Positions 1 through 44,757 of a DNA stretch of 44,757 bases are shown one piece after another. This stretch comes from Hyphomicrobiales bacterium (GTDB lineage Bacteria > Pseudomonadota > Alphaproteobacteria > Rhizobiales > Aestuariivirgaceae): positions 1-44,757 of the forward strand of contig JALVSR010000035.1 in NCBI GenBank assembly GCA_027024225.1. Reading direction: 5' to 3'. Each line of letters starts with the position of its first letter. Within the stretch, counting starts at the first letter, position 1. Under the pieces are notes generated by a model that did not search any database, was not told where the DNA came from, and saw only the letters and a program-made list of their open reading frames with translations. The position numbers and the translations under genes were made by a program.

Positions 1-598
1 TGAAAGGACATTCAAGGACCACCCGCCCGCTCGCCACGTCTGCGGAAGTCAAGAGCCACAACGTCGGCGGCTTGTGTGTTGGGCAGGCGTGAGAGGACAT
101 TCAAGGACCACCCGCCCGCTCGCTACGTCTGCGGAAGTCAAGAGCCACAACGTCGGCGGCTTGCGTGTTGGGCAGGCGTGAAAGGACATTCAAGGACCAC
201 CCGCCCGCTCGCCACGTCTGCGGAAGTCAAGAGCCACAACGTCAGCGGCTTGCGTGTTGGGCAGGCGTGAGAGGACATTCAAGGACCACCCGCCCGCTCG
301 CCACGTCTGCGGAAGTCAAGAGCCACAACGTCGGCGGCTTGCGTGTTGGGCAGGCGTGAGAGGACATTCAAGGACCACCCGCCCGCTCGCCACGTCTGCG
401 AAAGTCAAGAGCCACAACGTCGGCGGCTTGTGTGTTGGGCAGGCGTGAGAGGACATTCAAGGACCACCCGCCCGCTCGCCACGTCTGCGGAAGTCAAGAG
501 CCACAACGTCGGCGGCTTGTGTGTTGGGCAGGCGTGAGAGGACATTCAAGGACCACCCGCCCGCTCGCCACGTCTGCGGAAGTCAAGAGCCACAACGT
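1..598. repeat. 89-bp tandem repeat array (about 6.6 copies visible)
   Basis: Head-to-tail copies of an 89-bp unit. Counting from the conserved GGACATTC, copies begin at 6, 95, 184, 273, 362, 451 and 540. They differ by only a few substitutions, and the last copy stops at about 598 after some 59 bp. The window opens inside the array, so the total copy number is unknown. The period is not a multiple of three and the open frames across it merely repeat themselves, so I see no gene here. The array ends 3 bp before the left island repeat, so it belongs to the chromosome beyond the 3' end of the tRNA-Ser target rather than to the island. I do not recognise the repeat family. Confidence 0.95.
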
Positions 599-601
599 GG
601 C

Positions 602-614
602 TGGCGGAGAGGAA
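602..614. repeat. left attachment-site repeat of the island (13 bp)
   Basis: The 13-mer TGGCGGAGAGGAA is identical, in the same orientation, to 26073-26085, the last bases (with CCA) of the minus-strand tRNA-Ser gene. A truncated copy of a tRNA 3' end next to a P4-type integrase is the usual sign of a site-specifically integrated island. The identity stops on both sides (601 versus 26072, 615 versus 26086). Confidence 0.75.
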
Positions 615-722
615 ATCCACCTATTTATAGGTATGCGAATCGAAGGACATCCACAACCTTGCCATTCTTCAGCCGTTTATTACTTGCCTTCACCTGAAGT
701 CATCTAGCAAAACCAATATAAT

Positions 723-742
723 TGGGAACTGAATGGGGAACT
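723..742 (+). promoter_or_regulatory. candidate integrase arm-type sites, left end
   Basis: Two G-run motifs about 12 bp apart (GGGAACT and GGGGAACT) lie just inside the left att repeat, upstream of the integrase remnant. A similar pair (GGGGGACT and GGGGGATT) lies just inside the right att repeat at 25996-26015. Paired short repeats at both inner ends are typical of arm-type binding sites for tyrosine recombinases. The assignment rests on position and similarity only. Confidence 0.35.
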
Positions 743-792
743 ATACAGAGAACTATACATCCTATTTCACCACCCAAGTTCGGAGGATGCCA

Positions 793-1950
793 ATGCCCAT
801 TCACAAGCTCAGCCCTCACAAGGTGGCCACGGCTGGCCCGGGGAAATATGAAGATGGTAGTGGCCTGCGTCTGGTTGTTTCTCCATCCGGGTCGCGGAAA
901 TGGGTGTTTCGTTTTACCATCAATGGCTGACGCCTAAAAATGGGGCTGGGGAGCTTTCCAGACGTTTCACTGGCGGAAGCGAGGGAAAAGGCTGCCAAAT
1001 GCCGAAAGCTCGTGAAAGAAGGCGTTGCCCCCATTGAAGTCCGCCGCCAGGCACAGGTGAAAATACCCACCTTTACCAGTCGTGCGGCCCGTTACATACG
1101 TGCGCATCGCAAAGGCTGGAAGAATGCCAAGCACGCCAGGCAATGGGTGAGCACCCTCAAGACTTACGCTTGCCCCGTCATTGGTAACAAGCCGGTGAAC
1201 GCCATCAGTACCGAAGACATTCTGGCGATGCTGTCCCCCATCTGGACGGAGAAAACCGAGACGGCAAAGCGTGTTCAGGGCCGCATTGAAAACATCCTGG
1301 GCTTCGCAGCGGCGCATAAGTGGCGGGATCAGATGAACCCTGCCCGTTGGCGGGGGCATTTGGACAAATTGCTGCCCAGGCCAAGCCGCGTGAAACAGGT
1401 CACTCATCATCCCGCGATGCCATACTCGGAAGTTCCTGCCTTCATGGCAGAACTGGTCAACAATGTGAGCGTTTCTGCCAAGGCGCTACAGTTCCTCATT
1501 CTCACGGCTACACGCACCAGCGAAGTGCTTTTGGCGAAATGGGAAGAAGTCAATCTGGAAGACGCTGTTTGGACAATCCCGGCCGAACGCATGAAGGCGC
1601 GAAGGGAGCACAGGGTGCCCTTGTCCGACACGGCCCTGGACATCCTCAAATCTCTGCCACGCATTGAAGGCAATCCTTATGTATTTCCCGGAGCGCGCCA
1701 TGGAAGACCGCTCTCGAATATGGCGCTCCTCCAGCTCATGCGAAAAATGGGATATGGCTCTGAGGGCGAGCGTGGGCCGCATGTGCCACATGGTTTCCGC
1801 TCGAGCTTTCGCCACTGTGCAGGCGAGGTCTCGAGTTTTCCCCGGGATATGGCGGAAATGGCGCTGGCCCACGTGATCAAGAACAAGGCAGAGGCCGCCT
1901 GCCGGCGCGGCGACCTGTTCGCCAAGCGTCACAAGATAATGCAGGCGTGA
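793..1950 (+). pseudogene. P4-type tyrosine recombinase (island integrase), inactivated
   Basis: The product resembles P4-family integrases that insert islands at tRNA 3' ends. The N-terminal DUF4102-like part is recognisable (GKYEDGSGLRLVVSPSG, then KWVFRF), as are the catalytic-domain motifs TATRTSEVL (first Arg), HGFRSSFR (H-x-x-R) and EMALAH. Two lesions are visible. Codon 928-930 is TGA, in frame between the two halves, where the family has a basic residue (NG-R-R); the frame continues unchanged after it. Codon 1900-1902 is TGC (Cys) in EAACRRGDL, where the family has the nucleophilic Tyr (EAAYRRGDL). Either lesion should abolish activity. I chose ATG 793 because GGAGG lies 6 nt upstream; ATG 733 and ATG 787 are also in frame. 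A restart at ATG 940 would lack the N-terminal DNA-binding region and still lack the Tyr. Confidence 0.9.
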
Positions 1951-2709
1951 GCGAATTTCGTGAGCAGCGAAATAAGGAAATCGGAAAGGTGGTTGCCATG
2001 GAAAGCAGGCGATAAGGGGAAATTCATTCCCAAGCGCAGATCCAGGGAATGCCTACGCAATAGAATGCAGAATACACGGAAATGCCGCTCGTGAATCGAA
2101 AAGGGACCTTTAACATGGAACAAGATGCACAGCCGCCGCGGCCCGGTATGCCTCCCAAATTTCCGAGATCATAGAGGTTCCGTTTCCATTGCCCTTACTT
2201 ATTTGTCCAGAAGCAGCCTGGTTGAGGCGCAGGAATTACCTACAAGCATTCGATGAATATGACTGCAATGATAATAGCGGCGAAAAGGCTGTCGGGACCC
2301 CTGTCGCAGCGGATGGATATGTGTCAAGAATTTTTCAGCCTGACGAAGAAACGCTACGCCACATTGCATTTGCAATAGAGATATTCGTCATGCGGGAATA
2401 TCTTGCGTATCCTGTAACAAGGGGCGCGGACGGCAACGCCGCGCTTGGCCAGGGCATCCCGGAAGGCCTTGCCATCAGCACAAAGAAATCACCCTCAAAT
2501 TGCCTTGCCATGCAATATTATGGATCCTGAATCTAGCCATGCATTTCCATGCAGAATGACCTCAGAAGCATCTTCGCCGCAAACTTGTTGTGACATGAAC
2601 GGGCTGCTCGGCCTGGGCGGCCTGTTCCATTCTCATCGTTTTGCCTGCTACAAAATCCATTGACGACGGGCTGGCGGCACCGTCACATCAATCTTTGTGG
2701 AAACGGAAA
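1951..2709. other. gene-poor stretch between integrase remnant and cas6
   Basis: About 760 bp without a gene I can support. The longest frame (2189-2530, 113 codons, TTG start) has no convincing ribosome binding site and matches no family I recognise. Composition is more AT-rich than the cas genes. The stretch must contain the promoter of the cas operon, but I could not pick a convincing -35/-10 pair. Confidence 0.6.
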
Positions 2710-3666
2710 ATGCAGGCATTTCCACTAGGCATTGGCCTCTATCGGTTTCATTTTCGTGTGCTGCAGGATTTCTTCCTGCCAGCGCTGGAAGCCAATGTCT
2801 GGCGCAGCGTGCTGGGCATGCAGCTGAAGCGCATGAGCGACGGCCAGGCCGCCGCCCCGGACAACCTTTCCATGCCTCCCTCCGAGCTTTACGCCTATTT
2901 CATGGAAACGCCGCCGCCGCCGGATGCACGCCTGATGCGGCTCTACCGGCAAACGCCGCATCCGTGGCTCCTGCGCTGCGCCTGGCGCGATGGGGAAATC
3001 CGCCTGCGGGAGGGTGATGCCCATGTGCTGCCAGTCACCCTTTTCGGCAAGGCCAACGGCCTGCTGGCGGTGATCATCCTGGCGCTGTCCCGCGCCGCAG
3101 CACAGGGGCTGGGCAAGCAGCGCGGCCAGATGCGCCTGATACGAGTGAAGATGCAGCCCGAGCCGGATACGGACGATATCATCACCGTGTTCGAATACGG
3201 CGGTCCGCTCTCCAGCGCTGCCCCCTGGCGCCCGAAAGTGCCGGAAATGCCCGGCAACGGACGCCTCCTGCTGGAGCTGCAAACGCCTCTGCGGCTGGTG
3301 GTGCAGAAAAAGGTGCTCTCGCCACGGCGCTTCGATTCCCCCTATCCCTTGCTGATGAACCTCGTCCGCCGCGCCAGCATGCTGTGCGCCTTTCATGGCG
3401 ATCACGAGCTGCAGGCGGACTATGCCGCGCTCAAGCACGCCGCCCAGCGGGCACGGCTGGTGGAAGCATCACTTGAATGGCGCGATCAGCACCGCTGGTC
3501 TTCCCGCACTCAACGGAAGGTGCCGCTGGGCGGCGTAACGGGACGGCTGCTGCTGGACCTCTCGGAAGCGGCGCCGCTTTGGCCCTTCCTGTGGCTGGGC
3601 CAATGGTTGCACGCCGGCAAAGGCGCGGTGCTGGGGCTGGGACGCTATACCATCCGCCCGGCCTGA
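2710..3666 (+). CDS. cas6: Cas6 CRISPR RNA-processing endoribonuclease (RAMP)
   Basis: Cas6 cuts the long array transcript inside each repeat to give unit crRNAs. The protein (318 aa) has the two-ferredoxin RAMP layout: an opening strand (IGLYRFHFR), a central region with PVTLFGKANG, and the C-terminal glycine-rich signature GKGAVLGLGRY followed by a strand and stop, as in the Cas6 C-terminal domain (PF10040 type) seen with type III loci. The catalytic residue cannot be assigned by eye. ATG 2710 begins at the first family-like residues; an in-frame TTG at 2641 would add 23 residues without family resemblance. It is the first gene of the cas cluster. Its substrate is the array at 17881-24349, whose repeat has a CCCT/AGGG stem 8 nt from its 3' end in the older register. 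Confidence 0.85.
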   Translation: MQAFPLGIGLYRFHFRVLQDFFLPALEANVWRSVLGMQLKRMSDGQAAAPDNLSMPPSELYAYFMETPPPPDARLMRLYRQTPHPWLLRCAWRDGEIRLREGDAHVLPVTLFGKANGLLAVIILALSRAAAQGLGKQRGQMRLIRVKMQPEPDTDDIITVFEYGGPLSSAAPWRPKVPEMPGNGRLLLELQTPLRLVVQKKVLSPRRFDSPYPLLMNLVRRASMLCAFHGDHELQADYAALKHAAQRARLVEASLEWRDQHRWSSRTQRKVPLGGVTGRLLLDLSEAAPLWPFLWLGQWLHAGKGAVLGLGRYTIRPA

Positions 3667-3755
3667 CAGAATGAGAAGCTTTTCGTGCTTCATGCGTGAC
3701 GCCCGCAGGTTGCATGTTTTCCCAGAACACCGTACTCTTTCGCCCGAGAGGAGAA

Positions 3756-4931
3756 ATGGGAGGCATGCAACCGGCAACCCAGGCGGGCACCGCCGCCACT
3801 ATTCCCGAGCCTGCGATGTTTCCCAGGCGCGCCCTGTTGCTGGTGGCGGGGCTTACGCCGCAGATCGTGACGGAAACGCTTTACGCCCTGTGCGTGAAGC
3901 GGACACCGGTCTTCATTCCCACCGAAATTCATCTGCTCACCACGAAGGAAGGCGCCGAGCGGGCGCGGCTGATGCTGCTGGGCGAGGAGCCTGGATATCT
4001 TCGGCGCTTCTGCGAGGACTACGATCTGCCCGAACTGGCCGGCGCCTTTCCCGAAGAGAACATCCACGTGGTGCACGGGCCGGATGGCACTCCGCTGCGC
4101 GACATCGTAACGGAAGAGGACAATGCCGCGGTGGCAGACGCCATCATGCGCCAGGTCCGGGAACTGGCGGCAGACGAGACGTGTGCCATTCATGCTTCCG
4201 TCGCCGGCGGGCGCAAGACCATGGGCGTGGCCCTGGCGCTGGCCATGAGCCTTTTCGGGCGGCCGCAGGATGCGCTTTCGCACGTGCTGGTCTCGCCGCC
4301 GTTCGAGTCGCACCCGGAGTTCTTTTATCCGCCGCCGCAGCCGAAGGTGTTGCTGGTGGGCGCGCCGCCGCAGCAGCGGCCCATTTCCACCGATGAAGCG
4401 GATGTGCAATTGGCCGAGCTTCCCTTTCTGCGCCTTTCGGGTCTGTTGGACAGGACGCTGCTGACAGGTGCGGAAAGCTGGCGCGAGCTGATAGCCCGCG
4501 CACAGGCGAACATTGGCGCGCCGAAGCTGGTTATCGATACCGACAAATGCCTTGTGAAGGCGGGCGGCACGACGGTGCGCATGCCGCCGGTGGCGCTGGC
4601 GTTCATGCTGATGATGGCGCGGGCGGCGCGGGAAGAACGCAAGCTGAAATGCCCTGCCGATGGCGCGCCGGACATGGAACAGGCGCGCTGGCTGCGGGAA
4701 GCCATGCAGATGCTGGGCTGCACCGGGGCGCAGCAGGAGCGCACGCGGGCAGCCCTGGCGCGGGGAATGGACAAGAGCTTCTTCGAGCGCACCAAGAACA
4801 AGGTCAACGAGGCGCTGCGCAAGGCGCTGGGGCCGGGCCCCGCAGCCCCCTATCTCATCGGCCGCAAGCGGATTGGGCAGGAATTCCTTCACGGCCTCAC
4901 CCTGCCGCCGGAAGCCATCGAGATCATCTGA
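3756..4931 (+). CDS. CARF-domain protein of the NE0113 (TIGR02584) family, ring-nuclease-like
   Basis: The protein (391 aa) has an N-terminal Rossmann-like CARF domain: strand RRALLLVAGLTPQIVTETLYAL at about residues 24-45, an invariant-looking ASVAGGRKTM loop near 150, then strand HVLVSPPF. Its C-terminal third (FERTKNKVNEALRKAL, then PYLIGRK) looks like a winged-helix segment. I see no HEPN R-x4-H motif, so it is not a Csm6-type ribonuclease by sequence. The family is listed in databases as a CRISPR-associated ring nuclease, that is, an enzyme that degrades cyclic oligoadenylate; activity here is inferred. ATG 3756 has GAGAGGAG directly upstream, so I prefer it to ATG 3696. It sits between cas6 and cmr1, 11 nt before cmr1, so it is probably cotranscribed. 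A regulatory role for the winged-helix part is an alternative. Confidence 0.75.
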   Translation: MGGMQPATQAGTAATIPEPAMFPRRALLLVAGLTPQIVTETLYALCVKRTPVFIPTEIHLLTTKEGAERARLMLLGEEPGYLRRFCEDYDLPELAGAFPEENIHVVHGPDGTPLRDIVTEEDNAAVADAIMRQVRELAADETCAIHASVAGGRKTMGVALALAMSLFGRPQDALSHVLVSPPFESHPEFFYPPPQPKVLLVGAPPQQRPISTDEADVQLAELPFLRLSGLLDRTLLTGAESWRELIARAQANIGAPKLVIDTDKCLVKAGGTTVRMPPVALAFMLMMARAAREERKLKCPADGAPDMEQARWLREAMQMLGCTGAQQERTRAALARGMDKSFFERTKNKVNEALRKALGPGPAAPYLIGRKRIGQEFLHGLTLPPEAIEII

Positions 4932-4942
4932 GGGAGGAGAGG

Positions 4943-6034
4943 ATGCCGGAAAAGCTGGAATACAAGGTTGAGTTCGTCACCCCGGCCTTTCTGGGCAATG
5001 CCGAACAAAAGGGGCAATGGCGCACGCCGCCGTTCAAGGCGCTGCTGCGGCGGTGGTGGCGCATCCTGCACGCGGCTGAGGTGGACTACGACTGGAAGGA
5101 ACTACGGCGGCGAGAAGGGCTGTTGTGGGGTAATGCGTTTCTGGAAAGGAATGATCTGCCGGAGAATGAGCGTGCGAGGCGCAAGAATGGGCACTGCCGG
5201 TCGCAAATCTTGCTGCGTTTGCAGCATTGGGATGGAGGCACCCTACCATCCAGAGATTGGAATAAGAAAGTCCACACTGGCAAGGTGGCTCCCCGTCCGC
5301 GTGTTCCGGACCAGAAGCTGCCTGTTTCTCTTTATCTGGGGTATGGTGTGATCAACCAGAGAACCCGTATTCTCGATCGCGATAGGGAGCCTGCCATCGC
5401 TGCAGGAGAGTCCAATCTCTTGATACTTCTTTCCCAAAACTCTGAATTCAACGATATGCTGGAGTTTTTGATGCGTATTATTCATACCTTTGGTGCCGTT
5501 GGAAGCCGGTCAAATAATGGATGGGGTTCGCTATACCTTCCTGATTTACAAACTGTACAACCTGAAGAAGTTCCAGCGCAACCATTGCAAAAATGCCTCA
5601 CAGAACAGTGGCCTCATGCGTTTGGTCTTGATGACAAAGGGCTTCTGATTTGGCGAACCCCCAATCAAAGTGAATGGGAGAAAGTGTTGGACGACTTTGC
5701 TCGTATCAAGGTGGAGATAAGAACCATCGGAAAGCAAGCCAAGGGAAATGGCATATCTGGTGTTGTTCTATTGGGTTATCCAGCAGGAAGGGATCATCGT
5801 TATTTCAGAGACAAGTCTGCTAGGTGGGGATCCCAAATTCGCATGAAAACCTGCCGCGACGGCAGTCAATACTACGGGCTGATTTATCACCTTCCACATA
5901 CGCTTCCCAAAGTGCTCAGGGATCAGCTTGGCGAACATCAGCAGGCTTGGCTTCAGAAAAACCAACGAATGATTTGGAGCGCAATTCATAATTATCTTGA
6001 CAAGAATCTCGAGCGCTGGGGAGGTGCGGCATGA
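4943..6034 (+). CDS. cmr1: Cmr1 (Cas7-family RAMP, type III-B effector)
   Basis: Cmr1 caps the Cmr complex near the crRNA 3' end and helps bind target RNA. The 363-aa protein shows the Cmr1 signatures: EFVTPAFLG at residues 10-18, the aromatic/basic helix RRWWRILHA at 36-44, and GSRSNNGWGSL, equivalent to the GxGSRxxxGxGS loop of the family. ATG 4943 is preceded by GGAGGAGAGG. A longer open frame runs upstream inside the previous gene, but it has no Cmr1 similarity. Its stop overlaps the start of cas10 by 4 nt. The second half (about 5330-6030) is visibly richer in A/T than the neighbouring genes, which may reflect mosaic origin. Confidence 0.88.
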   Translation: MPEKLEYKVEFVTPAFLGNAEQKGQWRTPPFKALLRRWWRILHAAEVDYDWKELRRREGLLWGNAFLERNDLPENERARRKNGHCRSQILLRLQHWDGGTLPSRDWNKKVHTGKVAPRPRVPDQKLPVSLYLGYGVINQRTRILDRDREPAIAAGESNLLILLSQNSEFNDMLEFLMRIIHTFGAVGSRSNNGWGSLYLPDLQTVQPEEVPAQPLQKCLTEQWPHAFGLDDKGLLIWRTPNQSEWEKVLDDFARIKVEIRTIGKQAKGNGISGVVLLGYPAGRDHRYFRDKSARWGSQIRMKTCRDGSQYYGLIYHLPHTLPKVLRDQLGEHQQAWLQKNQRMIWSAIHNYLDKNLERWGGAA

Positions 6035-9000
6035 GTGGCGGATTCGAAACTCCCTGCCTTGTGGCTGATGAAAGGGTGTGGCGGGCGAAGGCAGCAGCCT
6101 GGTTGCATGACCCGGGCGAGAAGCAGCTCATCCTGTTCTACCGCCATCATGAAAAAGGCAATGTTCGGCGCCTTTCCGAACTGCTTCTGGGAAAGGAGGC
6201 AAAGCAAAACCTGATTCCGGAAGCCGATCATTGGGCCGCCGCCGCCGACAGGCCGCAATTTGAATTCGAGGGAGCGCACGCGCCCCAGATACGGTTTTGC
6301 AAGGATGGCGAACTCGTTCATCCGTTGGCCGGGCTGCATTTCGAACTGGGCACACTCGAATGCGATGACGACAGCCTTGATGCACTCGAGAATGAAATTT
6401 TCGAAAAGGCTTCAAGGCTTTTGCAAAAGACCCTGGACAGGGAGCTGCGGAACGACGCGGCCACTCCGGATAATGCCGATGAACTGAGAAAGGCTCTTCT
6501 CGCCCTGTGGCGGTTCCTGCCGGAGATGGCCTTCGCACCGGAGGGGCTGGGGCACCTGTGGCGGCTGCTGCCGGCGGATTCGCGGGTGCCGGATCATTCC
6601 ATCTGGACGCATCTTGACCTTGCTTCCGCCATTGCCGGCGCCTTTGCCGCCGATGATGACGAACGCCTCGCCCTGCTCATCGTCTCCATCGGCCCGGTGC
6701 AGGACTTCATCGCGCAGGCCCGCTCCACCTCCGACCTGTGGGCCGGCTCGCACCTGCTTTCGCACCTGGCGCTGGAGGCCATGAAGCCGCTGCTGTGCCG
6801 GTTTGGCCCGGATGCGGTGATCTTCCCCCACCTGCGCGGCGTGCCGCAGGTGGATGCCTGGCTGGTGCGCGAGATGGGCATCCCGGCGGAGCTGTTCGAC
6901 ACCATTGGCGTGGACTGGCGGCAGGTGAAGACAGACTTCAACCCGCTGTTCGTGGCCACGCTACCCAACCTGTTCGTAGCCATCGTGCCGCAATCGCAGG
7001 CGGAAGAACTGGCGCGAGAAGCGGCGGAAGCGGCACGCGAGGCCATACGTTCTCTGGCACTGGATGAGGTAATGAGCCGCCTGCTCGATGTTGCCGGTAT
7101 CAAGGACGTGCCGGAAATGATGATCGAGCAGATCGAGGAACAACTCCGGGATTTCCCGGAAGTGCACTGGGCTGCGGTGCCCTGGGCCAGGCGCGGCGAG
7201 AGCATGGAAAAGGCGCAAGAACAGCTGAAAGAACTGCTTGTCTTGTTGACAGGAACGCAAGAGGGAGAAGAACCGGGCATTTTCAGTCAAAAGTTCTGGA
7301 AAGCCTTTGCCAGAAAATACGACACGAACATCTTCAAATACGAACCCAACGCCGGCCTGCTATATCCGGCCATCTATTCCGCGCTCACCCGCGTGCAGGC
7401 GGCGGCCAAGGCCGTGCGCCCCTTCCAGCAGACGGCGCAGGAGGGATTCCGCTGCACCCTGTGCGGCGAACGCGAATGGCTGACAACCGAGCGCGAGCAC
7501 CTGCACTGGACGGCGGCGCAGCGTCAGACCAATGCGGAGAGTGGCAATCGAACACTGTGGTGGCGCATCATCAAAGGCGGTGGGAAAAGGAGCTGGGTGC
7601 GACGGGGTGACCACCTGTGCGCCATCTGTGCCAGCAAGCGCCTGTGGCCGGACATCTTCACCGACAGGATCCACGGCAAGACAGACGACGCTGAAAACAC
7701 CGAGCCGTTGGTGAAGGACGACGAGTTCAGCCGCCGTTTCGTCGTCTCCACCCACACGCTGGCGCTGGCGGATGACCTGAAACGCATCATCCAGAAGCCA
7801 GAACTGCGCCAGAAAGTGATTGATGTGGCGGAAACGGATACGGATTTCACGAATGCGGATACAACTGCCTTGCCACGCCATCTTGCGCGCTACCTGGAAA
7901 AGGTGGGAACTCCCGAACTCAGGAAGCGTATCAAGCAAATCCCCGCATATATCGACGATTTGCGCAATCCGCCGGAGCGGGAGGGCCGCCGAGACGAACA
8001 AAAGCTTCAACAATTCCTTTCCAGCATCGGGCTGGATGCGCACGAGCGCTATTACGCGCTGCTGCTGATGGATGGCGACCGCATGGGCGCGTGGCTGTCG
8101 GCGGAAAAGGATGCGGAAAATTACCTTTTGCGGGTGAAAGAGCGGCTGCATTCCGCCGTGGTGAGGGAAGCCGAAAAGACCGCCGGCAAGGATGCGCTTG
8201 CCTATCTGAAGAGCCTCTGTCCGCCCTCACCAGCACGCCACGTGAGCATCTCCTCTGCGCTCAACGGTTTTGCGCTGGATCTGGTCCGCACCGTCGTGGA
8301 GGACTTGTGCAACGGCAAGGTCATTTATGCCGGCGGCGATGACGTGCTGGCCATGCTCACGATAGAGGATGCGCTGAAGGCAGCCACGACCTTGCGTTTT
8401 CTCTACAGCGGCCATCTGCCAGAAGGTGCGAAGGAATTGCTGCCGGATGTCTGGAACAACAGAACCGAGCAATTTGAACCGTTTGAAAACCGGTTCGATG
8501 TCGAGAAGGGATTCGTTCATGACAAGTGGAACAAGCGCCTCTACATGACCATGGGGCCGCGGGCCACGGCTTCCGCCGGGCTGGTCATTGCCCATTACCT
8601 GATGCCGCTGTCGCGCGCGCTGAAAGAGCTGCGCGCCACCGAAAAAGTGGCCAAGGACGCCGGACGCAACGCGCTGGCGGTGCGCGTGATCAAGCGTTCC
8701 GGCACCGTGGCCACGGCGGTGGGCGAATGGCCGAAACTGGCCGTGGAAGATGGCGCCATTGTCGAGAAAACGGCTTTCGCCAACACCTTCCCCGGCCTGC
8801 TGGCCCGCTTCGCCGAAGCCGTCCGCTCCAAGAAGCTCTCGCGCCGCGTGGCCTATCACACCTATCAGCACATCGAGCGGCTGCCCGACCGAAAGCTTTC
8901 CGGCCTTGAGGAGAAGAGCTGGAATGCCATGCTCGAGGCCATGCTGGTGCATCAGTTCAAGCAGCAGGCGCAGAAGCAGGCGCAGAAGAAAGAATGCCAT

Positions 9001-9180
9001 GGCGAAATGACTCGGCTGGCCCACGACATCGCCGCCTGGGCCTGTGCACGGAATAACCCGCTGCACGAGCTGCGCGAGTTCCTGGGCGTCGCGGAGTTCC
9101 TGGGGCGCCGCGAAGATGAGCGTGGCGCGCAGGACAACGGTGGCAATGATGCACCCGAAGCACGGGAGGCTGCGGCATGA
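6031..9180 (+). CDS. cas10: Cas10/Cmr2, large subunit and cyclic oligoadenylate synthase
   Basis: Cas10 is the signalling subunit of the type III-B complex. On target RNA binding its palm domain converts ATP to cyclic oligoadenylate. In the 1049-aa product an N-terminal HD-like start is present (AWLHDPGEKQ, H26-D27), followed by the Cmr2 helix SIGPVQDFIAQARSTSDLW, a zinc finger C475-x2-C478 with C530-x2-C533, a first palm-like segment ALLLMDGDRMG (D681, D683), and the cyclase signature GGDD at residues 768-771 (8332-8343). With GGDD intact, cOA synthesis is expected, which agrees with three CARF/SAVED-type genes in the same cluster. The HD region is of the short Cmr2 type, and DNase activity cannot be judged from it. 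Start overlaps cmr1 by 4 nt and the stop overlaps cmr3 by 4 nt, indicating translational coupling. Confidence 0.95.
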   Translation: MSGGFETPCLVADERVWRAKAAAWLHDPGEKQLILFYRHHEKGNVRRLSELLLGKEAKQNLIPEADHWAAAADRPQFEFEGAHAPQIRFCKDGELVHPLAGLHFELGTLECDDDSLDALENEIFEKASRLLQKTLDRELRNDAATPDNADELRKALLALWRFLPEMAFAPEGLGHLWRLLPADSRVPDHSIWTHLDLASAIAGAFAADDDERLALLIVSIGPVQDFIAQARSTSDLWAGSHLLSHLALEAMKPLLCRFGPDAVIFPHLRGVPQVDAWLVREMGIPAELFDTIGVDWRQVKTDFNPLFVATLPNLFVAIVPQSQAEELAREAAEAAREAIRSLALDEVMSRLLDVAGIKDVPEMMIEQIEEQLRDFPEVHWAAVPWARRGESMEKAQEQLKELLVLLTGTQEGEEPGIFSQKFWKAFARKYDTNIFKYEPNAGLLYPAIYSALTRVQAAAKAVRPFQQTAQEGFRCTLCGEREWLTTEREHLHWTAAQRQTNAESGNRTLWWRIIKGGGKRSWVRRGDHLCAICASKRLWPDIFTDRIHGKTDDAENTEPLVKDDEFSRRFVVSTHTLALADDLKRIIQKPELRQKVIDVAETDTDFTNADTTALPRHLARYLEKVGTPELRKRIKQIPAYIDDLRNPPEREGRRDEQKLQQFLSSIGLDAHERYYALLLMDGDRMGAWLSAEKDAENYLLRVKERLHSAVVREAEKTAGKDALAYLKSLCPPSPARHVSISSALNGFALDLVRTVVEDLCNGKVIYAGGDDVLAMLTIEDALKAATTLRFLYSGHLPEGAKELLPDVWNNRTEQFEPFENRFDVEKGFVHDKWNKRLYMTMGPRATASAGLVIAHYLMPLSRALKELRATEKVAKDAGRNALAVRVIKRSGTVATAVGEWPKLAVEDGAIVEKTAFANTFPGLLARFAEAVRSKKLSRRVAYHTYQHIERLPDRKLSGLEEKSWNAMLEAMLVHQFKQQAQKQAQKKECHGEMTRLAHDIAAWACARNNPLHELREFLGVAEFLGRREDERGAQDNGGNDAPEAREAAA

Positions 9181-10433
9181 GCACCATGAACGACACCCTC
9201 AGCTGCTTCCTGCGCCCGGTGGACGTGCTTTATGTGCGCGGCAACAAGCTGTTCGGCGCTGCCGGCGATCATGGCGAGGCGCTAATGCCGCCCTGGCCCA
9301 GCATGGCCGCCGGCGCCCTGCGCAGCCAGCTGCTGGCGGCAGGTGGCGTGCCGCTTGAGGATTATGCGCTGGGTATTACCGGCGTGCTGGAAGGTACCCT
9401 TTCTGCACTGGGGTCACCGGAAAATCCGGGCAGCTTCCGCATCGCCTGGTTTTCCGCCGCGCAAGTGGCGAATGGGCAGCCGCAGCCCGCATTGCCCATC
9501 CCGGCGGATCAGTTTGTGTCTGCACCCGGCGAGAAGGAGGGGCGGCTCCAGCGCATTCTCGCGCTGAAGCCTTTGCCCCTGCCCGAAGACGTGGCGTGCA
9601 GTAGCGCAACACCCGAGGCGGCTGTGCTGCAAACCACGGAACAGGCCAAGCCCGCCAGCGGCTGGCTGCTCAATGCCGAAGGCATTGCCGCATGGGTGCG
9701 CGGCGAGACGCTGGATGCCGAGAAACATCTGACGCCCATGCACGATGTCTGGCGCACGGAAACGCGGCTGGGCATTGCCCGCGACCTTGCCACCGGCACG
9801 GCGGCAGAAGGGCAGATTTACACCAGCGACGTGGTGAGTTTCTGCGCTGATGGTGATGCAACCGACGGCGGCTTCCTGGCAGTGGTGAAGGGGCTAGCGC
9901 CGGAGGTGGCACAGGAGTATCTCACCGCCGCCTTTCTGCGCCTTGGCGGTGATGGGCGTGCCGCTGCCGCGGAAATCTCTGCGTGGCAACTGCCGGAACC
10001 GGACTGGGCACGCATCGAGAAAGAACGCGCCTGCCGCATCATGCTGACCACACCGGGCATTTTCGCCGGAGGCTGGAAATTGCCGGGGGTGGACGAAGAC
10101 GGCGTGTGGCACGGGCCAAATGGCCTGACCGGGCGGCTGCGCTGTGCCGCCGTGCCGCGGCATCAGGTGGTTTCAGGCTGGGATCTCGCCGCCCTGAACA
10201 GGCCGGGGCGCACCGCGCCGGGCACCGGCCACCCCAAACCGGCGCAAAAGGCCGCACCCGTGGGCGGCGTCTACTGGCTGGACGAACTGGATGGCGACAT
10301 CCGCGGTGGCCTGTCGGCCCTGATGCACGAAGGCCTGTGGGCCTGCATGGACAGGGAACTGGATGCATGGAGCGCGCAGCGCCGGGCGGAGGGCTTCAAC
10401 AACTGCCTCATCGGCGCGCCAATGACAGATTGA
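9177..10433 (+). CDS. cmr3: Cmr3 (Cas5-family subunit, type III-B)
   Basis: Cmr3 binds the 5' handle of the crRNA and, with Cas10, forms the foot of the Cmr complex. The 418-aa product begins with the family pattern RPVDVLYVRGNKLFG (residues about 13-27) and then PPWPSMAAGALRSQLL, equivalent to the PPPSTLAGALR block of Cmr3. Later segments (FAGGWKLPG and the histidine-rich HPKPAQKAAPVGGVY) also fit Cas5-group RAMPs. The ATG at 9177 overlaps the cas10 stop as ATGA; an in-frame ATG at 9186 is an alternative. This subunit should contact the handle, so it is the one most directly exposed to the altered handle expected from the leader-proximal spacers of the array. Confidence 0.88.
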   Translation: MSTMNDTLSCFLRPVDVLYVRGNKLFGAAGDHGEALMPPWPSMAAGALRSQLLAAGGVPLEDYALGITGVLEGTLSALGSPENPGSFRIAWFSAAQVANGQPQPALPIPADQFVSAPGEKEGRLQRILALKPLPLPEDVACSSATPEAAVLQTTEQAKPASGWLLNAEGIAAWVRGETLDAEKHLTPMHDVWRTETRLGIARDLATGTAAEGQIYTSDVVSFCADGDATDGGFLAVVKGLAPEVAQEYLTAAFLRLGGDGRAAAAEISAWQLPEPDWARIEKERACRIMLTTPGIFAGGWKLPGVDEDGVWHGPNGLTGRLRCAAVPRHQVVSGWDLAALNRPGRTAPGTGHPKPAQKAAPVGGVYWLDELDGDIRGGLSALMHEGLWACMDRELDAWSAQRRAEGFNNCLIGAPMTD

Positions 10434-10452
10434 AGGATCGGGAGGGACGAGA

Positions 10453-11358
10453 ATGTTTCAGGAGAAGAGAGTGCTGTTCTGGTATGCCGCCAGCCCCGTT
10501 CACATGGGGGCGGGCACGGCGGTGGGCGGCCTAATCGACAACCCCATCCAGCGCGAGGTGCACACGGGCCACCCGGTGCTGGCCGGCTCCGGCCTGAAGG
10601 GCGCCTTGCGCGAGGTGGCGGAAAGCGGTGGCATGGCGCGGGATGACGTCGATGTCGTCTTCGGCCCGCCTTCCGGCAATTCCGAGCTGCATGCCGGCGC
10701 CCTTTCCGTTTCCGATGGACAAATAGTGGCCTTTCCCGTCCGCGCGCTGCGGCAGGCTTTCGTCTGGGTCACCTGCCCCACGGCCTTGGCCCGGCTCAAG
10801 CGATTGCTGACGCTGGCAGGGGCCGAGGCTGACTGGGATGTTCCTGAAGAGCCAGCCCCTGATAGTGCAAAATTACGCAACCCTGAGCTTCTCTCGAATG
10901 ACAAGCTGGTATTGGAAGCGTTTGCCTATAACGCCGACATGGAACAAGACACCACACCCCTTGGGCAGGTTGCCAATTGGCTGGCCAAAAATGCCCTGCC
11001 CGATACCGAGGAATATGGTCACTTCCGTGAACGGCTGATGAAAAACCTCGTGCTGGTGCGCGACGAGGACTTCGGCCATTTCGTGCGCTTTTCCACCTCC
11101 GTGGAACCACACGTGCGCATCAACGATGACACCGGCACTGCTGATGATGGTGGCCTGTTCTACACCGAGAATCTGCCGCCGGAGACCATCATGGTGTCCA
11201 TGCTCATGGCCTCACAGGCGCGCAGGGAGGGTGCCGAACAGTCTGCGGCGGACATCATGACCAAGGCGCTTGAAATAGTCGATGGCAAAGTAGTGCAGAT
11301 CGGCGGCGACGCCACCACCGGCCGTGGCCTCATGATCGTGAACGCGATTACTGCGTAA
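10453..11358 (+). CDS. cmr4: Cmr4 (Cas7-family backbone subunit, target-RNA nuclease)
   Basis: Cmr4 polymerises along the crRNA and cuts the bound target RNA at 6-nt intervals. The 301-aa protein has the N-terminal pattern SPVHMGAGTAVGGLIDNPIQRE. The Asp in GLIDNPIQ is residue 29 and corresponds to the catalytic Asp of Cmr4 (Asp26 in the Pyrococcus protein). It is followed by GHPVLAGSGLKGALRE, the glycine-rich RAMP loop. The C-terminal segment IGGDATTGRGLM is also typical. Target-RNA cleavage should therefore be retained. The start has a GGAGGGACGAGA ribosome-binding region. The gene lies 19 nt after cmr3 and 14 nt before cmr5, inside one operon. Confidence 0.92.
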   Translation: MFQEKRVLFWYAASPVHMGAGTAVGGLIDNPIQREVHTGHPVLAGSGLKGALREVAESGGMARDDVDVVFGPPSGNSELHAGALSVSDGQIVAFPVRALRQAFVWVTCPTALARLKRLLTLAGAEADWDVPEEPAPDSAKLRNPELLSNDKLVLEAFAYNADMEQDTTPLGQVANWLAKNALPDTEEYGHFRERLMKNLVLVRDEDFGHFVRFSTSVEPHVRINDDTGTADDGGLFYTENLPPETIMVSMLMASQARREGAEQSAADIMTKALEIVDGKVVQIGGDATTGRGLMIVNAITA

Positions 11359-11372
11359 GGAGGGAGCAAGCA

Positions 11373-11840
11373 ATGCCCGACAATGCCCCGCAGGTGCTGA
11401 GCCTGGATCAGAAACGCGCCGCCTATGCGTGGACTTGTGTAAACGTGGCGCGAAAGGAGCTGGGCAATGATTACGAGAAATTCGTCTCGCTGGTGAAATC
11501 AGCCCCAGCCCTGATCATGAACAATGGTCTTATGCAGTTTCTCGCTTTCTGCCGATCCAAGCTGGATGATGAACATCCAGCAAAGGAAAAGCGATATCGG
11601 CTGTTGCTATTGGCTGTGCTGGCGTGGCTGGCAGATGACGACAGAGCTGCTTCTATCATCAATTCCTACAACTCCATTCCGATTGATACTCAAAGAAAGC
11701 TTTACCAGCGCATTATGGATTTTCTTGCAGGCAGCAGTTCCTTCAACTTTCGACAAAAGACGCATGAAGCTCTGGAGCTGGCAAAATGGCTCAAGCAGCA
11801 GGCGGATGCTCTGAAGTCCTTCGCCGAAATGGAGGAATAG
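11373..11840 (+). CDS. cmr5: Cmr5 (Cas11-family small subunit)
   Basis: The small helical subunit lines the Cmr filament and stabilises the crRNA-target duplex. The 155-aa product has the family pattern: DQKRAAYAW near residue 12, a short helical linker, then SAPALIMNNGLMQFLAFCRSK, which matches the P-x-x-I-x-x-NGL-x-x-LAF motif of Cmr5. It is slightly longer than many Cmr5 proteins because of a charged C-terminal helix. AAGGAGGGAG precedes the start, and only 4 nt separate its stop from cmr6. Confidence 0.88.
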   Translation: MPDNAPQVLSLDQKRAAYAWTCVNVARKELGNDYEKFVSLVKSAPALIMNNGLMQFLAFCRSKLDDEHPAKEKRYRLLLLAVLAWLADDDRAASIINSYNSIPIDTQRKLYQRIMDFLAGSSSFNFRQKTHEALELAKWLKQQADALKSFAEMEE

Positions 11841-11844
11841 TAAA

Positions 11845-13023
11845 ATGCTACAGGCCCCTGTCGTGATGCATGCTGTGCGGGAAGCATTGACGAACCAGCA
11901 TGTAATGCCAGGCCACCGCTTCTCGCTGTATTTTCCCTATTGGGTCGTAGATGAGGGAAAGTCGAACAAGTGGGAAAAGGCTCCCGACCGCAGGGATGGC
12001 GAAGGGGCCAAGCTGACGGCGCTGCGGATTCCCGTTCAGGACTCCAAACAATCAGACGTTGGTGACCTGATTACGGCGCTGCGTACCCGACAGGCAGCGC
12101 TGGCGCAGCAGGCTGGGGCGGAGACCATCGAGGCAATTTCGCAGTCGCCCTTCGTCACCGGCATGGGCGAGGAGCATGCGGTGGAAAATGGCTTTGCCTT
12201 CCTCAACCCCTATGGCCTGCCCTATCTGGCTGGCTCGGGCGTGAAGGGCGTCATCCGCCGCGCTGCGGAGGATCTGGCGGAAATGGGCGAAAGCGGCTGG
12301 ACGTTCGCCCGCGTCGTCTGGCTGTTCGGGTATGAGGACTACGACACTGCCGCGTGGAAGCAGCGGCTGGAAGCCGAGATCCAGACAGACGATGAGGCCA
12401 GGGCGCTTCTCCAGCGACTGAACAAGGAAGCGGCCTCCCTCGTTCACTTGAGCGAAGCCGACAAGCACCTGGCCGGTGCCCTTTCCTTTTGGGACGTCAT
12501 CATCGACGGCAAACTGGACGTAGACATCCTCACACCGCATTACGGCAAATATTACGAAGGCAAGGAACCACCGCACGATGCCGGCCAGCCGCAGCCCAAC
12601 CCGTTCCTTGTGGTGGCGCCGGGCGCACATTTCACCTTCCATGTAACCTGCACCGAGCACCGCCTGCCCGATACCATCAAGGCCGAATGGCGCACCCTCC
12701 TCCACGCCGCCTTCGACCACGCTTTCACATGGGGCGGCTTCGGCGCCAAGACGGCCATGGGCTACGGCGTTTTGGCCACACCCGAAATGCTGCAAGAAAT
12801 GAAAGAACAGGCTGCTGCCAACAAGGTGCCGGAAATTGGCGACAAGGTGGAAATCATCCAGCACAATCAGGAAAAGTTCATTGGACGCAAGGGAGAAATT
12901 ATAAAAATCCTGGACAATCCTGTGATTGGAGAAAAGGTGGCGCAACTCCGCCCAATAGACGATGGCGGCAAGCTCAAGGGCATTTTTCCTCTTTCAGGGC
13001 TGAAATGCTTAACCGAGGAATGA
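11845..13023 (+). CDS. cmr6: Cmr6 (Cas7-family RAMP) with a C-terminal SH3/KOW-like extension
   Basis: Cmr6 joins Cmr1 at the head of the type III-B complex. The RAMP core is clear: SPFVTGMGEEHAVENGF at about residues 101-117, the glycine loop YLAGSGVKGVIRRA at 127-140, and the terminal FTWGGFGAKTAMGYG motif at 294-308. At 392 aa it is longer than typical family members. After a lysine/glutamate-rich linker, residues about 331-389 (IGDKVEII, FIGRKGEIIKI, VAQLRP, LKGIFPLSGL) read like a small beta-barrel of the KOW/SH3 kind, which often binds RNA or protein. That fold assignment is mine, by pattern only. The gene starts 4 nt after cmr5, and the next gene begins 3 nt after its stop. Confidence 0.88.
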   Translation: MLQAPVVMHAVREALTNQHVMPGHRFSLYFPYWVVDEGKSNKWEKAPDRRDGEGAKLTALRIPVQDSKQSDVGDLITALRTRQAALAQQAGAETIEAISQSPFVTGMGEEHAVENGFAFLNPYGLPYLAGSGVKGVIRRAAEDLAEMGESGWTFARVVWLFGYEDYDTAAWKQRLEAEIQTDDEARALLQRLNKEAASLVHLSEADKHLAGALSFWDVIIDGKLDVDILTPHYGKYYEGKEPPHDAGQPQPNPFLVVAPGAHFTFHVTCTEHRLPDTIKAEWRTLLHAAFDHAFTWGGFGAKTAMGYGVLATPEMLQEMKEQAAANKVPEIGDKVEIIQHNQEKFIGRKGEIIKILDNPVIGEKVAQLRPIDDGGKLKGIFPLSGLKCLTEE

Positions 13024-13026
13024 GGC

Positions 13027-14553
13027 ATGACCACCCTTATCACCTTTTTGGGTCTGGGTAAAACAGACCCGAAAACCGGGCAAAAAATCTACGATGAAGT
13101 CACCTATGTTGACCCCGATTCCGACAACCGCAGGGTAACAACGCGCTATGTTGCCCGTGCGCTGGCAGAGTTTTTCACCTGCGAAAACGTGCATGTCGTT
13201 GCCACGGAACTAGCCTGGGGCACCCATGGAGATCGTCTCGCGGAAGCCTTGAATGAATTGGATATCCTCCCTGCACCGCACATCATTCCCGAGGGAAAGG
13301 ATGAGAAGGAACTGCGCCAGCAATTCCGCGTTCTGCGTGACGTCCTCGCCGAACCTACGGATGAGCTGGTGCTGGACATCACCCACGGCTTCCGCCATCA
13401 GCCCTTTTTCGCGGCCTCTGCGCTTGCAATCCTTCAGGCTGCTGGTGATCTTCCTATCAACACACGCATAGTTTATGGCGCCTTTGAAGCGGGAAATAAG
13501 GAAAATGCCACCGCTCCAATACTTGATATATCACACTTCATTGATCTCATGGGCATAGCTTTCGGCGTCTCCATCTTCATCAATACCGGCCATGCTGGAA
13601 CACTAATAGACGCCTTGAAGAGAGAGAGCGCCCGGCTGGCCTGGCGAAAACAAAAGGGGGAGCGTGACAGTTACGATGAGACTCGAAACCTTATTAATGC
13701 ATTGAACGACTTCCACGATGATCTTTCCACATTGCGCCTTCCTCATCTTATTTCCGATGCAAATGACAGATCGAGCGCATCCAGATTCCTGGAAGCAATC
13801 GAAAGGTATGGAAAGTTTTGCGACAAGGCCCACCCGGCACTCGTGCCCTTGATCGACAGGTTGCAAAAACTGGTTGAACCATTGGCCATACCTGATTTCA
13901 CCTCCCCCCAGCGGCCAGAAGCCATGCGGCATTTGGCGCAATCATTCCTGAAGTTTTCGCGTTATCTGGAAGCGGCTGCGGTGGCGCGTGAGGAGATTGT
14001 CAATCGCTTTGCGGCGGGTGATGCACTGGAAGCCGGAACGCCATATTTCGATAACAATTCTCGCCGCTTCGCAGAAAAGTTGGCTACGGATATCCAAGAG
14101 ATCCGCAATCACTTCGAATTCAGGAATGACCTGCTCCACTGTGGCATGCGCCGCATGCCCATACCTGCGCGCAAACTAAAGTCCAATGTGGAGAAACTGG
14201 TTAATTTCATGGAAGCAGTCTCTGCCAGAAAACCCCGCACCATCTTCGTCACCCGCCATGCCGGGGCGCGGGAATGGGCAGAGCGACAGGGCATCGTCAT
14301 CGACGAGGTGGTCGATCACCTCGCCCCGGATGCCATCAACCCCGGCGACCTTGTCATCGGCACCCTGCCCGTGCACCTGGTGGCCGAAATCTGCCGCCGT
14401 GGTGGGCGCTACAAGCATCTCTCCCTTGACATCCCGCCCGAGGCCCGGGGCCGAGAGCTTTCCGCCGATGACATGGAGAAATTCGGTGCCAGACTGGAGG
14501 AGTTCGTTGTTCAGTCAGTCGCAGGACGAAATGAAAGGAACAACGACCAGTAA
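13027..14553 (+). CDS. CARF-HEPN ribonuclease (Csx1/Csx2, TM1812-like) fused to a C-terminal Csx16-like ring-nuclease domain
   Basis: The 508-aa protein reads as three parts. Residues 1-180 form a CARF domain of the Csx2/TM1812 type (MTTLITFLGLGK at the start, DITHGFRHQP at 117-126). Residues 190-400 are helical and contain the HEPN signature R366-N-D-L-L-H371 (R-x4-H), the active site of Csx1/Csm6 ribonucleases. Residues about 404-495 match Csx16 (VVA1548 family): TIFVTRHAGAREWAERQG, then HLAPDAINPGDLVIGTLP, then RGRELSADDMEKFGARLEEF. Known: CARF-HEPN enzymes cleave RNA when cyclic oligoadenylate binds, and Csx16 has been reported as a cOA-degrading ring nuclease. Inferred: the fusion joins the effector and its off-switch in one chain. 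It is coupled to cmr6 (3-nt gap). Read-through of two genes is excluded because the frame is uninterrupted. Confidence 0.85.
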   Translation: MTTLITFLGLGKTDPKTGQKIYDEVTYVDPDSDNRRVTTRYVARALAEFFTCENVHVVATELAWGTHGDRLAEALNELDILPAPHIIPEGKDEKELRQQFRVLRDVLAEPTDELVLDITHGFRHQPFFAASALAILQAAGDLPINTRIVYGAFEAGNKENATAPILDISHFIDLMGIAFGVSIFINTGHAGTLIDALKRESARLAWRKQKGERDSYDETRNLINALNDFHDDLSTLRLPHLISDANDRSSASRFLEAIERYGKFCDKAHPALVPLIDRLQKLVEPLAIPDFTSPQRPEAMRHLAQSFLKFSRYLEAAAVAREEIVNRFAAGDALEAGTPYFDNNSRRFAEKLATDIQEIRNHFEFRNDLLHCGMRRMPIPARKLKSNVEKLVNFMEAVSARKPRTIFVTRHAGAREWAERQGIVIDEVVDHLAPDAINPGDLVIGTLPVHLVAEICRRGGRYKHLSLDIPPEARGRELSADDMEKFGARLEEFVVQSVAGRNERNNDQ

Positions 14554-14574
14554 GCCGCAAGGGAGAGGCAGGAA

Positions 14575-15099
14575 ATGTTCGAGGCCTTCAGCAACTTCGT
14601 CATGGCCTATCTGGATCCCATCGGCGTCGTCGTGGGCCTTGTCGTTGCCGTTCCCGTATTCTGGACATGGTGGCAGGTGGTGTTTGGCGAAAAGCGCCGC
14701 ATGCGCCGCCTCTACAAGGAGGTGCAAGAAAATCCCGGTGAACGTCCCGGCATCATCATCTTTGACTTCCTGAAGGGAAAGGACGCCCGCTTGCAGGTCG
14801 AAAACTTTCGTCGGCAAGCGGACGGCCTGAAAGATGTGCCGAATGAACGTATCATCACCCTGTCACACGACAAACACATTACACCGGAGGACATCCCCGG
14901 CCTGCAACAGAAAATCCGCAGCGCTGCCAGAGAACTGATGATAGGCGGTGTTGACCGGATCCACCTCTTCTATGGTGGTCCTGCGGCCGTTGCGGCCATG
15001 ATTGGCGCCGAGTTCTCCAACATGCCGGCCACGATTTACCAGTATGATCCGACCCACGGGACTTATGTGAACTTTGGCCCGTTGCGCCTGCCAGTGTAA
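14575..15099 (+). CDS. membrane-anchored SAVED-like domain protein, putative cOA-gated effector
   Basis: A 174-aa protein with one N-terminal membrane helix (residues about 14-36, DPIGVVVGLVVAVPVFW), followed by the basic stretch EKRRMRR, which predicts a cytoplasmic C-terminal part. Residues 58-170 resemble a compact SAVED domain: strand GIIIFDFL, helix, strand ERIITLSH, then the hallmark IHLFYGGPAAVAAMIGAEF at 129-147 and a terminal strand ending in YQYD. SAVED and CARF domains bind cyclic nucleotides, and membrane-anchored versions in type III loci (for example the CARF-TM protein Cam1, and the unrelated membrane effector Csx23) act on membranes. I infer a signal-gated membrane effector, perhaps an oligomeric pore. 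It may already belong to a named family that I cannot identify here. GGGAGAGGCAGGA precedes the start. Confidence 0.65.
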   Translation: MFEAFSNFVMAYLDPIGVVVGLVVAVPVFWTWWQVVFGEKRRMRRLYKEVQENPGERPGIIIFDFLKGKDARLQVENFRRQADGLKDVPNERIITLSHDKHITPEDIPGLQQKIRSAARELMIGGVDRIHLFYGGPAAVAAMIGAEFSNMPATIYQYDPTHGTYVNFGPLRLPV

Positions 15100-15269
15100 C
15101 GGGTATTCTTTGTAGTTGGGTCAAAAGCTAATTGACATCGTGAAGACCTCTTATCTCCTTTTCCAAGCCAGGGTGCGCTCTGGCCGGAAATCACACGCTT
15201 TTCTCCGGGTAACACGCGAAAAGCTTTCCATACGTGACATTTCAAGCATGCGCATGCCATCCTGCCCAC

Positions 15270-15548
15270 ATGCGCAGAAGGCTCTACATCGTCGCCTATG
15301 ACATCTCCGACCCGAACCGCCTGCGCGCCGCCCTGCACACGGTGCGCAACTGGGCCACGGGTGGGCAGAAATCGGTGCATGAATGCTGGCTCACCCGCGC
15401 CGAGCTGGCGGATCTGCGCCGGCGCATGCGCCCCATCATCGGTAACGATGAAGAGCTGCTCATCGTGCGGCTGGATCCGCGGCAAAAGCCCGCAACGCTG
15501 GGTCTGGCCTTGCCGCCGGAAGACCCTGAGTGGTTCTACGCCGGTTGA
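15270..15548 (+). CDS. cas2: Cas2 (first copy)
   Basis: Cas2 bridges two Cas1 dimers in the spacer-integration complex. The 92-aa product is a ferredoxin-like Cas2: first strand RRLYIVAYDISDPNR with the conserved Asp at residue 11, strand VHECWLT, and a final strand LLIVRLD. ATG 15270 starts at the family N-terminus; upstream in-frame codons lack similarity. A gap of 170 nt separates it from the SAVED-like gene, with TTGACA at 15132-15137 as a possible -35 box but no clear -10. The adaptation genes may therefore be transcribed separately from the effector operon. It differs clearly in sequence from the second cas2 at 17389-17730. Confidence 0.9.
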   Translation: MRRRLYIVAYDISDPNRLRAALHTVRNWATGGQKSVHECWLTRAELADLRRRMRPIIGNDEELLIVRLDPRQKPATLGLALPPEDPEWFYAG

Positions 15549-15575
15549 AGAACCCCGGAGCCAGGGAAACACACC

Positions 15576-16553
15576 ATGAGCACCCTATGGCTGGATCATC
15601 GCGACCTGGAACTGCGGCTGGAACCCGGCGCCTTGGTGCCATATGTCGCCGGCATGCGTCAGCGCCCTGCTCCGCTTTCCCTGCTCGAGCGCGTGGTCAT
15701 CATCGGCAACTGCCAGCTGGAGGCGCGCATTCTCGCCGGACTCGCCGCCCATGGCGTCGCTGTTTCCATCATCAACCCACGCCACCCGCGCCGCCGCGCC
15801 AGGCTGTGTGGCGATGCCCATGGCGATGCTACCATCCGCATCGCCCAGCTGGCCGCTTTCCATGATCCGGCTGCCAAATACGCTCTGGCGCATGCCTTGG
15901 TGCTGGCCAAGGCGCAGCGCCTGTTCCGCTTGGTTAAACAGATGAAGAAACAACGTCCCGACGCTAGGCTACCGCTCACCCATGCGCAGGAGCAACTGCA
16001 TAACGTGCTGGAGCAACTGCGCGGCCCCGCCGCGGATGCCTCCTTTGGCCTGGAGGCGCTGCGCGGCCTGGAAGGCGCAGCTTCCCGCGCTGGTTTTTCG
16101 GCGCTCAGCGTCGTGCTGCCGCCTTCGCTCGGCTTCGAGGGACGCAAACGCCGCCCACCGCCAGATCCGGCCAATGCCGCCCTTTCGCTGGCCTATACCC
16201 TGTTGCACCACCGCGCGGCGCAAACGGCCTGGGCCTTTGGGCTAGACCCGCTCATCGGCTTTCTGCATGAACCGGCGCATGGCCGCGAGTCCCTGGCCGC
16301 CGATCTCATGGAACCATGGCGCCCGGAGGTGGAGGAATGGATCTGGCGCATGTTTGCCGAGCAACGCCTGCGCAAGGATCACTTCTCCATCCAGCCCGAT
16401 GGCGCATGCCTGCTGGGCAAGGCCGGAAGGCGCATATTCTACCGGTCCTTCGAACGCGATCTCGCCCCCGTTTTCCGCGCGCTCAGGCTGCAAACGCGCC
16501 AGCTTGTGCGCCGCCTGCGCAAGCAGCCGCACATGGAGGAACCTGCACCATGA
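15576..16553 (+). CDS. cas1: Cas1 integrase (canonical, catalytic residues present)
   Basis: Cas1 inserts new spacers at the leader-repeat junction. The 325-aa protein has the N-terminal beta-sandwich (LWLDHRDLELRLEPGAL, then LERVVIIGNCQLEARIL) and the helical catalytic domain. Metal ligands can be placed: E166 in LRGLEGAASRAGF, H231 in IGFLHEPAHG, and D243/E246 in AADLMEPW. It should therefore be active. It begins 27 nt after cas2, and its stop overlaps the start of the second Cas1-like gene as ATGA, so the two are probably translated together and may interact. Confidence 0.92.
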   Translation: MSTLWLDHRDLELRLEPGALVPYVAGMRQRPAPLSLLERVVIIGNCQLEARILAGLAAHGVAVSIINPRHPRRRARLCGDAHGDATIRIAQLAAFHDPAAKYALAHALVLAKAQRLFRLVKQMKKQRPDARLPLTHAQEQLHNVLEQLRGPAADASFGLEALRGLEGAASRAGFSALSVVLPPSLGFEGRKRRPPPDPANAALSLAYTLLHHRAAQTAWAFGLDPLIGFLHEPAHGRESLAADLMEPWRPEVEEWIWRMFAEQRLRKDHFSIQPDGACLLGKAGRRIFYRSFERDLAPVFRALRLQTRQLVRRLRKQPHMEEPAP

Positions 16554-17392
16554 ATGCGACCTCCGCCGTTTACAACAAACGCTGCATCCATCCCCCTGCC
16601 CCACCACTGCGCAAGCCGCTGTATCTTGACGGTACACACTTGCGCAGCATCGCGCTGGAAGGCCCGGCGCTGAAGGTGGAAGATGACCTCGGCAGATACC
16701 GATTCTACCCCCTTGCCCGCTTGTCCCGCATCGTCTTGCGCGGCAGCATGCAATGCAGCACGGAAGTGCTGCAGGCCCTTCTTTCCGCCGGCCTGTCGCT
16801 CACCATCATCAGCAAGGATGGAGAAGCCCTTGGCTGGCTGGCCAGCGCCGAACCGCTGCTGATCTCCACACTGCAACAGCGGCTGGAAGAGGCGGAAGGG
16901 CTCGGCCTTTTGCAACAAGCGCTGGAAGACTGGCGACTTTCCCGTCTGCGCCTCATGATCCTGCGCCATGTGGTGCCATATCTTCCCGGCACGCATCCTG
17001 CGGATCTCAGGGCGCGCACCATGCGCAGCCGGGCAAACAGCCTCATCTATCGGCGCAGCGGCCTGGACTGGCGCAAGGTCACGCGGCGTTTCCGCCCATT
17101 GCTGCAATCCCTTGCCCTGCAACGCTTGCAAGAAGCTGGTGTGGATGCCCGATGGCTTGGCGCGGATGCGGCACGGCCAAACATGACGCGCCTGTTCGTC
17201 CAGCTCCTGGAATGGGTGCTCTGGGGCGCTGCGCTGCGCCGGCGCAAGCTCACGGCGCCAGAAAGCTGGAGCGGAGAAATCTCCTTTTTCGAAGCACAAC
17301 GCGAAGTGCTGGACCAGGAAATGCAGGCTCTCTTGGCCGACATGGAGCACAACCTGCAGGATGCCATCTTCCACCTGAGGAGCCAGGCATGA
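16550..17392 (+). CDS. second, divergent Cas1-like protein without a recognisable catalytic triad
   Basis: A 280-aa protein whose N-terminal half looks like a Cas1 beta-sandwich: KPLYLDGTHLRSIALEG at about 22-38, YPLARLSRIVLRG at 53-65, MQCSTEVLQALLSAGLSLTIIS at 67-88. The C-terminal half is helical but lacks the Cas1 signatures: no G-x-E-G-x-x-x-R motif and no G-F-x-H motif followed by D-L-x-E. The region LQSLALQRLQEAGVDARWLGA at about 185-205 aligns in style with the segment before the catalytic His, and no His follows. I infer a catalytically silent Cas1 paralog that may form mixed complexes with the active Cas1. It overlaps cas1 upstream and the second cas2 downstream, each by 4 nt (ATGA). 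A distant alternative is an unrelated RAMP-like protein, but the N-terminal match is good. Confidence 0.7.
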   Translation: MNATSAVYNKRCIHPPAPPLRKPLYLDGTHLRSIALEGPALKVEDDLGRYRFYPLARLSRIVLRGSMQCSTEVLQALLSAGLSLTIISKDGEALGWLASAEPLLISTLQQRLEEAEGLGLLQQALEDWRLSRLRLMILRHVVPYLPGTHPADLRARTMRSRANSLIYRRSGLDWRKVTRRFRPLLQSLALQRLQEAGVDARWLGADAARPNMTRLFVQLLEWVLWGAALRRRKLTAPESWSGEISFFEAQREVLDQEMQALLADMEHNLQDAIFHLRSQA

Positions 17393-17730
17393 GCGGACGC
17401 GTGCTTTTTCACTTGTTGGCGTACGATATTGCGAATCCGACAAGGCTCAAGGCCGTGGCGCGAATAGCGGAATCCTACGGAGTTCGCATTCAGTATTCGC
17501 TTTTCCTCATGCGCCTGTCACCACCGCGGCGAGATCAGCTTCTGGCGAAACTGGAGAGGATAATCCATCCACGTGAAGACGACGTGCGGCTTTATCCCTT
17601 GCCCGCCCGGCCAGAATGGGAGACCATGGGAAAGGCCATCTGGCCGGAGGGCGTCTGGCTGGCAGGAGAGTGGCCGGAAAATGCGGAGGAGGAGGAAGCG
17701 GACACACAAACAGAGGAAAATGGCCCTTGA
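17389..17730 (+). CDS. cas2: Cas2 (second, divergent copy)
   Basis: A 113-aa Cas2: first strand VLFHLLAYDIANPTRLK with the conserved Asp at residue 13, followed by IQYSLFLMRLS and a strand DDVRLYPLP. It carries a C-terminal extension that ends in a very acidic tail (residues about 96-113, EEEEADTQTEE). It is much closer to ordinary Cas2 than to the first copy only in general fold; the two share little sequence beyond the family pattern. Its start overlaps the stop of the second Cas1-like gene (ATGA), which pairs cas1b with cas2b. It is the last gene before the leader, 150 nt from the first repeat. Confidence 0.88.
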   Translation: MSGRVLFHLLAYDIANPTRLKAVARIAESYGVRIQYSLFLMRLSPPRRDQLLAKLERIIHPREDDVRLYPLPARPEWETMGKAIWPEGVWLAGEWPENAEEEEADTQTEENGP

Positions 17731-17880
17731 GAACTTGCCTTCACAGATAAACAGGGGAAGAACATGATCGCCACGCACGATAGCTGCTCCATTTTACCCT
17801 GCGGCAAATATGCTACCGCGCCACTTTTCGATAACCCCTCCTCCAAGAGACTGAAAGGCATGGAAAAAGGAGTATGAAGC
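17731..17880 (+). promoter_or_regulatory. CRISPR leader
   Basis: A 150-nt non-coding stretch between cas2b and the first repeat. It is placed as leader because the degenerate, truncated repeat lies at the far end of the array and because the register history (repeat 12 carrying both edges) runs from right to left. TATGCT at about 17808-17813 could be a -10 box, without a good -35. The last leader bases before repeat 1 are TATGAAGC. In the older integration register the leader would have ended two bases later, after GT. Confidence 0.75.
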
Positions 17881-18675
17881 GTGCTGCAGCCGAGCCCTGA
17901 AGAAAAAGGGATTAAGGATGTGGTGGTGGGCACTCTGCCCGTTCACCGTGCTGCAGCCGAGCCCTGAAGAAAAAGGGATTAAGTCAAGCCATTTCTTGAT
18001 TTCAGTTCGATGCAGGTGCTGCAGCCGAGCCCTGAAGAAAAAGGGATTAAGTTGGCACCACAATCGATGCAGGTGACGGTGAATGTGCTGCAGCCGAGCC
18101 CTGAAGAAAAAGGGATTAAGCCTTGCGCGCCAACTCGGCGGCGCGCTCGGCAGAGTGCTGCAGCCGAGCCCTGAAGAAAAAGGGATTAAGGCTATCCAAA
18201 TCCAACCTTTCGATGGCCGCAGGTGCTGCAGCCGAGCCCTGAAGAAAAAGGGATTAAGTCATCACCGCGGCGCTCAAAGCGAGGGATGGGGTGCTGCAGC
18301 CGAGCCCTGAAGAAAAAGGGATTAAGGTTGCGCGTCTTGTCGCTCTGGCCAAGGATTTGGTGCTGCAGCCGAGCCCTGAAGAAAAAGGGATTAAGCCCAC
18401 GCACGTTCCAGCCGTTTGGCCGCCTTTCGGTGCTGCAGCCGAGCCCTGAAGAAAAAGGGATTAAGCCGTAACCCTTATTCATATCGCCCTCCGTTTTAGG
18501 TGCTGCAGCCGAGCCCTGAAGAAAAAGGGATTAAGCCACGTGCTCGGGAATAAGGTGCTTATCTCGAAGGTGCTGCAGCCGAGCCCTGAAGAAAAAGGGA
18601 TTAAGCTTTGCTAAGTGTGTTGTAGTCGGAGCAGAGCAGGTGCTGCAGCCGAGCCCTGAAGAAAAAGGGATTAAG
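17881..18675 (+). repeat. array section A: leader-proximal repeats 1-12 beginning GTGCTGCAG
   Basis: Repeat starts at 17881, 17948, 18016, 18085, 18155, 18223, 18291, 18360, 18430, 18500, 18570 and 18640 all carry GT before GCTGCAG. After ATTAAG the next two bases vary (GA, TC, TT, CC, GC, TC, GT, CC, CC, CC, CT for repeats 1-11). The duplicated unit is therefore 36 nt, from GT to AAG. Spacers S1-S11 are 31-34 nt in this register. Confidence 0.93.
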
Positions 18676-18677
18676 AC
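18640..18677 (+). repeat. repeat 12: 38-nt hybrid carrying both register edges
   Basis: This copy has the 5' GT of section A and the 3' AC of section B, so it is 2 nt longer than either unit. It marks the point in the array where the integration register changed. With the leader on the left, it was the leader-adjacent repeat when the change happened: its GT was then the end of the leader, and its AC was left attached to the older spacer. Confidence 0.9.
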
Positions 18678-18711
18678 ATGATAGCGTTTAAGATGCTTTC
18701 CAGTGCATTGC

Positions 18712-21700
18712 GCTGCAGCCGAGCCCTGAAGAAAAAGGGATTAAGACCGCCTTGGCGGGGGCGTTGAACCGGTTCAACGCGCTGCAGCCGAGCCCTGAAG
18801 AAAAAGGGATTAAGACCCTACCCCGACAACCACGTGGCGCGGCATTCCGCTGCAGCCGAGCCCTGAAGAAAAAGGGATTAAGACCATGGCTTTTGACATA
18901 TTTCACCATATCTTGGAGCTGCAGCCGAGCCCTGAAGAAAAAGGGATTAAGACGAATGTTGGGGATTGAAATCCCCAGATAGCGGCTGCAGCCGAGCCCT
19001 GAAGAAAAAGGGATTAAGACACCATCGCCGGGGCTGTGGGTTGCATACTCGAGCTGCAGCCGAGCCCTGAAGAAAAAGGGATTAAGACTGTTATTCAAGG
19101 GGCTTGATCTCCTCCGGAGCGCTGCAGCCGAGCCCTGAAGAAAAAGGGATTAAGACGTCTGGGTGTGCGAAACGCGGCAACGGAATAGGCTGCAGCCGAG
19201 CCCTGAAGAAAAAGGGATTAAGACGCATCTTCATGCGTGCAGTCCAGTTCGCGCTGAGCTGCAGCCGAGCCCTGAAGAAAAAGGGATTAAGACCAGCTTT
19301 GCGCCGAACTGCTCCATCTCATCGGCGCTGCAGCCGAGCCCTGAAGAAAAAGGGATTAAGACAAGATTTTGCTCTGACTGCCCCGCACGTCTTGCTGCAG
19401 CCGAGCCCTGAAGAAAAAGGGATTAAGACATTCTCGGAGCGCGTCCTGAATGGCGTCAAATGCTGCAGCCGAGCCCTGAAGAAAAAGGGATTAAGACACC
19501 AGGGCTGTATGTGGCATACTCGAAGCCATATGCTGCAGCCGAGCCCTGAAGAAAAAGGGATTAAGACGCTGAAGCTCGATGTAGAGGCGCTCGCCAGGGG
19601 CTGCAGCCGAGCCCTGAAGAAAAAGGGATTAAGACCACACCCGACCGGGAGCCTTCTTGCGGTCGTCCGCTGCAGCCGAGCCCTGAAGAAAAAGGGATTA
19701 AGACATGGCCGCTTTGCGGCCCAGGACGGTGTAGACGGCTGCAGCCGAGCCCTGAAGAAAAAGGGATTAAGACCCCGGAGATCAGCCTGAATGGCGTCGA
19801 AGTCGCGCTGCAGCCGAGCCCTGAAGAAAAAGGGATTAAGACAGCGCCCGAAATAACTCTCATATCCGGGCACGAGCTGCAGCCGAGCCCTGAAGAAAAA
19901 GGGATTAAGACCACGCCGGTCAGACACGATTGCCGCCACGATGGTGCTGCAGCCGAGCCCTGAAGAAAAAGGGATTAAGACGATTCCACAGTATAAATAA
20001 TGCGGCCATCTTCGGCTGCAGCCGAGCCCTGAAGAAAAAGGGATTAAGACGGCAAGTAGAACGCGATGGGGGTGTAATAACTGCTGCAGCCGAGCCCTGA
20101 AGAAAAAGGGATTAAGACCAGTCACCGACAACGACTTTTTCGCGGGTGGTGGCTGCAGCCGAGCCCTGAAGAAAAAGGGATTAAGACTCCATGAGAACCG
20201 TTGCGGCCTCATAGACAGGGCTGCAGCCGAGCCCTGAAGAAAAAGGGATTAAGACTCCATGAGAACCGTTGCGGCCTCATAGACAGGGCTGCAGCCGAGC
20301 CCTGAAGAAAAAGGGATTAAGACGTAATCGCTGCTGAAATTGTAGAATGCGGGGCTGCTGCAGCCGAGCCCTGAAGAAAAAGGGATTAAGACCCATGCTG
20401 ACCACCAGATTGTCACCGGCAAACTGCTGCAGCCGAGCCCTGAAGAAAAAGGGATTAAGACATGGAACCGGCAATGCGGTTCCGTTCCTCCGGGGCTGCA
20501 GCCGAGCCCTGAAGAAAAAGGGATTAAGACCCTCGCCGGCTTGGCGCTTTCGCGCCAAATCAACGCTGCAGCCGAGCCCTGAAGAAAAAGGGATTAAGAC
20601 CTCCTCCTGCTGGCTTTACGCGGCCATGCACCAGCTGCAGCCGAGCCCTGAAGAAAAAGGGATTAAGACAACGTCTTGGCGTAAATCTTACGCTCCAGCC
20701 TGGCTGCAGCCGAGCCCTGAAGAAAAAGGGATTAAGACTGTGCACACAAACCAATCTTGCCAGCTCGCCAGGCTGCAGCCGAGCCCTGAAGAAAAAGGGA
20801 TTAAGACGCAAGTCAATGTCCTCTGATACCAGCACCAGGGCTGCAGCCGAGCCCTGAAGAAAAAGGGATTAAGACTAGCCTTCCTTAAGTTCTTCTTCCA
20901 TTCTTTTCGCTGCAGCCGAGCCCTGAAGAAAAAGGGATTAAGACATTTCCAATAGCAAGGCTTGCACCTGTGCTTGCGCTGCAGCCGAGCCCTGAAGAAA
21001 AAGGGATTAAGACCGGGCGTGCGCCCCGAACTTCCCGGGACGCGGGGCTGCAGCCGAGCCCTGAAGAAAAAGGGATTAAGACTATCTCTGGCCAGGATTT
21101 TCCAGCGTTGCAGGCTGCAGCCGAGCCCTGAAGAAAAAGGGATTAAGACATCACGCACAGAGCGGTAACCCAGGTCGCGCCGGCTGCAGCCGAGCCCTGA
21201 AGAAAAAGGGATTAAGACCAGTGCCTGAAGTAGTTGTTTTGCTTGTCGACGCTGCAGCCGAGCCCTGAAGAAAAAGGGATTAAGACTATCTGAATAAGGT
21301 TTTCTTGGCGCAACCTGATTCGCTGCAGCCGAGCCCTGAAGAAAAAGGGATTAAGACCTTTAGGGCCGGGGCGGGTAGCCCGTCGGGGCAGCTGCAGCCG
21401 AGCCCTGAAGAAAAAGGGATTAAGACTCAACGCCTGTCCGCGCATGGCGCGCGGATGGCGCTGCAGCCGAGCCCTGAAGAAAAAGGGATTAAGACGTGCG
21501 GCCAGCCCCCACTACGCGGGCGCTGCAAGCTGCAGCCGAGCCCTGAAGAAAAAGGGATTAAGACGTCTAGGTCGGCCACGGGTTTCAGGAATAATTGCTG
21601 CAGCCGAGCCCTGAAGAAAAAGGGATTAAGACCGCTGCATGATACTATTGAGGAATCCTTCTATGCTGCAGCCGAGCCCTGAAGAAAAAGGGATTAAGAC

Positions 21701-24349
21701 CCCGCCGCACGCGCATCCGCCAATGGCGGAAACGCTGCAGCCGAGCCCTGAAGAAAAAGGGATTAAGACAGCGATGCTTGGCGGGGTGGCGCGCGGCACT
21801 AGGCTGCAGCCGAGCCCTGAAGAAAAAGGGATTAAGACGCGGCACGCGACACGTTTGCCTGTGTGGTGCCGCTGCAGCCGAGCCCTGAAGAAAAAGGGAT
21901 TAAGACGCGGAAAGCGGACTGATATTTCTGCTTCGATGCTGCAGCCGAGCCCTGAAGAAAAAGGGATTAAGACTTGTGCTGCCATTTTCTGGCCTTCATC
22001 CCACGCTGCAGCCGAGCCCTGAAGAAAAAGGGATTAAGACCTTGTGCCGCGCCTTGCCTGCCCTACCCCGGCAGCTGCAGCCGAGCCCTGAAGAAAAAGG
22101 GATTAAGACGCCTTCGTCAGCTTTCTTTACGGTATCAATAGGCTGCAGCCGAGCCCTGAAGAAAAAGGGATTAAGACTTGCTTCTCCTTTTATTTTGTAT
22201 TTTTTCATGCTGCAGCCGAGCCCTGAAGAAAAAGGGATTAAGACGCAGCCAAAAAACGAATGGCACTAAGAATATCAGCTGCAGCCGAGCCCTGAAGAAA
22301 AAGGGATTAAGACCGTATAGGAAATACAGAGTATACTATTAAAGATATGCTGCAGCCGAGCCCTGAAGAAAAAGGGATTAAGACGGAAGCGCGCAGCGGC
22401 CTTGTCGGCTGGCCAGCGCTGCAGCCGAGCCCTGAAGAAAAAGGGATTAAGACCGTGCCGGCTAACCGGGCCGGCTATGTGCCCCGGCTGCAGCCGAGCC
22501 CTGAAGAAAAAGGGATTAAGACGGCAATGCCCCGGGGCTTCGATGCAGCGCCTCGCTGCAGCCGAGCCCTGAAGAAAAAGGGATTAAGACATGGCTTTCA
22601 TCTCCTAGTGCCGCGCCTATCTTGCTGCAGCCGAGCCCTGAAGAAAAAGGGATTAAGACATGGCCATCACGTAACTGAACAAACGTTCGAGGCTGCAGCC
22701 GAGCCCTGAAGAAAAAGGGATTAAGACTCTGGAGCGCTCGGCTACAGTGTCACCGAGCAGGCTGCAGCCGAGCCCTGAAGAAAAAGGGATTAAGACCATA
22801 TACCGCGGGCGCTTCACCAGCACCTGAGGCTGCAGCCGAGCCCTGAAGAAAAAGGGATTAAGACCAACGTCCTGGCTCAAGTGTTGCCGCTGATACGTGC
22901 TGCAGCCGAGCCCTGAAGAAAAAGGGATTAAGACACGCATTCTTGGCAGCGTATTCCGCTTTATGCGCGCTGCAGCCGAGCCCTGAAGAAAAAGGGATTA
23001 AGACTATCAGTAGGCCACCCATAGACGCGCGCCAAGCTGCAGCCGAGCCCTGAAGAAAAAGGGATTAAGACGTGGCTACCGAAACAAAGTCCGCAAGCTG
23101 CTGCGCTGCAGCCGAGCCCTGAAGAAAAAGGGATTAAGACCGAATGGCGCGCACCTCCCAGCCGGTAGCGCGGCTGCAGCCGAGCCCTGAAGAAAAAGGG
23201 ATTAAGACCCATCTCGATGTCGTAGCCCGCCTCAGCAAGCGCTGCAGCCGAGCCCTGAAGAAAAAGGGATTAAGACCGCTCCCGATGATGGCTCCGACAT
23301 CTGGCGCGGCTGCAGCCGAGCCCTGAAGAAAAAGGGATTAAGACCGGCTGCGTTGCTTAGTCTTCCAGAGCCTCGAGCTGCAGCCGAGCCCTGAAGAAAA
23401 AGGGATTAAGACTCTTTTGGCCAGCCATAGGCCTTCGCCAGTGGCTGCAGCCGAGCCCTGAAGAAAAAGGGATTAAGACGTGGCTACCGAAACAAAGTCC
23501 GCAAGCTGCTGCGCTGCAGCCGAGCCCTGAAGAAAAAGGGATTAAGACCATCGGCGAAGACAGCGGTGTCTTCGCCGATGGCTGCAGCCGAGCCCTGAAG
23601 AAAAAGGGATTAAGACTGAACCGCCTTGCCTCTTCGCTGCCTGCATAGCTGCAGCCGAGCCCTGAAGAAAAAGGGATTAAGACTCAACAAGATAAACAAT
23701 GTCGTAGGGGCTGGCCGCTGCAGCCGAGCCCTGAAGAAAAAGGGATTAAGACTCAACAAGATAAACAATGTCGTAGGGGCTGGCCGCTGCAGCCGAGCCC
23801 TGAAGAAAAAGGGATTAAGACCTGCACGCTCATACGTACCTTCTTGGCCAGTTTGCTGCAGCCGAGCCCTGAAGAAAAAGGGATTAAGACAATGTGCATC
23901 ATACGGTTAGCCGCCGGCAGCGGCTGCAGCCGAGCCCTGAAGAAAAAGGGATTAAGACCAACGGGCATGGGTGCCCTTGCCGCTTGGGCGCGCTGCAGCC
24001 GAGCCCTGAAGAAAAAGGGATTAAGACGTAGCTCTCGGCGCACGCGCATCCGCCAGTGGCGGCTGCAGCCGAGCCCTGAAGAAAAAGGGATTAAGACACG
24101 TTCACGGGCCATGTGTGAGTCATGATTCATCGCTGCAGCCGAGCCCTGAAGAAAAAGGGATTAAGACGGTACCATCAACAAGCACCTGCGCCGCATAATA
24201 AGCTGCAGCCGAGCCCTGAAGAAAAAGGGATTAAGACTTAGCAAGGACTAGGTGTCCCTTTCGAACTGCTGCAGCCGAGCCCTGAAGAAAAAGGGATTAA
24301 GACTATTGTGCTTGTAACAGAGCACATTCAGATGGCTGCAGCCGAGCCC
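18712..24349 (+). repeat. array section B: older repeats 13-95 ending AAGAC
   Basis: From 18712 on, every complete repeat ends in ATTAAGAC and the two bases before GCTGCAG vary (for example GC, CC, GA, CG). The duplicated unit is again 36 nt but lies 2 nt to the right of that in section A. Repeats 13-94 are complete; repeat 95 is truncated. Confidence 0.93.
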
Positions 24350-24691
24350 AAGGGGACAGATATTGGACCAGTCCTGTTCATTCTTATCATGAAAGGAATG
24401 TGATTTCCCAAATTATTTAGGTAAAAAGGCAGAAGGACGGTGCCATGGGTAGGTTTTGGGGGTGGCCGATATCTTGGAATGGCAGCGAAACGCACGGCTG
24501 GTGAATATTTCTTCATCGATGTGCGCCGATGGAAGCGCGAGGGACTACTCGAGCTCCATCAAACCTTTGGGTGGTAGTAGCGCACTCAAGATGGAAAAAT
24601 TAGTGCTTCCATAGAGGTGTACACACTACCAGACTAGGTGATCCTTTCCTATCGATACCGCAGGCCTGAGATCCCAAACGAAAATTAAATT

Positions 24692-25599
24692 GAGTGATTT
24701 CAGTCTGTTGTGATTCCCTTTGGATGAATGATTCGGAGGGGATCACAATGGCATGGACTGAAATCACCCGAAAGCAGTATGACAGACGCGGCCTGCGTTA
24801 TGCAAGTGATTGCACGGATGAAGAATGGGCTCTGATCGCGCTTTTTTGCAGCGCCCCTCCAAGGTCGGCTGTCCCCGAAAGTGGGACATGCGCGAGATCT
24901 GGAACGCCATTCAGTATATTGCCGCAACGGGTTGTCAATGGGCGATGCTGCCGAAGATTTTCCGCCCTTCACCACGGTGCAATATCACTTCTACCGGCTG
25001 CGCGACGGCGGCGTGCTTGATCTCATCAATGAGGCGCTGGTGGCCGCCAGCCGCCTGGCGTCTGGCAGAGACGCCTCGCCCACGGCCGGCGTCATCGACA
25101 GTCAGAGCGTGCAAACCACTGAAAGCGGAGGAATTTCCGGCTATGACGCCGGCAAGAAGGTGAAGGGGCGCAAGCGTCATATCACGACCGATACGCAGGG
25201 CAATGTGCTGTGTGCGGTGGTGCATTCAGCTGGTGTTCAGGATCGCGACGGCGCCGTTGACCTGATTGCCATGGTGCGGGATGTGTTCCCCACGCTCAAA
25301 CTGCTGTTCGCCGATGGCGGTTACGCCGGAAACAAGCTGCAAACGGCGCTTGAAGCCATGAACGGCCCAAGGATCGAAATCGTCCGGCGGAACGAAAGGG
25401 CGAAGGGCTTTGTCGTCATGCCAGGCGATGGGTGGTGGAGCACACTTTCGCCTGGCTGGGCCGTTGCCGAAGACTGGCGAAAGACTGGGAAAAGCGCATC
25501 GCCTCATCCGAGGCATGGCTCCTCGTCGCCGCCATCCACAGGCAAGCGCGATATCTGGCAAAAGCAATAGAATCAAGGAGTTAATTTTGAGTCAGACTC
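24692..25599 (+). mobile_element. IS5-type (IS427/IS1031 group) insertion sequence, about 908 bp, degenerate
   Basis: The transposase remnant inside is of the IS5 group. Proposed ends are GAGTGATTTC on the left and GAGTCAGACTC on the right; the inner part of both ends shares a GATTC/GAATC match, but the inverted repeat is imperfect and I could not find a clean target duplication. The boundaries are therefore approximate. The element interrupts the zinc-ribbon gene, whose two halves resume on each side. Confidence 0.7.
24748..25584 (+). pseudogene. IS5-family transposase with at least three frameshifts
   Basis: The reading starts at ATG 24748 (MAWTEITRKQYDRRGLRYA), changes frame near 24850 (KVGCPRKWDMREIWNAIQ), again near 24960 (PPFTTVQYHFYRLRDGGV, GVIDSQSVQTTESGG with the DDE Asp), and again near 25425 (RRWVVEHTFAWLGR with the C-terminal catalytic Glu region), ending at TAA 25582-25584. 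Each piece is close to the standard transposase, so decay is recent, but no functional enzyme can be made without multiple shifts. Confidence 0.85.
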
Positions 25600-25995
25600 T
25601 GAGGAAGAGTGGCGCGAAGAAAGCTACCCTGTTTGACTGGATGGAATACCATTTGGGTGGAAAGCGCCCCTGGTTCTTGTGCCCTGGGTGCGGACGTCGT
25701 GTAGCCAAACTCTACGTGGAAAGCCTGTTCCAATGCCGACATTGCCTTCAGTTGGCTTACCAATCGCAACGGGAAGGACATCTGGATCGGTTGCTGAGGC
25801 GCAAGGACAAGATCCGGAAGAGACTTGGCTGGGAGGATGGAACGGAATACCGAAAGCCAAAGGGGATGCACCGGAAAACCTACTGGTGGTTGGTTGGAGA
25901 ATATGAAGAGGCGGACTTAGCCATCGTGCGCGGACTTGCCAAGAAGTTCAAGCTCCTTTGACCCTCCCTGTTTGCATGCTCGTTAACGGGTGTAT

Positions 25996-26015
25996 CGGGG
26001 GACTAATTGGGGGAT
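25996..26015 (+). promoter_or_regulatory. candidate integrase arm-type sites, right end
   Basis: Two GGGGGA-type motifs (GGGGGACT, then GGGGGATT, about 12 bp apart) lie just inside the right att repeat. They resemble the pair at 723-742 at the left end in motif, spacing and orientation. Confidence 0.35.
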
Positions 26016-26072
26016 TGAAAGAACATTCCCTACAAAAAAATTCCATTTAATCAATGCCTTATGGCATATAAG

Positions 26073-26085
26073 TGGCGGAGAGGAA
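26073..26085. repeat. right attachment-site repeat (3' end of tRNA-Ser)
   Basis: Identical over 13 bp to 602-614. It covers the CCA end, discriminator base, acceptor 3' strand and the start of the T arm of the tRNA-Ser gene, where P4-type recombinases commonly act. The two copies define an island of about 25.5 kb. Confidence 0.75.
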
Positions 26086-26164
26086 GGGATTCGAACCCTC
26101 GAGGCGGTTTAACCCGCCTACTCCCTTAGCAGGGGAGCGCCTTCGACCACTCGGCCACCTCTCC
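26073..26164 (-). tRNA. tRNA-Ser (anticodon GCU), island integration target
   Basis: Read on the minus strand, the 92-nt gene folds as a class II tRNA. It has a 7-bp acceptor (GGAGAGG/CCTCTCC), the D arm GCCGAGTGGTCGAAGGC, the anticodon arm CTCCC-CTGCTAA-GGGAG with GCT, a long variable arm (GGCGGGTTAAACCCGCC), the T arm with GGTTCGAATCC, discriminator G and an encoded CCA. Its 3' end faces the island, and its last 13 nt are repeated at 602-614. The gene is intact because integration rebuilt its 3' end. Confidence 0.97.
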
Positions 26165-26350
26165 GCCGGCGTTTATGCCCATTCACAAACGCATTTTCAA
26201 GAGCTCTCTCGCAATCGTCGCCAGCACACTCGCAGCTCCCGCCGCACAAACCATGCAAACTGTTCAACGGGCAAAATTAAGGTTTTTTTGAAGGCATTCC
26301 TCGCATATACATGAAGGTGGAGTATCGATTCGCATCGTTGGGAGATGGGC

Positions 26351-26641
26351 ATGAAACGGAAAATTGCAAACTGCACCGCCCTGCTGGCGCTGGGCATGGC
26401 GATCATGGCCGGCCAGGCCCTGGCCGATGAACGTTTCGTGCCCAAGGGCTTTGTCTATACGCCAGAATCGACCCAGTTGCCGCCAGTGAACTCGCCTGCC
26501 TACAAGATCATCACGGAAGCCGATCGGCGAGAGGCGGAAATCTATACCTCCAAGAAGCTTCGCGCCGATCACGAGGACTGGCTGATCTACAACATGCAGC
26601 GCGACCAGCAGCCCATGCGCGACGGCTGGCGCCGCTATTGA
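26351..26641 (+). CDS. small exported protein of unknown function
   Basis: The 96-aa product starts with a signal peptide (basic MKRK, a hydrophobic run to about residue 18, and a likely cleavage after GQALA). The mature part is polar, rich in Arg/Glu, and ends in DGWRRY. No family recognised. ATG 26351 is preferred over ATG 26345 because GGGAG sits 6 nt before it. It is the first gene on the chromosomal side of the tRNA. Confidence 0.7.
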   Translation: MKRKIANCTALLALGMAIMAGQALADERFVPKGFVYTPESTQLPPVNSPAYKIITEADRREAEIYTSKKLRADHEDWLIYNMQRDQQPMRDGWRRY

Positions 26642-26797
26642 TCCCGACGTTCGCCTCTCTTTTCACGGGCGCTTGAGGGCCGCATCAAGGCCTTGCCACC
26701 CTTGCGACACCCTTCCTCCATTCCCAAATAAGACGGGAAGGAACGGTCGACTGGCCAGCGTTCCGGCGCAACGGAGGAATAAAAGGGAGGTGGAAAG

Positions 26798-27223
26798 ATG
26801 AGCGGCTTTGAACCTTTCGAGAAAGCGCTGCACAAGGCGCACGTGTGGCTCAACGATATCGTCGAGGAAATGGGCGAAGGCGCCACCAGGCAACAGGCTT
26901 ATGCCGCCATGCGGGCCATGTTGCACGCACTGCGTGACCGGCTGAACGTGGACGAGGCGGCGCAACTGGCCGCGCAATTGCCCGTGTTGGTGCGCGGCAT
27001 CTACTTCGAGGGCTGGGATCCGTCGAAAACACCGCTGAAGATCCGCCACCGTGACGAATTCATCGAACTGGTGCGCGAATATCTGGGCAAGACCGACAAC
27101 GTGGATCCCGAGGTGGCGGCTAAGGCGGTATTCGCCGTCCTGCGCAAGCATGTGACCGAAGGCGAAATCAAGGACGTGCTGGACGAGCTGCCGCACGAGA
27201 TCAGGGATCTGCTGGCCGCCTGA
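26798..27223 (+). CDS. DUF2267 domain protein
   Basis: A 141-aa soluble helical protein matching DUF2267 (PF10025): FEKALHKAHVWLNDIV at the N-terminus, the middle motif AMLHALRDRLNVDEAAQLAAQLPVLVRGIYFEGW (about residues 48-81), and a second half (FIELVREYLG, then VLRKHVTEGEIKDVLDELP). The function of the family is unknown; members are frequent near stress or envelope genes. GGGAGGTGGAAAG precedes the start. It converges with eno, sharing a terminator region between them. Confidence 0.85.
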   Translation: MSGFEPFEKALHKAHVWLNDIVEEMGEGATRQQAYAAMRAMLHALRDRLNVDEAAQLAAQLPVLVRGIYFEGWDPSKTPLKIRHRDEFIELVREYLGKTDNVDPEVAAKAVFAVLRKHVTEGEIKDVLDELPHEIRDLLAA

Positions 27224-27259
27224 CACAGGGCCGAAAGGCCGCTGGCGAAAGAACTCGCG

Positions 27260-27294
27260 AAAAAACACGGGGCGTGCCGACATGGCGCGCCCCG
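27260..27294 (-). terminator. rho-independent terminator of eno
   Basis: On the minus strand a CGGGGCG/CGCCCCG stem (27268-27294) is followed by a run of six T (27260-27265 region), directly downstream of the enolase gene. Confidence 0.7.
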
Positions 27295-27336
27295 GAATCT
27301 TTCAGCTCCCGCATCCTTCCGCAAAAGGCCGATGCT

Positions 27337-28692
<1,356 letters not shown>

Positions 28693-28731
28693 CTATAACC
28701 AGCCATTCCACTCCTGACAATGCGTCGGCAT

Positions 28732-29586
28732 TCATACCTGCCCCTTGGCCACCGCATCGAAGCGCATCAGCAACCGCACCAGCCGCTCCATGTCGTCGAT
28801 GGGCACCATGTTCGGCCCGTCGGAAGGGGCGTTGTCAGGGTCGTCATGCGTCTCCATGAACACCGCCGCCACGCCCACGGCCACCGCCGCGCGGGCCAGC
28901 GGCTCCACGAAGCGCCTGTCGCCTCCGGAAGCCCCGCCCAGCCCGCCGGGCTGCTGAACGGAGTGCGTGGCGTCGAACACCACCGGCGCGCCGAATTCCT
29001 TCATGATGGCCACGCCCTTGAAGTCGTTCACCAGCGTGTTGTAGCCGAAGCTGTTGCCACGCTCGGTAATCAGCACGTTCGGGTTGCCCGACCCGGTCAC
29101 CTTGGCGATGGCGGGCTTCATGTCCCACGGCGCCAGGAACTGCCCTTTCTTGATGTTCACCACCCTGCCTGTCCGTGCCGCCGCCACGATGAGGTCCGTC
29201 TGCCGGCTCAGGAAAGCGGGAATTTGAAGAACGTCCACCACGTCGGCCACCTGCGCGCACTGCTCCGGCCAGTGCACGTCGGTGAGAATGGGCAGGCCGG
29301 TGCGTTCCCTGACTTCGGCGAAAATATCGCGCGCCGCCTCCAGCCCCACGCCACGCGAGCTGTTCAGCGAGGTGCGGTTGGCCTTGTCGAAAGAAGACTT
29401 GAAGATGATGCCGATGTTCAGCTTCTGGCCCAGCTCCGCCAGGCGCTCGGCCATCATCAGGCCATGCTCGCGCGATTCCAGCTGGCACGGCCCGGCGATG
29501 AGCGCCAGCGGCAGTTGATTGCCAATCTTCACATGCCCCACCCTGACCACCTTGTTCGGAGTGGGATCTGGCGCCGTATCGTTCAT
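28732..29586 (-). CDS. kdsA: 3-deoxy-8-phosphooctulonate synthase (KDO-8-P synthase)
   Basis: KdsA condenses arabinose-5-phosphate and phosphoenolpyruvate, the first committed step of KDO for lipopolysaccharide. The 284-aa product has AGPCQLES, FKSSFDKANRTS, ILTDVHWPEQ, DVLQIPAFLSRQTDL, NIKKGQFLAPWDM and FDATHSVQQPGG, all in order. I start it at ATG 29586, which has GAGGAG about 9 nt upstream; the longer open frame to 29727 adds low-complexity arginine-rich residues and overlaps the rpoZ terminator. Its presence shows a Gram-negative outer membrane. Confidence 0.97.
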   Translation of the reverse strand: MNDTAPDPTPNKVVRVGHVKIGNQLPLALIAGPCQLESREHGLMMAERLAELGQKLNIGIIFKSSFDKANRTSLNSSRGVGLEAARDIFAEVRERTGLPILTDVHWPEQCAQVADVVDVLQIPAFLSRQTDLIVAAARTGRVVNIKKGQFLAPWDMKPAIAKVTGSGNPNVLITERGNSFGYNTLVNDFKGVAIMKEFGAPVVFDATHSVQQPGGLGGASGGDRRFVEPLARAAVAVGVAAVFMETHDDPDNAPSDGPNMVPIDDMERLVRLLMRFDAVAKGQV

Positions 29587-29670
29587 TTCATATTTTCTCC
29601 TCAAGACCCCCCTTCGCCGGTTTCGGGCGGGCCTTGCCGGCAATGTGGCCCGGCCCGGCGACACCCAAGC

Positions 29671-29704
29671 AAAACGCCCGGACGGAAGCCGTGCCGGGCG
29701 TTTT
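29671..29704 (-). terminator. bidirectional-looking hairpin terminator after rpoZ
   Basis: An 11-bp perfect stem (AAAACGCCCGG / CCGGGCGTTTT) with a 12-nt loop. On the minus strand it ends in a T run just 20 nt after the rpoZ stop, separating rpoZ from kdsA. Confidence 0.85.
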
Positions 29705-29723
29705 GACGGGATACGGGAGCGTA

Positions 29724-30119
29724 TCAATAACCGGAGCGCTGCGACCCCGGGCTTTCCGCCGGCGGCAGGCCTTCCAGCCCCGCCAGGAATTCATCTTCGC
29801 TGTAGCTCTCGGCCTCCACCACGTCCTCGGAAGCCTCCTCGGCCTTCTGACCCGCCAACAACGGCGCCTCGGAAGGCTCGGCCTCGTCCACCTCCGCATG
29901 TTTTTGCAGGGAGTGGATGAGCTGTTCCTTCAGGTCCTCGACATCGATGGTGCCTTCGGCGATTTCGCGCAGCGCCACGACGGAATTCTTGTCGTTGTCG
30001 CGCTCCACCGTCAGCGGTGCGCCCTGCGAGATCTGCCGGGCTCGAAAGGCCGCCAACAAGACCAGCTCGAACCGATTGGGAACCTTTTCAATGCAATCTT
30101 CTACTGTGACGCGTGCCAT
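29724..30119 (-). CDS. rpoZ: DNA-directed RNA polymerase omega subunit
   Basis: Omega assists assembly of the RNA polymerase beta' subunit. The 131-aa protein opens with [29 protein letters not shown] and continues with [18 protein letters not shown], the omega core as in alphaproteobacteria. The C-terminal half (from about residue 75) is a long acidic tail rich in Glu, Ala and Ser, ending SQRSGY, a common alphaproteobacterial feature. ATG 30119 is the family start. It is followed by a strong terminator. Confidence 0.95.
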
Positions 30120-30304
30120 GTGTGTCCTACTCCAAAGCGCCGGGGCTTGTGCCGGGCACAAAGCCCACGAGGTTGCCCTCAAGCAACAGAAAGATGCGCC
30201 ACCCGCGAGCGGGAGGCGCAACTCTCACCGGATTTTTGCTCTTTTATACATCCGCGCCCGCCCTGGCGCAAGTCACGAGCAGGCAAGGCCCCCGACATCC
30301 GCGG

Positions 30305-31144
30305 TCAGTCTTCCACGATGACGGGCGCGCCGATCTTCACGCGCTTGTACAGGTCAATGACCTCCTCGTTGACCATGCGGATGCAGCCGGACGAGACGAA
30401 CTTGCCAATGCTGCGCGGATTGTTGGTGCCGTGAATCCGGTAAAGGGTGTTGCCGATGTACAGCGCGCGCGCCCCCAGCGGGTTTTTCGGCCCGCCCGGC
30501 ATCACGTCCGGCAACTTGCGTCCATACTTGGCCAATTCGCGCTTCTTCATCTCCTCGGGCGGACGCCACTCGGGCCACTCCTTCTTCATGGTGATGCGGT
30601 GCCGCCCGGACCAGGTGAAACCCTGCCGCCCCACGCCGACACCGTATTTGATGGCCTTGCCGCCGGGCAGCACGAAATACAAGGCCCGCTCGCGTGTCTT
30701 CACCAGGATGGTGCCCGGCTTGAGCTTGCGGATGAATTTCACTTCCGTCTTGCCAAGATACCGACCACCGGAATAGATCTGCCCCTCCTTGCGCGCGAAA
30801 ACGGATTTCGTCTTGCCGCCACCCAGAAAGGCCAGGCGCTTGCCGACATGTCCGCGCCTGGCCGCGGCGGACTGCGGCTTGCGCGCGCTGAAATTGGCCT
30901 TGCGCTTCAGCCCCGCGCGACGCGCCGCCTTGCGCTTGCCCTTGCCGGCGTTGGCGAACAGCGTGCTCTTCCCGGCCTTTTGCGCGCGCTGCGCGTCCGC
31001 CCGGCTCTTCCCCTTGCTGTTCTTGAAATTGAGCTTCTTGAATGTGGTTTTCGTCGCGGCCCGTGCCGTGCCGTCAGCCCCATCCAGGGGCAACAGCGCC
31101 AGCCCCAGAACCAGCGGCAATGTCATCAACCATTTTCCGAACAT
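30305..31144 (-). CDS. L,D-transpeptidase (YkuD domain), exported
   Basis: These periplasmic enzymes form meso-DAP crosslinks in peptidoglycan or attach envelope proteins to it. The 279-aa protein has a signal peptide (to about residue 29) and then an unusually basic, low-complexity linker (residues about 31-115: many Lys, Arg, Ala). The YkuD domain follows at about 146-277. It has RIHGTNNPRSIGKFVSSGCIRM with catalytic H238 and C254. The basic linker may bind cell wall polymers; that is inference. It lies between rpoZ and folK on the same strand, with a gap of 185 nt to rpoZ. Confidence 0.93.
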   Translation of the reverse strand: MFGKWLMTLPLVLGLALLPLDGADGTARAATKTTFKKLNFKNSKGKSRADAQRAQKAGKSTLFANAGKGKRKAARRAGLKRKANFSARKPQSAAARRGHVGKRLAFLGGGKTKSVFARKEGQIYSGGRYLGKTEVKFIRKLKPGTILVKTRERALYFVLPGGKAIKYGVGVGRQGFTWSGRHRITMKKEWPEWRPPEEMKKRELAKYGRKLPDVMPGGPKNPLGARALYIGNTLYRIHGTNNPRSIGKFVSSGCIRMVNEEVIDLYKRVKIGAPVIVED

Positions 31145-31209
31145 GGCTCACCTGCTCCTTGCCCACTTGACCCTCTTGGCCGTTCTTGACGATGAATGGA
31201 ATCAACCCC

Positions 31210-31923
31210 TCACCCCTGCACAACTACTGAACTGCACATTACGGGCAAGTCAACCGCCGCTTTACACATTTCGGCAGGTCCACAACCAATTGTGATCGCA
31301 TCGCCAGCCATGCTCCGCCACGCCGTGAACGCCGGGCCGTGCCGGATCAGCACGCACTGCGCCTGCCATCGCTGTGGCAGGCGCGCCAGCAACTGCGCCG
31401 CGCTGGCTGCCAACAGGGGATGCCGCCAGTCGGGCGCCACCTGCGCCAGCGGCGCCAGTACGAAGGCGCGCTCCGCCATGCCCGGATGCGGCAACACGAG
31501 CCCGCGCCGCTGCCAGGCATGCGCTGCCCGCCCGTGGCCGCGGTTTCCCATGCCGACCGGGCGCATGACCCTGCCCCCCTGGGCCAGCAGATCCATGTCC
31601 AGCGGGCGTGCCGCCCACGTCCTGCCGCGGCGCCTGCCCGCCAGCCGCTCCAACCGCGCCATCTCGCTCAATAGCTCATGCGGCTCCAGCGTCGTGCGAA
31701 GGACCGCCACCGCGTTGAAAAAGGGAGGTTGCCGCACCCCGCCGAAAGGCGCGCTGCGCCACAGGGCGGACACCGCGCACACGGATATGCCGGGACACGC
31801 CGCCAGCGCCCGCAAGGCCCGCGCCATGCATTGCCACGGCGCACCCCACGTCCCGGACACGTTCGCACCCAGTGCCAGCAGGGCGCACTCGGCAGGAGTT
31901 CGTCGCTCGGAAAACGCCCGCAA
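31210..31923 (-). CDS. folK: 2-amino-4-hydroxy-6-hydroxymethyldihydropteridine diphosphokinase
   Basis: FolK transfers pyrophosphate from ATP to hydroxymethyl-dihydropterin in folate synthesis. Core motifs are present: ALLALGANVSG at the N-terminus, the aromatic loop PPFFNAVAVLRTTL, RPLDMDLLAQGG with the metal-binding Asp pair, and LVLPHPGMAERAFVLAPLAQVAP. I chose the TTG at 31923 because GAGGGAG lies a few nt upstream; another TTG at 31995 is in frame. After the core there are about 60 extra residues (from PQRWQAQC onward) containing IGCGP and several Cys, not part of the usual FolK fold. They could be a small added domain or an unselected tail. Confidence 0.85.
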   Translation of the reverse strand: MRAFSERRTPAECALLALGANVSGTWGAPWQCMARALRALAACPGISVCAVSALWRSAPFGGVRQPPFFNAVAVLRTTLEPHELLSEMARLERLAGRRRGRTWAARPLDMDLLAQGGRVMRPVGMGNRGHGRAAHAWQRRGLVLPHPGMAERAFVLAPLAQVAPDWRHPLLAASAAQLLARLPQRWQAQCVLIRHGPAFTAWRSMAGDAITIGCGPAEMCKAAVDLPVMCSSVVVQG

Positions 31924-32228
31924 GATTCTCCCTCTTTGCGCAAGAATGGACGAAAGTCGCGAAAATGCCCCGCGATGGTTGCAAAAGCGCCTCAATCAAT
32001 CAGCAGAATTTGTCACTCAATGAAACACTTGAACGAAATTTCATGGAGTTTGGCTTCACATCACTTGACCCGGCCCAAGAGCTTTGTCATTGACGAAAAA
32101 GACGACGGGAGCGGCGGCACCATTCGACACTTCGATGCACCCGGCCTCATTGGTCCGGTATTTTCTCCACCCCCCGTCATGCCGACAACCTCTCGAATTA
32201 CTCCAGCAACCATTTCAGGGAAAGAGAC
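31924..32228. other. divergent intergenic region between folK and the NYN gene
   Basis: About 305 bp without a gene. It must hold promoters for both directions. TTGAAC near 32029 and TTGACC near 32065 could be -35 boxes on the plus strand, but no matching -10 is clear. Confidence 0.5.
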
Positions 32229-32828
32229 ATGATCCTTTATGAAGACGAAAAAACAGCCATTTTCATCGATGGTTCGAACCTTTATGCCACTGCCAGAACG
32301 CTGAATTTCGACATCGACTACAAGAAGCTGCTGGCCTACTTTCGCGAACGCACCCGTCTCATCCGCGCCATCTATTACACGGCGCTGATGGACGAGGCCG
32401 AATATTCTCCCTTGCGTCCGCTCATCGACTGGCTGGACTACAACGGTTTCATGGTGGTCACCAAGCCGGTGAAGGAGTTCGTGGACAGTGCCGGCCGCCG
32501 CAAGCTCAAGGGCAACATGGACATCGAGCTGGCCGTGGACATGATGCGCCTGGCGCCGAAACTGGACCATGTCATTCTTTTCTCCGGCGATGGCGATTTT
32601 CGCTCACTGGTCGAAGCGGTGCAGGAAATGGGCTGCCGGGTCACGGTCATTTCCTCGGTGGAAACCCGCCCGGCCATGATCGCCGACGATCTGCGCCGCC
32701 AGGCGGACGATTTCGTCGAGCTGCTGGACATGAAGGACATCATCGGCCGGCCGCCGCGCCCGCGCCCGGCCGACGATGACAATGGCGGCGGCAGCTTGCC
32801 GGCCTTCATCGAGGATCCGAATGCCTGA
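32229..32828 (+). CDS. NYN domain (LabA/DUF88-like) protein, putative ribonuclease
   Basis: NYN proteins share the PIN-like nuclease fold with acidic metal ligands. The 199-aa protein shows AIFIDGSNLY (Asp 14), KGNMDIELAVDMM in the middle, and ILFSGDGDFRSLVEAV near residue 118, which are the three family blocks. The C-terminal tail after DIIGRPPRPRPADDD is disordered-looking. CAGGGA precedes the start. The last 8 nt overlap the next gene, a uracil-DNA glycosylase, so the two are probably coupled. The substrate is not known. Confidence 0.9.
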   Translation: MILYEDEKTAIFIDGSNLYATARTLNFDIDYKKLLAYFRERTRLIRAIYYTALMDEAEYSPLRPLIDWLDYNGFMVVTKPVKEFVDSAGRRKLKGNMDIELAVDMMRLAPKLDHVILFSGDGDFRSLVEAVQEMGCRVTVISSVETRPAMIADDLRRQADDFVELLDMKDIIGRPPRPRPADDDNGGGSLPAFIEDPNA

Positions 32829-33540
32829 GACTCTTCCCGCCGGCGACAAGGAAGAGAAGAACGGAGGTGAAGCCTCCCTCTCCGGCGCCGATGCGGCCAG
32901 GCCCGGCCAGCCCCTTCGCCCGCCGCCGGATTGCGACCTGTGCCCGCGCCTGCGCGAATTCCTGCTGGAGCAGCGCCGGCTGCATCCCGACTGGTTCAAC
33001 GCGCCGGTGCCGCCTTTCGGCCCGGATGACGCCCGACTTGCCATCATCGGCCTGGCGCCGGGGCTGCGCGGCGCCAACCGCACCGGCCGCCCCTTCACCG
33101 GTGACTACGCCGGCGAGCTGCTGTTTGGCACGCTGCTGAAGCATCACCTGGCGCGCGGGGTTTACGCCGCGCGAGCGGATGACGGGCTGGAGCTCATCGA
33201 CACGGTCATCATCAATGCCGTGCGCTGCGTGCCGCCGCAAAACAGGCCAACGCCGCAGGAAATTCGCACCTGCAATCGTTTTCTGAAGGCCGAGTTCGAG
33301 GCGCGGAAGAACTTGCGCGTCATCGTCGCGCTGGGCCGGGTGGCACACGATGCGGTGCTGATGGCGCACGACCTGGTGCGGGCAAGGTTTCCCTTCGCGC
33401 ACGGGGAGGAGCATCACCTGCCGCGCAACCGGGTGCTCATCGACAGCTACCACTGCTCCCGTTACAATACCCAGACCGGCCGGCTGACGGCGGAGATGTT
33501 CGAAGAGATCATCGTGCGGGCGAAATCACTCCTGCCCTGA
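32821..33540 (+). CDS. uracil-DNA glycosylase, family 5 (UDGb), iron-sulfur type
   Basis: The enzyme removes uracil and some deaminated bases from DNA. The 239-aa product has Cys pairs for a 4Fe-4S cluster (C38-x2-C41 in PDCDLCPRL, and later NAVRCVPP and RTCNRF), the motif GLAPGLRGANRTGRPFTGD, which identifies family 5 rather than family 4, INAVRCVPPQNRPTPQE, and the terminal SYHCSRYNTQTGRLT. Start overlaps the NYN gene by 8 nt. Confidence 0.93.
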   Translation: MPETLPAGDKEEKNGGEASLSGADAARPGQPLRPPPDCDLCPRLREFLLEQRRLHPDWFNAPVPPFGPDDARLAIIGLAPGLRGANRTGRPFTGDYAGELLFGTLLKHHLARGVYAARADDGLELIDTVIINAVRCVPPQNRPTPQEIRTCNRFLKAEFEARKNLRVIVALGRVAHDAVLMAHDLVRARFPFAHGEEHHLPRNRVLIDSYHCSRYNTQTGRLTAEMFEEIIVRAKSLLP

Positions 33541-33550
33541 CTTTCCCCTC

Positions 33551-33734
33551 CCCGCTCCTCCACCCGACCACCTCGCCCTCACAATAATCGGGTGGTTGGG
33601 TGGGGGAGCGGGCCGGCGCGACGCACTTCCGTGCAAAAAGACAAGGCCCGCTCCTCCACCCGACCACCTCGCCCTCACAATATCGGGTGGTTGGGTGGGG
33701 GAGCGGGCCGGCGCGACGCACTTCCGTGCAAAAA
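33551..33734. repeat. two tandem copies of an 88-89-bp hairpin element
   Basis: Copies at 33551-33639 and 33647-33734 are nearly identical (one base missing in the second, AATAAT versus AATAT). Each contains a large imperfect inverted repeat (CCCGCTCCTCCACCC paired with GGGTGGGGGAGCGGG) followed by a shared tail ending CGTGCAAAAA. They lie between the convergent UDG and DUF2336 genes, so they may act as transcription terminators or be REP/MITE-like elements. Confidence 0.85.
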
Positions 33735-33770
33735 CGTGCCGGAACCGCACGCGCTTCAGCGCAATAATAA

Positions 33771-34982
33771 TCACGCCGCATGCCGCAGCAGAGATTGCAC
33801 GAACCGTGCCGCCAGCTCCCGCGTGCGCTCGTCTCCCAGTTTCTGCAACATGCCCGCGGCCTGCATCTTTTCGGCCACGCTCAGGTGTTCCGTCGTGGCG
33901 ATGGCTTCCAGCACCAGCGGGCCGAAGCCCCGCATCCGTTGGCCCGGTTCCGCCGCATTCTCGCCGCGGCGCCGCGCCGCCAGCAGAACGCTCAGGGCCA
34001 GCGCGTGCGCTCCTTCCGGCAAGCCGGAGCGCATCAGCGCCGTGCGCGCCAGCGCCAGCGAGGCGCCGGAACGCAACACCTGCTTCAGCCGCGAAATTTT
34101 CATTTTCGACAACCAGGCAAGCGCGTGCACCAGCACCGCCACATGGCCGGCCACCGCCGCGCGCAACAGCACCGCCGCCGTCAGCTTTCCGCGCCGGCTG
34201 AGGAATTCGAAGGCGGAAACAAGCCCGTCCTCGTCGTCCGCATCGGCCAGGATATCCACCAGCGCCTGCTCCTCCATGCTGGCGGCCGCTTCCAGTGCCC
34301 GTTGCGCCTCGGCCCAGCCGGCCTCCCGCATCACCGCGCGCAGCCTTCCGGCCATCACCTCCACGTGCGCCAGCCGCACCTCCAGCGGCAGATCATGCCG
34401 CTGCAGCAGGGCCTCGATCACCTCCTCGTCCTCGCGAAAGCGCAGATAGGCCCGCCGCGCCAGCTTCGGCGAGAACACGGCATGCGCATTGCGAATGCAC
34501 ACGAGGGCCACCTCACGCTCGGCCACCATGATGGCCTCGCGCACCACCTCCGCACACACGTCCTCGCGCCGGCACACGGCCTTGCGGCGCTCGGCGTTGC
34601 CGGCGCGGAAAATGGCCATTTGCAGCCGCGGCGAAATCGCCACCGCCCGCTCGATGAAAGGCGACGAAATGTCATTCTCGCACGCGGCGATGGCCAGGAT
34701 CACGTCCATGGAAATATGCCGGGCATCGCGCAACAGCGCCGCCAGGTGCGCCCGCACCGCGCGATCCGGACACGAGGCCAACCGCACGAGAATCGGCATC
34801 ACCGCATCGCGCTCCTCCGGCGGCGTGTCCGGCCGCTCCACGAAGGCCGCCAGCTGTGTCGCCAGCCGCCACCACGCCTGTGCATCGCCCGCGGCGAGCA
34901 CCTGTTCCAGGGTGGAAATGCTCAGCCCCGGAGCTCCTGACCGCTTCCGTTCCCGTCTGCGCCAGAACCTGGAAAATATCAT
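33771..34982 (-). CDS. DUF2336 domain protein
   Basis: A 403-aa helical-repeat protein of the alphaproteobacterial DUF2336 family (PF10098): STLEQVLAAGDAQAWWRLATQLAAF at the N-terminus, repeats of about 30-40 residues such as AIAACENDISSPFIERA and HAVFSPKLARRAYLRF, and a C-terminal EHLSVAEKMQAAGMLQKLGD. The role is unknown; the repeats suggest a protein-binding scaffold. ATG 34982 has GAGGTGG upstream; ATG 35042 and the longer frame to 35099 are alternatives. It is divergent from gltA. Confidence 0.8.
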   Translation of the reverse strand: MIFSRFWRRRERKRSGAPGLSISTLEQVLAAGDAQAWWRLATQLAAFVERPDTPPEERDAVMPILVRLASCPDRAVRAHLAALLRDARHISMDVILAIAACENDISSPFIERAVAISPRLQMAIFRAGNAERRKAVCRREDVCAEVVREAIMVAEREVALVCIRNAHAVFSPKLARRAYLRFREDEEVIEALLQRHDLPLEVRLAHVEVMAGRLRAVMREAGWAEAQRALEAAASMEEQALVDILADADDEDGLVSAFEFLSRRGKLTAAVLLRAAVAGHVAVLVHALAWLSKMKISRLKQVLRSGASLALARTALMRSGLPEGAHALALSVLLAARRRGENAAEPGQRMRGFGPLVLEAIATTEHLSVAEKMQAAGMLQKLGDERTRELAARFVQSLLRHAA

Positions 34983-35163
34983 GACCTGAACCACCTCGCA
35001 CGCTTGGCTGACGATATCTCGGGAAAAAGGGTAAATACGCATGGTTAAGGAACGGTATCCGCAGGCCGGCGTGTGCGCTCCTTGCCATAGCGGCGGCAAT
35101 CAGCTAGCCAAGTAGGGAGCATTCGATCCTGAAGAACGGACAATTCGGAGTGCGGGAGACGGC

Positions 35164-36525
35164 ATGAGCGACGACAAGACCGACACCACCGGCAAGGACG
35201 ACAAGGCGCTGTTGCGTGTGCACGACAAGGAGCTGGAACTGGACGTGCTGCACGGCACCATGGGGCCGGACGCCATAGACGTGCGCAACCTCTACCGCCA
35301 GGCCGGCGTTTTCACCTTCGATGTCGGTTACACCTCCACCGCCTCCTGCGAATCGAAGATCACCTTCATCGACGGCGAAAAAGGCATCCTGCTCTACCGC
35401 GGCTATCCCATCGAGCAACTGGCGCGCTACGGCGATTACCTGGAAACCTGCTACCTGCTGCTCTATGGCGACCTGCCCACGCAGGACGAGCGCGCCCGCT
35501 TCGAGGACGAGATCCGCCGTCACACCATGGTGCACGAGCAGATCTCCAGCTTTTTCCGCGGCTTCCGGCGCGATGCGCACCCCATGGCCATCATGGTGGC
35601 GGTGGTGGGCGCGCTTTCGGCCTTCTATCACGACAGCACCGACATCAACGATCCGTATCAGCGCGAGGTGGCCACCCGCCGCATCATCGCCAAGGTGCCG
35701 ACCCTCGCGGCCATGGCCTACAAGTATTCGCTGGGCCAGCCCTTCATCTATCCCCGCAACGAGCTGGATTACGCCAGCAACTTCATGCGCATGTGCTTCG
35801 CGGTGCCGACGGAGGACTATCACGTCAACCCCATCCTCGCCCGCGCGCTGGACCGCATCTTCATCCTCCATGCCGACCACGAGCAGAACGCCTCGACCTC
35901 CACCGTGCGGCTGGCCGGCTCTTCGGGCGCGAACCCCTATGCCTGCATCGCGTCCGGCATCGCCTGCCTGTGGGGGCCAGCGCACGGTGGCGCCAACGAG
36001 GCGGCCCTGAAGATGCTGATGGAAATCGGCACGCCGGAGCGCATCCCCGAATACATCGCGCGGGCCAAGGACAAGAACGATCCGTTCCGTCTCATGGGGT
36101 TCGGCCACCGGGTATACAAGAACTACGACCCGCGCGCCCGCATCATGCAGCAGATCGCGCAGGAAGTGCTGGAAGAGGTGGGCGACCCCAACGACCCGCT
36201 GCTGGAGGTGGCCCGCCAGCTGGAGGAAATGGCGCTGAAGGACGAGTATTTCATCGAGCGCGGGCTGTACCCGAACATCGACTTCTATTCCGGCATCACG
36301 CTGCGCGCGCTGGGCTTCCCCACCGACATGTTCACCGTGCTCTTCGCCATCGCCCGCACGGTGGGCTGGGTGGCGCACTGGCGCGAGATGATTGCCGACC
36401 CGAATCGCAAGATCGGCCGCCCGCGCCAGCTCTACACCGGCCCTACCATGCGCGACTACGTGCCCATGACCGAGCGCGGCACGGGTCTGTCGGACGCCGT
36501 GCACAACCGCAACAACCCGTGCTGA
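35164..36525 (+). CDS. gltA: citrate synthase (type II)
   Basis: The enzyme joins acetyl-CoA and oxaloacetate to citrate, the entry to the TCA cycle. The 453-aa protein is full length, with the beta-strand N-terminal domain ([30 protein letters not shown]), the catalytic His regions ([15 protein letters not shown] and [13 protein letters not shown]) and [14 protein letters not shown], followed by the catalytic Asp region in NIDFYSG. The N-terminal domain marks the hexameric, NADH-regulated type II form of Gram-negative bacteria. GGGAGACGGC precedes the start. Confidence 0.97.
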
Positions 36526-36596
36526 GCCCGTTTGCCGCGGCGCGGGCCTCTTCAGGCCTCTTTGCGGGTCTTCCGTTCCCTCGCGCCCTTCCATGC

Positions 36597-36622
36597 GCGC
36601 GCCGCCCGGCGGGCGGCGCGGC
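36597..36622. terminator. GC-rich palindrome between gltA and yjbQ
   Basis: A near-perfect inverted repeat (GCGCCGCCCG / CGGGCGGCGC) between two convergent genes. It has no T run, so termination is only likely by position. Confidence 0.4.
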
Positions 36623-36671
36623 GTGAAGGGACGCCCGCGTCCTGACGCACGGCGCCTGAAAAACCCTTTCC

Positions 36672-37091
36672 TCACTCCCCGATGAGATGCGCCACCACCT
36701 GCCGGGTGTGCGGGCGCGCGCGATGCTCGAACAGAAACACCCCCTGCCAGGTGCCCAGCACCGGCCGGCCTTCCGCCACGGGAATGGAAATGGACACGTC
36801 GGTCAGGCTGGAGCGGATGTGTGCGGGCATGTCGTCCGGCCCCTCCATGCGATGGCGATACCAGGGTTCGTTTTCCGGTGCGAGACGCTCGTAGAACTCC
36901 GCCAGGTCGCGCGCCACGTCCGCATCGGCGTTTTCCTGAATCACCAGTGACGCGGATGTGTGCCGTACGAACAGCGTCAGCAGTCCCGTCGTGATGCCGC
37001 TGTCGCGCACCATGCGCACCACTTCCGCGGTGAATTCGTACAATCCCTTTCCCCGGGTCTGTATCGAGAAGACCTTCTGCACCTGCCGCAT
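36672..37091 (-). CDS. yjbQ: YjbQ family protein (UPF0047, secondary thiamine-phosphate synthase type)
   Basis: A 139-aa protein with the UPF0047 pattern: LLTLFVRHTSASLVIQENAD, the HRMEGPDDMPAHIRSSL block and GTWQGVFLFEHR at the C-terminus, including the conserved His residues. The E. coli homologue has weak thiamine-phosphate synthase activity; the main role is unsettled. ATG 37091 has AAGGGAAAG upstream and is the family start; the longer frame to 37241 has no similarity. Confidence 0.93.
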   Translation of the reverse strand: MRQVQKVFSIQTRGKGLYEFTAEVVRMVRDSGITTGLLTLFVRHTSASLVIQENADADVARDLAEFYERLAPENEPWYRHRMEGPDDMPAHIRSSLTDVSISIPVAEGRPVLGTWQGVFLFEHRARPHTRQVVAHLIGE

Positions 37092-37319
37092 GTTCTTTCC
37101 CTTGCCCAAATCACGTGGCCTGCGGATATTGCCGCATCGACCGCCCGCCCGCAACCACGTGGTTAACGCCTCCTTGCGCCGTCCCGTTAACTTTGAGCGT
37201 GGCTCTTTGTTGGATTTCAGGACTTCCCTGCTACCATCCACGATTGCGGTAACGGCAACAAGAACAAGAGCCGCATACGGGCATCAACGGAACGATTTGA
37301 ACATGGGGCACTCGGACCG

Positions 37320-37979
37320 ATGTGGAAAGAAATCCGCTACATGGCGCGCATTTCCGGCGCGGTCCTGATGCTGGCGGTTTCCGGTCTTGCCTTGACGCAG
37401 CCGGTCCGGGCGGAAGGTCCATCGCGCCTGGTGCTGCACAAGGGGCTGCATCTGCCCGCCCAGGGGCCGGCGCAACCTCCCATGGGATTCCTGGAGTTCT
37501 GCGACCGCTACCCGGAAGAATGCCGGCCGCTGACCAACGCTGGCAAGTGGAGCATCCGCCTCACCGCCACCACGTGGAATCTGCTGCGCCAGGTGAACCT
37601 GCACATCAACCGCCAGGTGCGCCCCGCAACCGATCAGCAGATATACAATCGCCCCGAGGTGTGGGAATATCCCGCCGACAAGCGCGGCGATTGCGAGGAT
37701 TACGTGCTGCTGAAGAAGCGCTACCTGGAAGCCCTGGGTTTTCCCGCCGAGGCCTTGCTGATTACCGTGGTGCTGGACGAGAAAGGCAGCGGCCATGCCG
37801 TGCTGTTGGTGCGCACCAATCGCGGCGACCTGGTGCTGGACAACCGCCGCAACGACGTGCGGCTGTGGAAACGCACCGGCTACAAGTTTCTCATGCGCCA
37901 GTCGCAGCGGCATCCGGGCCGCTGGGTGTCGCTCACCACCGAATCCGGCCGACAGCCGCGCGTCTTCGGCCGCAATTGA
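37320..37979 (+). CDS. transglutaminase-like cysteine protease (BTLCP, LapG-type), exported
   Basis: The 219-aa protein has a signal peptide (to about residue 31, PVRA) and a BTLCP domain (PF06035). The triad is visible: C124 in KRGDCEDYVLLKK, H159 in GSGHAVLLVR and D174 in DLVLDN. LapG in Pseudomonas cleaves the biofilm adhesin LapA; no adhesin or LapD-type partner is next to this gene, so the substrate is open. The start could also be ATG 37341. Confidence 0.9.
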   Translation: MWKEIRYMARISGAVLMLAVSGLALTQPVRAEGPSRLVLHKGLHLPAQGPAQPPMGFLEFCDRYPEECRPLTNAGKWSIRLTATTWNLLRQVNLHINRQVRPATDQQIYNRPEVWEYPADKRGDCEDYVLLKKRYLEALGFPAEALLITVVLDEKGSGHAVLLVRTNRGDLVLDNRRNDVRLWKRTGYKFLMRQSQRHPGRWVSLTTESGRQPRVFGRN

Positions 37980-38420
37980 GCGCCCGCCCGACCGAACGAC
38001 CACCCGGCAGACATCCACCGGAGCCTTGCGCAACGGCCGAGTCGAAAAACGGCCCGCGCCGCGTCGGCCCGAAGGCCCGTGCGCGATCATGATGGATGGC
38101 GGGCCGGGATTGCCCCTCCACAAGCACGTTCCTTGTGCACAGGAGCGCGCGACCTTCGCTTTTCATGGAAAGACCAACAAAAACTGAATCCGGAACTGTC
38201 AAAATACCCACGGTCCTTCACGCAACTGCCACATTTTGCTGGTACAAGAAGAATATCGGAAGCGGCAGTCATCAGCCGATGCCCGCGCCAATCATGTTTG
38301 CCCGGTCCTTTTCCCTCCCCATCCCCCACGACGACCGGGAAACAGCCCGCCCCCGGTTCCCCCCACCGGGGGCGGCACTTTTTTGCAGGGTTGCGGCCAG
38401 ACGCGCCCCGGACAATGCGT
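37980..38420. other. 441-bp intergenic region without a protein gene
   Basis: I find no supported coding frame here. It contains a strong rho-independent terminator on the plus strand near its right end (38348-38384), about 370 nt after the BTLCP stop. That leaves room for either a long 3' untranslated region or an unannotated small RNA. Confidence 0.6.
38348..38384 (+). terminator. strong rho-independent terminator
   Basis: A perfect 10-bp stem (CGCCCCCGGT / ACCGGGGGCG) with a 7-nt loop, then GCAC and six T on the plus strand. It lacks a T run on the minus strand, so it does not serve the gamma-carbonic anhydrase gene that converges on it. Confidence 0.8.
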
Positions 38421-38948
38421 TCAGGCCTCTTCAAGGCCCCGCAGATAGCGCCCGATGGCCTTCTGGTAATCCTCGGCGTTGCGGCGGATCTTCTCCACCT
38501 GCTCGTCGCTCACTTCCTTCACCACCTTGCCCGGCACGCCCATGACGATGGAGCGCGGCGGAATGACCTTGCCCTCCGGAATGACGGCGCCGGCGCCGAT
38601 GATGCATTCATCGCCCACTTCCACGCCGTTCATGATGGTCGCGCCCATGCCCACCAGCACGTCATCGCCAATGGTGCAGCCATGCAGGATGACCTTGTGC
38701 CCCACCACCACGTTGCGGCCCACCGTGGTCGGAAAGCCCCAGTCGGTGTGCACTACCGAATTGTCCTGGATATTGGAGCCATCGCCAATGCGGATGAATT
38801 CGTAATCCCCGCGCAGCACCGCGCCGAACCAGATGGAAACCTTGCGCCCCAGTTCCACCTTGCCGATGACCGATGCGCTGGGAGCGATGAACGACTCTCC
38901 CTTCGGCGGCAGCTTGGGCCGGTGCCCGTCCAGAACGTAAATGGCCAT
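38421..38948 (-). CDS. gamma-class carbonic anhydrase family protein (left-handed beta-helix)
   Basis: A 175-aa hexapeptide-repeat protein (PaaY/YrdA-like). Zinc ligands typical of the gamma class are present: H67 in NSVVHTDWG, H84 in VVVGHKV and H89 in ILHGC. Repeats run through SASVIGKVELGRKVSIWFGAVL and TIGDDVLVGMGATIM, and the C-terminal helix covers the last 40 residues. CO2 hydration is likely but not certain; many family members have other or unknown activity. Confidence 0.92.
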   Translation of the reverse strand: MAIYVLDGHRPKLPPKGESFIAPSASVIGKVELGRKVSIWFGAVLRGDYEFIRIGDGSNIQDNSVVHTDWGFPTTVGRNVVVGHKVILHGCTIGDDVLVGMGATIMNGVEVGDECIIGAGAVIPEGKVIPPRSIVMGVPGKVVKEVSDEQVEKIRRNAEDYQKAIGRYLRGLEEA

Positions 38949-39007
38949 GAAACATCCTCCCTGAACAGGGGTTGATCAACCGTGGGCGGCGCCGGGCATC
39001 GGACGGC

Positions 39008-40090
39008 TCAGGGCGCGCCGGCCGCCGGGCCGGCGGATTTGCTAAGGTCCGTCACCTCCGCCTCGATCAGGTTCTCCAGCCGGCTGGTGAAAACCTCGCC
39101 GACGGAATCATACACGCCGAATTCACGCCCGGGCAAAAGTTTGCGCAACTTTTCCGCCAGTTTCGCGTTCTTGCCGGGTTGCTTCAGCTCGCCACGCAGC
39201 CAGTAGCCCACGTCATCCCTGACCACGCGCCAGACAAGCACCATGCCGTCTTTCATGCGCAGTTCCACCTCCGCCAGCGGCTTCAGGTGGGCGCGGACCT
39301 TGCGCACGTCGTTGAAGGAGAGATCGATGAGCGAATAGAACAGCGCCCGGATGTTGGGCAGGTTCGGCTTCGCGCCGGGCGGCATGTCCTCCAGCAGCAG
39401 CGGCAACCCCACCACTTCGCCGGGCTTTTTCGGCTCCGGGTTGGGCGCCAGCCGCAGGACTTCGCCATCCGCGTGGCGGATGATCACCCCCGCCACCGCC
39501 TCTTCCGGCAGCTTGACGATCTGGTTGTCGGCCCAGCCTTCCACCTGCACCGGCGTGCGCACGCGTCCTTCCACCAGCCAGGCGCGCTTCTGCCCGTGCA
39601 CGCGCACGAACTGCGCCTCGCGCCCACCACCCAGCCAGTCCGGCGCCTCGCGCCCCAGGATGACATCGGCCAGCACCCCGTCCCGTTCGTCCTTCACCAC
39701 CACCCGCGTGGCCAGCGACTCCGGGTTCGGGTCGTCCACGAAGATGAACCGGTATTTTTCAGGCTTCGCCGTGGCGGGCCGCGCCTTCTTCATTTCGGCC
39801 AGCGTCAGCAACACGCTTCTCACCTGCGCCGGCTCGACGGGATATTCGGCATCGCCCGCCACCCAGGCATCCTTTCTGCGCACCACCACCAGCTTGTCCT
39901 TGCCGCGCTGGATCTCGATGCGCGCGGCCTTTTCCAGGTTGGCATGCAGTGCGGGCAACAGCCGCTCGCCCACGCCGGCCACCCTCAGCGGCGCGCGCGC
40001 GCTCACCCACGCCCAGGCCGCCAGGGCCACCGCCACGGCCGCCAGCAGCGCCAGAATGCCCACTGTTCGCCAGCGTATCACGCCCCTCAT
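39008..40090 (-). CDS. DUF4340 membrane-anchored protein of a Gld-like ABC system
   Basis: A 360-aa protein with an N-terminal membrane helix (TVGILALLAAVAVALAAW) and a DUF4340 body (repeating VWRVVRDD and GVYDSVGEVF-type segments) in the periplasm. It is the last gene of a four-gene operon (gldA-F-G-DUF4340 order) and overlaps the GldG-like gene by ATGA, as in many bacteria outside Bacteroidetes. Function unknown. ATG 40090 is preferred to 40147 because of that overlap. Confidence 0.85.
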   Translation of the reverse strand: MRGVIRWRTVGILALLAAVAVALAAWAWVSARAPLRVAGVGERLLPALHANLEKAARIEIQRGKDKLVVVRRKDAWVAGDAEYPVEPAQVRSVLLTLAEMKKARPATAKPEKYRFIFVDDPNPESLATRVVVKDERDGVLADVILGREAPDWLGGGREAQFVRVHGQKRAWLVEGRVRTPVQVEGWADNQIVKLPEEAVAGVIIRHADGEVLRLAPNPEPKKPGEVVGLPLLLEDMPPGAKPNLPNIRALFYSLIDLSFNDVRKVRAHLKPLAEVELRMKDGMVLVWRVVRDDVGYWLRGELKQPGKNAKLAEKLRKLLPGREFGVYDSVGEVFTSRLENLIEAEVTDLSKSAGPAAGAP

Positions 40091-42105
40091 GCCTCCCTGC
40101 TCATCAATTCCCGTGCACGCCGCGCCATCATCCGGCGCGAGAACCACACCCCCAGACCGATGAAAGCGACCAGCAGCGCCACCCCGACGATATTGATGAC
40201 CTTCAACCGGAATTCCAGCCGCTGGATGTCGCGCATCAGCGCCTGCTGCACATCACGCAGCGAGCGCCTGAGCCCCAGGATCTCCTTGCGTACCTTCGCG
40301 ATGCGCTCTCGATCCCTTTCCGAAATCACCAGTTTGCCACCCTCGAACCGCGCCGTGATGCCGGCCAGGCGCTTTTCCGCCGCTTTCAGTTGCTGCTGCA
40401 GCGTACGCTCGCGCGCCCGATATTGCTGTTCCGCCACCTGCCGCAGGGCTTCCACCCGCTCGAACGGCCGGCGCTTCATCATTCGACCGGTCAGGCCGGA
40501 GAGCGCCTCGCCGCCTCCCAGAAGCTCAAGAGCGTTGAGCACGAAGGTGGCGTTGCCCGCCAGCGGCAGCACCAGCTTGCGTCCACCGCCGATGTTCTGC
40601 AGCCGCGCCCAGAAGCGATCCGCCAGAAAATCCACATCGCCCACCAGCAACAGGTTCAACGTGCCCGAACGCGGATGATCGGCCACGTTGGTTGAATCGC
40701 TTTCTCCAGGGGTTGAATCTTTTTTTGCGGAATCTGCACCTTTTGTCGTTTCTTCAGTAACTTGAGAAACATTCTTCGCAGCCTTTTCCCGCTCCTTCTT
40801 CTCCACCCCGAAGAAGGCCTGCGCCGTCCCCGATACTTTCATGGCCAGCGCCAGCCGCCTGCCCTGCGGCTTGAAGGCCGCCTGCAGCTTGATGGGATCG
40901 GGCGGGGTGAGCAGATCGATCTTCATCAGGGCGGAGCGTTCGGACGTGCGCAACACCGGCGTCAGATCCAGCTTCGTCCCCCGCACCTTCTCGAACACGC
41001 CGGCGCTCGCCATGTTGATGGTATTGACGTTGTTGAACAGGGTGGAGAGCCTCTTCGCAAAGGCGCGCTCATCCAGCTCCAGCCAGGCCGGGAAACTGGC
41101 CTGCACCTGCCGCCCGCCCATCTCGAACACCACCGTGCGGGCAAAGGTGGCGTCGGCCGCGAACACGCCGGTCTTCACTTCCACGCCCCACTTGCGCAGC
41201 ATCCGCACCAGCGTATGCTTTTCCCGCAGGTTCGTCTCGCCGATCAGCGCCATGTCCGTCATGGCCACTTCCGCCAGCGGATCCAGCGCCAGCACCGCCG
41301 GCATGCCGGAAAGCAGGTGCTTCTCCACCGCCCGCCACATGGGCTCCTGCGCCAGCACCGGCGTGGCCAGCAGCAGCATGTCCACGTCATTCAGCTGTTC
41401 CGGCTTGCCCGCGGGGTCGATGCGACGCACCTCGAACAGCTCGCGCAGCTGCGCCACGATGGCCCATTCCGCGGTGCGCCGCCCGCTGGGCAGTGTCTTG
41501 CCGAACACGGGCAGGCTGGTAAGCACCCCCACCACCGGCCGTTTCGGCTGGCCCAGCCGGTGAATCAGCCGCGTCAGGTCATATTCCAGCAGGGGCGCGC
41601 GCTCCACTGGCAAAAAGGCGATGACCTCGCGCTTGCCGGTGGTGTTTTCGCCCACGATGCCAAACCACGCGTTGCGTCCATCCGGCAGCGGCACCGGCCG
41701 CAACCCGGCGGCGATGGCAAGGTCCTCTTCCTTCGAGAATGGCTGCGGATCCACCACTTCCACCCGCAGCTTGCCCGGAGCCAGCGCCGCGTATTGGCGC
41801 AGCAGCGCCTGGATGCGCGCACCATGGTCGGCATAAGGCGCGGCGCGCTCGGCCAGTGCGCGGGAGTAGTAAAAGGTCAGCGTCACCGGTTCGTCCAGCC
41901 GGGCCAATACGCGCCTGGTGGCCTCGGTGATGGTGAAGAGCTTCTCTTCCGTCATGTCCAGCCGTTGCTGGCGCAGGGAGATGTGCGCGAACAGGTTCAC
42001 CCCCAGCAGCGCCACCAGCGCCAGCGCCACCGCCAGCAGCGCCGGCGCGCCAGCGCGCCGCGGCGCATCGGCCTTGCGATCTGCCTGTGCCCCTTGTCCG
42101 CTCAT
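40087..42105 (-). CDS. GldG-like ABC-associated membrane protein
   Basis: A 672-aa protein with an N-terminal membrane helix (ALLAVALALVALLGVNLFA) and a periplasmic GldG/IFT52-type region starting with MTEEKLFTITEATRRVLARLDEPVTLTFYYS, typical of the ABC-auxiliary family (PF09822 type). A low-complexity, charged region with many Lys/Ser lies at about residues 430-470, a coiled coil at 555-630, and a second membrane helix at about 640-660 (VINIVGVALLVAFIGLGVWF). It is encoded 4 nt after the permease gene. Gliding motility is not implied: these operons occur widely in non-gliding bacteria. Confidence 0.85.
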   Translation of the reverse strand: MSGQGAQADRKADAPRRAGAPALLAVALALVALLGVNLFAHISLRQQRLDMTEEKLFTITEATRRVLARLDEPVTLTFYYSRALAERAAPYADHGARIQALLRQYAALAPGKLRVEVVDPQPFSKEEDLAIAAGLRPVPLPDGRNAWFGIVGENTTGKREVIAFLPVERAPLLEYDLTRLIHRLGQPKRPVVGVLTSLPVFGKTLPSGRRTAEWAIVAQLRELFEVRRIDPAGKPEQLNDVDMLLLATPVLAQEPMWRAVEKHLLSGMPAVLALDPLAEVAMTDMALIGETNLREKHTLVRMLRKWGVEVKTGVFAADATFARTVVFEMGGRQVQASFPAWLELDERAFAKRLSTLFNNVNTINMASAGVFEKVRGTKLDLTPVLRTSERSALMKIDLLTPPDPIKLQAAFKPQGRRLALAMKVSGTAQAFFGVEKKEREKAAKNVSQVTEETTKGADSAKKDSTPGESDSTNVADHPRSGTLNLLLVGDVDFLADRFWARLQNIGGGRKLVLPLAGNATFVLNALELLGGGEALSGLTGRMMKRRPFERVEALRQVAEQQYRARERTLQQQLKAAEKRLAGITARFEGGKLVISERDRERIAKVRKEILGLRRSLRDVQQALMRDIQRLEFRLKVINIVGVALLVAFIGLGVWFSRRMMARRARELMSREA

Positions 42106-42109
42106 GCGT

Positions 42110-42844
42110 TCAGGCCGCCTTCTTCCATTCCACCACCAGCACGTTCACGAACAGCCAGAAGGCCGTCATGCTGAGCCAATAGACCACGTCCGCCAGTGTC
42201 AGCACGCCCTGCGCCACGCCGGCGTAATGCGACGGCACGGAAATGGCCAGCAGCGCCTCCGCCACCGGCGCGGGCAGCGCGCCCGCCAACACCTCCTGCA
42301 CCAATGGGGTCCCCATGCTCATGAGGATGAAACACACCGCCGCCGCCAGCACGTAGGCGATGACCTGGTTGCGCGTGAGCGCGCTCATGGCCGCGCCGGC
42401 GGCCAGCAGCACCCCGCCCGTGGCCCAGCCCGCAAGATACCCCAGCGCGATGACGCCATTGTCCGGCGTGCCCAGCCAGTTGACCGTGGCCCACAGCCCG
42501 AAGGTGGCCACAAGCCCCACGCCCAGGAACAGCCAGCCCGCCAGCCACTTCGCCACCACCGCCTGCGTGGTTCTCAGCGGCAGGGTCAGCAGCAGCTCGA
42601 TGGTGCCGCTGTTGCGCTCCTCCGCCCACAGGCGCATGGCCACCGCCGGCGCCAGCACCAGCAACAGCCACGGCAGGTAGAGGAAGAACGGCGCCAGATC
42701 CGCCACCCCGCGGGCGAAGAAATTGCCCACCTGGAAGGTGAACACCCCCGCCAGCGTCACGAAGATGACGATGAAGACATAGGCGATGGGCGTGGCGAAA
42801 TAGCCCGCGAGCTCACGCCGCACGATGGCCATGAACGCCCTCAT
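42110..42844 (-). CDS. ABC-2 type permease (GldF-like)
   Basis: A 244-aa membrane protein with about six helices, starting MRAFMAIVRRELAGYFATPIAYVF and including the ABC-2 motif LRLWAEERNSGTIELLLTLPL (LWAEERNSGT, residues about 72-81). The start overlaps the ATPase stop as ATGA. It forms the membrane channel of the transporter with the ATPase at 42841-43608. Substrate unknown. Confidence 0.9.
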   Translation of the reverse strand: MRAFMAIVRRELAGYFATPIAYVFIVIFVTLAGVFTFQVGNFFARGVADLAPFFLYLPWLLLVLAPAVAMRLWAEERNSGTIELLLTLPLRTTQAVVAKWLAGWLFLGVGLVATFGLWATVNWLGTPDNGVIALGYLAGWATGGVLLAAGAAMSALTRNQVIAYVLAAAVCFILMSMGTPLVQEVLAGALPAPVAEALLAISVPSHYAGVAQGVLTLADVVYWLSMTAFWLFVNVLVVEWKKAA

Positions 42845-43608
42845 GCCGCCGCCCTCCCGCCCTTGTCGCCGGGGACGCCCGTGGTGGTCAGGTGCCGAAA
42901 GGCCGCCTCCAGCGACGGCTCCTCGCCTTTTGGCACCCGCGCGGCGATCTCCTCCGCCGCGCCTTCCGCCACCACGCGCCCCTGCGCAATGATGACCACG
43001 CGGTCGCACACCGCGGGCACCTCCTCCAGGATATGGGTGGAAACGATGATGGCCGAATCTTTCGCCATGTCGCGAATGAGGCTCCGCACCACCTGTTTCT
43101 GGTTCGGATCCAGCCCGTCGGTGGGTTCGTCCAGAATCAGCACATCGGGCTTGTGCATGATGGCCTGCGCCAGCCCCACGCGGCGGCGAAAGCCCTTGGA
43201 CAGGGTGCCGATGCTCTGCCCCCACACGGGGGCGAGGTGCGTGCGCTCGGCCGCCTCTTCCATGGCGCGCTTCAGGCCTGGGCCGAAAAGCCCCCGCACG
43301 GCGCCACAGAACTTGAGGAACCCCCGCACCGTCATCTCGTCATACAGCGGCGCGCCTTCCGGCAGGTAGCCCAGGCGGCGCTTCGCCTCCACCGGACGCG
43401 CCCAAACGTCGATGCCGCAGATTTCCACCCGCCCGCCATCGGGTCTGAGAAACCCTGACGCCATTTTCATGGTGGTGGACTTGCCCGCGCCATTGGGCCC
43501 TAGAAAGCCCAGCACTTCACCCCTGGCGACGCTCAGGGAGATGCCGTCCACCGCCGTGATGGTCCCGAAGCTTTTGCGCACGTCCTCAAGCCTTAACAAG
43601 GCATCCAT
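42841..43608 (-). CDS. ABC transporter ATP-binding protein (GldA-like)
   Basis: A 255-aa ATPase with Walker A (GPNGAGKSTT), Q-loop (GYLPEGAPLY), the signature LSKGFRRRVGLAQ, Walker B (VLILDEPTDGLDP) and the H-loop (IIVSTHIL). ATG 43608 starts at MDALLRLEDVRKSFG, the family start; upstream codons lack similarity. It is the first gene of the operon and provides energy for the GldF-like permease. Confidence 0.95.
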   Translation of the reverse strand: MDALLRLEDVRKSFGTITAVDGISLSVARGEVLGFLGPNGAGKSTTMKMASGFLRPDGGRVEICGIDVWARPVEAKRRLGYLPEGAPLYDEMTVRGFLKFCGAVRGLFGPGLKRAMEEAAERTHLAPVWGQSIGTLSKGFRRRVGLAQAIMHKPDVLILDEPTDGLDPNQKQVVRSLIRDMAKDSAIIVSTHILEEVPAVCDRVVIIAQGRVVAEGAAEEIAARVPKGEEPSLEAAFRHLTTTGVPGDKGGRAAA

Positions 43609-43832
43609 GGGCGCGCCTTTCTTTCTGGCAATGACAACAGGGGGAAAGACGAACCACCTCCCGAACGGAGGGCCAAATTCGGTTTTTCCATATACGCCGA
43701 CCAAAGGCCGTATTCAAGCTCCCTCCATCCAGCCGGACGATTCGGCGCCATGACTTAGAAAAAGTTTTACGAAGTTTTCCTATCCTCCTCATCACCGGCT
43801 TTCTGGCGATCCACGCGAAGCGGAAAAAGCGC

Positions 43833-44757
43833 ATGAACACCACCGTGGCCCTCGGGCGGATGGGGCTGGCCTGTTTCCTGGCAGCCGCCATGCCGATCCT
43901 CGCCCGGTCAGAGAACTTCAGCGGCGCCTACGTAGGAGGCCAGGCGGGCTTCGGAACCTCCGCGCATGAGCTAAAGGTGCCGGACATTCCCATTTCCGTG
44001 GGCGGCGCTGGGAGCAATGGCCCGTTGGCCGGCGTTTTCGCGGGTTTTGACCTGCGCGCGAACGATTTCGTCACCGGCCTGGAAGTGGAGCTGGAACACA
44101 CCGACCAGGCCATGACCTTCGTCTCATCCACCGGCGTACGGGGCAAGGTGAAACGTCTGTGGGGGCTTGACCTGTCCCTGCGCGGCGGGATCATGCCCTC
44201 TGACCACACCTTGATCTATCTCCGCGGCGGGTACACCCGCAGCCGCTTCAAGGTGAAGGCGCACGGCTCGCATGGCGAGGTGAACATTCGCAAGTATTTC
44301 CACGGTTTCCATGTTGGGGGAGGCATGGAGACGCGCATTTCCTCCAGGGCCACCTTGCGGCTGGAATATCGTTACACGCACTACACGAAAAGGAACATCG
44401 GCTCCGCAGGCTATCCCGTGCACGCGCGCCCCCATGATCATGGCATGCGCATTGGTGTGGCCTGGCATCTTGGCGAACCCCGCCCGCGGCGCGCGCAGGA
44501 GGCGGCCACCGAATGGACGGGCGCCTTCGCCGGCGTGCAGATGGGGGCCGGGGCGCACAACACCAGGGTTTCCTTCGGCAATTCCGAAATCGACGGCATC
44601 GGCGGTGATGGCCTCATGGGCGGCGCCTTCCTTGGCCACGATTTTCAGTTCGGCCCGCGCACGCTCCTGGGCGCGGAAATCGGCGCCAGCAAGTCCGCCT
44701 TGAGCAGCAAGGGCCGGCTGGACGCCCACCGCGCCAAGGTCCGCCTGAATTACGGGT
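43833..44757 (+). CDS. outer-membrane beta-barrel protein with two barrel-like halves (partial, runs off the window)
   Basis: The open frame from ATG 43833 continues to the end of the window (308 codons seen, stop not reached). A signal peptide (to about residue 25, AMPILARSE) is followed by an Omp25-like barrel: NFSGAYVGGQAGFG at the start, alternating strands, LRLEYRYTHYTK and a closing strand MRIGVAWHLG. A second unit then begins with WTGAFAGVQMGAGAHN, of the same type as the start of the first, with GAFLGHDFQFG. The protein may therefore carry two small barrels or a duplicated barrel. GC-rich. Divergent from the ABC operon. Confidence 0.8.
   Translation, partial: MNTTVALGRMGLACFLAAAMPILARSENFSGAYVGGQAGFGTSAHELKVPDIPISVGGAGSNGPLAGVFAGFDLRANDFVTGLEVELEHTDQAMTFVSSTGVRGKVKRLWGLDLSLRGGIMPSDHTLIYLRGGYTRSRFKVKAHGSHGEVNIRKYFHGFHVGGGMETRISSRATLRLEYRYTHYTKRNIGSAGYPVHARPHDHGMRIGVAWHLGEPRPRRAQEAATEWTGAFAGVQMGAGAHNTRVSFGNSEIDGIGGDGLMGGAFLGHDFQFGPRTLLGAEIGASKSALSSKGRLDAHRAKVRLNYG

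Follow-up and report, generated by a model that had tools for sequence, protein, structure and literature searches.

The rulers by which CRISPR integrases set the length of a new repeat have been described from engineered insertions and deletions in type I-E, I-B, II-A and V-A systems, and the available accounts of the first three place the ruler on motifs inside the repeat. In the type II-A system of Streptococcus thermophilus, according to the accessible part of the report, an indel upstream of the internal ruler motif shifts the second integration site (site 2) together with the motif and alters the length of the repeat, the natural end also being used in vivo at a relatively high level (PMC6895254). 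The account given in the same text describes motif-anchored rulers inside the repeat, with the same response of site 2 to upstream indels, for types I-E and I-B (PMC6895254). The type III-like Cas6-RT-Cas1-Cas2 integrase of Thiomicrospira duplicates the adjacent 35 bp in full-site events, 12 of 14 of which fell at the leader-repeat junction and 2 elsewhere, in the portion of that study available (PMC8102632). For the type V-A system of Francisella novicida, the introduction of the paper names the size of Cas1-Cas2 as the ruler for the leader-distal site, as a general view, so that the idea of a length ruler is not in itself new; the available text further states that base additions to and deletions from the repeat cut full-site integration, repeat-end sequence and length both being of importance (PMC13034035). 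The leader of S. thermophilus Uy02, according to the accessible text, naturally lacks 1 nt at position -1, and 9 of 23 mutants acquired spacers within the array (PMC5338259). The word "ruler" has no occurrence in the available part of a review on type III adaptation (PMC9048733), and no report of a register switch in a natural array was recognised among the titles and abstract openings covered by a literature search, with subscription papers mostly outside its scope.

The array described here represents a natural experiment on how CRISPR integrases fix repeat length. It starts at position 17881 of the window (the whole analysed stretch of 44,757 nt, contig JALVSR010000035.1 of a Hyphomicrobiales bacterium), and has on its left a type III-B locus encoding Cas6, Cas10/Cmr2, Cmr3, Cmr4, Cmr5 and CARF-type proteins. 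The type III-B assignment is given by the NCBIfam matches of Cmr2 (258.5 bits, cutoff 79.4) and Cmr4 (213.8 bits, cutoff 87); Cmr3 reaches 58.7 bits, under the NCBIfam cutoff of 100.4, and Cmr5 was matched by PADLOC. The gene at 13027-14553 encodes a CARF-HEPN protein fused to a Csx16-like domain, its neighbour (14575-15099) a two-TM CARF/SAVED protein, and another CARF protein is found at 3696-4931. The locus has its own Cas1 and Cas2, which are optional in type III-B, arranged as two cas2-cas1 pairs between the III-B genes and the leader (Table 1).

Table 1. Coordinates of the adaptation genes, leader and array features in the window
Feature	Coordinates	Strand	Basis or remark
cas2a	15270..15548	+	NCBIfam TIGR01573, 27.7 bits (cutoff 24.5); start placed, from comparison with relatives, at the methionine of MRRRLYI
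cas1a	15576..16553	+	TIGR00287, 171.1 bits (cutoff 71.7)
cas1b, diverged second Cas1	16550..17392	+	PADLOC PDLC01185, E=2.6e-10
cas2b	17389..17730	+	TIGR01573, 38.8 bits (cutoff 24.5)
Leader, ends GAAGC	17731..17880	+	Homologous to the leaders of L033, L036, L019 and L018
Leader motif GCGGCAA	17801..17807	+	Distance to the repeat start 80 bp (new) and 82 bp (old)
GT, putative net gain of 2 bp where leader and repeat core meet	17881..17882	+	Leader comparison with relatives
Repeats 1-11, new register, GT + core, 36 nt	17881..18605	+	Edge count
Repeat 12, 38-nt hybrid, GT + core + AC	18640..18677	+	Edge count
Repeats 13-94, old register, core + AC, 36 nt	18712..24303	+	Edge count
Truncated terminal repeat	24335..24349	+	Read from sequence

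A two-base switch of register within the array

All 94 full repeats carry an identical 34-nt core, GCTGCAGCCGAGCCCTGAAGAAAAAGGGATTAAG, by a count of exact copies from 17883 to 24301. A total of 95 repeats had been given in the first-pass annotation, of which 94 are full and the 95th is only the truncated terminal copy. The dinucleotide GT directly precedes the core in 12/12 of repeats 1-12 and in 2/82 of repeats 13-94, and AC directly follows it in 83/83 of repeats 12-94 and in none of repeats 1-11 (0/11); repeat 12 is the only one with both GT and AC. The tally of edges over all repeats is clean and not mixed, and the pattern described in that annotation is confirmed, with 36-nt GT...AAG units at the leader side, 36-nt units ending in AAGAC further on, a hybrid of 38 nt between them and a fixed length of 36 nt in both registers. 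At a chance of 1/16 per repeat, the presence of GT in 11/11 repeats has a probability of about 6e-14. The bases after AAG in repeats 1-11 are GA, TC, TT, CC, GC, TC, GT, CC, CC, CC and CT. The register is switched by two bases at one point in the history of the array, between the acquisitions of spacer 12 and spacer 11, as had been proposed.

When each part is cut in its own register, the new spacers measure 31-34 nt (n=11, mean 33.0) and the old ones 30-35 nt (n=82, mean 32.6). The two sets are alike (Mann-Whitney p=0.20), and spacer length therefore gives no hint of a further change. The hairpin predicted for the repeat is identical in both registers. A terminal G is present in 8/11 of the new-register spacers (17881-18639) against a fraction of 0.33 of the 82 old ones, which may be chance; this end-base bias was left unused, many positions having been inspected. 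Three pairs of duplicate spacers (34=35, 76=82 and 85=86, within 18606-24303) presumably arose by recombination between repeats. About 345 bp beyond the truncated last repeat (24335-25570) there are overlapping ORFs that resemble what we take to be a broken transposase.

A block switch was looked for by edge inspection in 12 other arrays, some of them seen in part, and was found in none. These comprise L033 (18 copies), L036 (73 exact-seed copies, one additional copy carrying a mismatch), L057 (9), two arrays of L058 (3 and 8), L055 (25), L056 (11), L037 (10), L040 (10), L067 (158), L065 (3) and L061 (27), the last being another array of the genome under study; the array of L059 and that of L044 (three repeats, k-mers only) are excluded. 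The arrays seen in part are L033, L037, L040, L061 and L067, the leader end of L067 falling outside the view, and a sample of 12 gives no frequency for CRISPR arrays at large. In L057, L055, L056 and one array of L058 the right side of the final copy is degenerate, and L061 has a scattered edge bias, with A two bases before the seed in 22/27 copies. L067 (1-12001), a distant relative, has an array of at least 158 repeats in a single 37-nt register. Arrays with only one register were also found among the closer relatives, where the first-pass annotation had suggested looking: all counted repeats of L033 and L036 are 36 nt long and end in AAGAC (18/18 and 73/73 exact-seed copies), and the single repeat of L019 likewise ends in AAGAC. 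These ends lead us to regard AC as the ancestral register and GT as the derived one.

The same arrangement would be obtained if two arrays with the same core and different registers had been joined inside repeat 12, by recombination or by misassembly, as a join within the shared 34-nt core gives exactly one 38-nt hybrid and the genome is a draft known here from its assembly. Against such a join, the core is absent elsewhere in the genome (all 94 places with up to 3 mismatches fall in this array) and no GT-register array was found elsewhere; moreover, the leader distances described below would still demand the extra 2 bp in the donor array. We consider this origin very unlikely. A search of 10 same-genus genomes for the repeat gave one place only, the repeat of L019; the exact 34-nt core had 0 matches in the genome contigs searched, and CCCTGAAGAAAAAGGGATTAAGAC had 0 matches in the viral contigs searched.

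Leader comparison and the direction of the shift

The leader was compared with those of four relatives, two Albidovulum MAGs (L033 and L036) and two same-genus genomes recorded as Hyphomicrobiales (L019, whose contig ends shortly after repeat 1, and L018, whose contig ends inside it). Its position on the left, as annotated at first, is borne out by its location between cas2b and the array and by homologous leaders at the same place in all four relatives, and fits the truncated repeat at the right end. A motif picked after inspection of the leaders, GCG(G/A/T)CAA, has its first base exactly 80 bp upstream of repeat 1 in 4/4 relatives. In the window its start is placed 82 bp from the core and 80 bp from GT. 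In ungapped alignments over 90 bp, with 17 offsets tried, the offset that omits GT is the best against 4/4 relatives (42, 43, 36 and 32 matches of 90), the margin being narrow with L018 (32 matches against 30 for the next best). All six pairs of relatives peak at offset 0 (9 offsets tried). The relatives share 24 invariant columns; the window agrees with 18 of them at the GT-omitting offset, and none of the other offsets among the 51 tried gives more than 12.

A closer look at the last 30 bp of the leader gives a more ambiguous picture, with 8/17 conserved columns matched at the GT-omitting offset, 10/17 at offset 4 and 7/17 at offset 0, and the place at which the 2 bp entered within the leader end is therefore not fixed by the alignment. 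The leader of L033, the nearest relative, likewise ends in GAAGC, and entry at the junction itself, not elsewhere in the last leader bases, would be the simplest arrangement. Where IHF assists integration, it binds the leader and bends it; with regard to the IHF consensus, the only element noted is a TTG about 30 bp from the junction that is invariant in the four relatives and reads CTG in the window. In the more distant L057 (Cas1a 40% identical) a similar motif is placed 1 bp further from a 37-nt repeat.

Since the motif lies 80 bp from the new repeat start and the alignments agree, the leader-side cut kept its place relative to the leader. This reverses the direction assumed in the first-pass annotation, according to which cutting took place after ...GT in the beginning and 2 nt upstream of that point later: the new cut is the one found at the ancestral leader distance in the relatives. 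Site 1 thus seems to have stayed at a fixed distance from the leader although the repeat was displaced, and the repeat most likely came to lie 2 bp further from the leader, for which the arrival of GT at the junction is the simplest cause.

A leader that already ended in GT would need no such mutation, as a single chance acquisition 2 bp upstream could have stripped AC from the first repeat and the integrase, for want of AC, would then have kept to the new register, with the leader-side sequence the same before and after. In that scenario GT has to belong to the leader, contrary to what is seen in the four relatives, and the bases after AAG differ in the successive first repeats with no visible influence on the register. 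Such a self-perpetuating slip is, to our judgement, highly improbable and the least probable of the origins considered here.

Adaptation proteins and the proposed rule of cutting

The alignment of Cas1a contains what we take to be the Cas1 Glu and His..Asp motifs, presumably catalytic. The second protein, Cas1b, reaches 21.2 bits, under the NCBIfam Cas1 cutoff of 71.7, and the Glu, His and Asp of Cas1a have no aligned counterpart in it, so it probably lacks the catalytic residues. The PADLOC family that it matches is described as "Cas1, diverged variant, second in the loci", which makes this a double-cas1 locus. A normal Cas1 and a diverged one with its own Cas2 are found in five loci (the window and the four relatives with homologous leaders), and the diverged family is present in 3/69 genomes of the bacterial family and in 8/398 of the phylum sample, the genome under study being counted in both. 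Searches with Cas1a in the order sample (3/397 at E 1e-60) and the class sample (2/385), both with this genome counted, and in the family of L033 (5/394 at E 1e-45) added only distant relatives. The adaptation genes of the window (15576-16553) are nearer to those of the Albidovulum MAG L033 (4976-5953) than to those of the same-genus L018 and L019, which suggests that the locus was horizontally transferred.

A swap of cas1 or cas2 was considered as the cause of the switch and found no support: L033 is the nearest neighbour of the window in all four adaptation proteins (Cas1a 76%, Cas1b 55%, Cas2a 86% and Cas2b 62% identity), which leaves no sign of an exchanged gene. More generally, a change in trans, which comes near the version given in the first-pass annotation, would yield the same array if the leader had always ended in GT and a mutation or exchange of Cas1 or Cas2 had moved the complex 2 bp upstream. 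The presence of two cas2-cas1 pairs, one Cas1 changing fast (compare Cas1b with Cas1a above), is in keeping with it, but the old leader would have to exceed those of all four relatives by 2 bp and no conflict among the protein trees of the five loci hints at a swap. We regard a change in trans as quite unlikely, and the integrase itself would have been unchanged by the switch.

The reading that we prefer, and consider very probable, is a gain of 2 bp at the leader-repeat junction with an integrase that keeps a leader-set cut and a distance of 36 bp. A net 2 bp, most simply GT, would have come to lie exactly between the leader (..GAAGC) and the repeat that was then the first and is now repeat 12. 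The first cut of Cas1-Cas2 would stay at its leader-set place, which then lay 2 bp beyond the boundary of the old repeat, and the second, exactly 36 bp on from the first, would fall 2 bp inside the old repeat end. With site 1 set by the leader and site 2 placed 36 bp on, each of the 11 later acquisitions would copy GT and the core, leaving outside the repeat AC in the first event and the first two spacer bases in the later ones. In those later events the bases following AAG are spacer bases and were never drawn into the repeat.

When the growth of the array was scripted under four rules, three of which read the repeat, only the one with site 1 set by the leader and site 2 at site 1 + 36 regrew 17869-18711 exactly. 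The test is partly circular, as the spacers used in it had been delimited in the observed register, and its value lies in one simple rule covering all 11 events and the hybrid. With both cuts read from the repeat, GT is left outside and the old register continues, and with site 1 set by the leader and site 2 by an internal motif 38-nt repeats are produced; both outcomes mismatch the array. The sequence history is likewise at odds with a ruler tied to a motif inside the repeat, 0/11 new repeats carrying AC and all being 36 nt long, and the array speaks for a length ruler anchored in the leader. At site 2 the first base of the bottom strand is G in the old register and C in the new one, and any preference for G at this site, if present, would have been overridden. 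As a tentative generalization, which may well prove too broad, type III-B integrases with an active and a degenerate Cas1 pair might place both cuts by reference to the leader only; neither boundary would be set by the repeat sequence, and any small indel at the junction would rewrite the register thereafter. The argument as a whole draws on a single array of a draft genome of 155 contigs and on four close relatives, no sister strain with the earlier junction being among them.

Predicted crRNAs and relation to known systems

In systems of this kind Cas6 usually cuts 8 nt before the repeat end, and type III systems take pairing of the tag as self. If this holds here, such a cut, counted from the end of the old repeat, would give the old crRNAs the tag AUUAAGAC and leave the 11 newest crRNAs tagged with AUUAAG plus the first two spacer bases, so that the array would yield two kinds of crRNA. 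Should the target be the source of these two tag bases, base pairing with it would follow; the 11 newest memories may then be less effective or act differently, and the discrimination between self and non-self could weaken. This prediction for type III immunity can be tested. A protospacer search with window positions 17881-24350 gave no match among phages and five weak matches among plasmids.

One natural change of +2 bp separates here the cues of leader, repeat and length, and 11 successive acquisitions agree on leader plus length; other arrays could be searched for similar switches, which would serve as mutagenesis data obtained for free. As in strain Uy02, going by the accessible text (PMC5338259), a small natural change at the junction accompanies an altered place of acquisition, but in the window the leader end stayed in use and the register shifted. 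Unlike the type V-A system of F. novicida in the available text (PMC13034035), the window array took 11 acquisitions after the change. The full-site duplications of the Thiomicrospira integrase fit a length rule, although that study, in the part available, concerns an RT-Cas1 fusion in vitro and no register switch in a natural array (PMC8102632). There is a parallel with the II-A system as described in the accessible report, in that the first cut is made at the leader-repeat junction and the second follows a distance rule that keeps length (PMC6895254). In II-A this distance is measured from a repeat motif (PMC6895254); the repeat of the window stayed at 36 nt, and the distance therefore seems to be counted from site 1.
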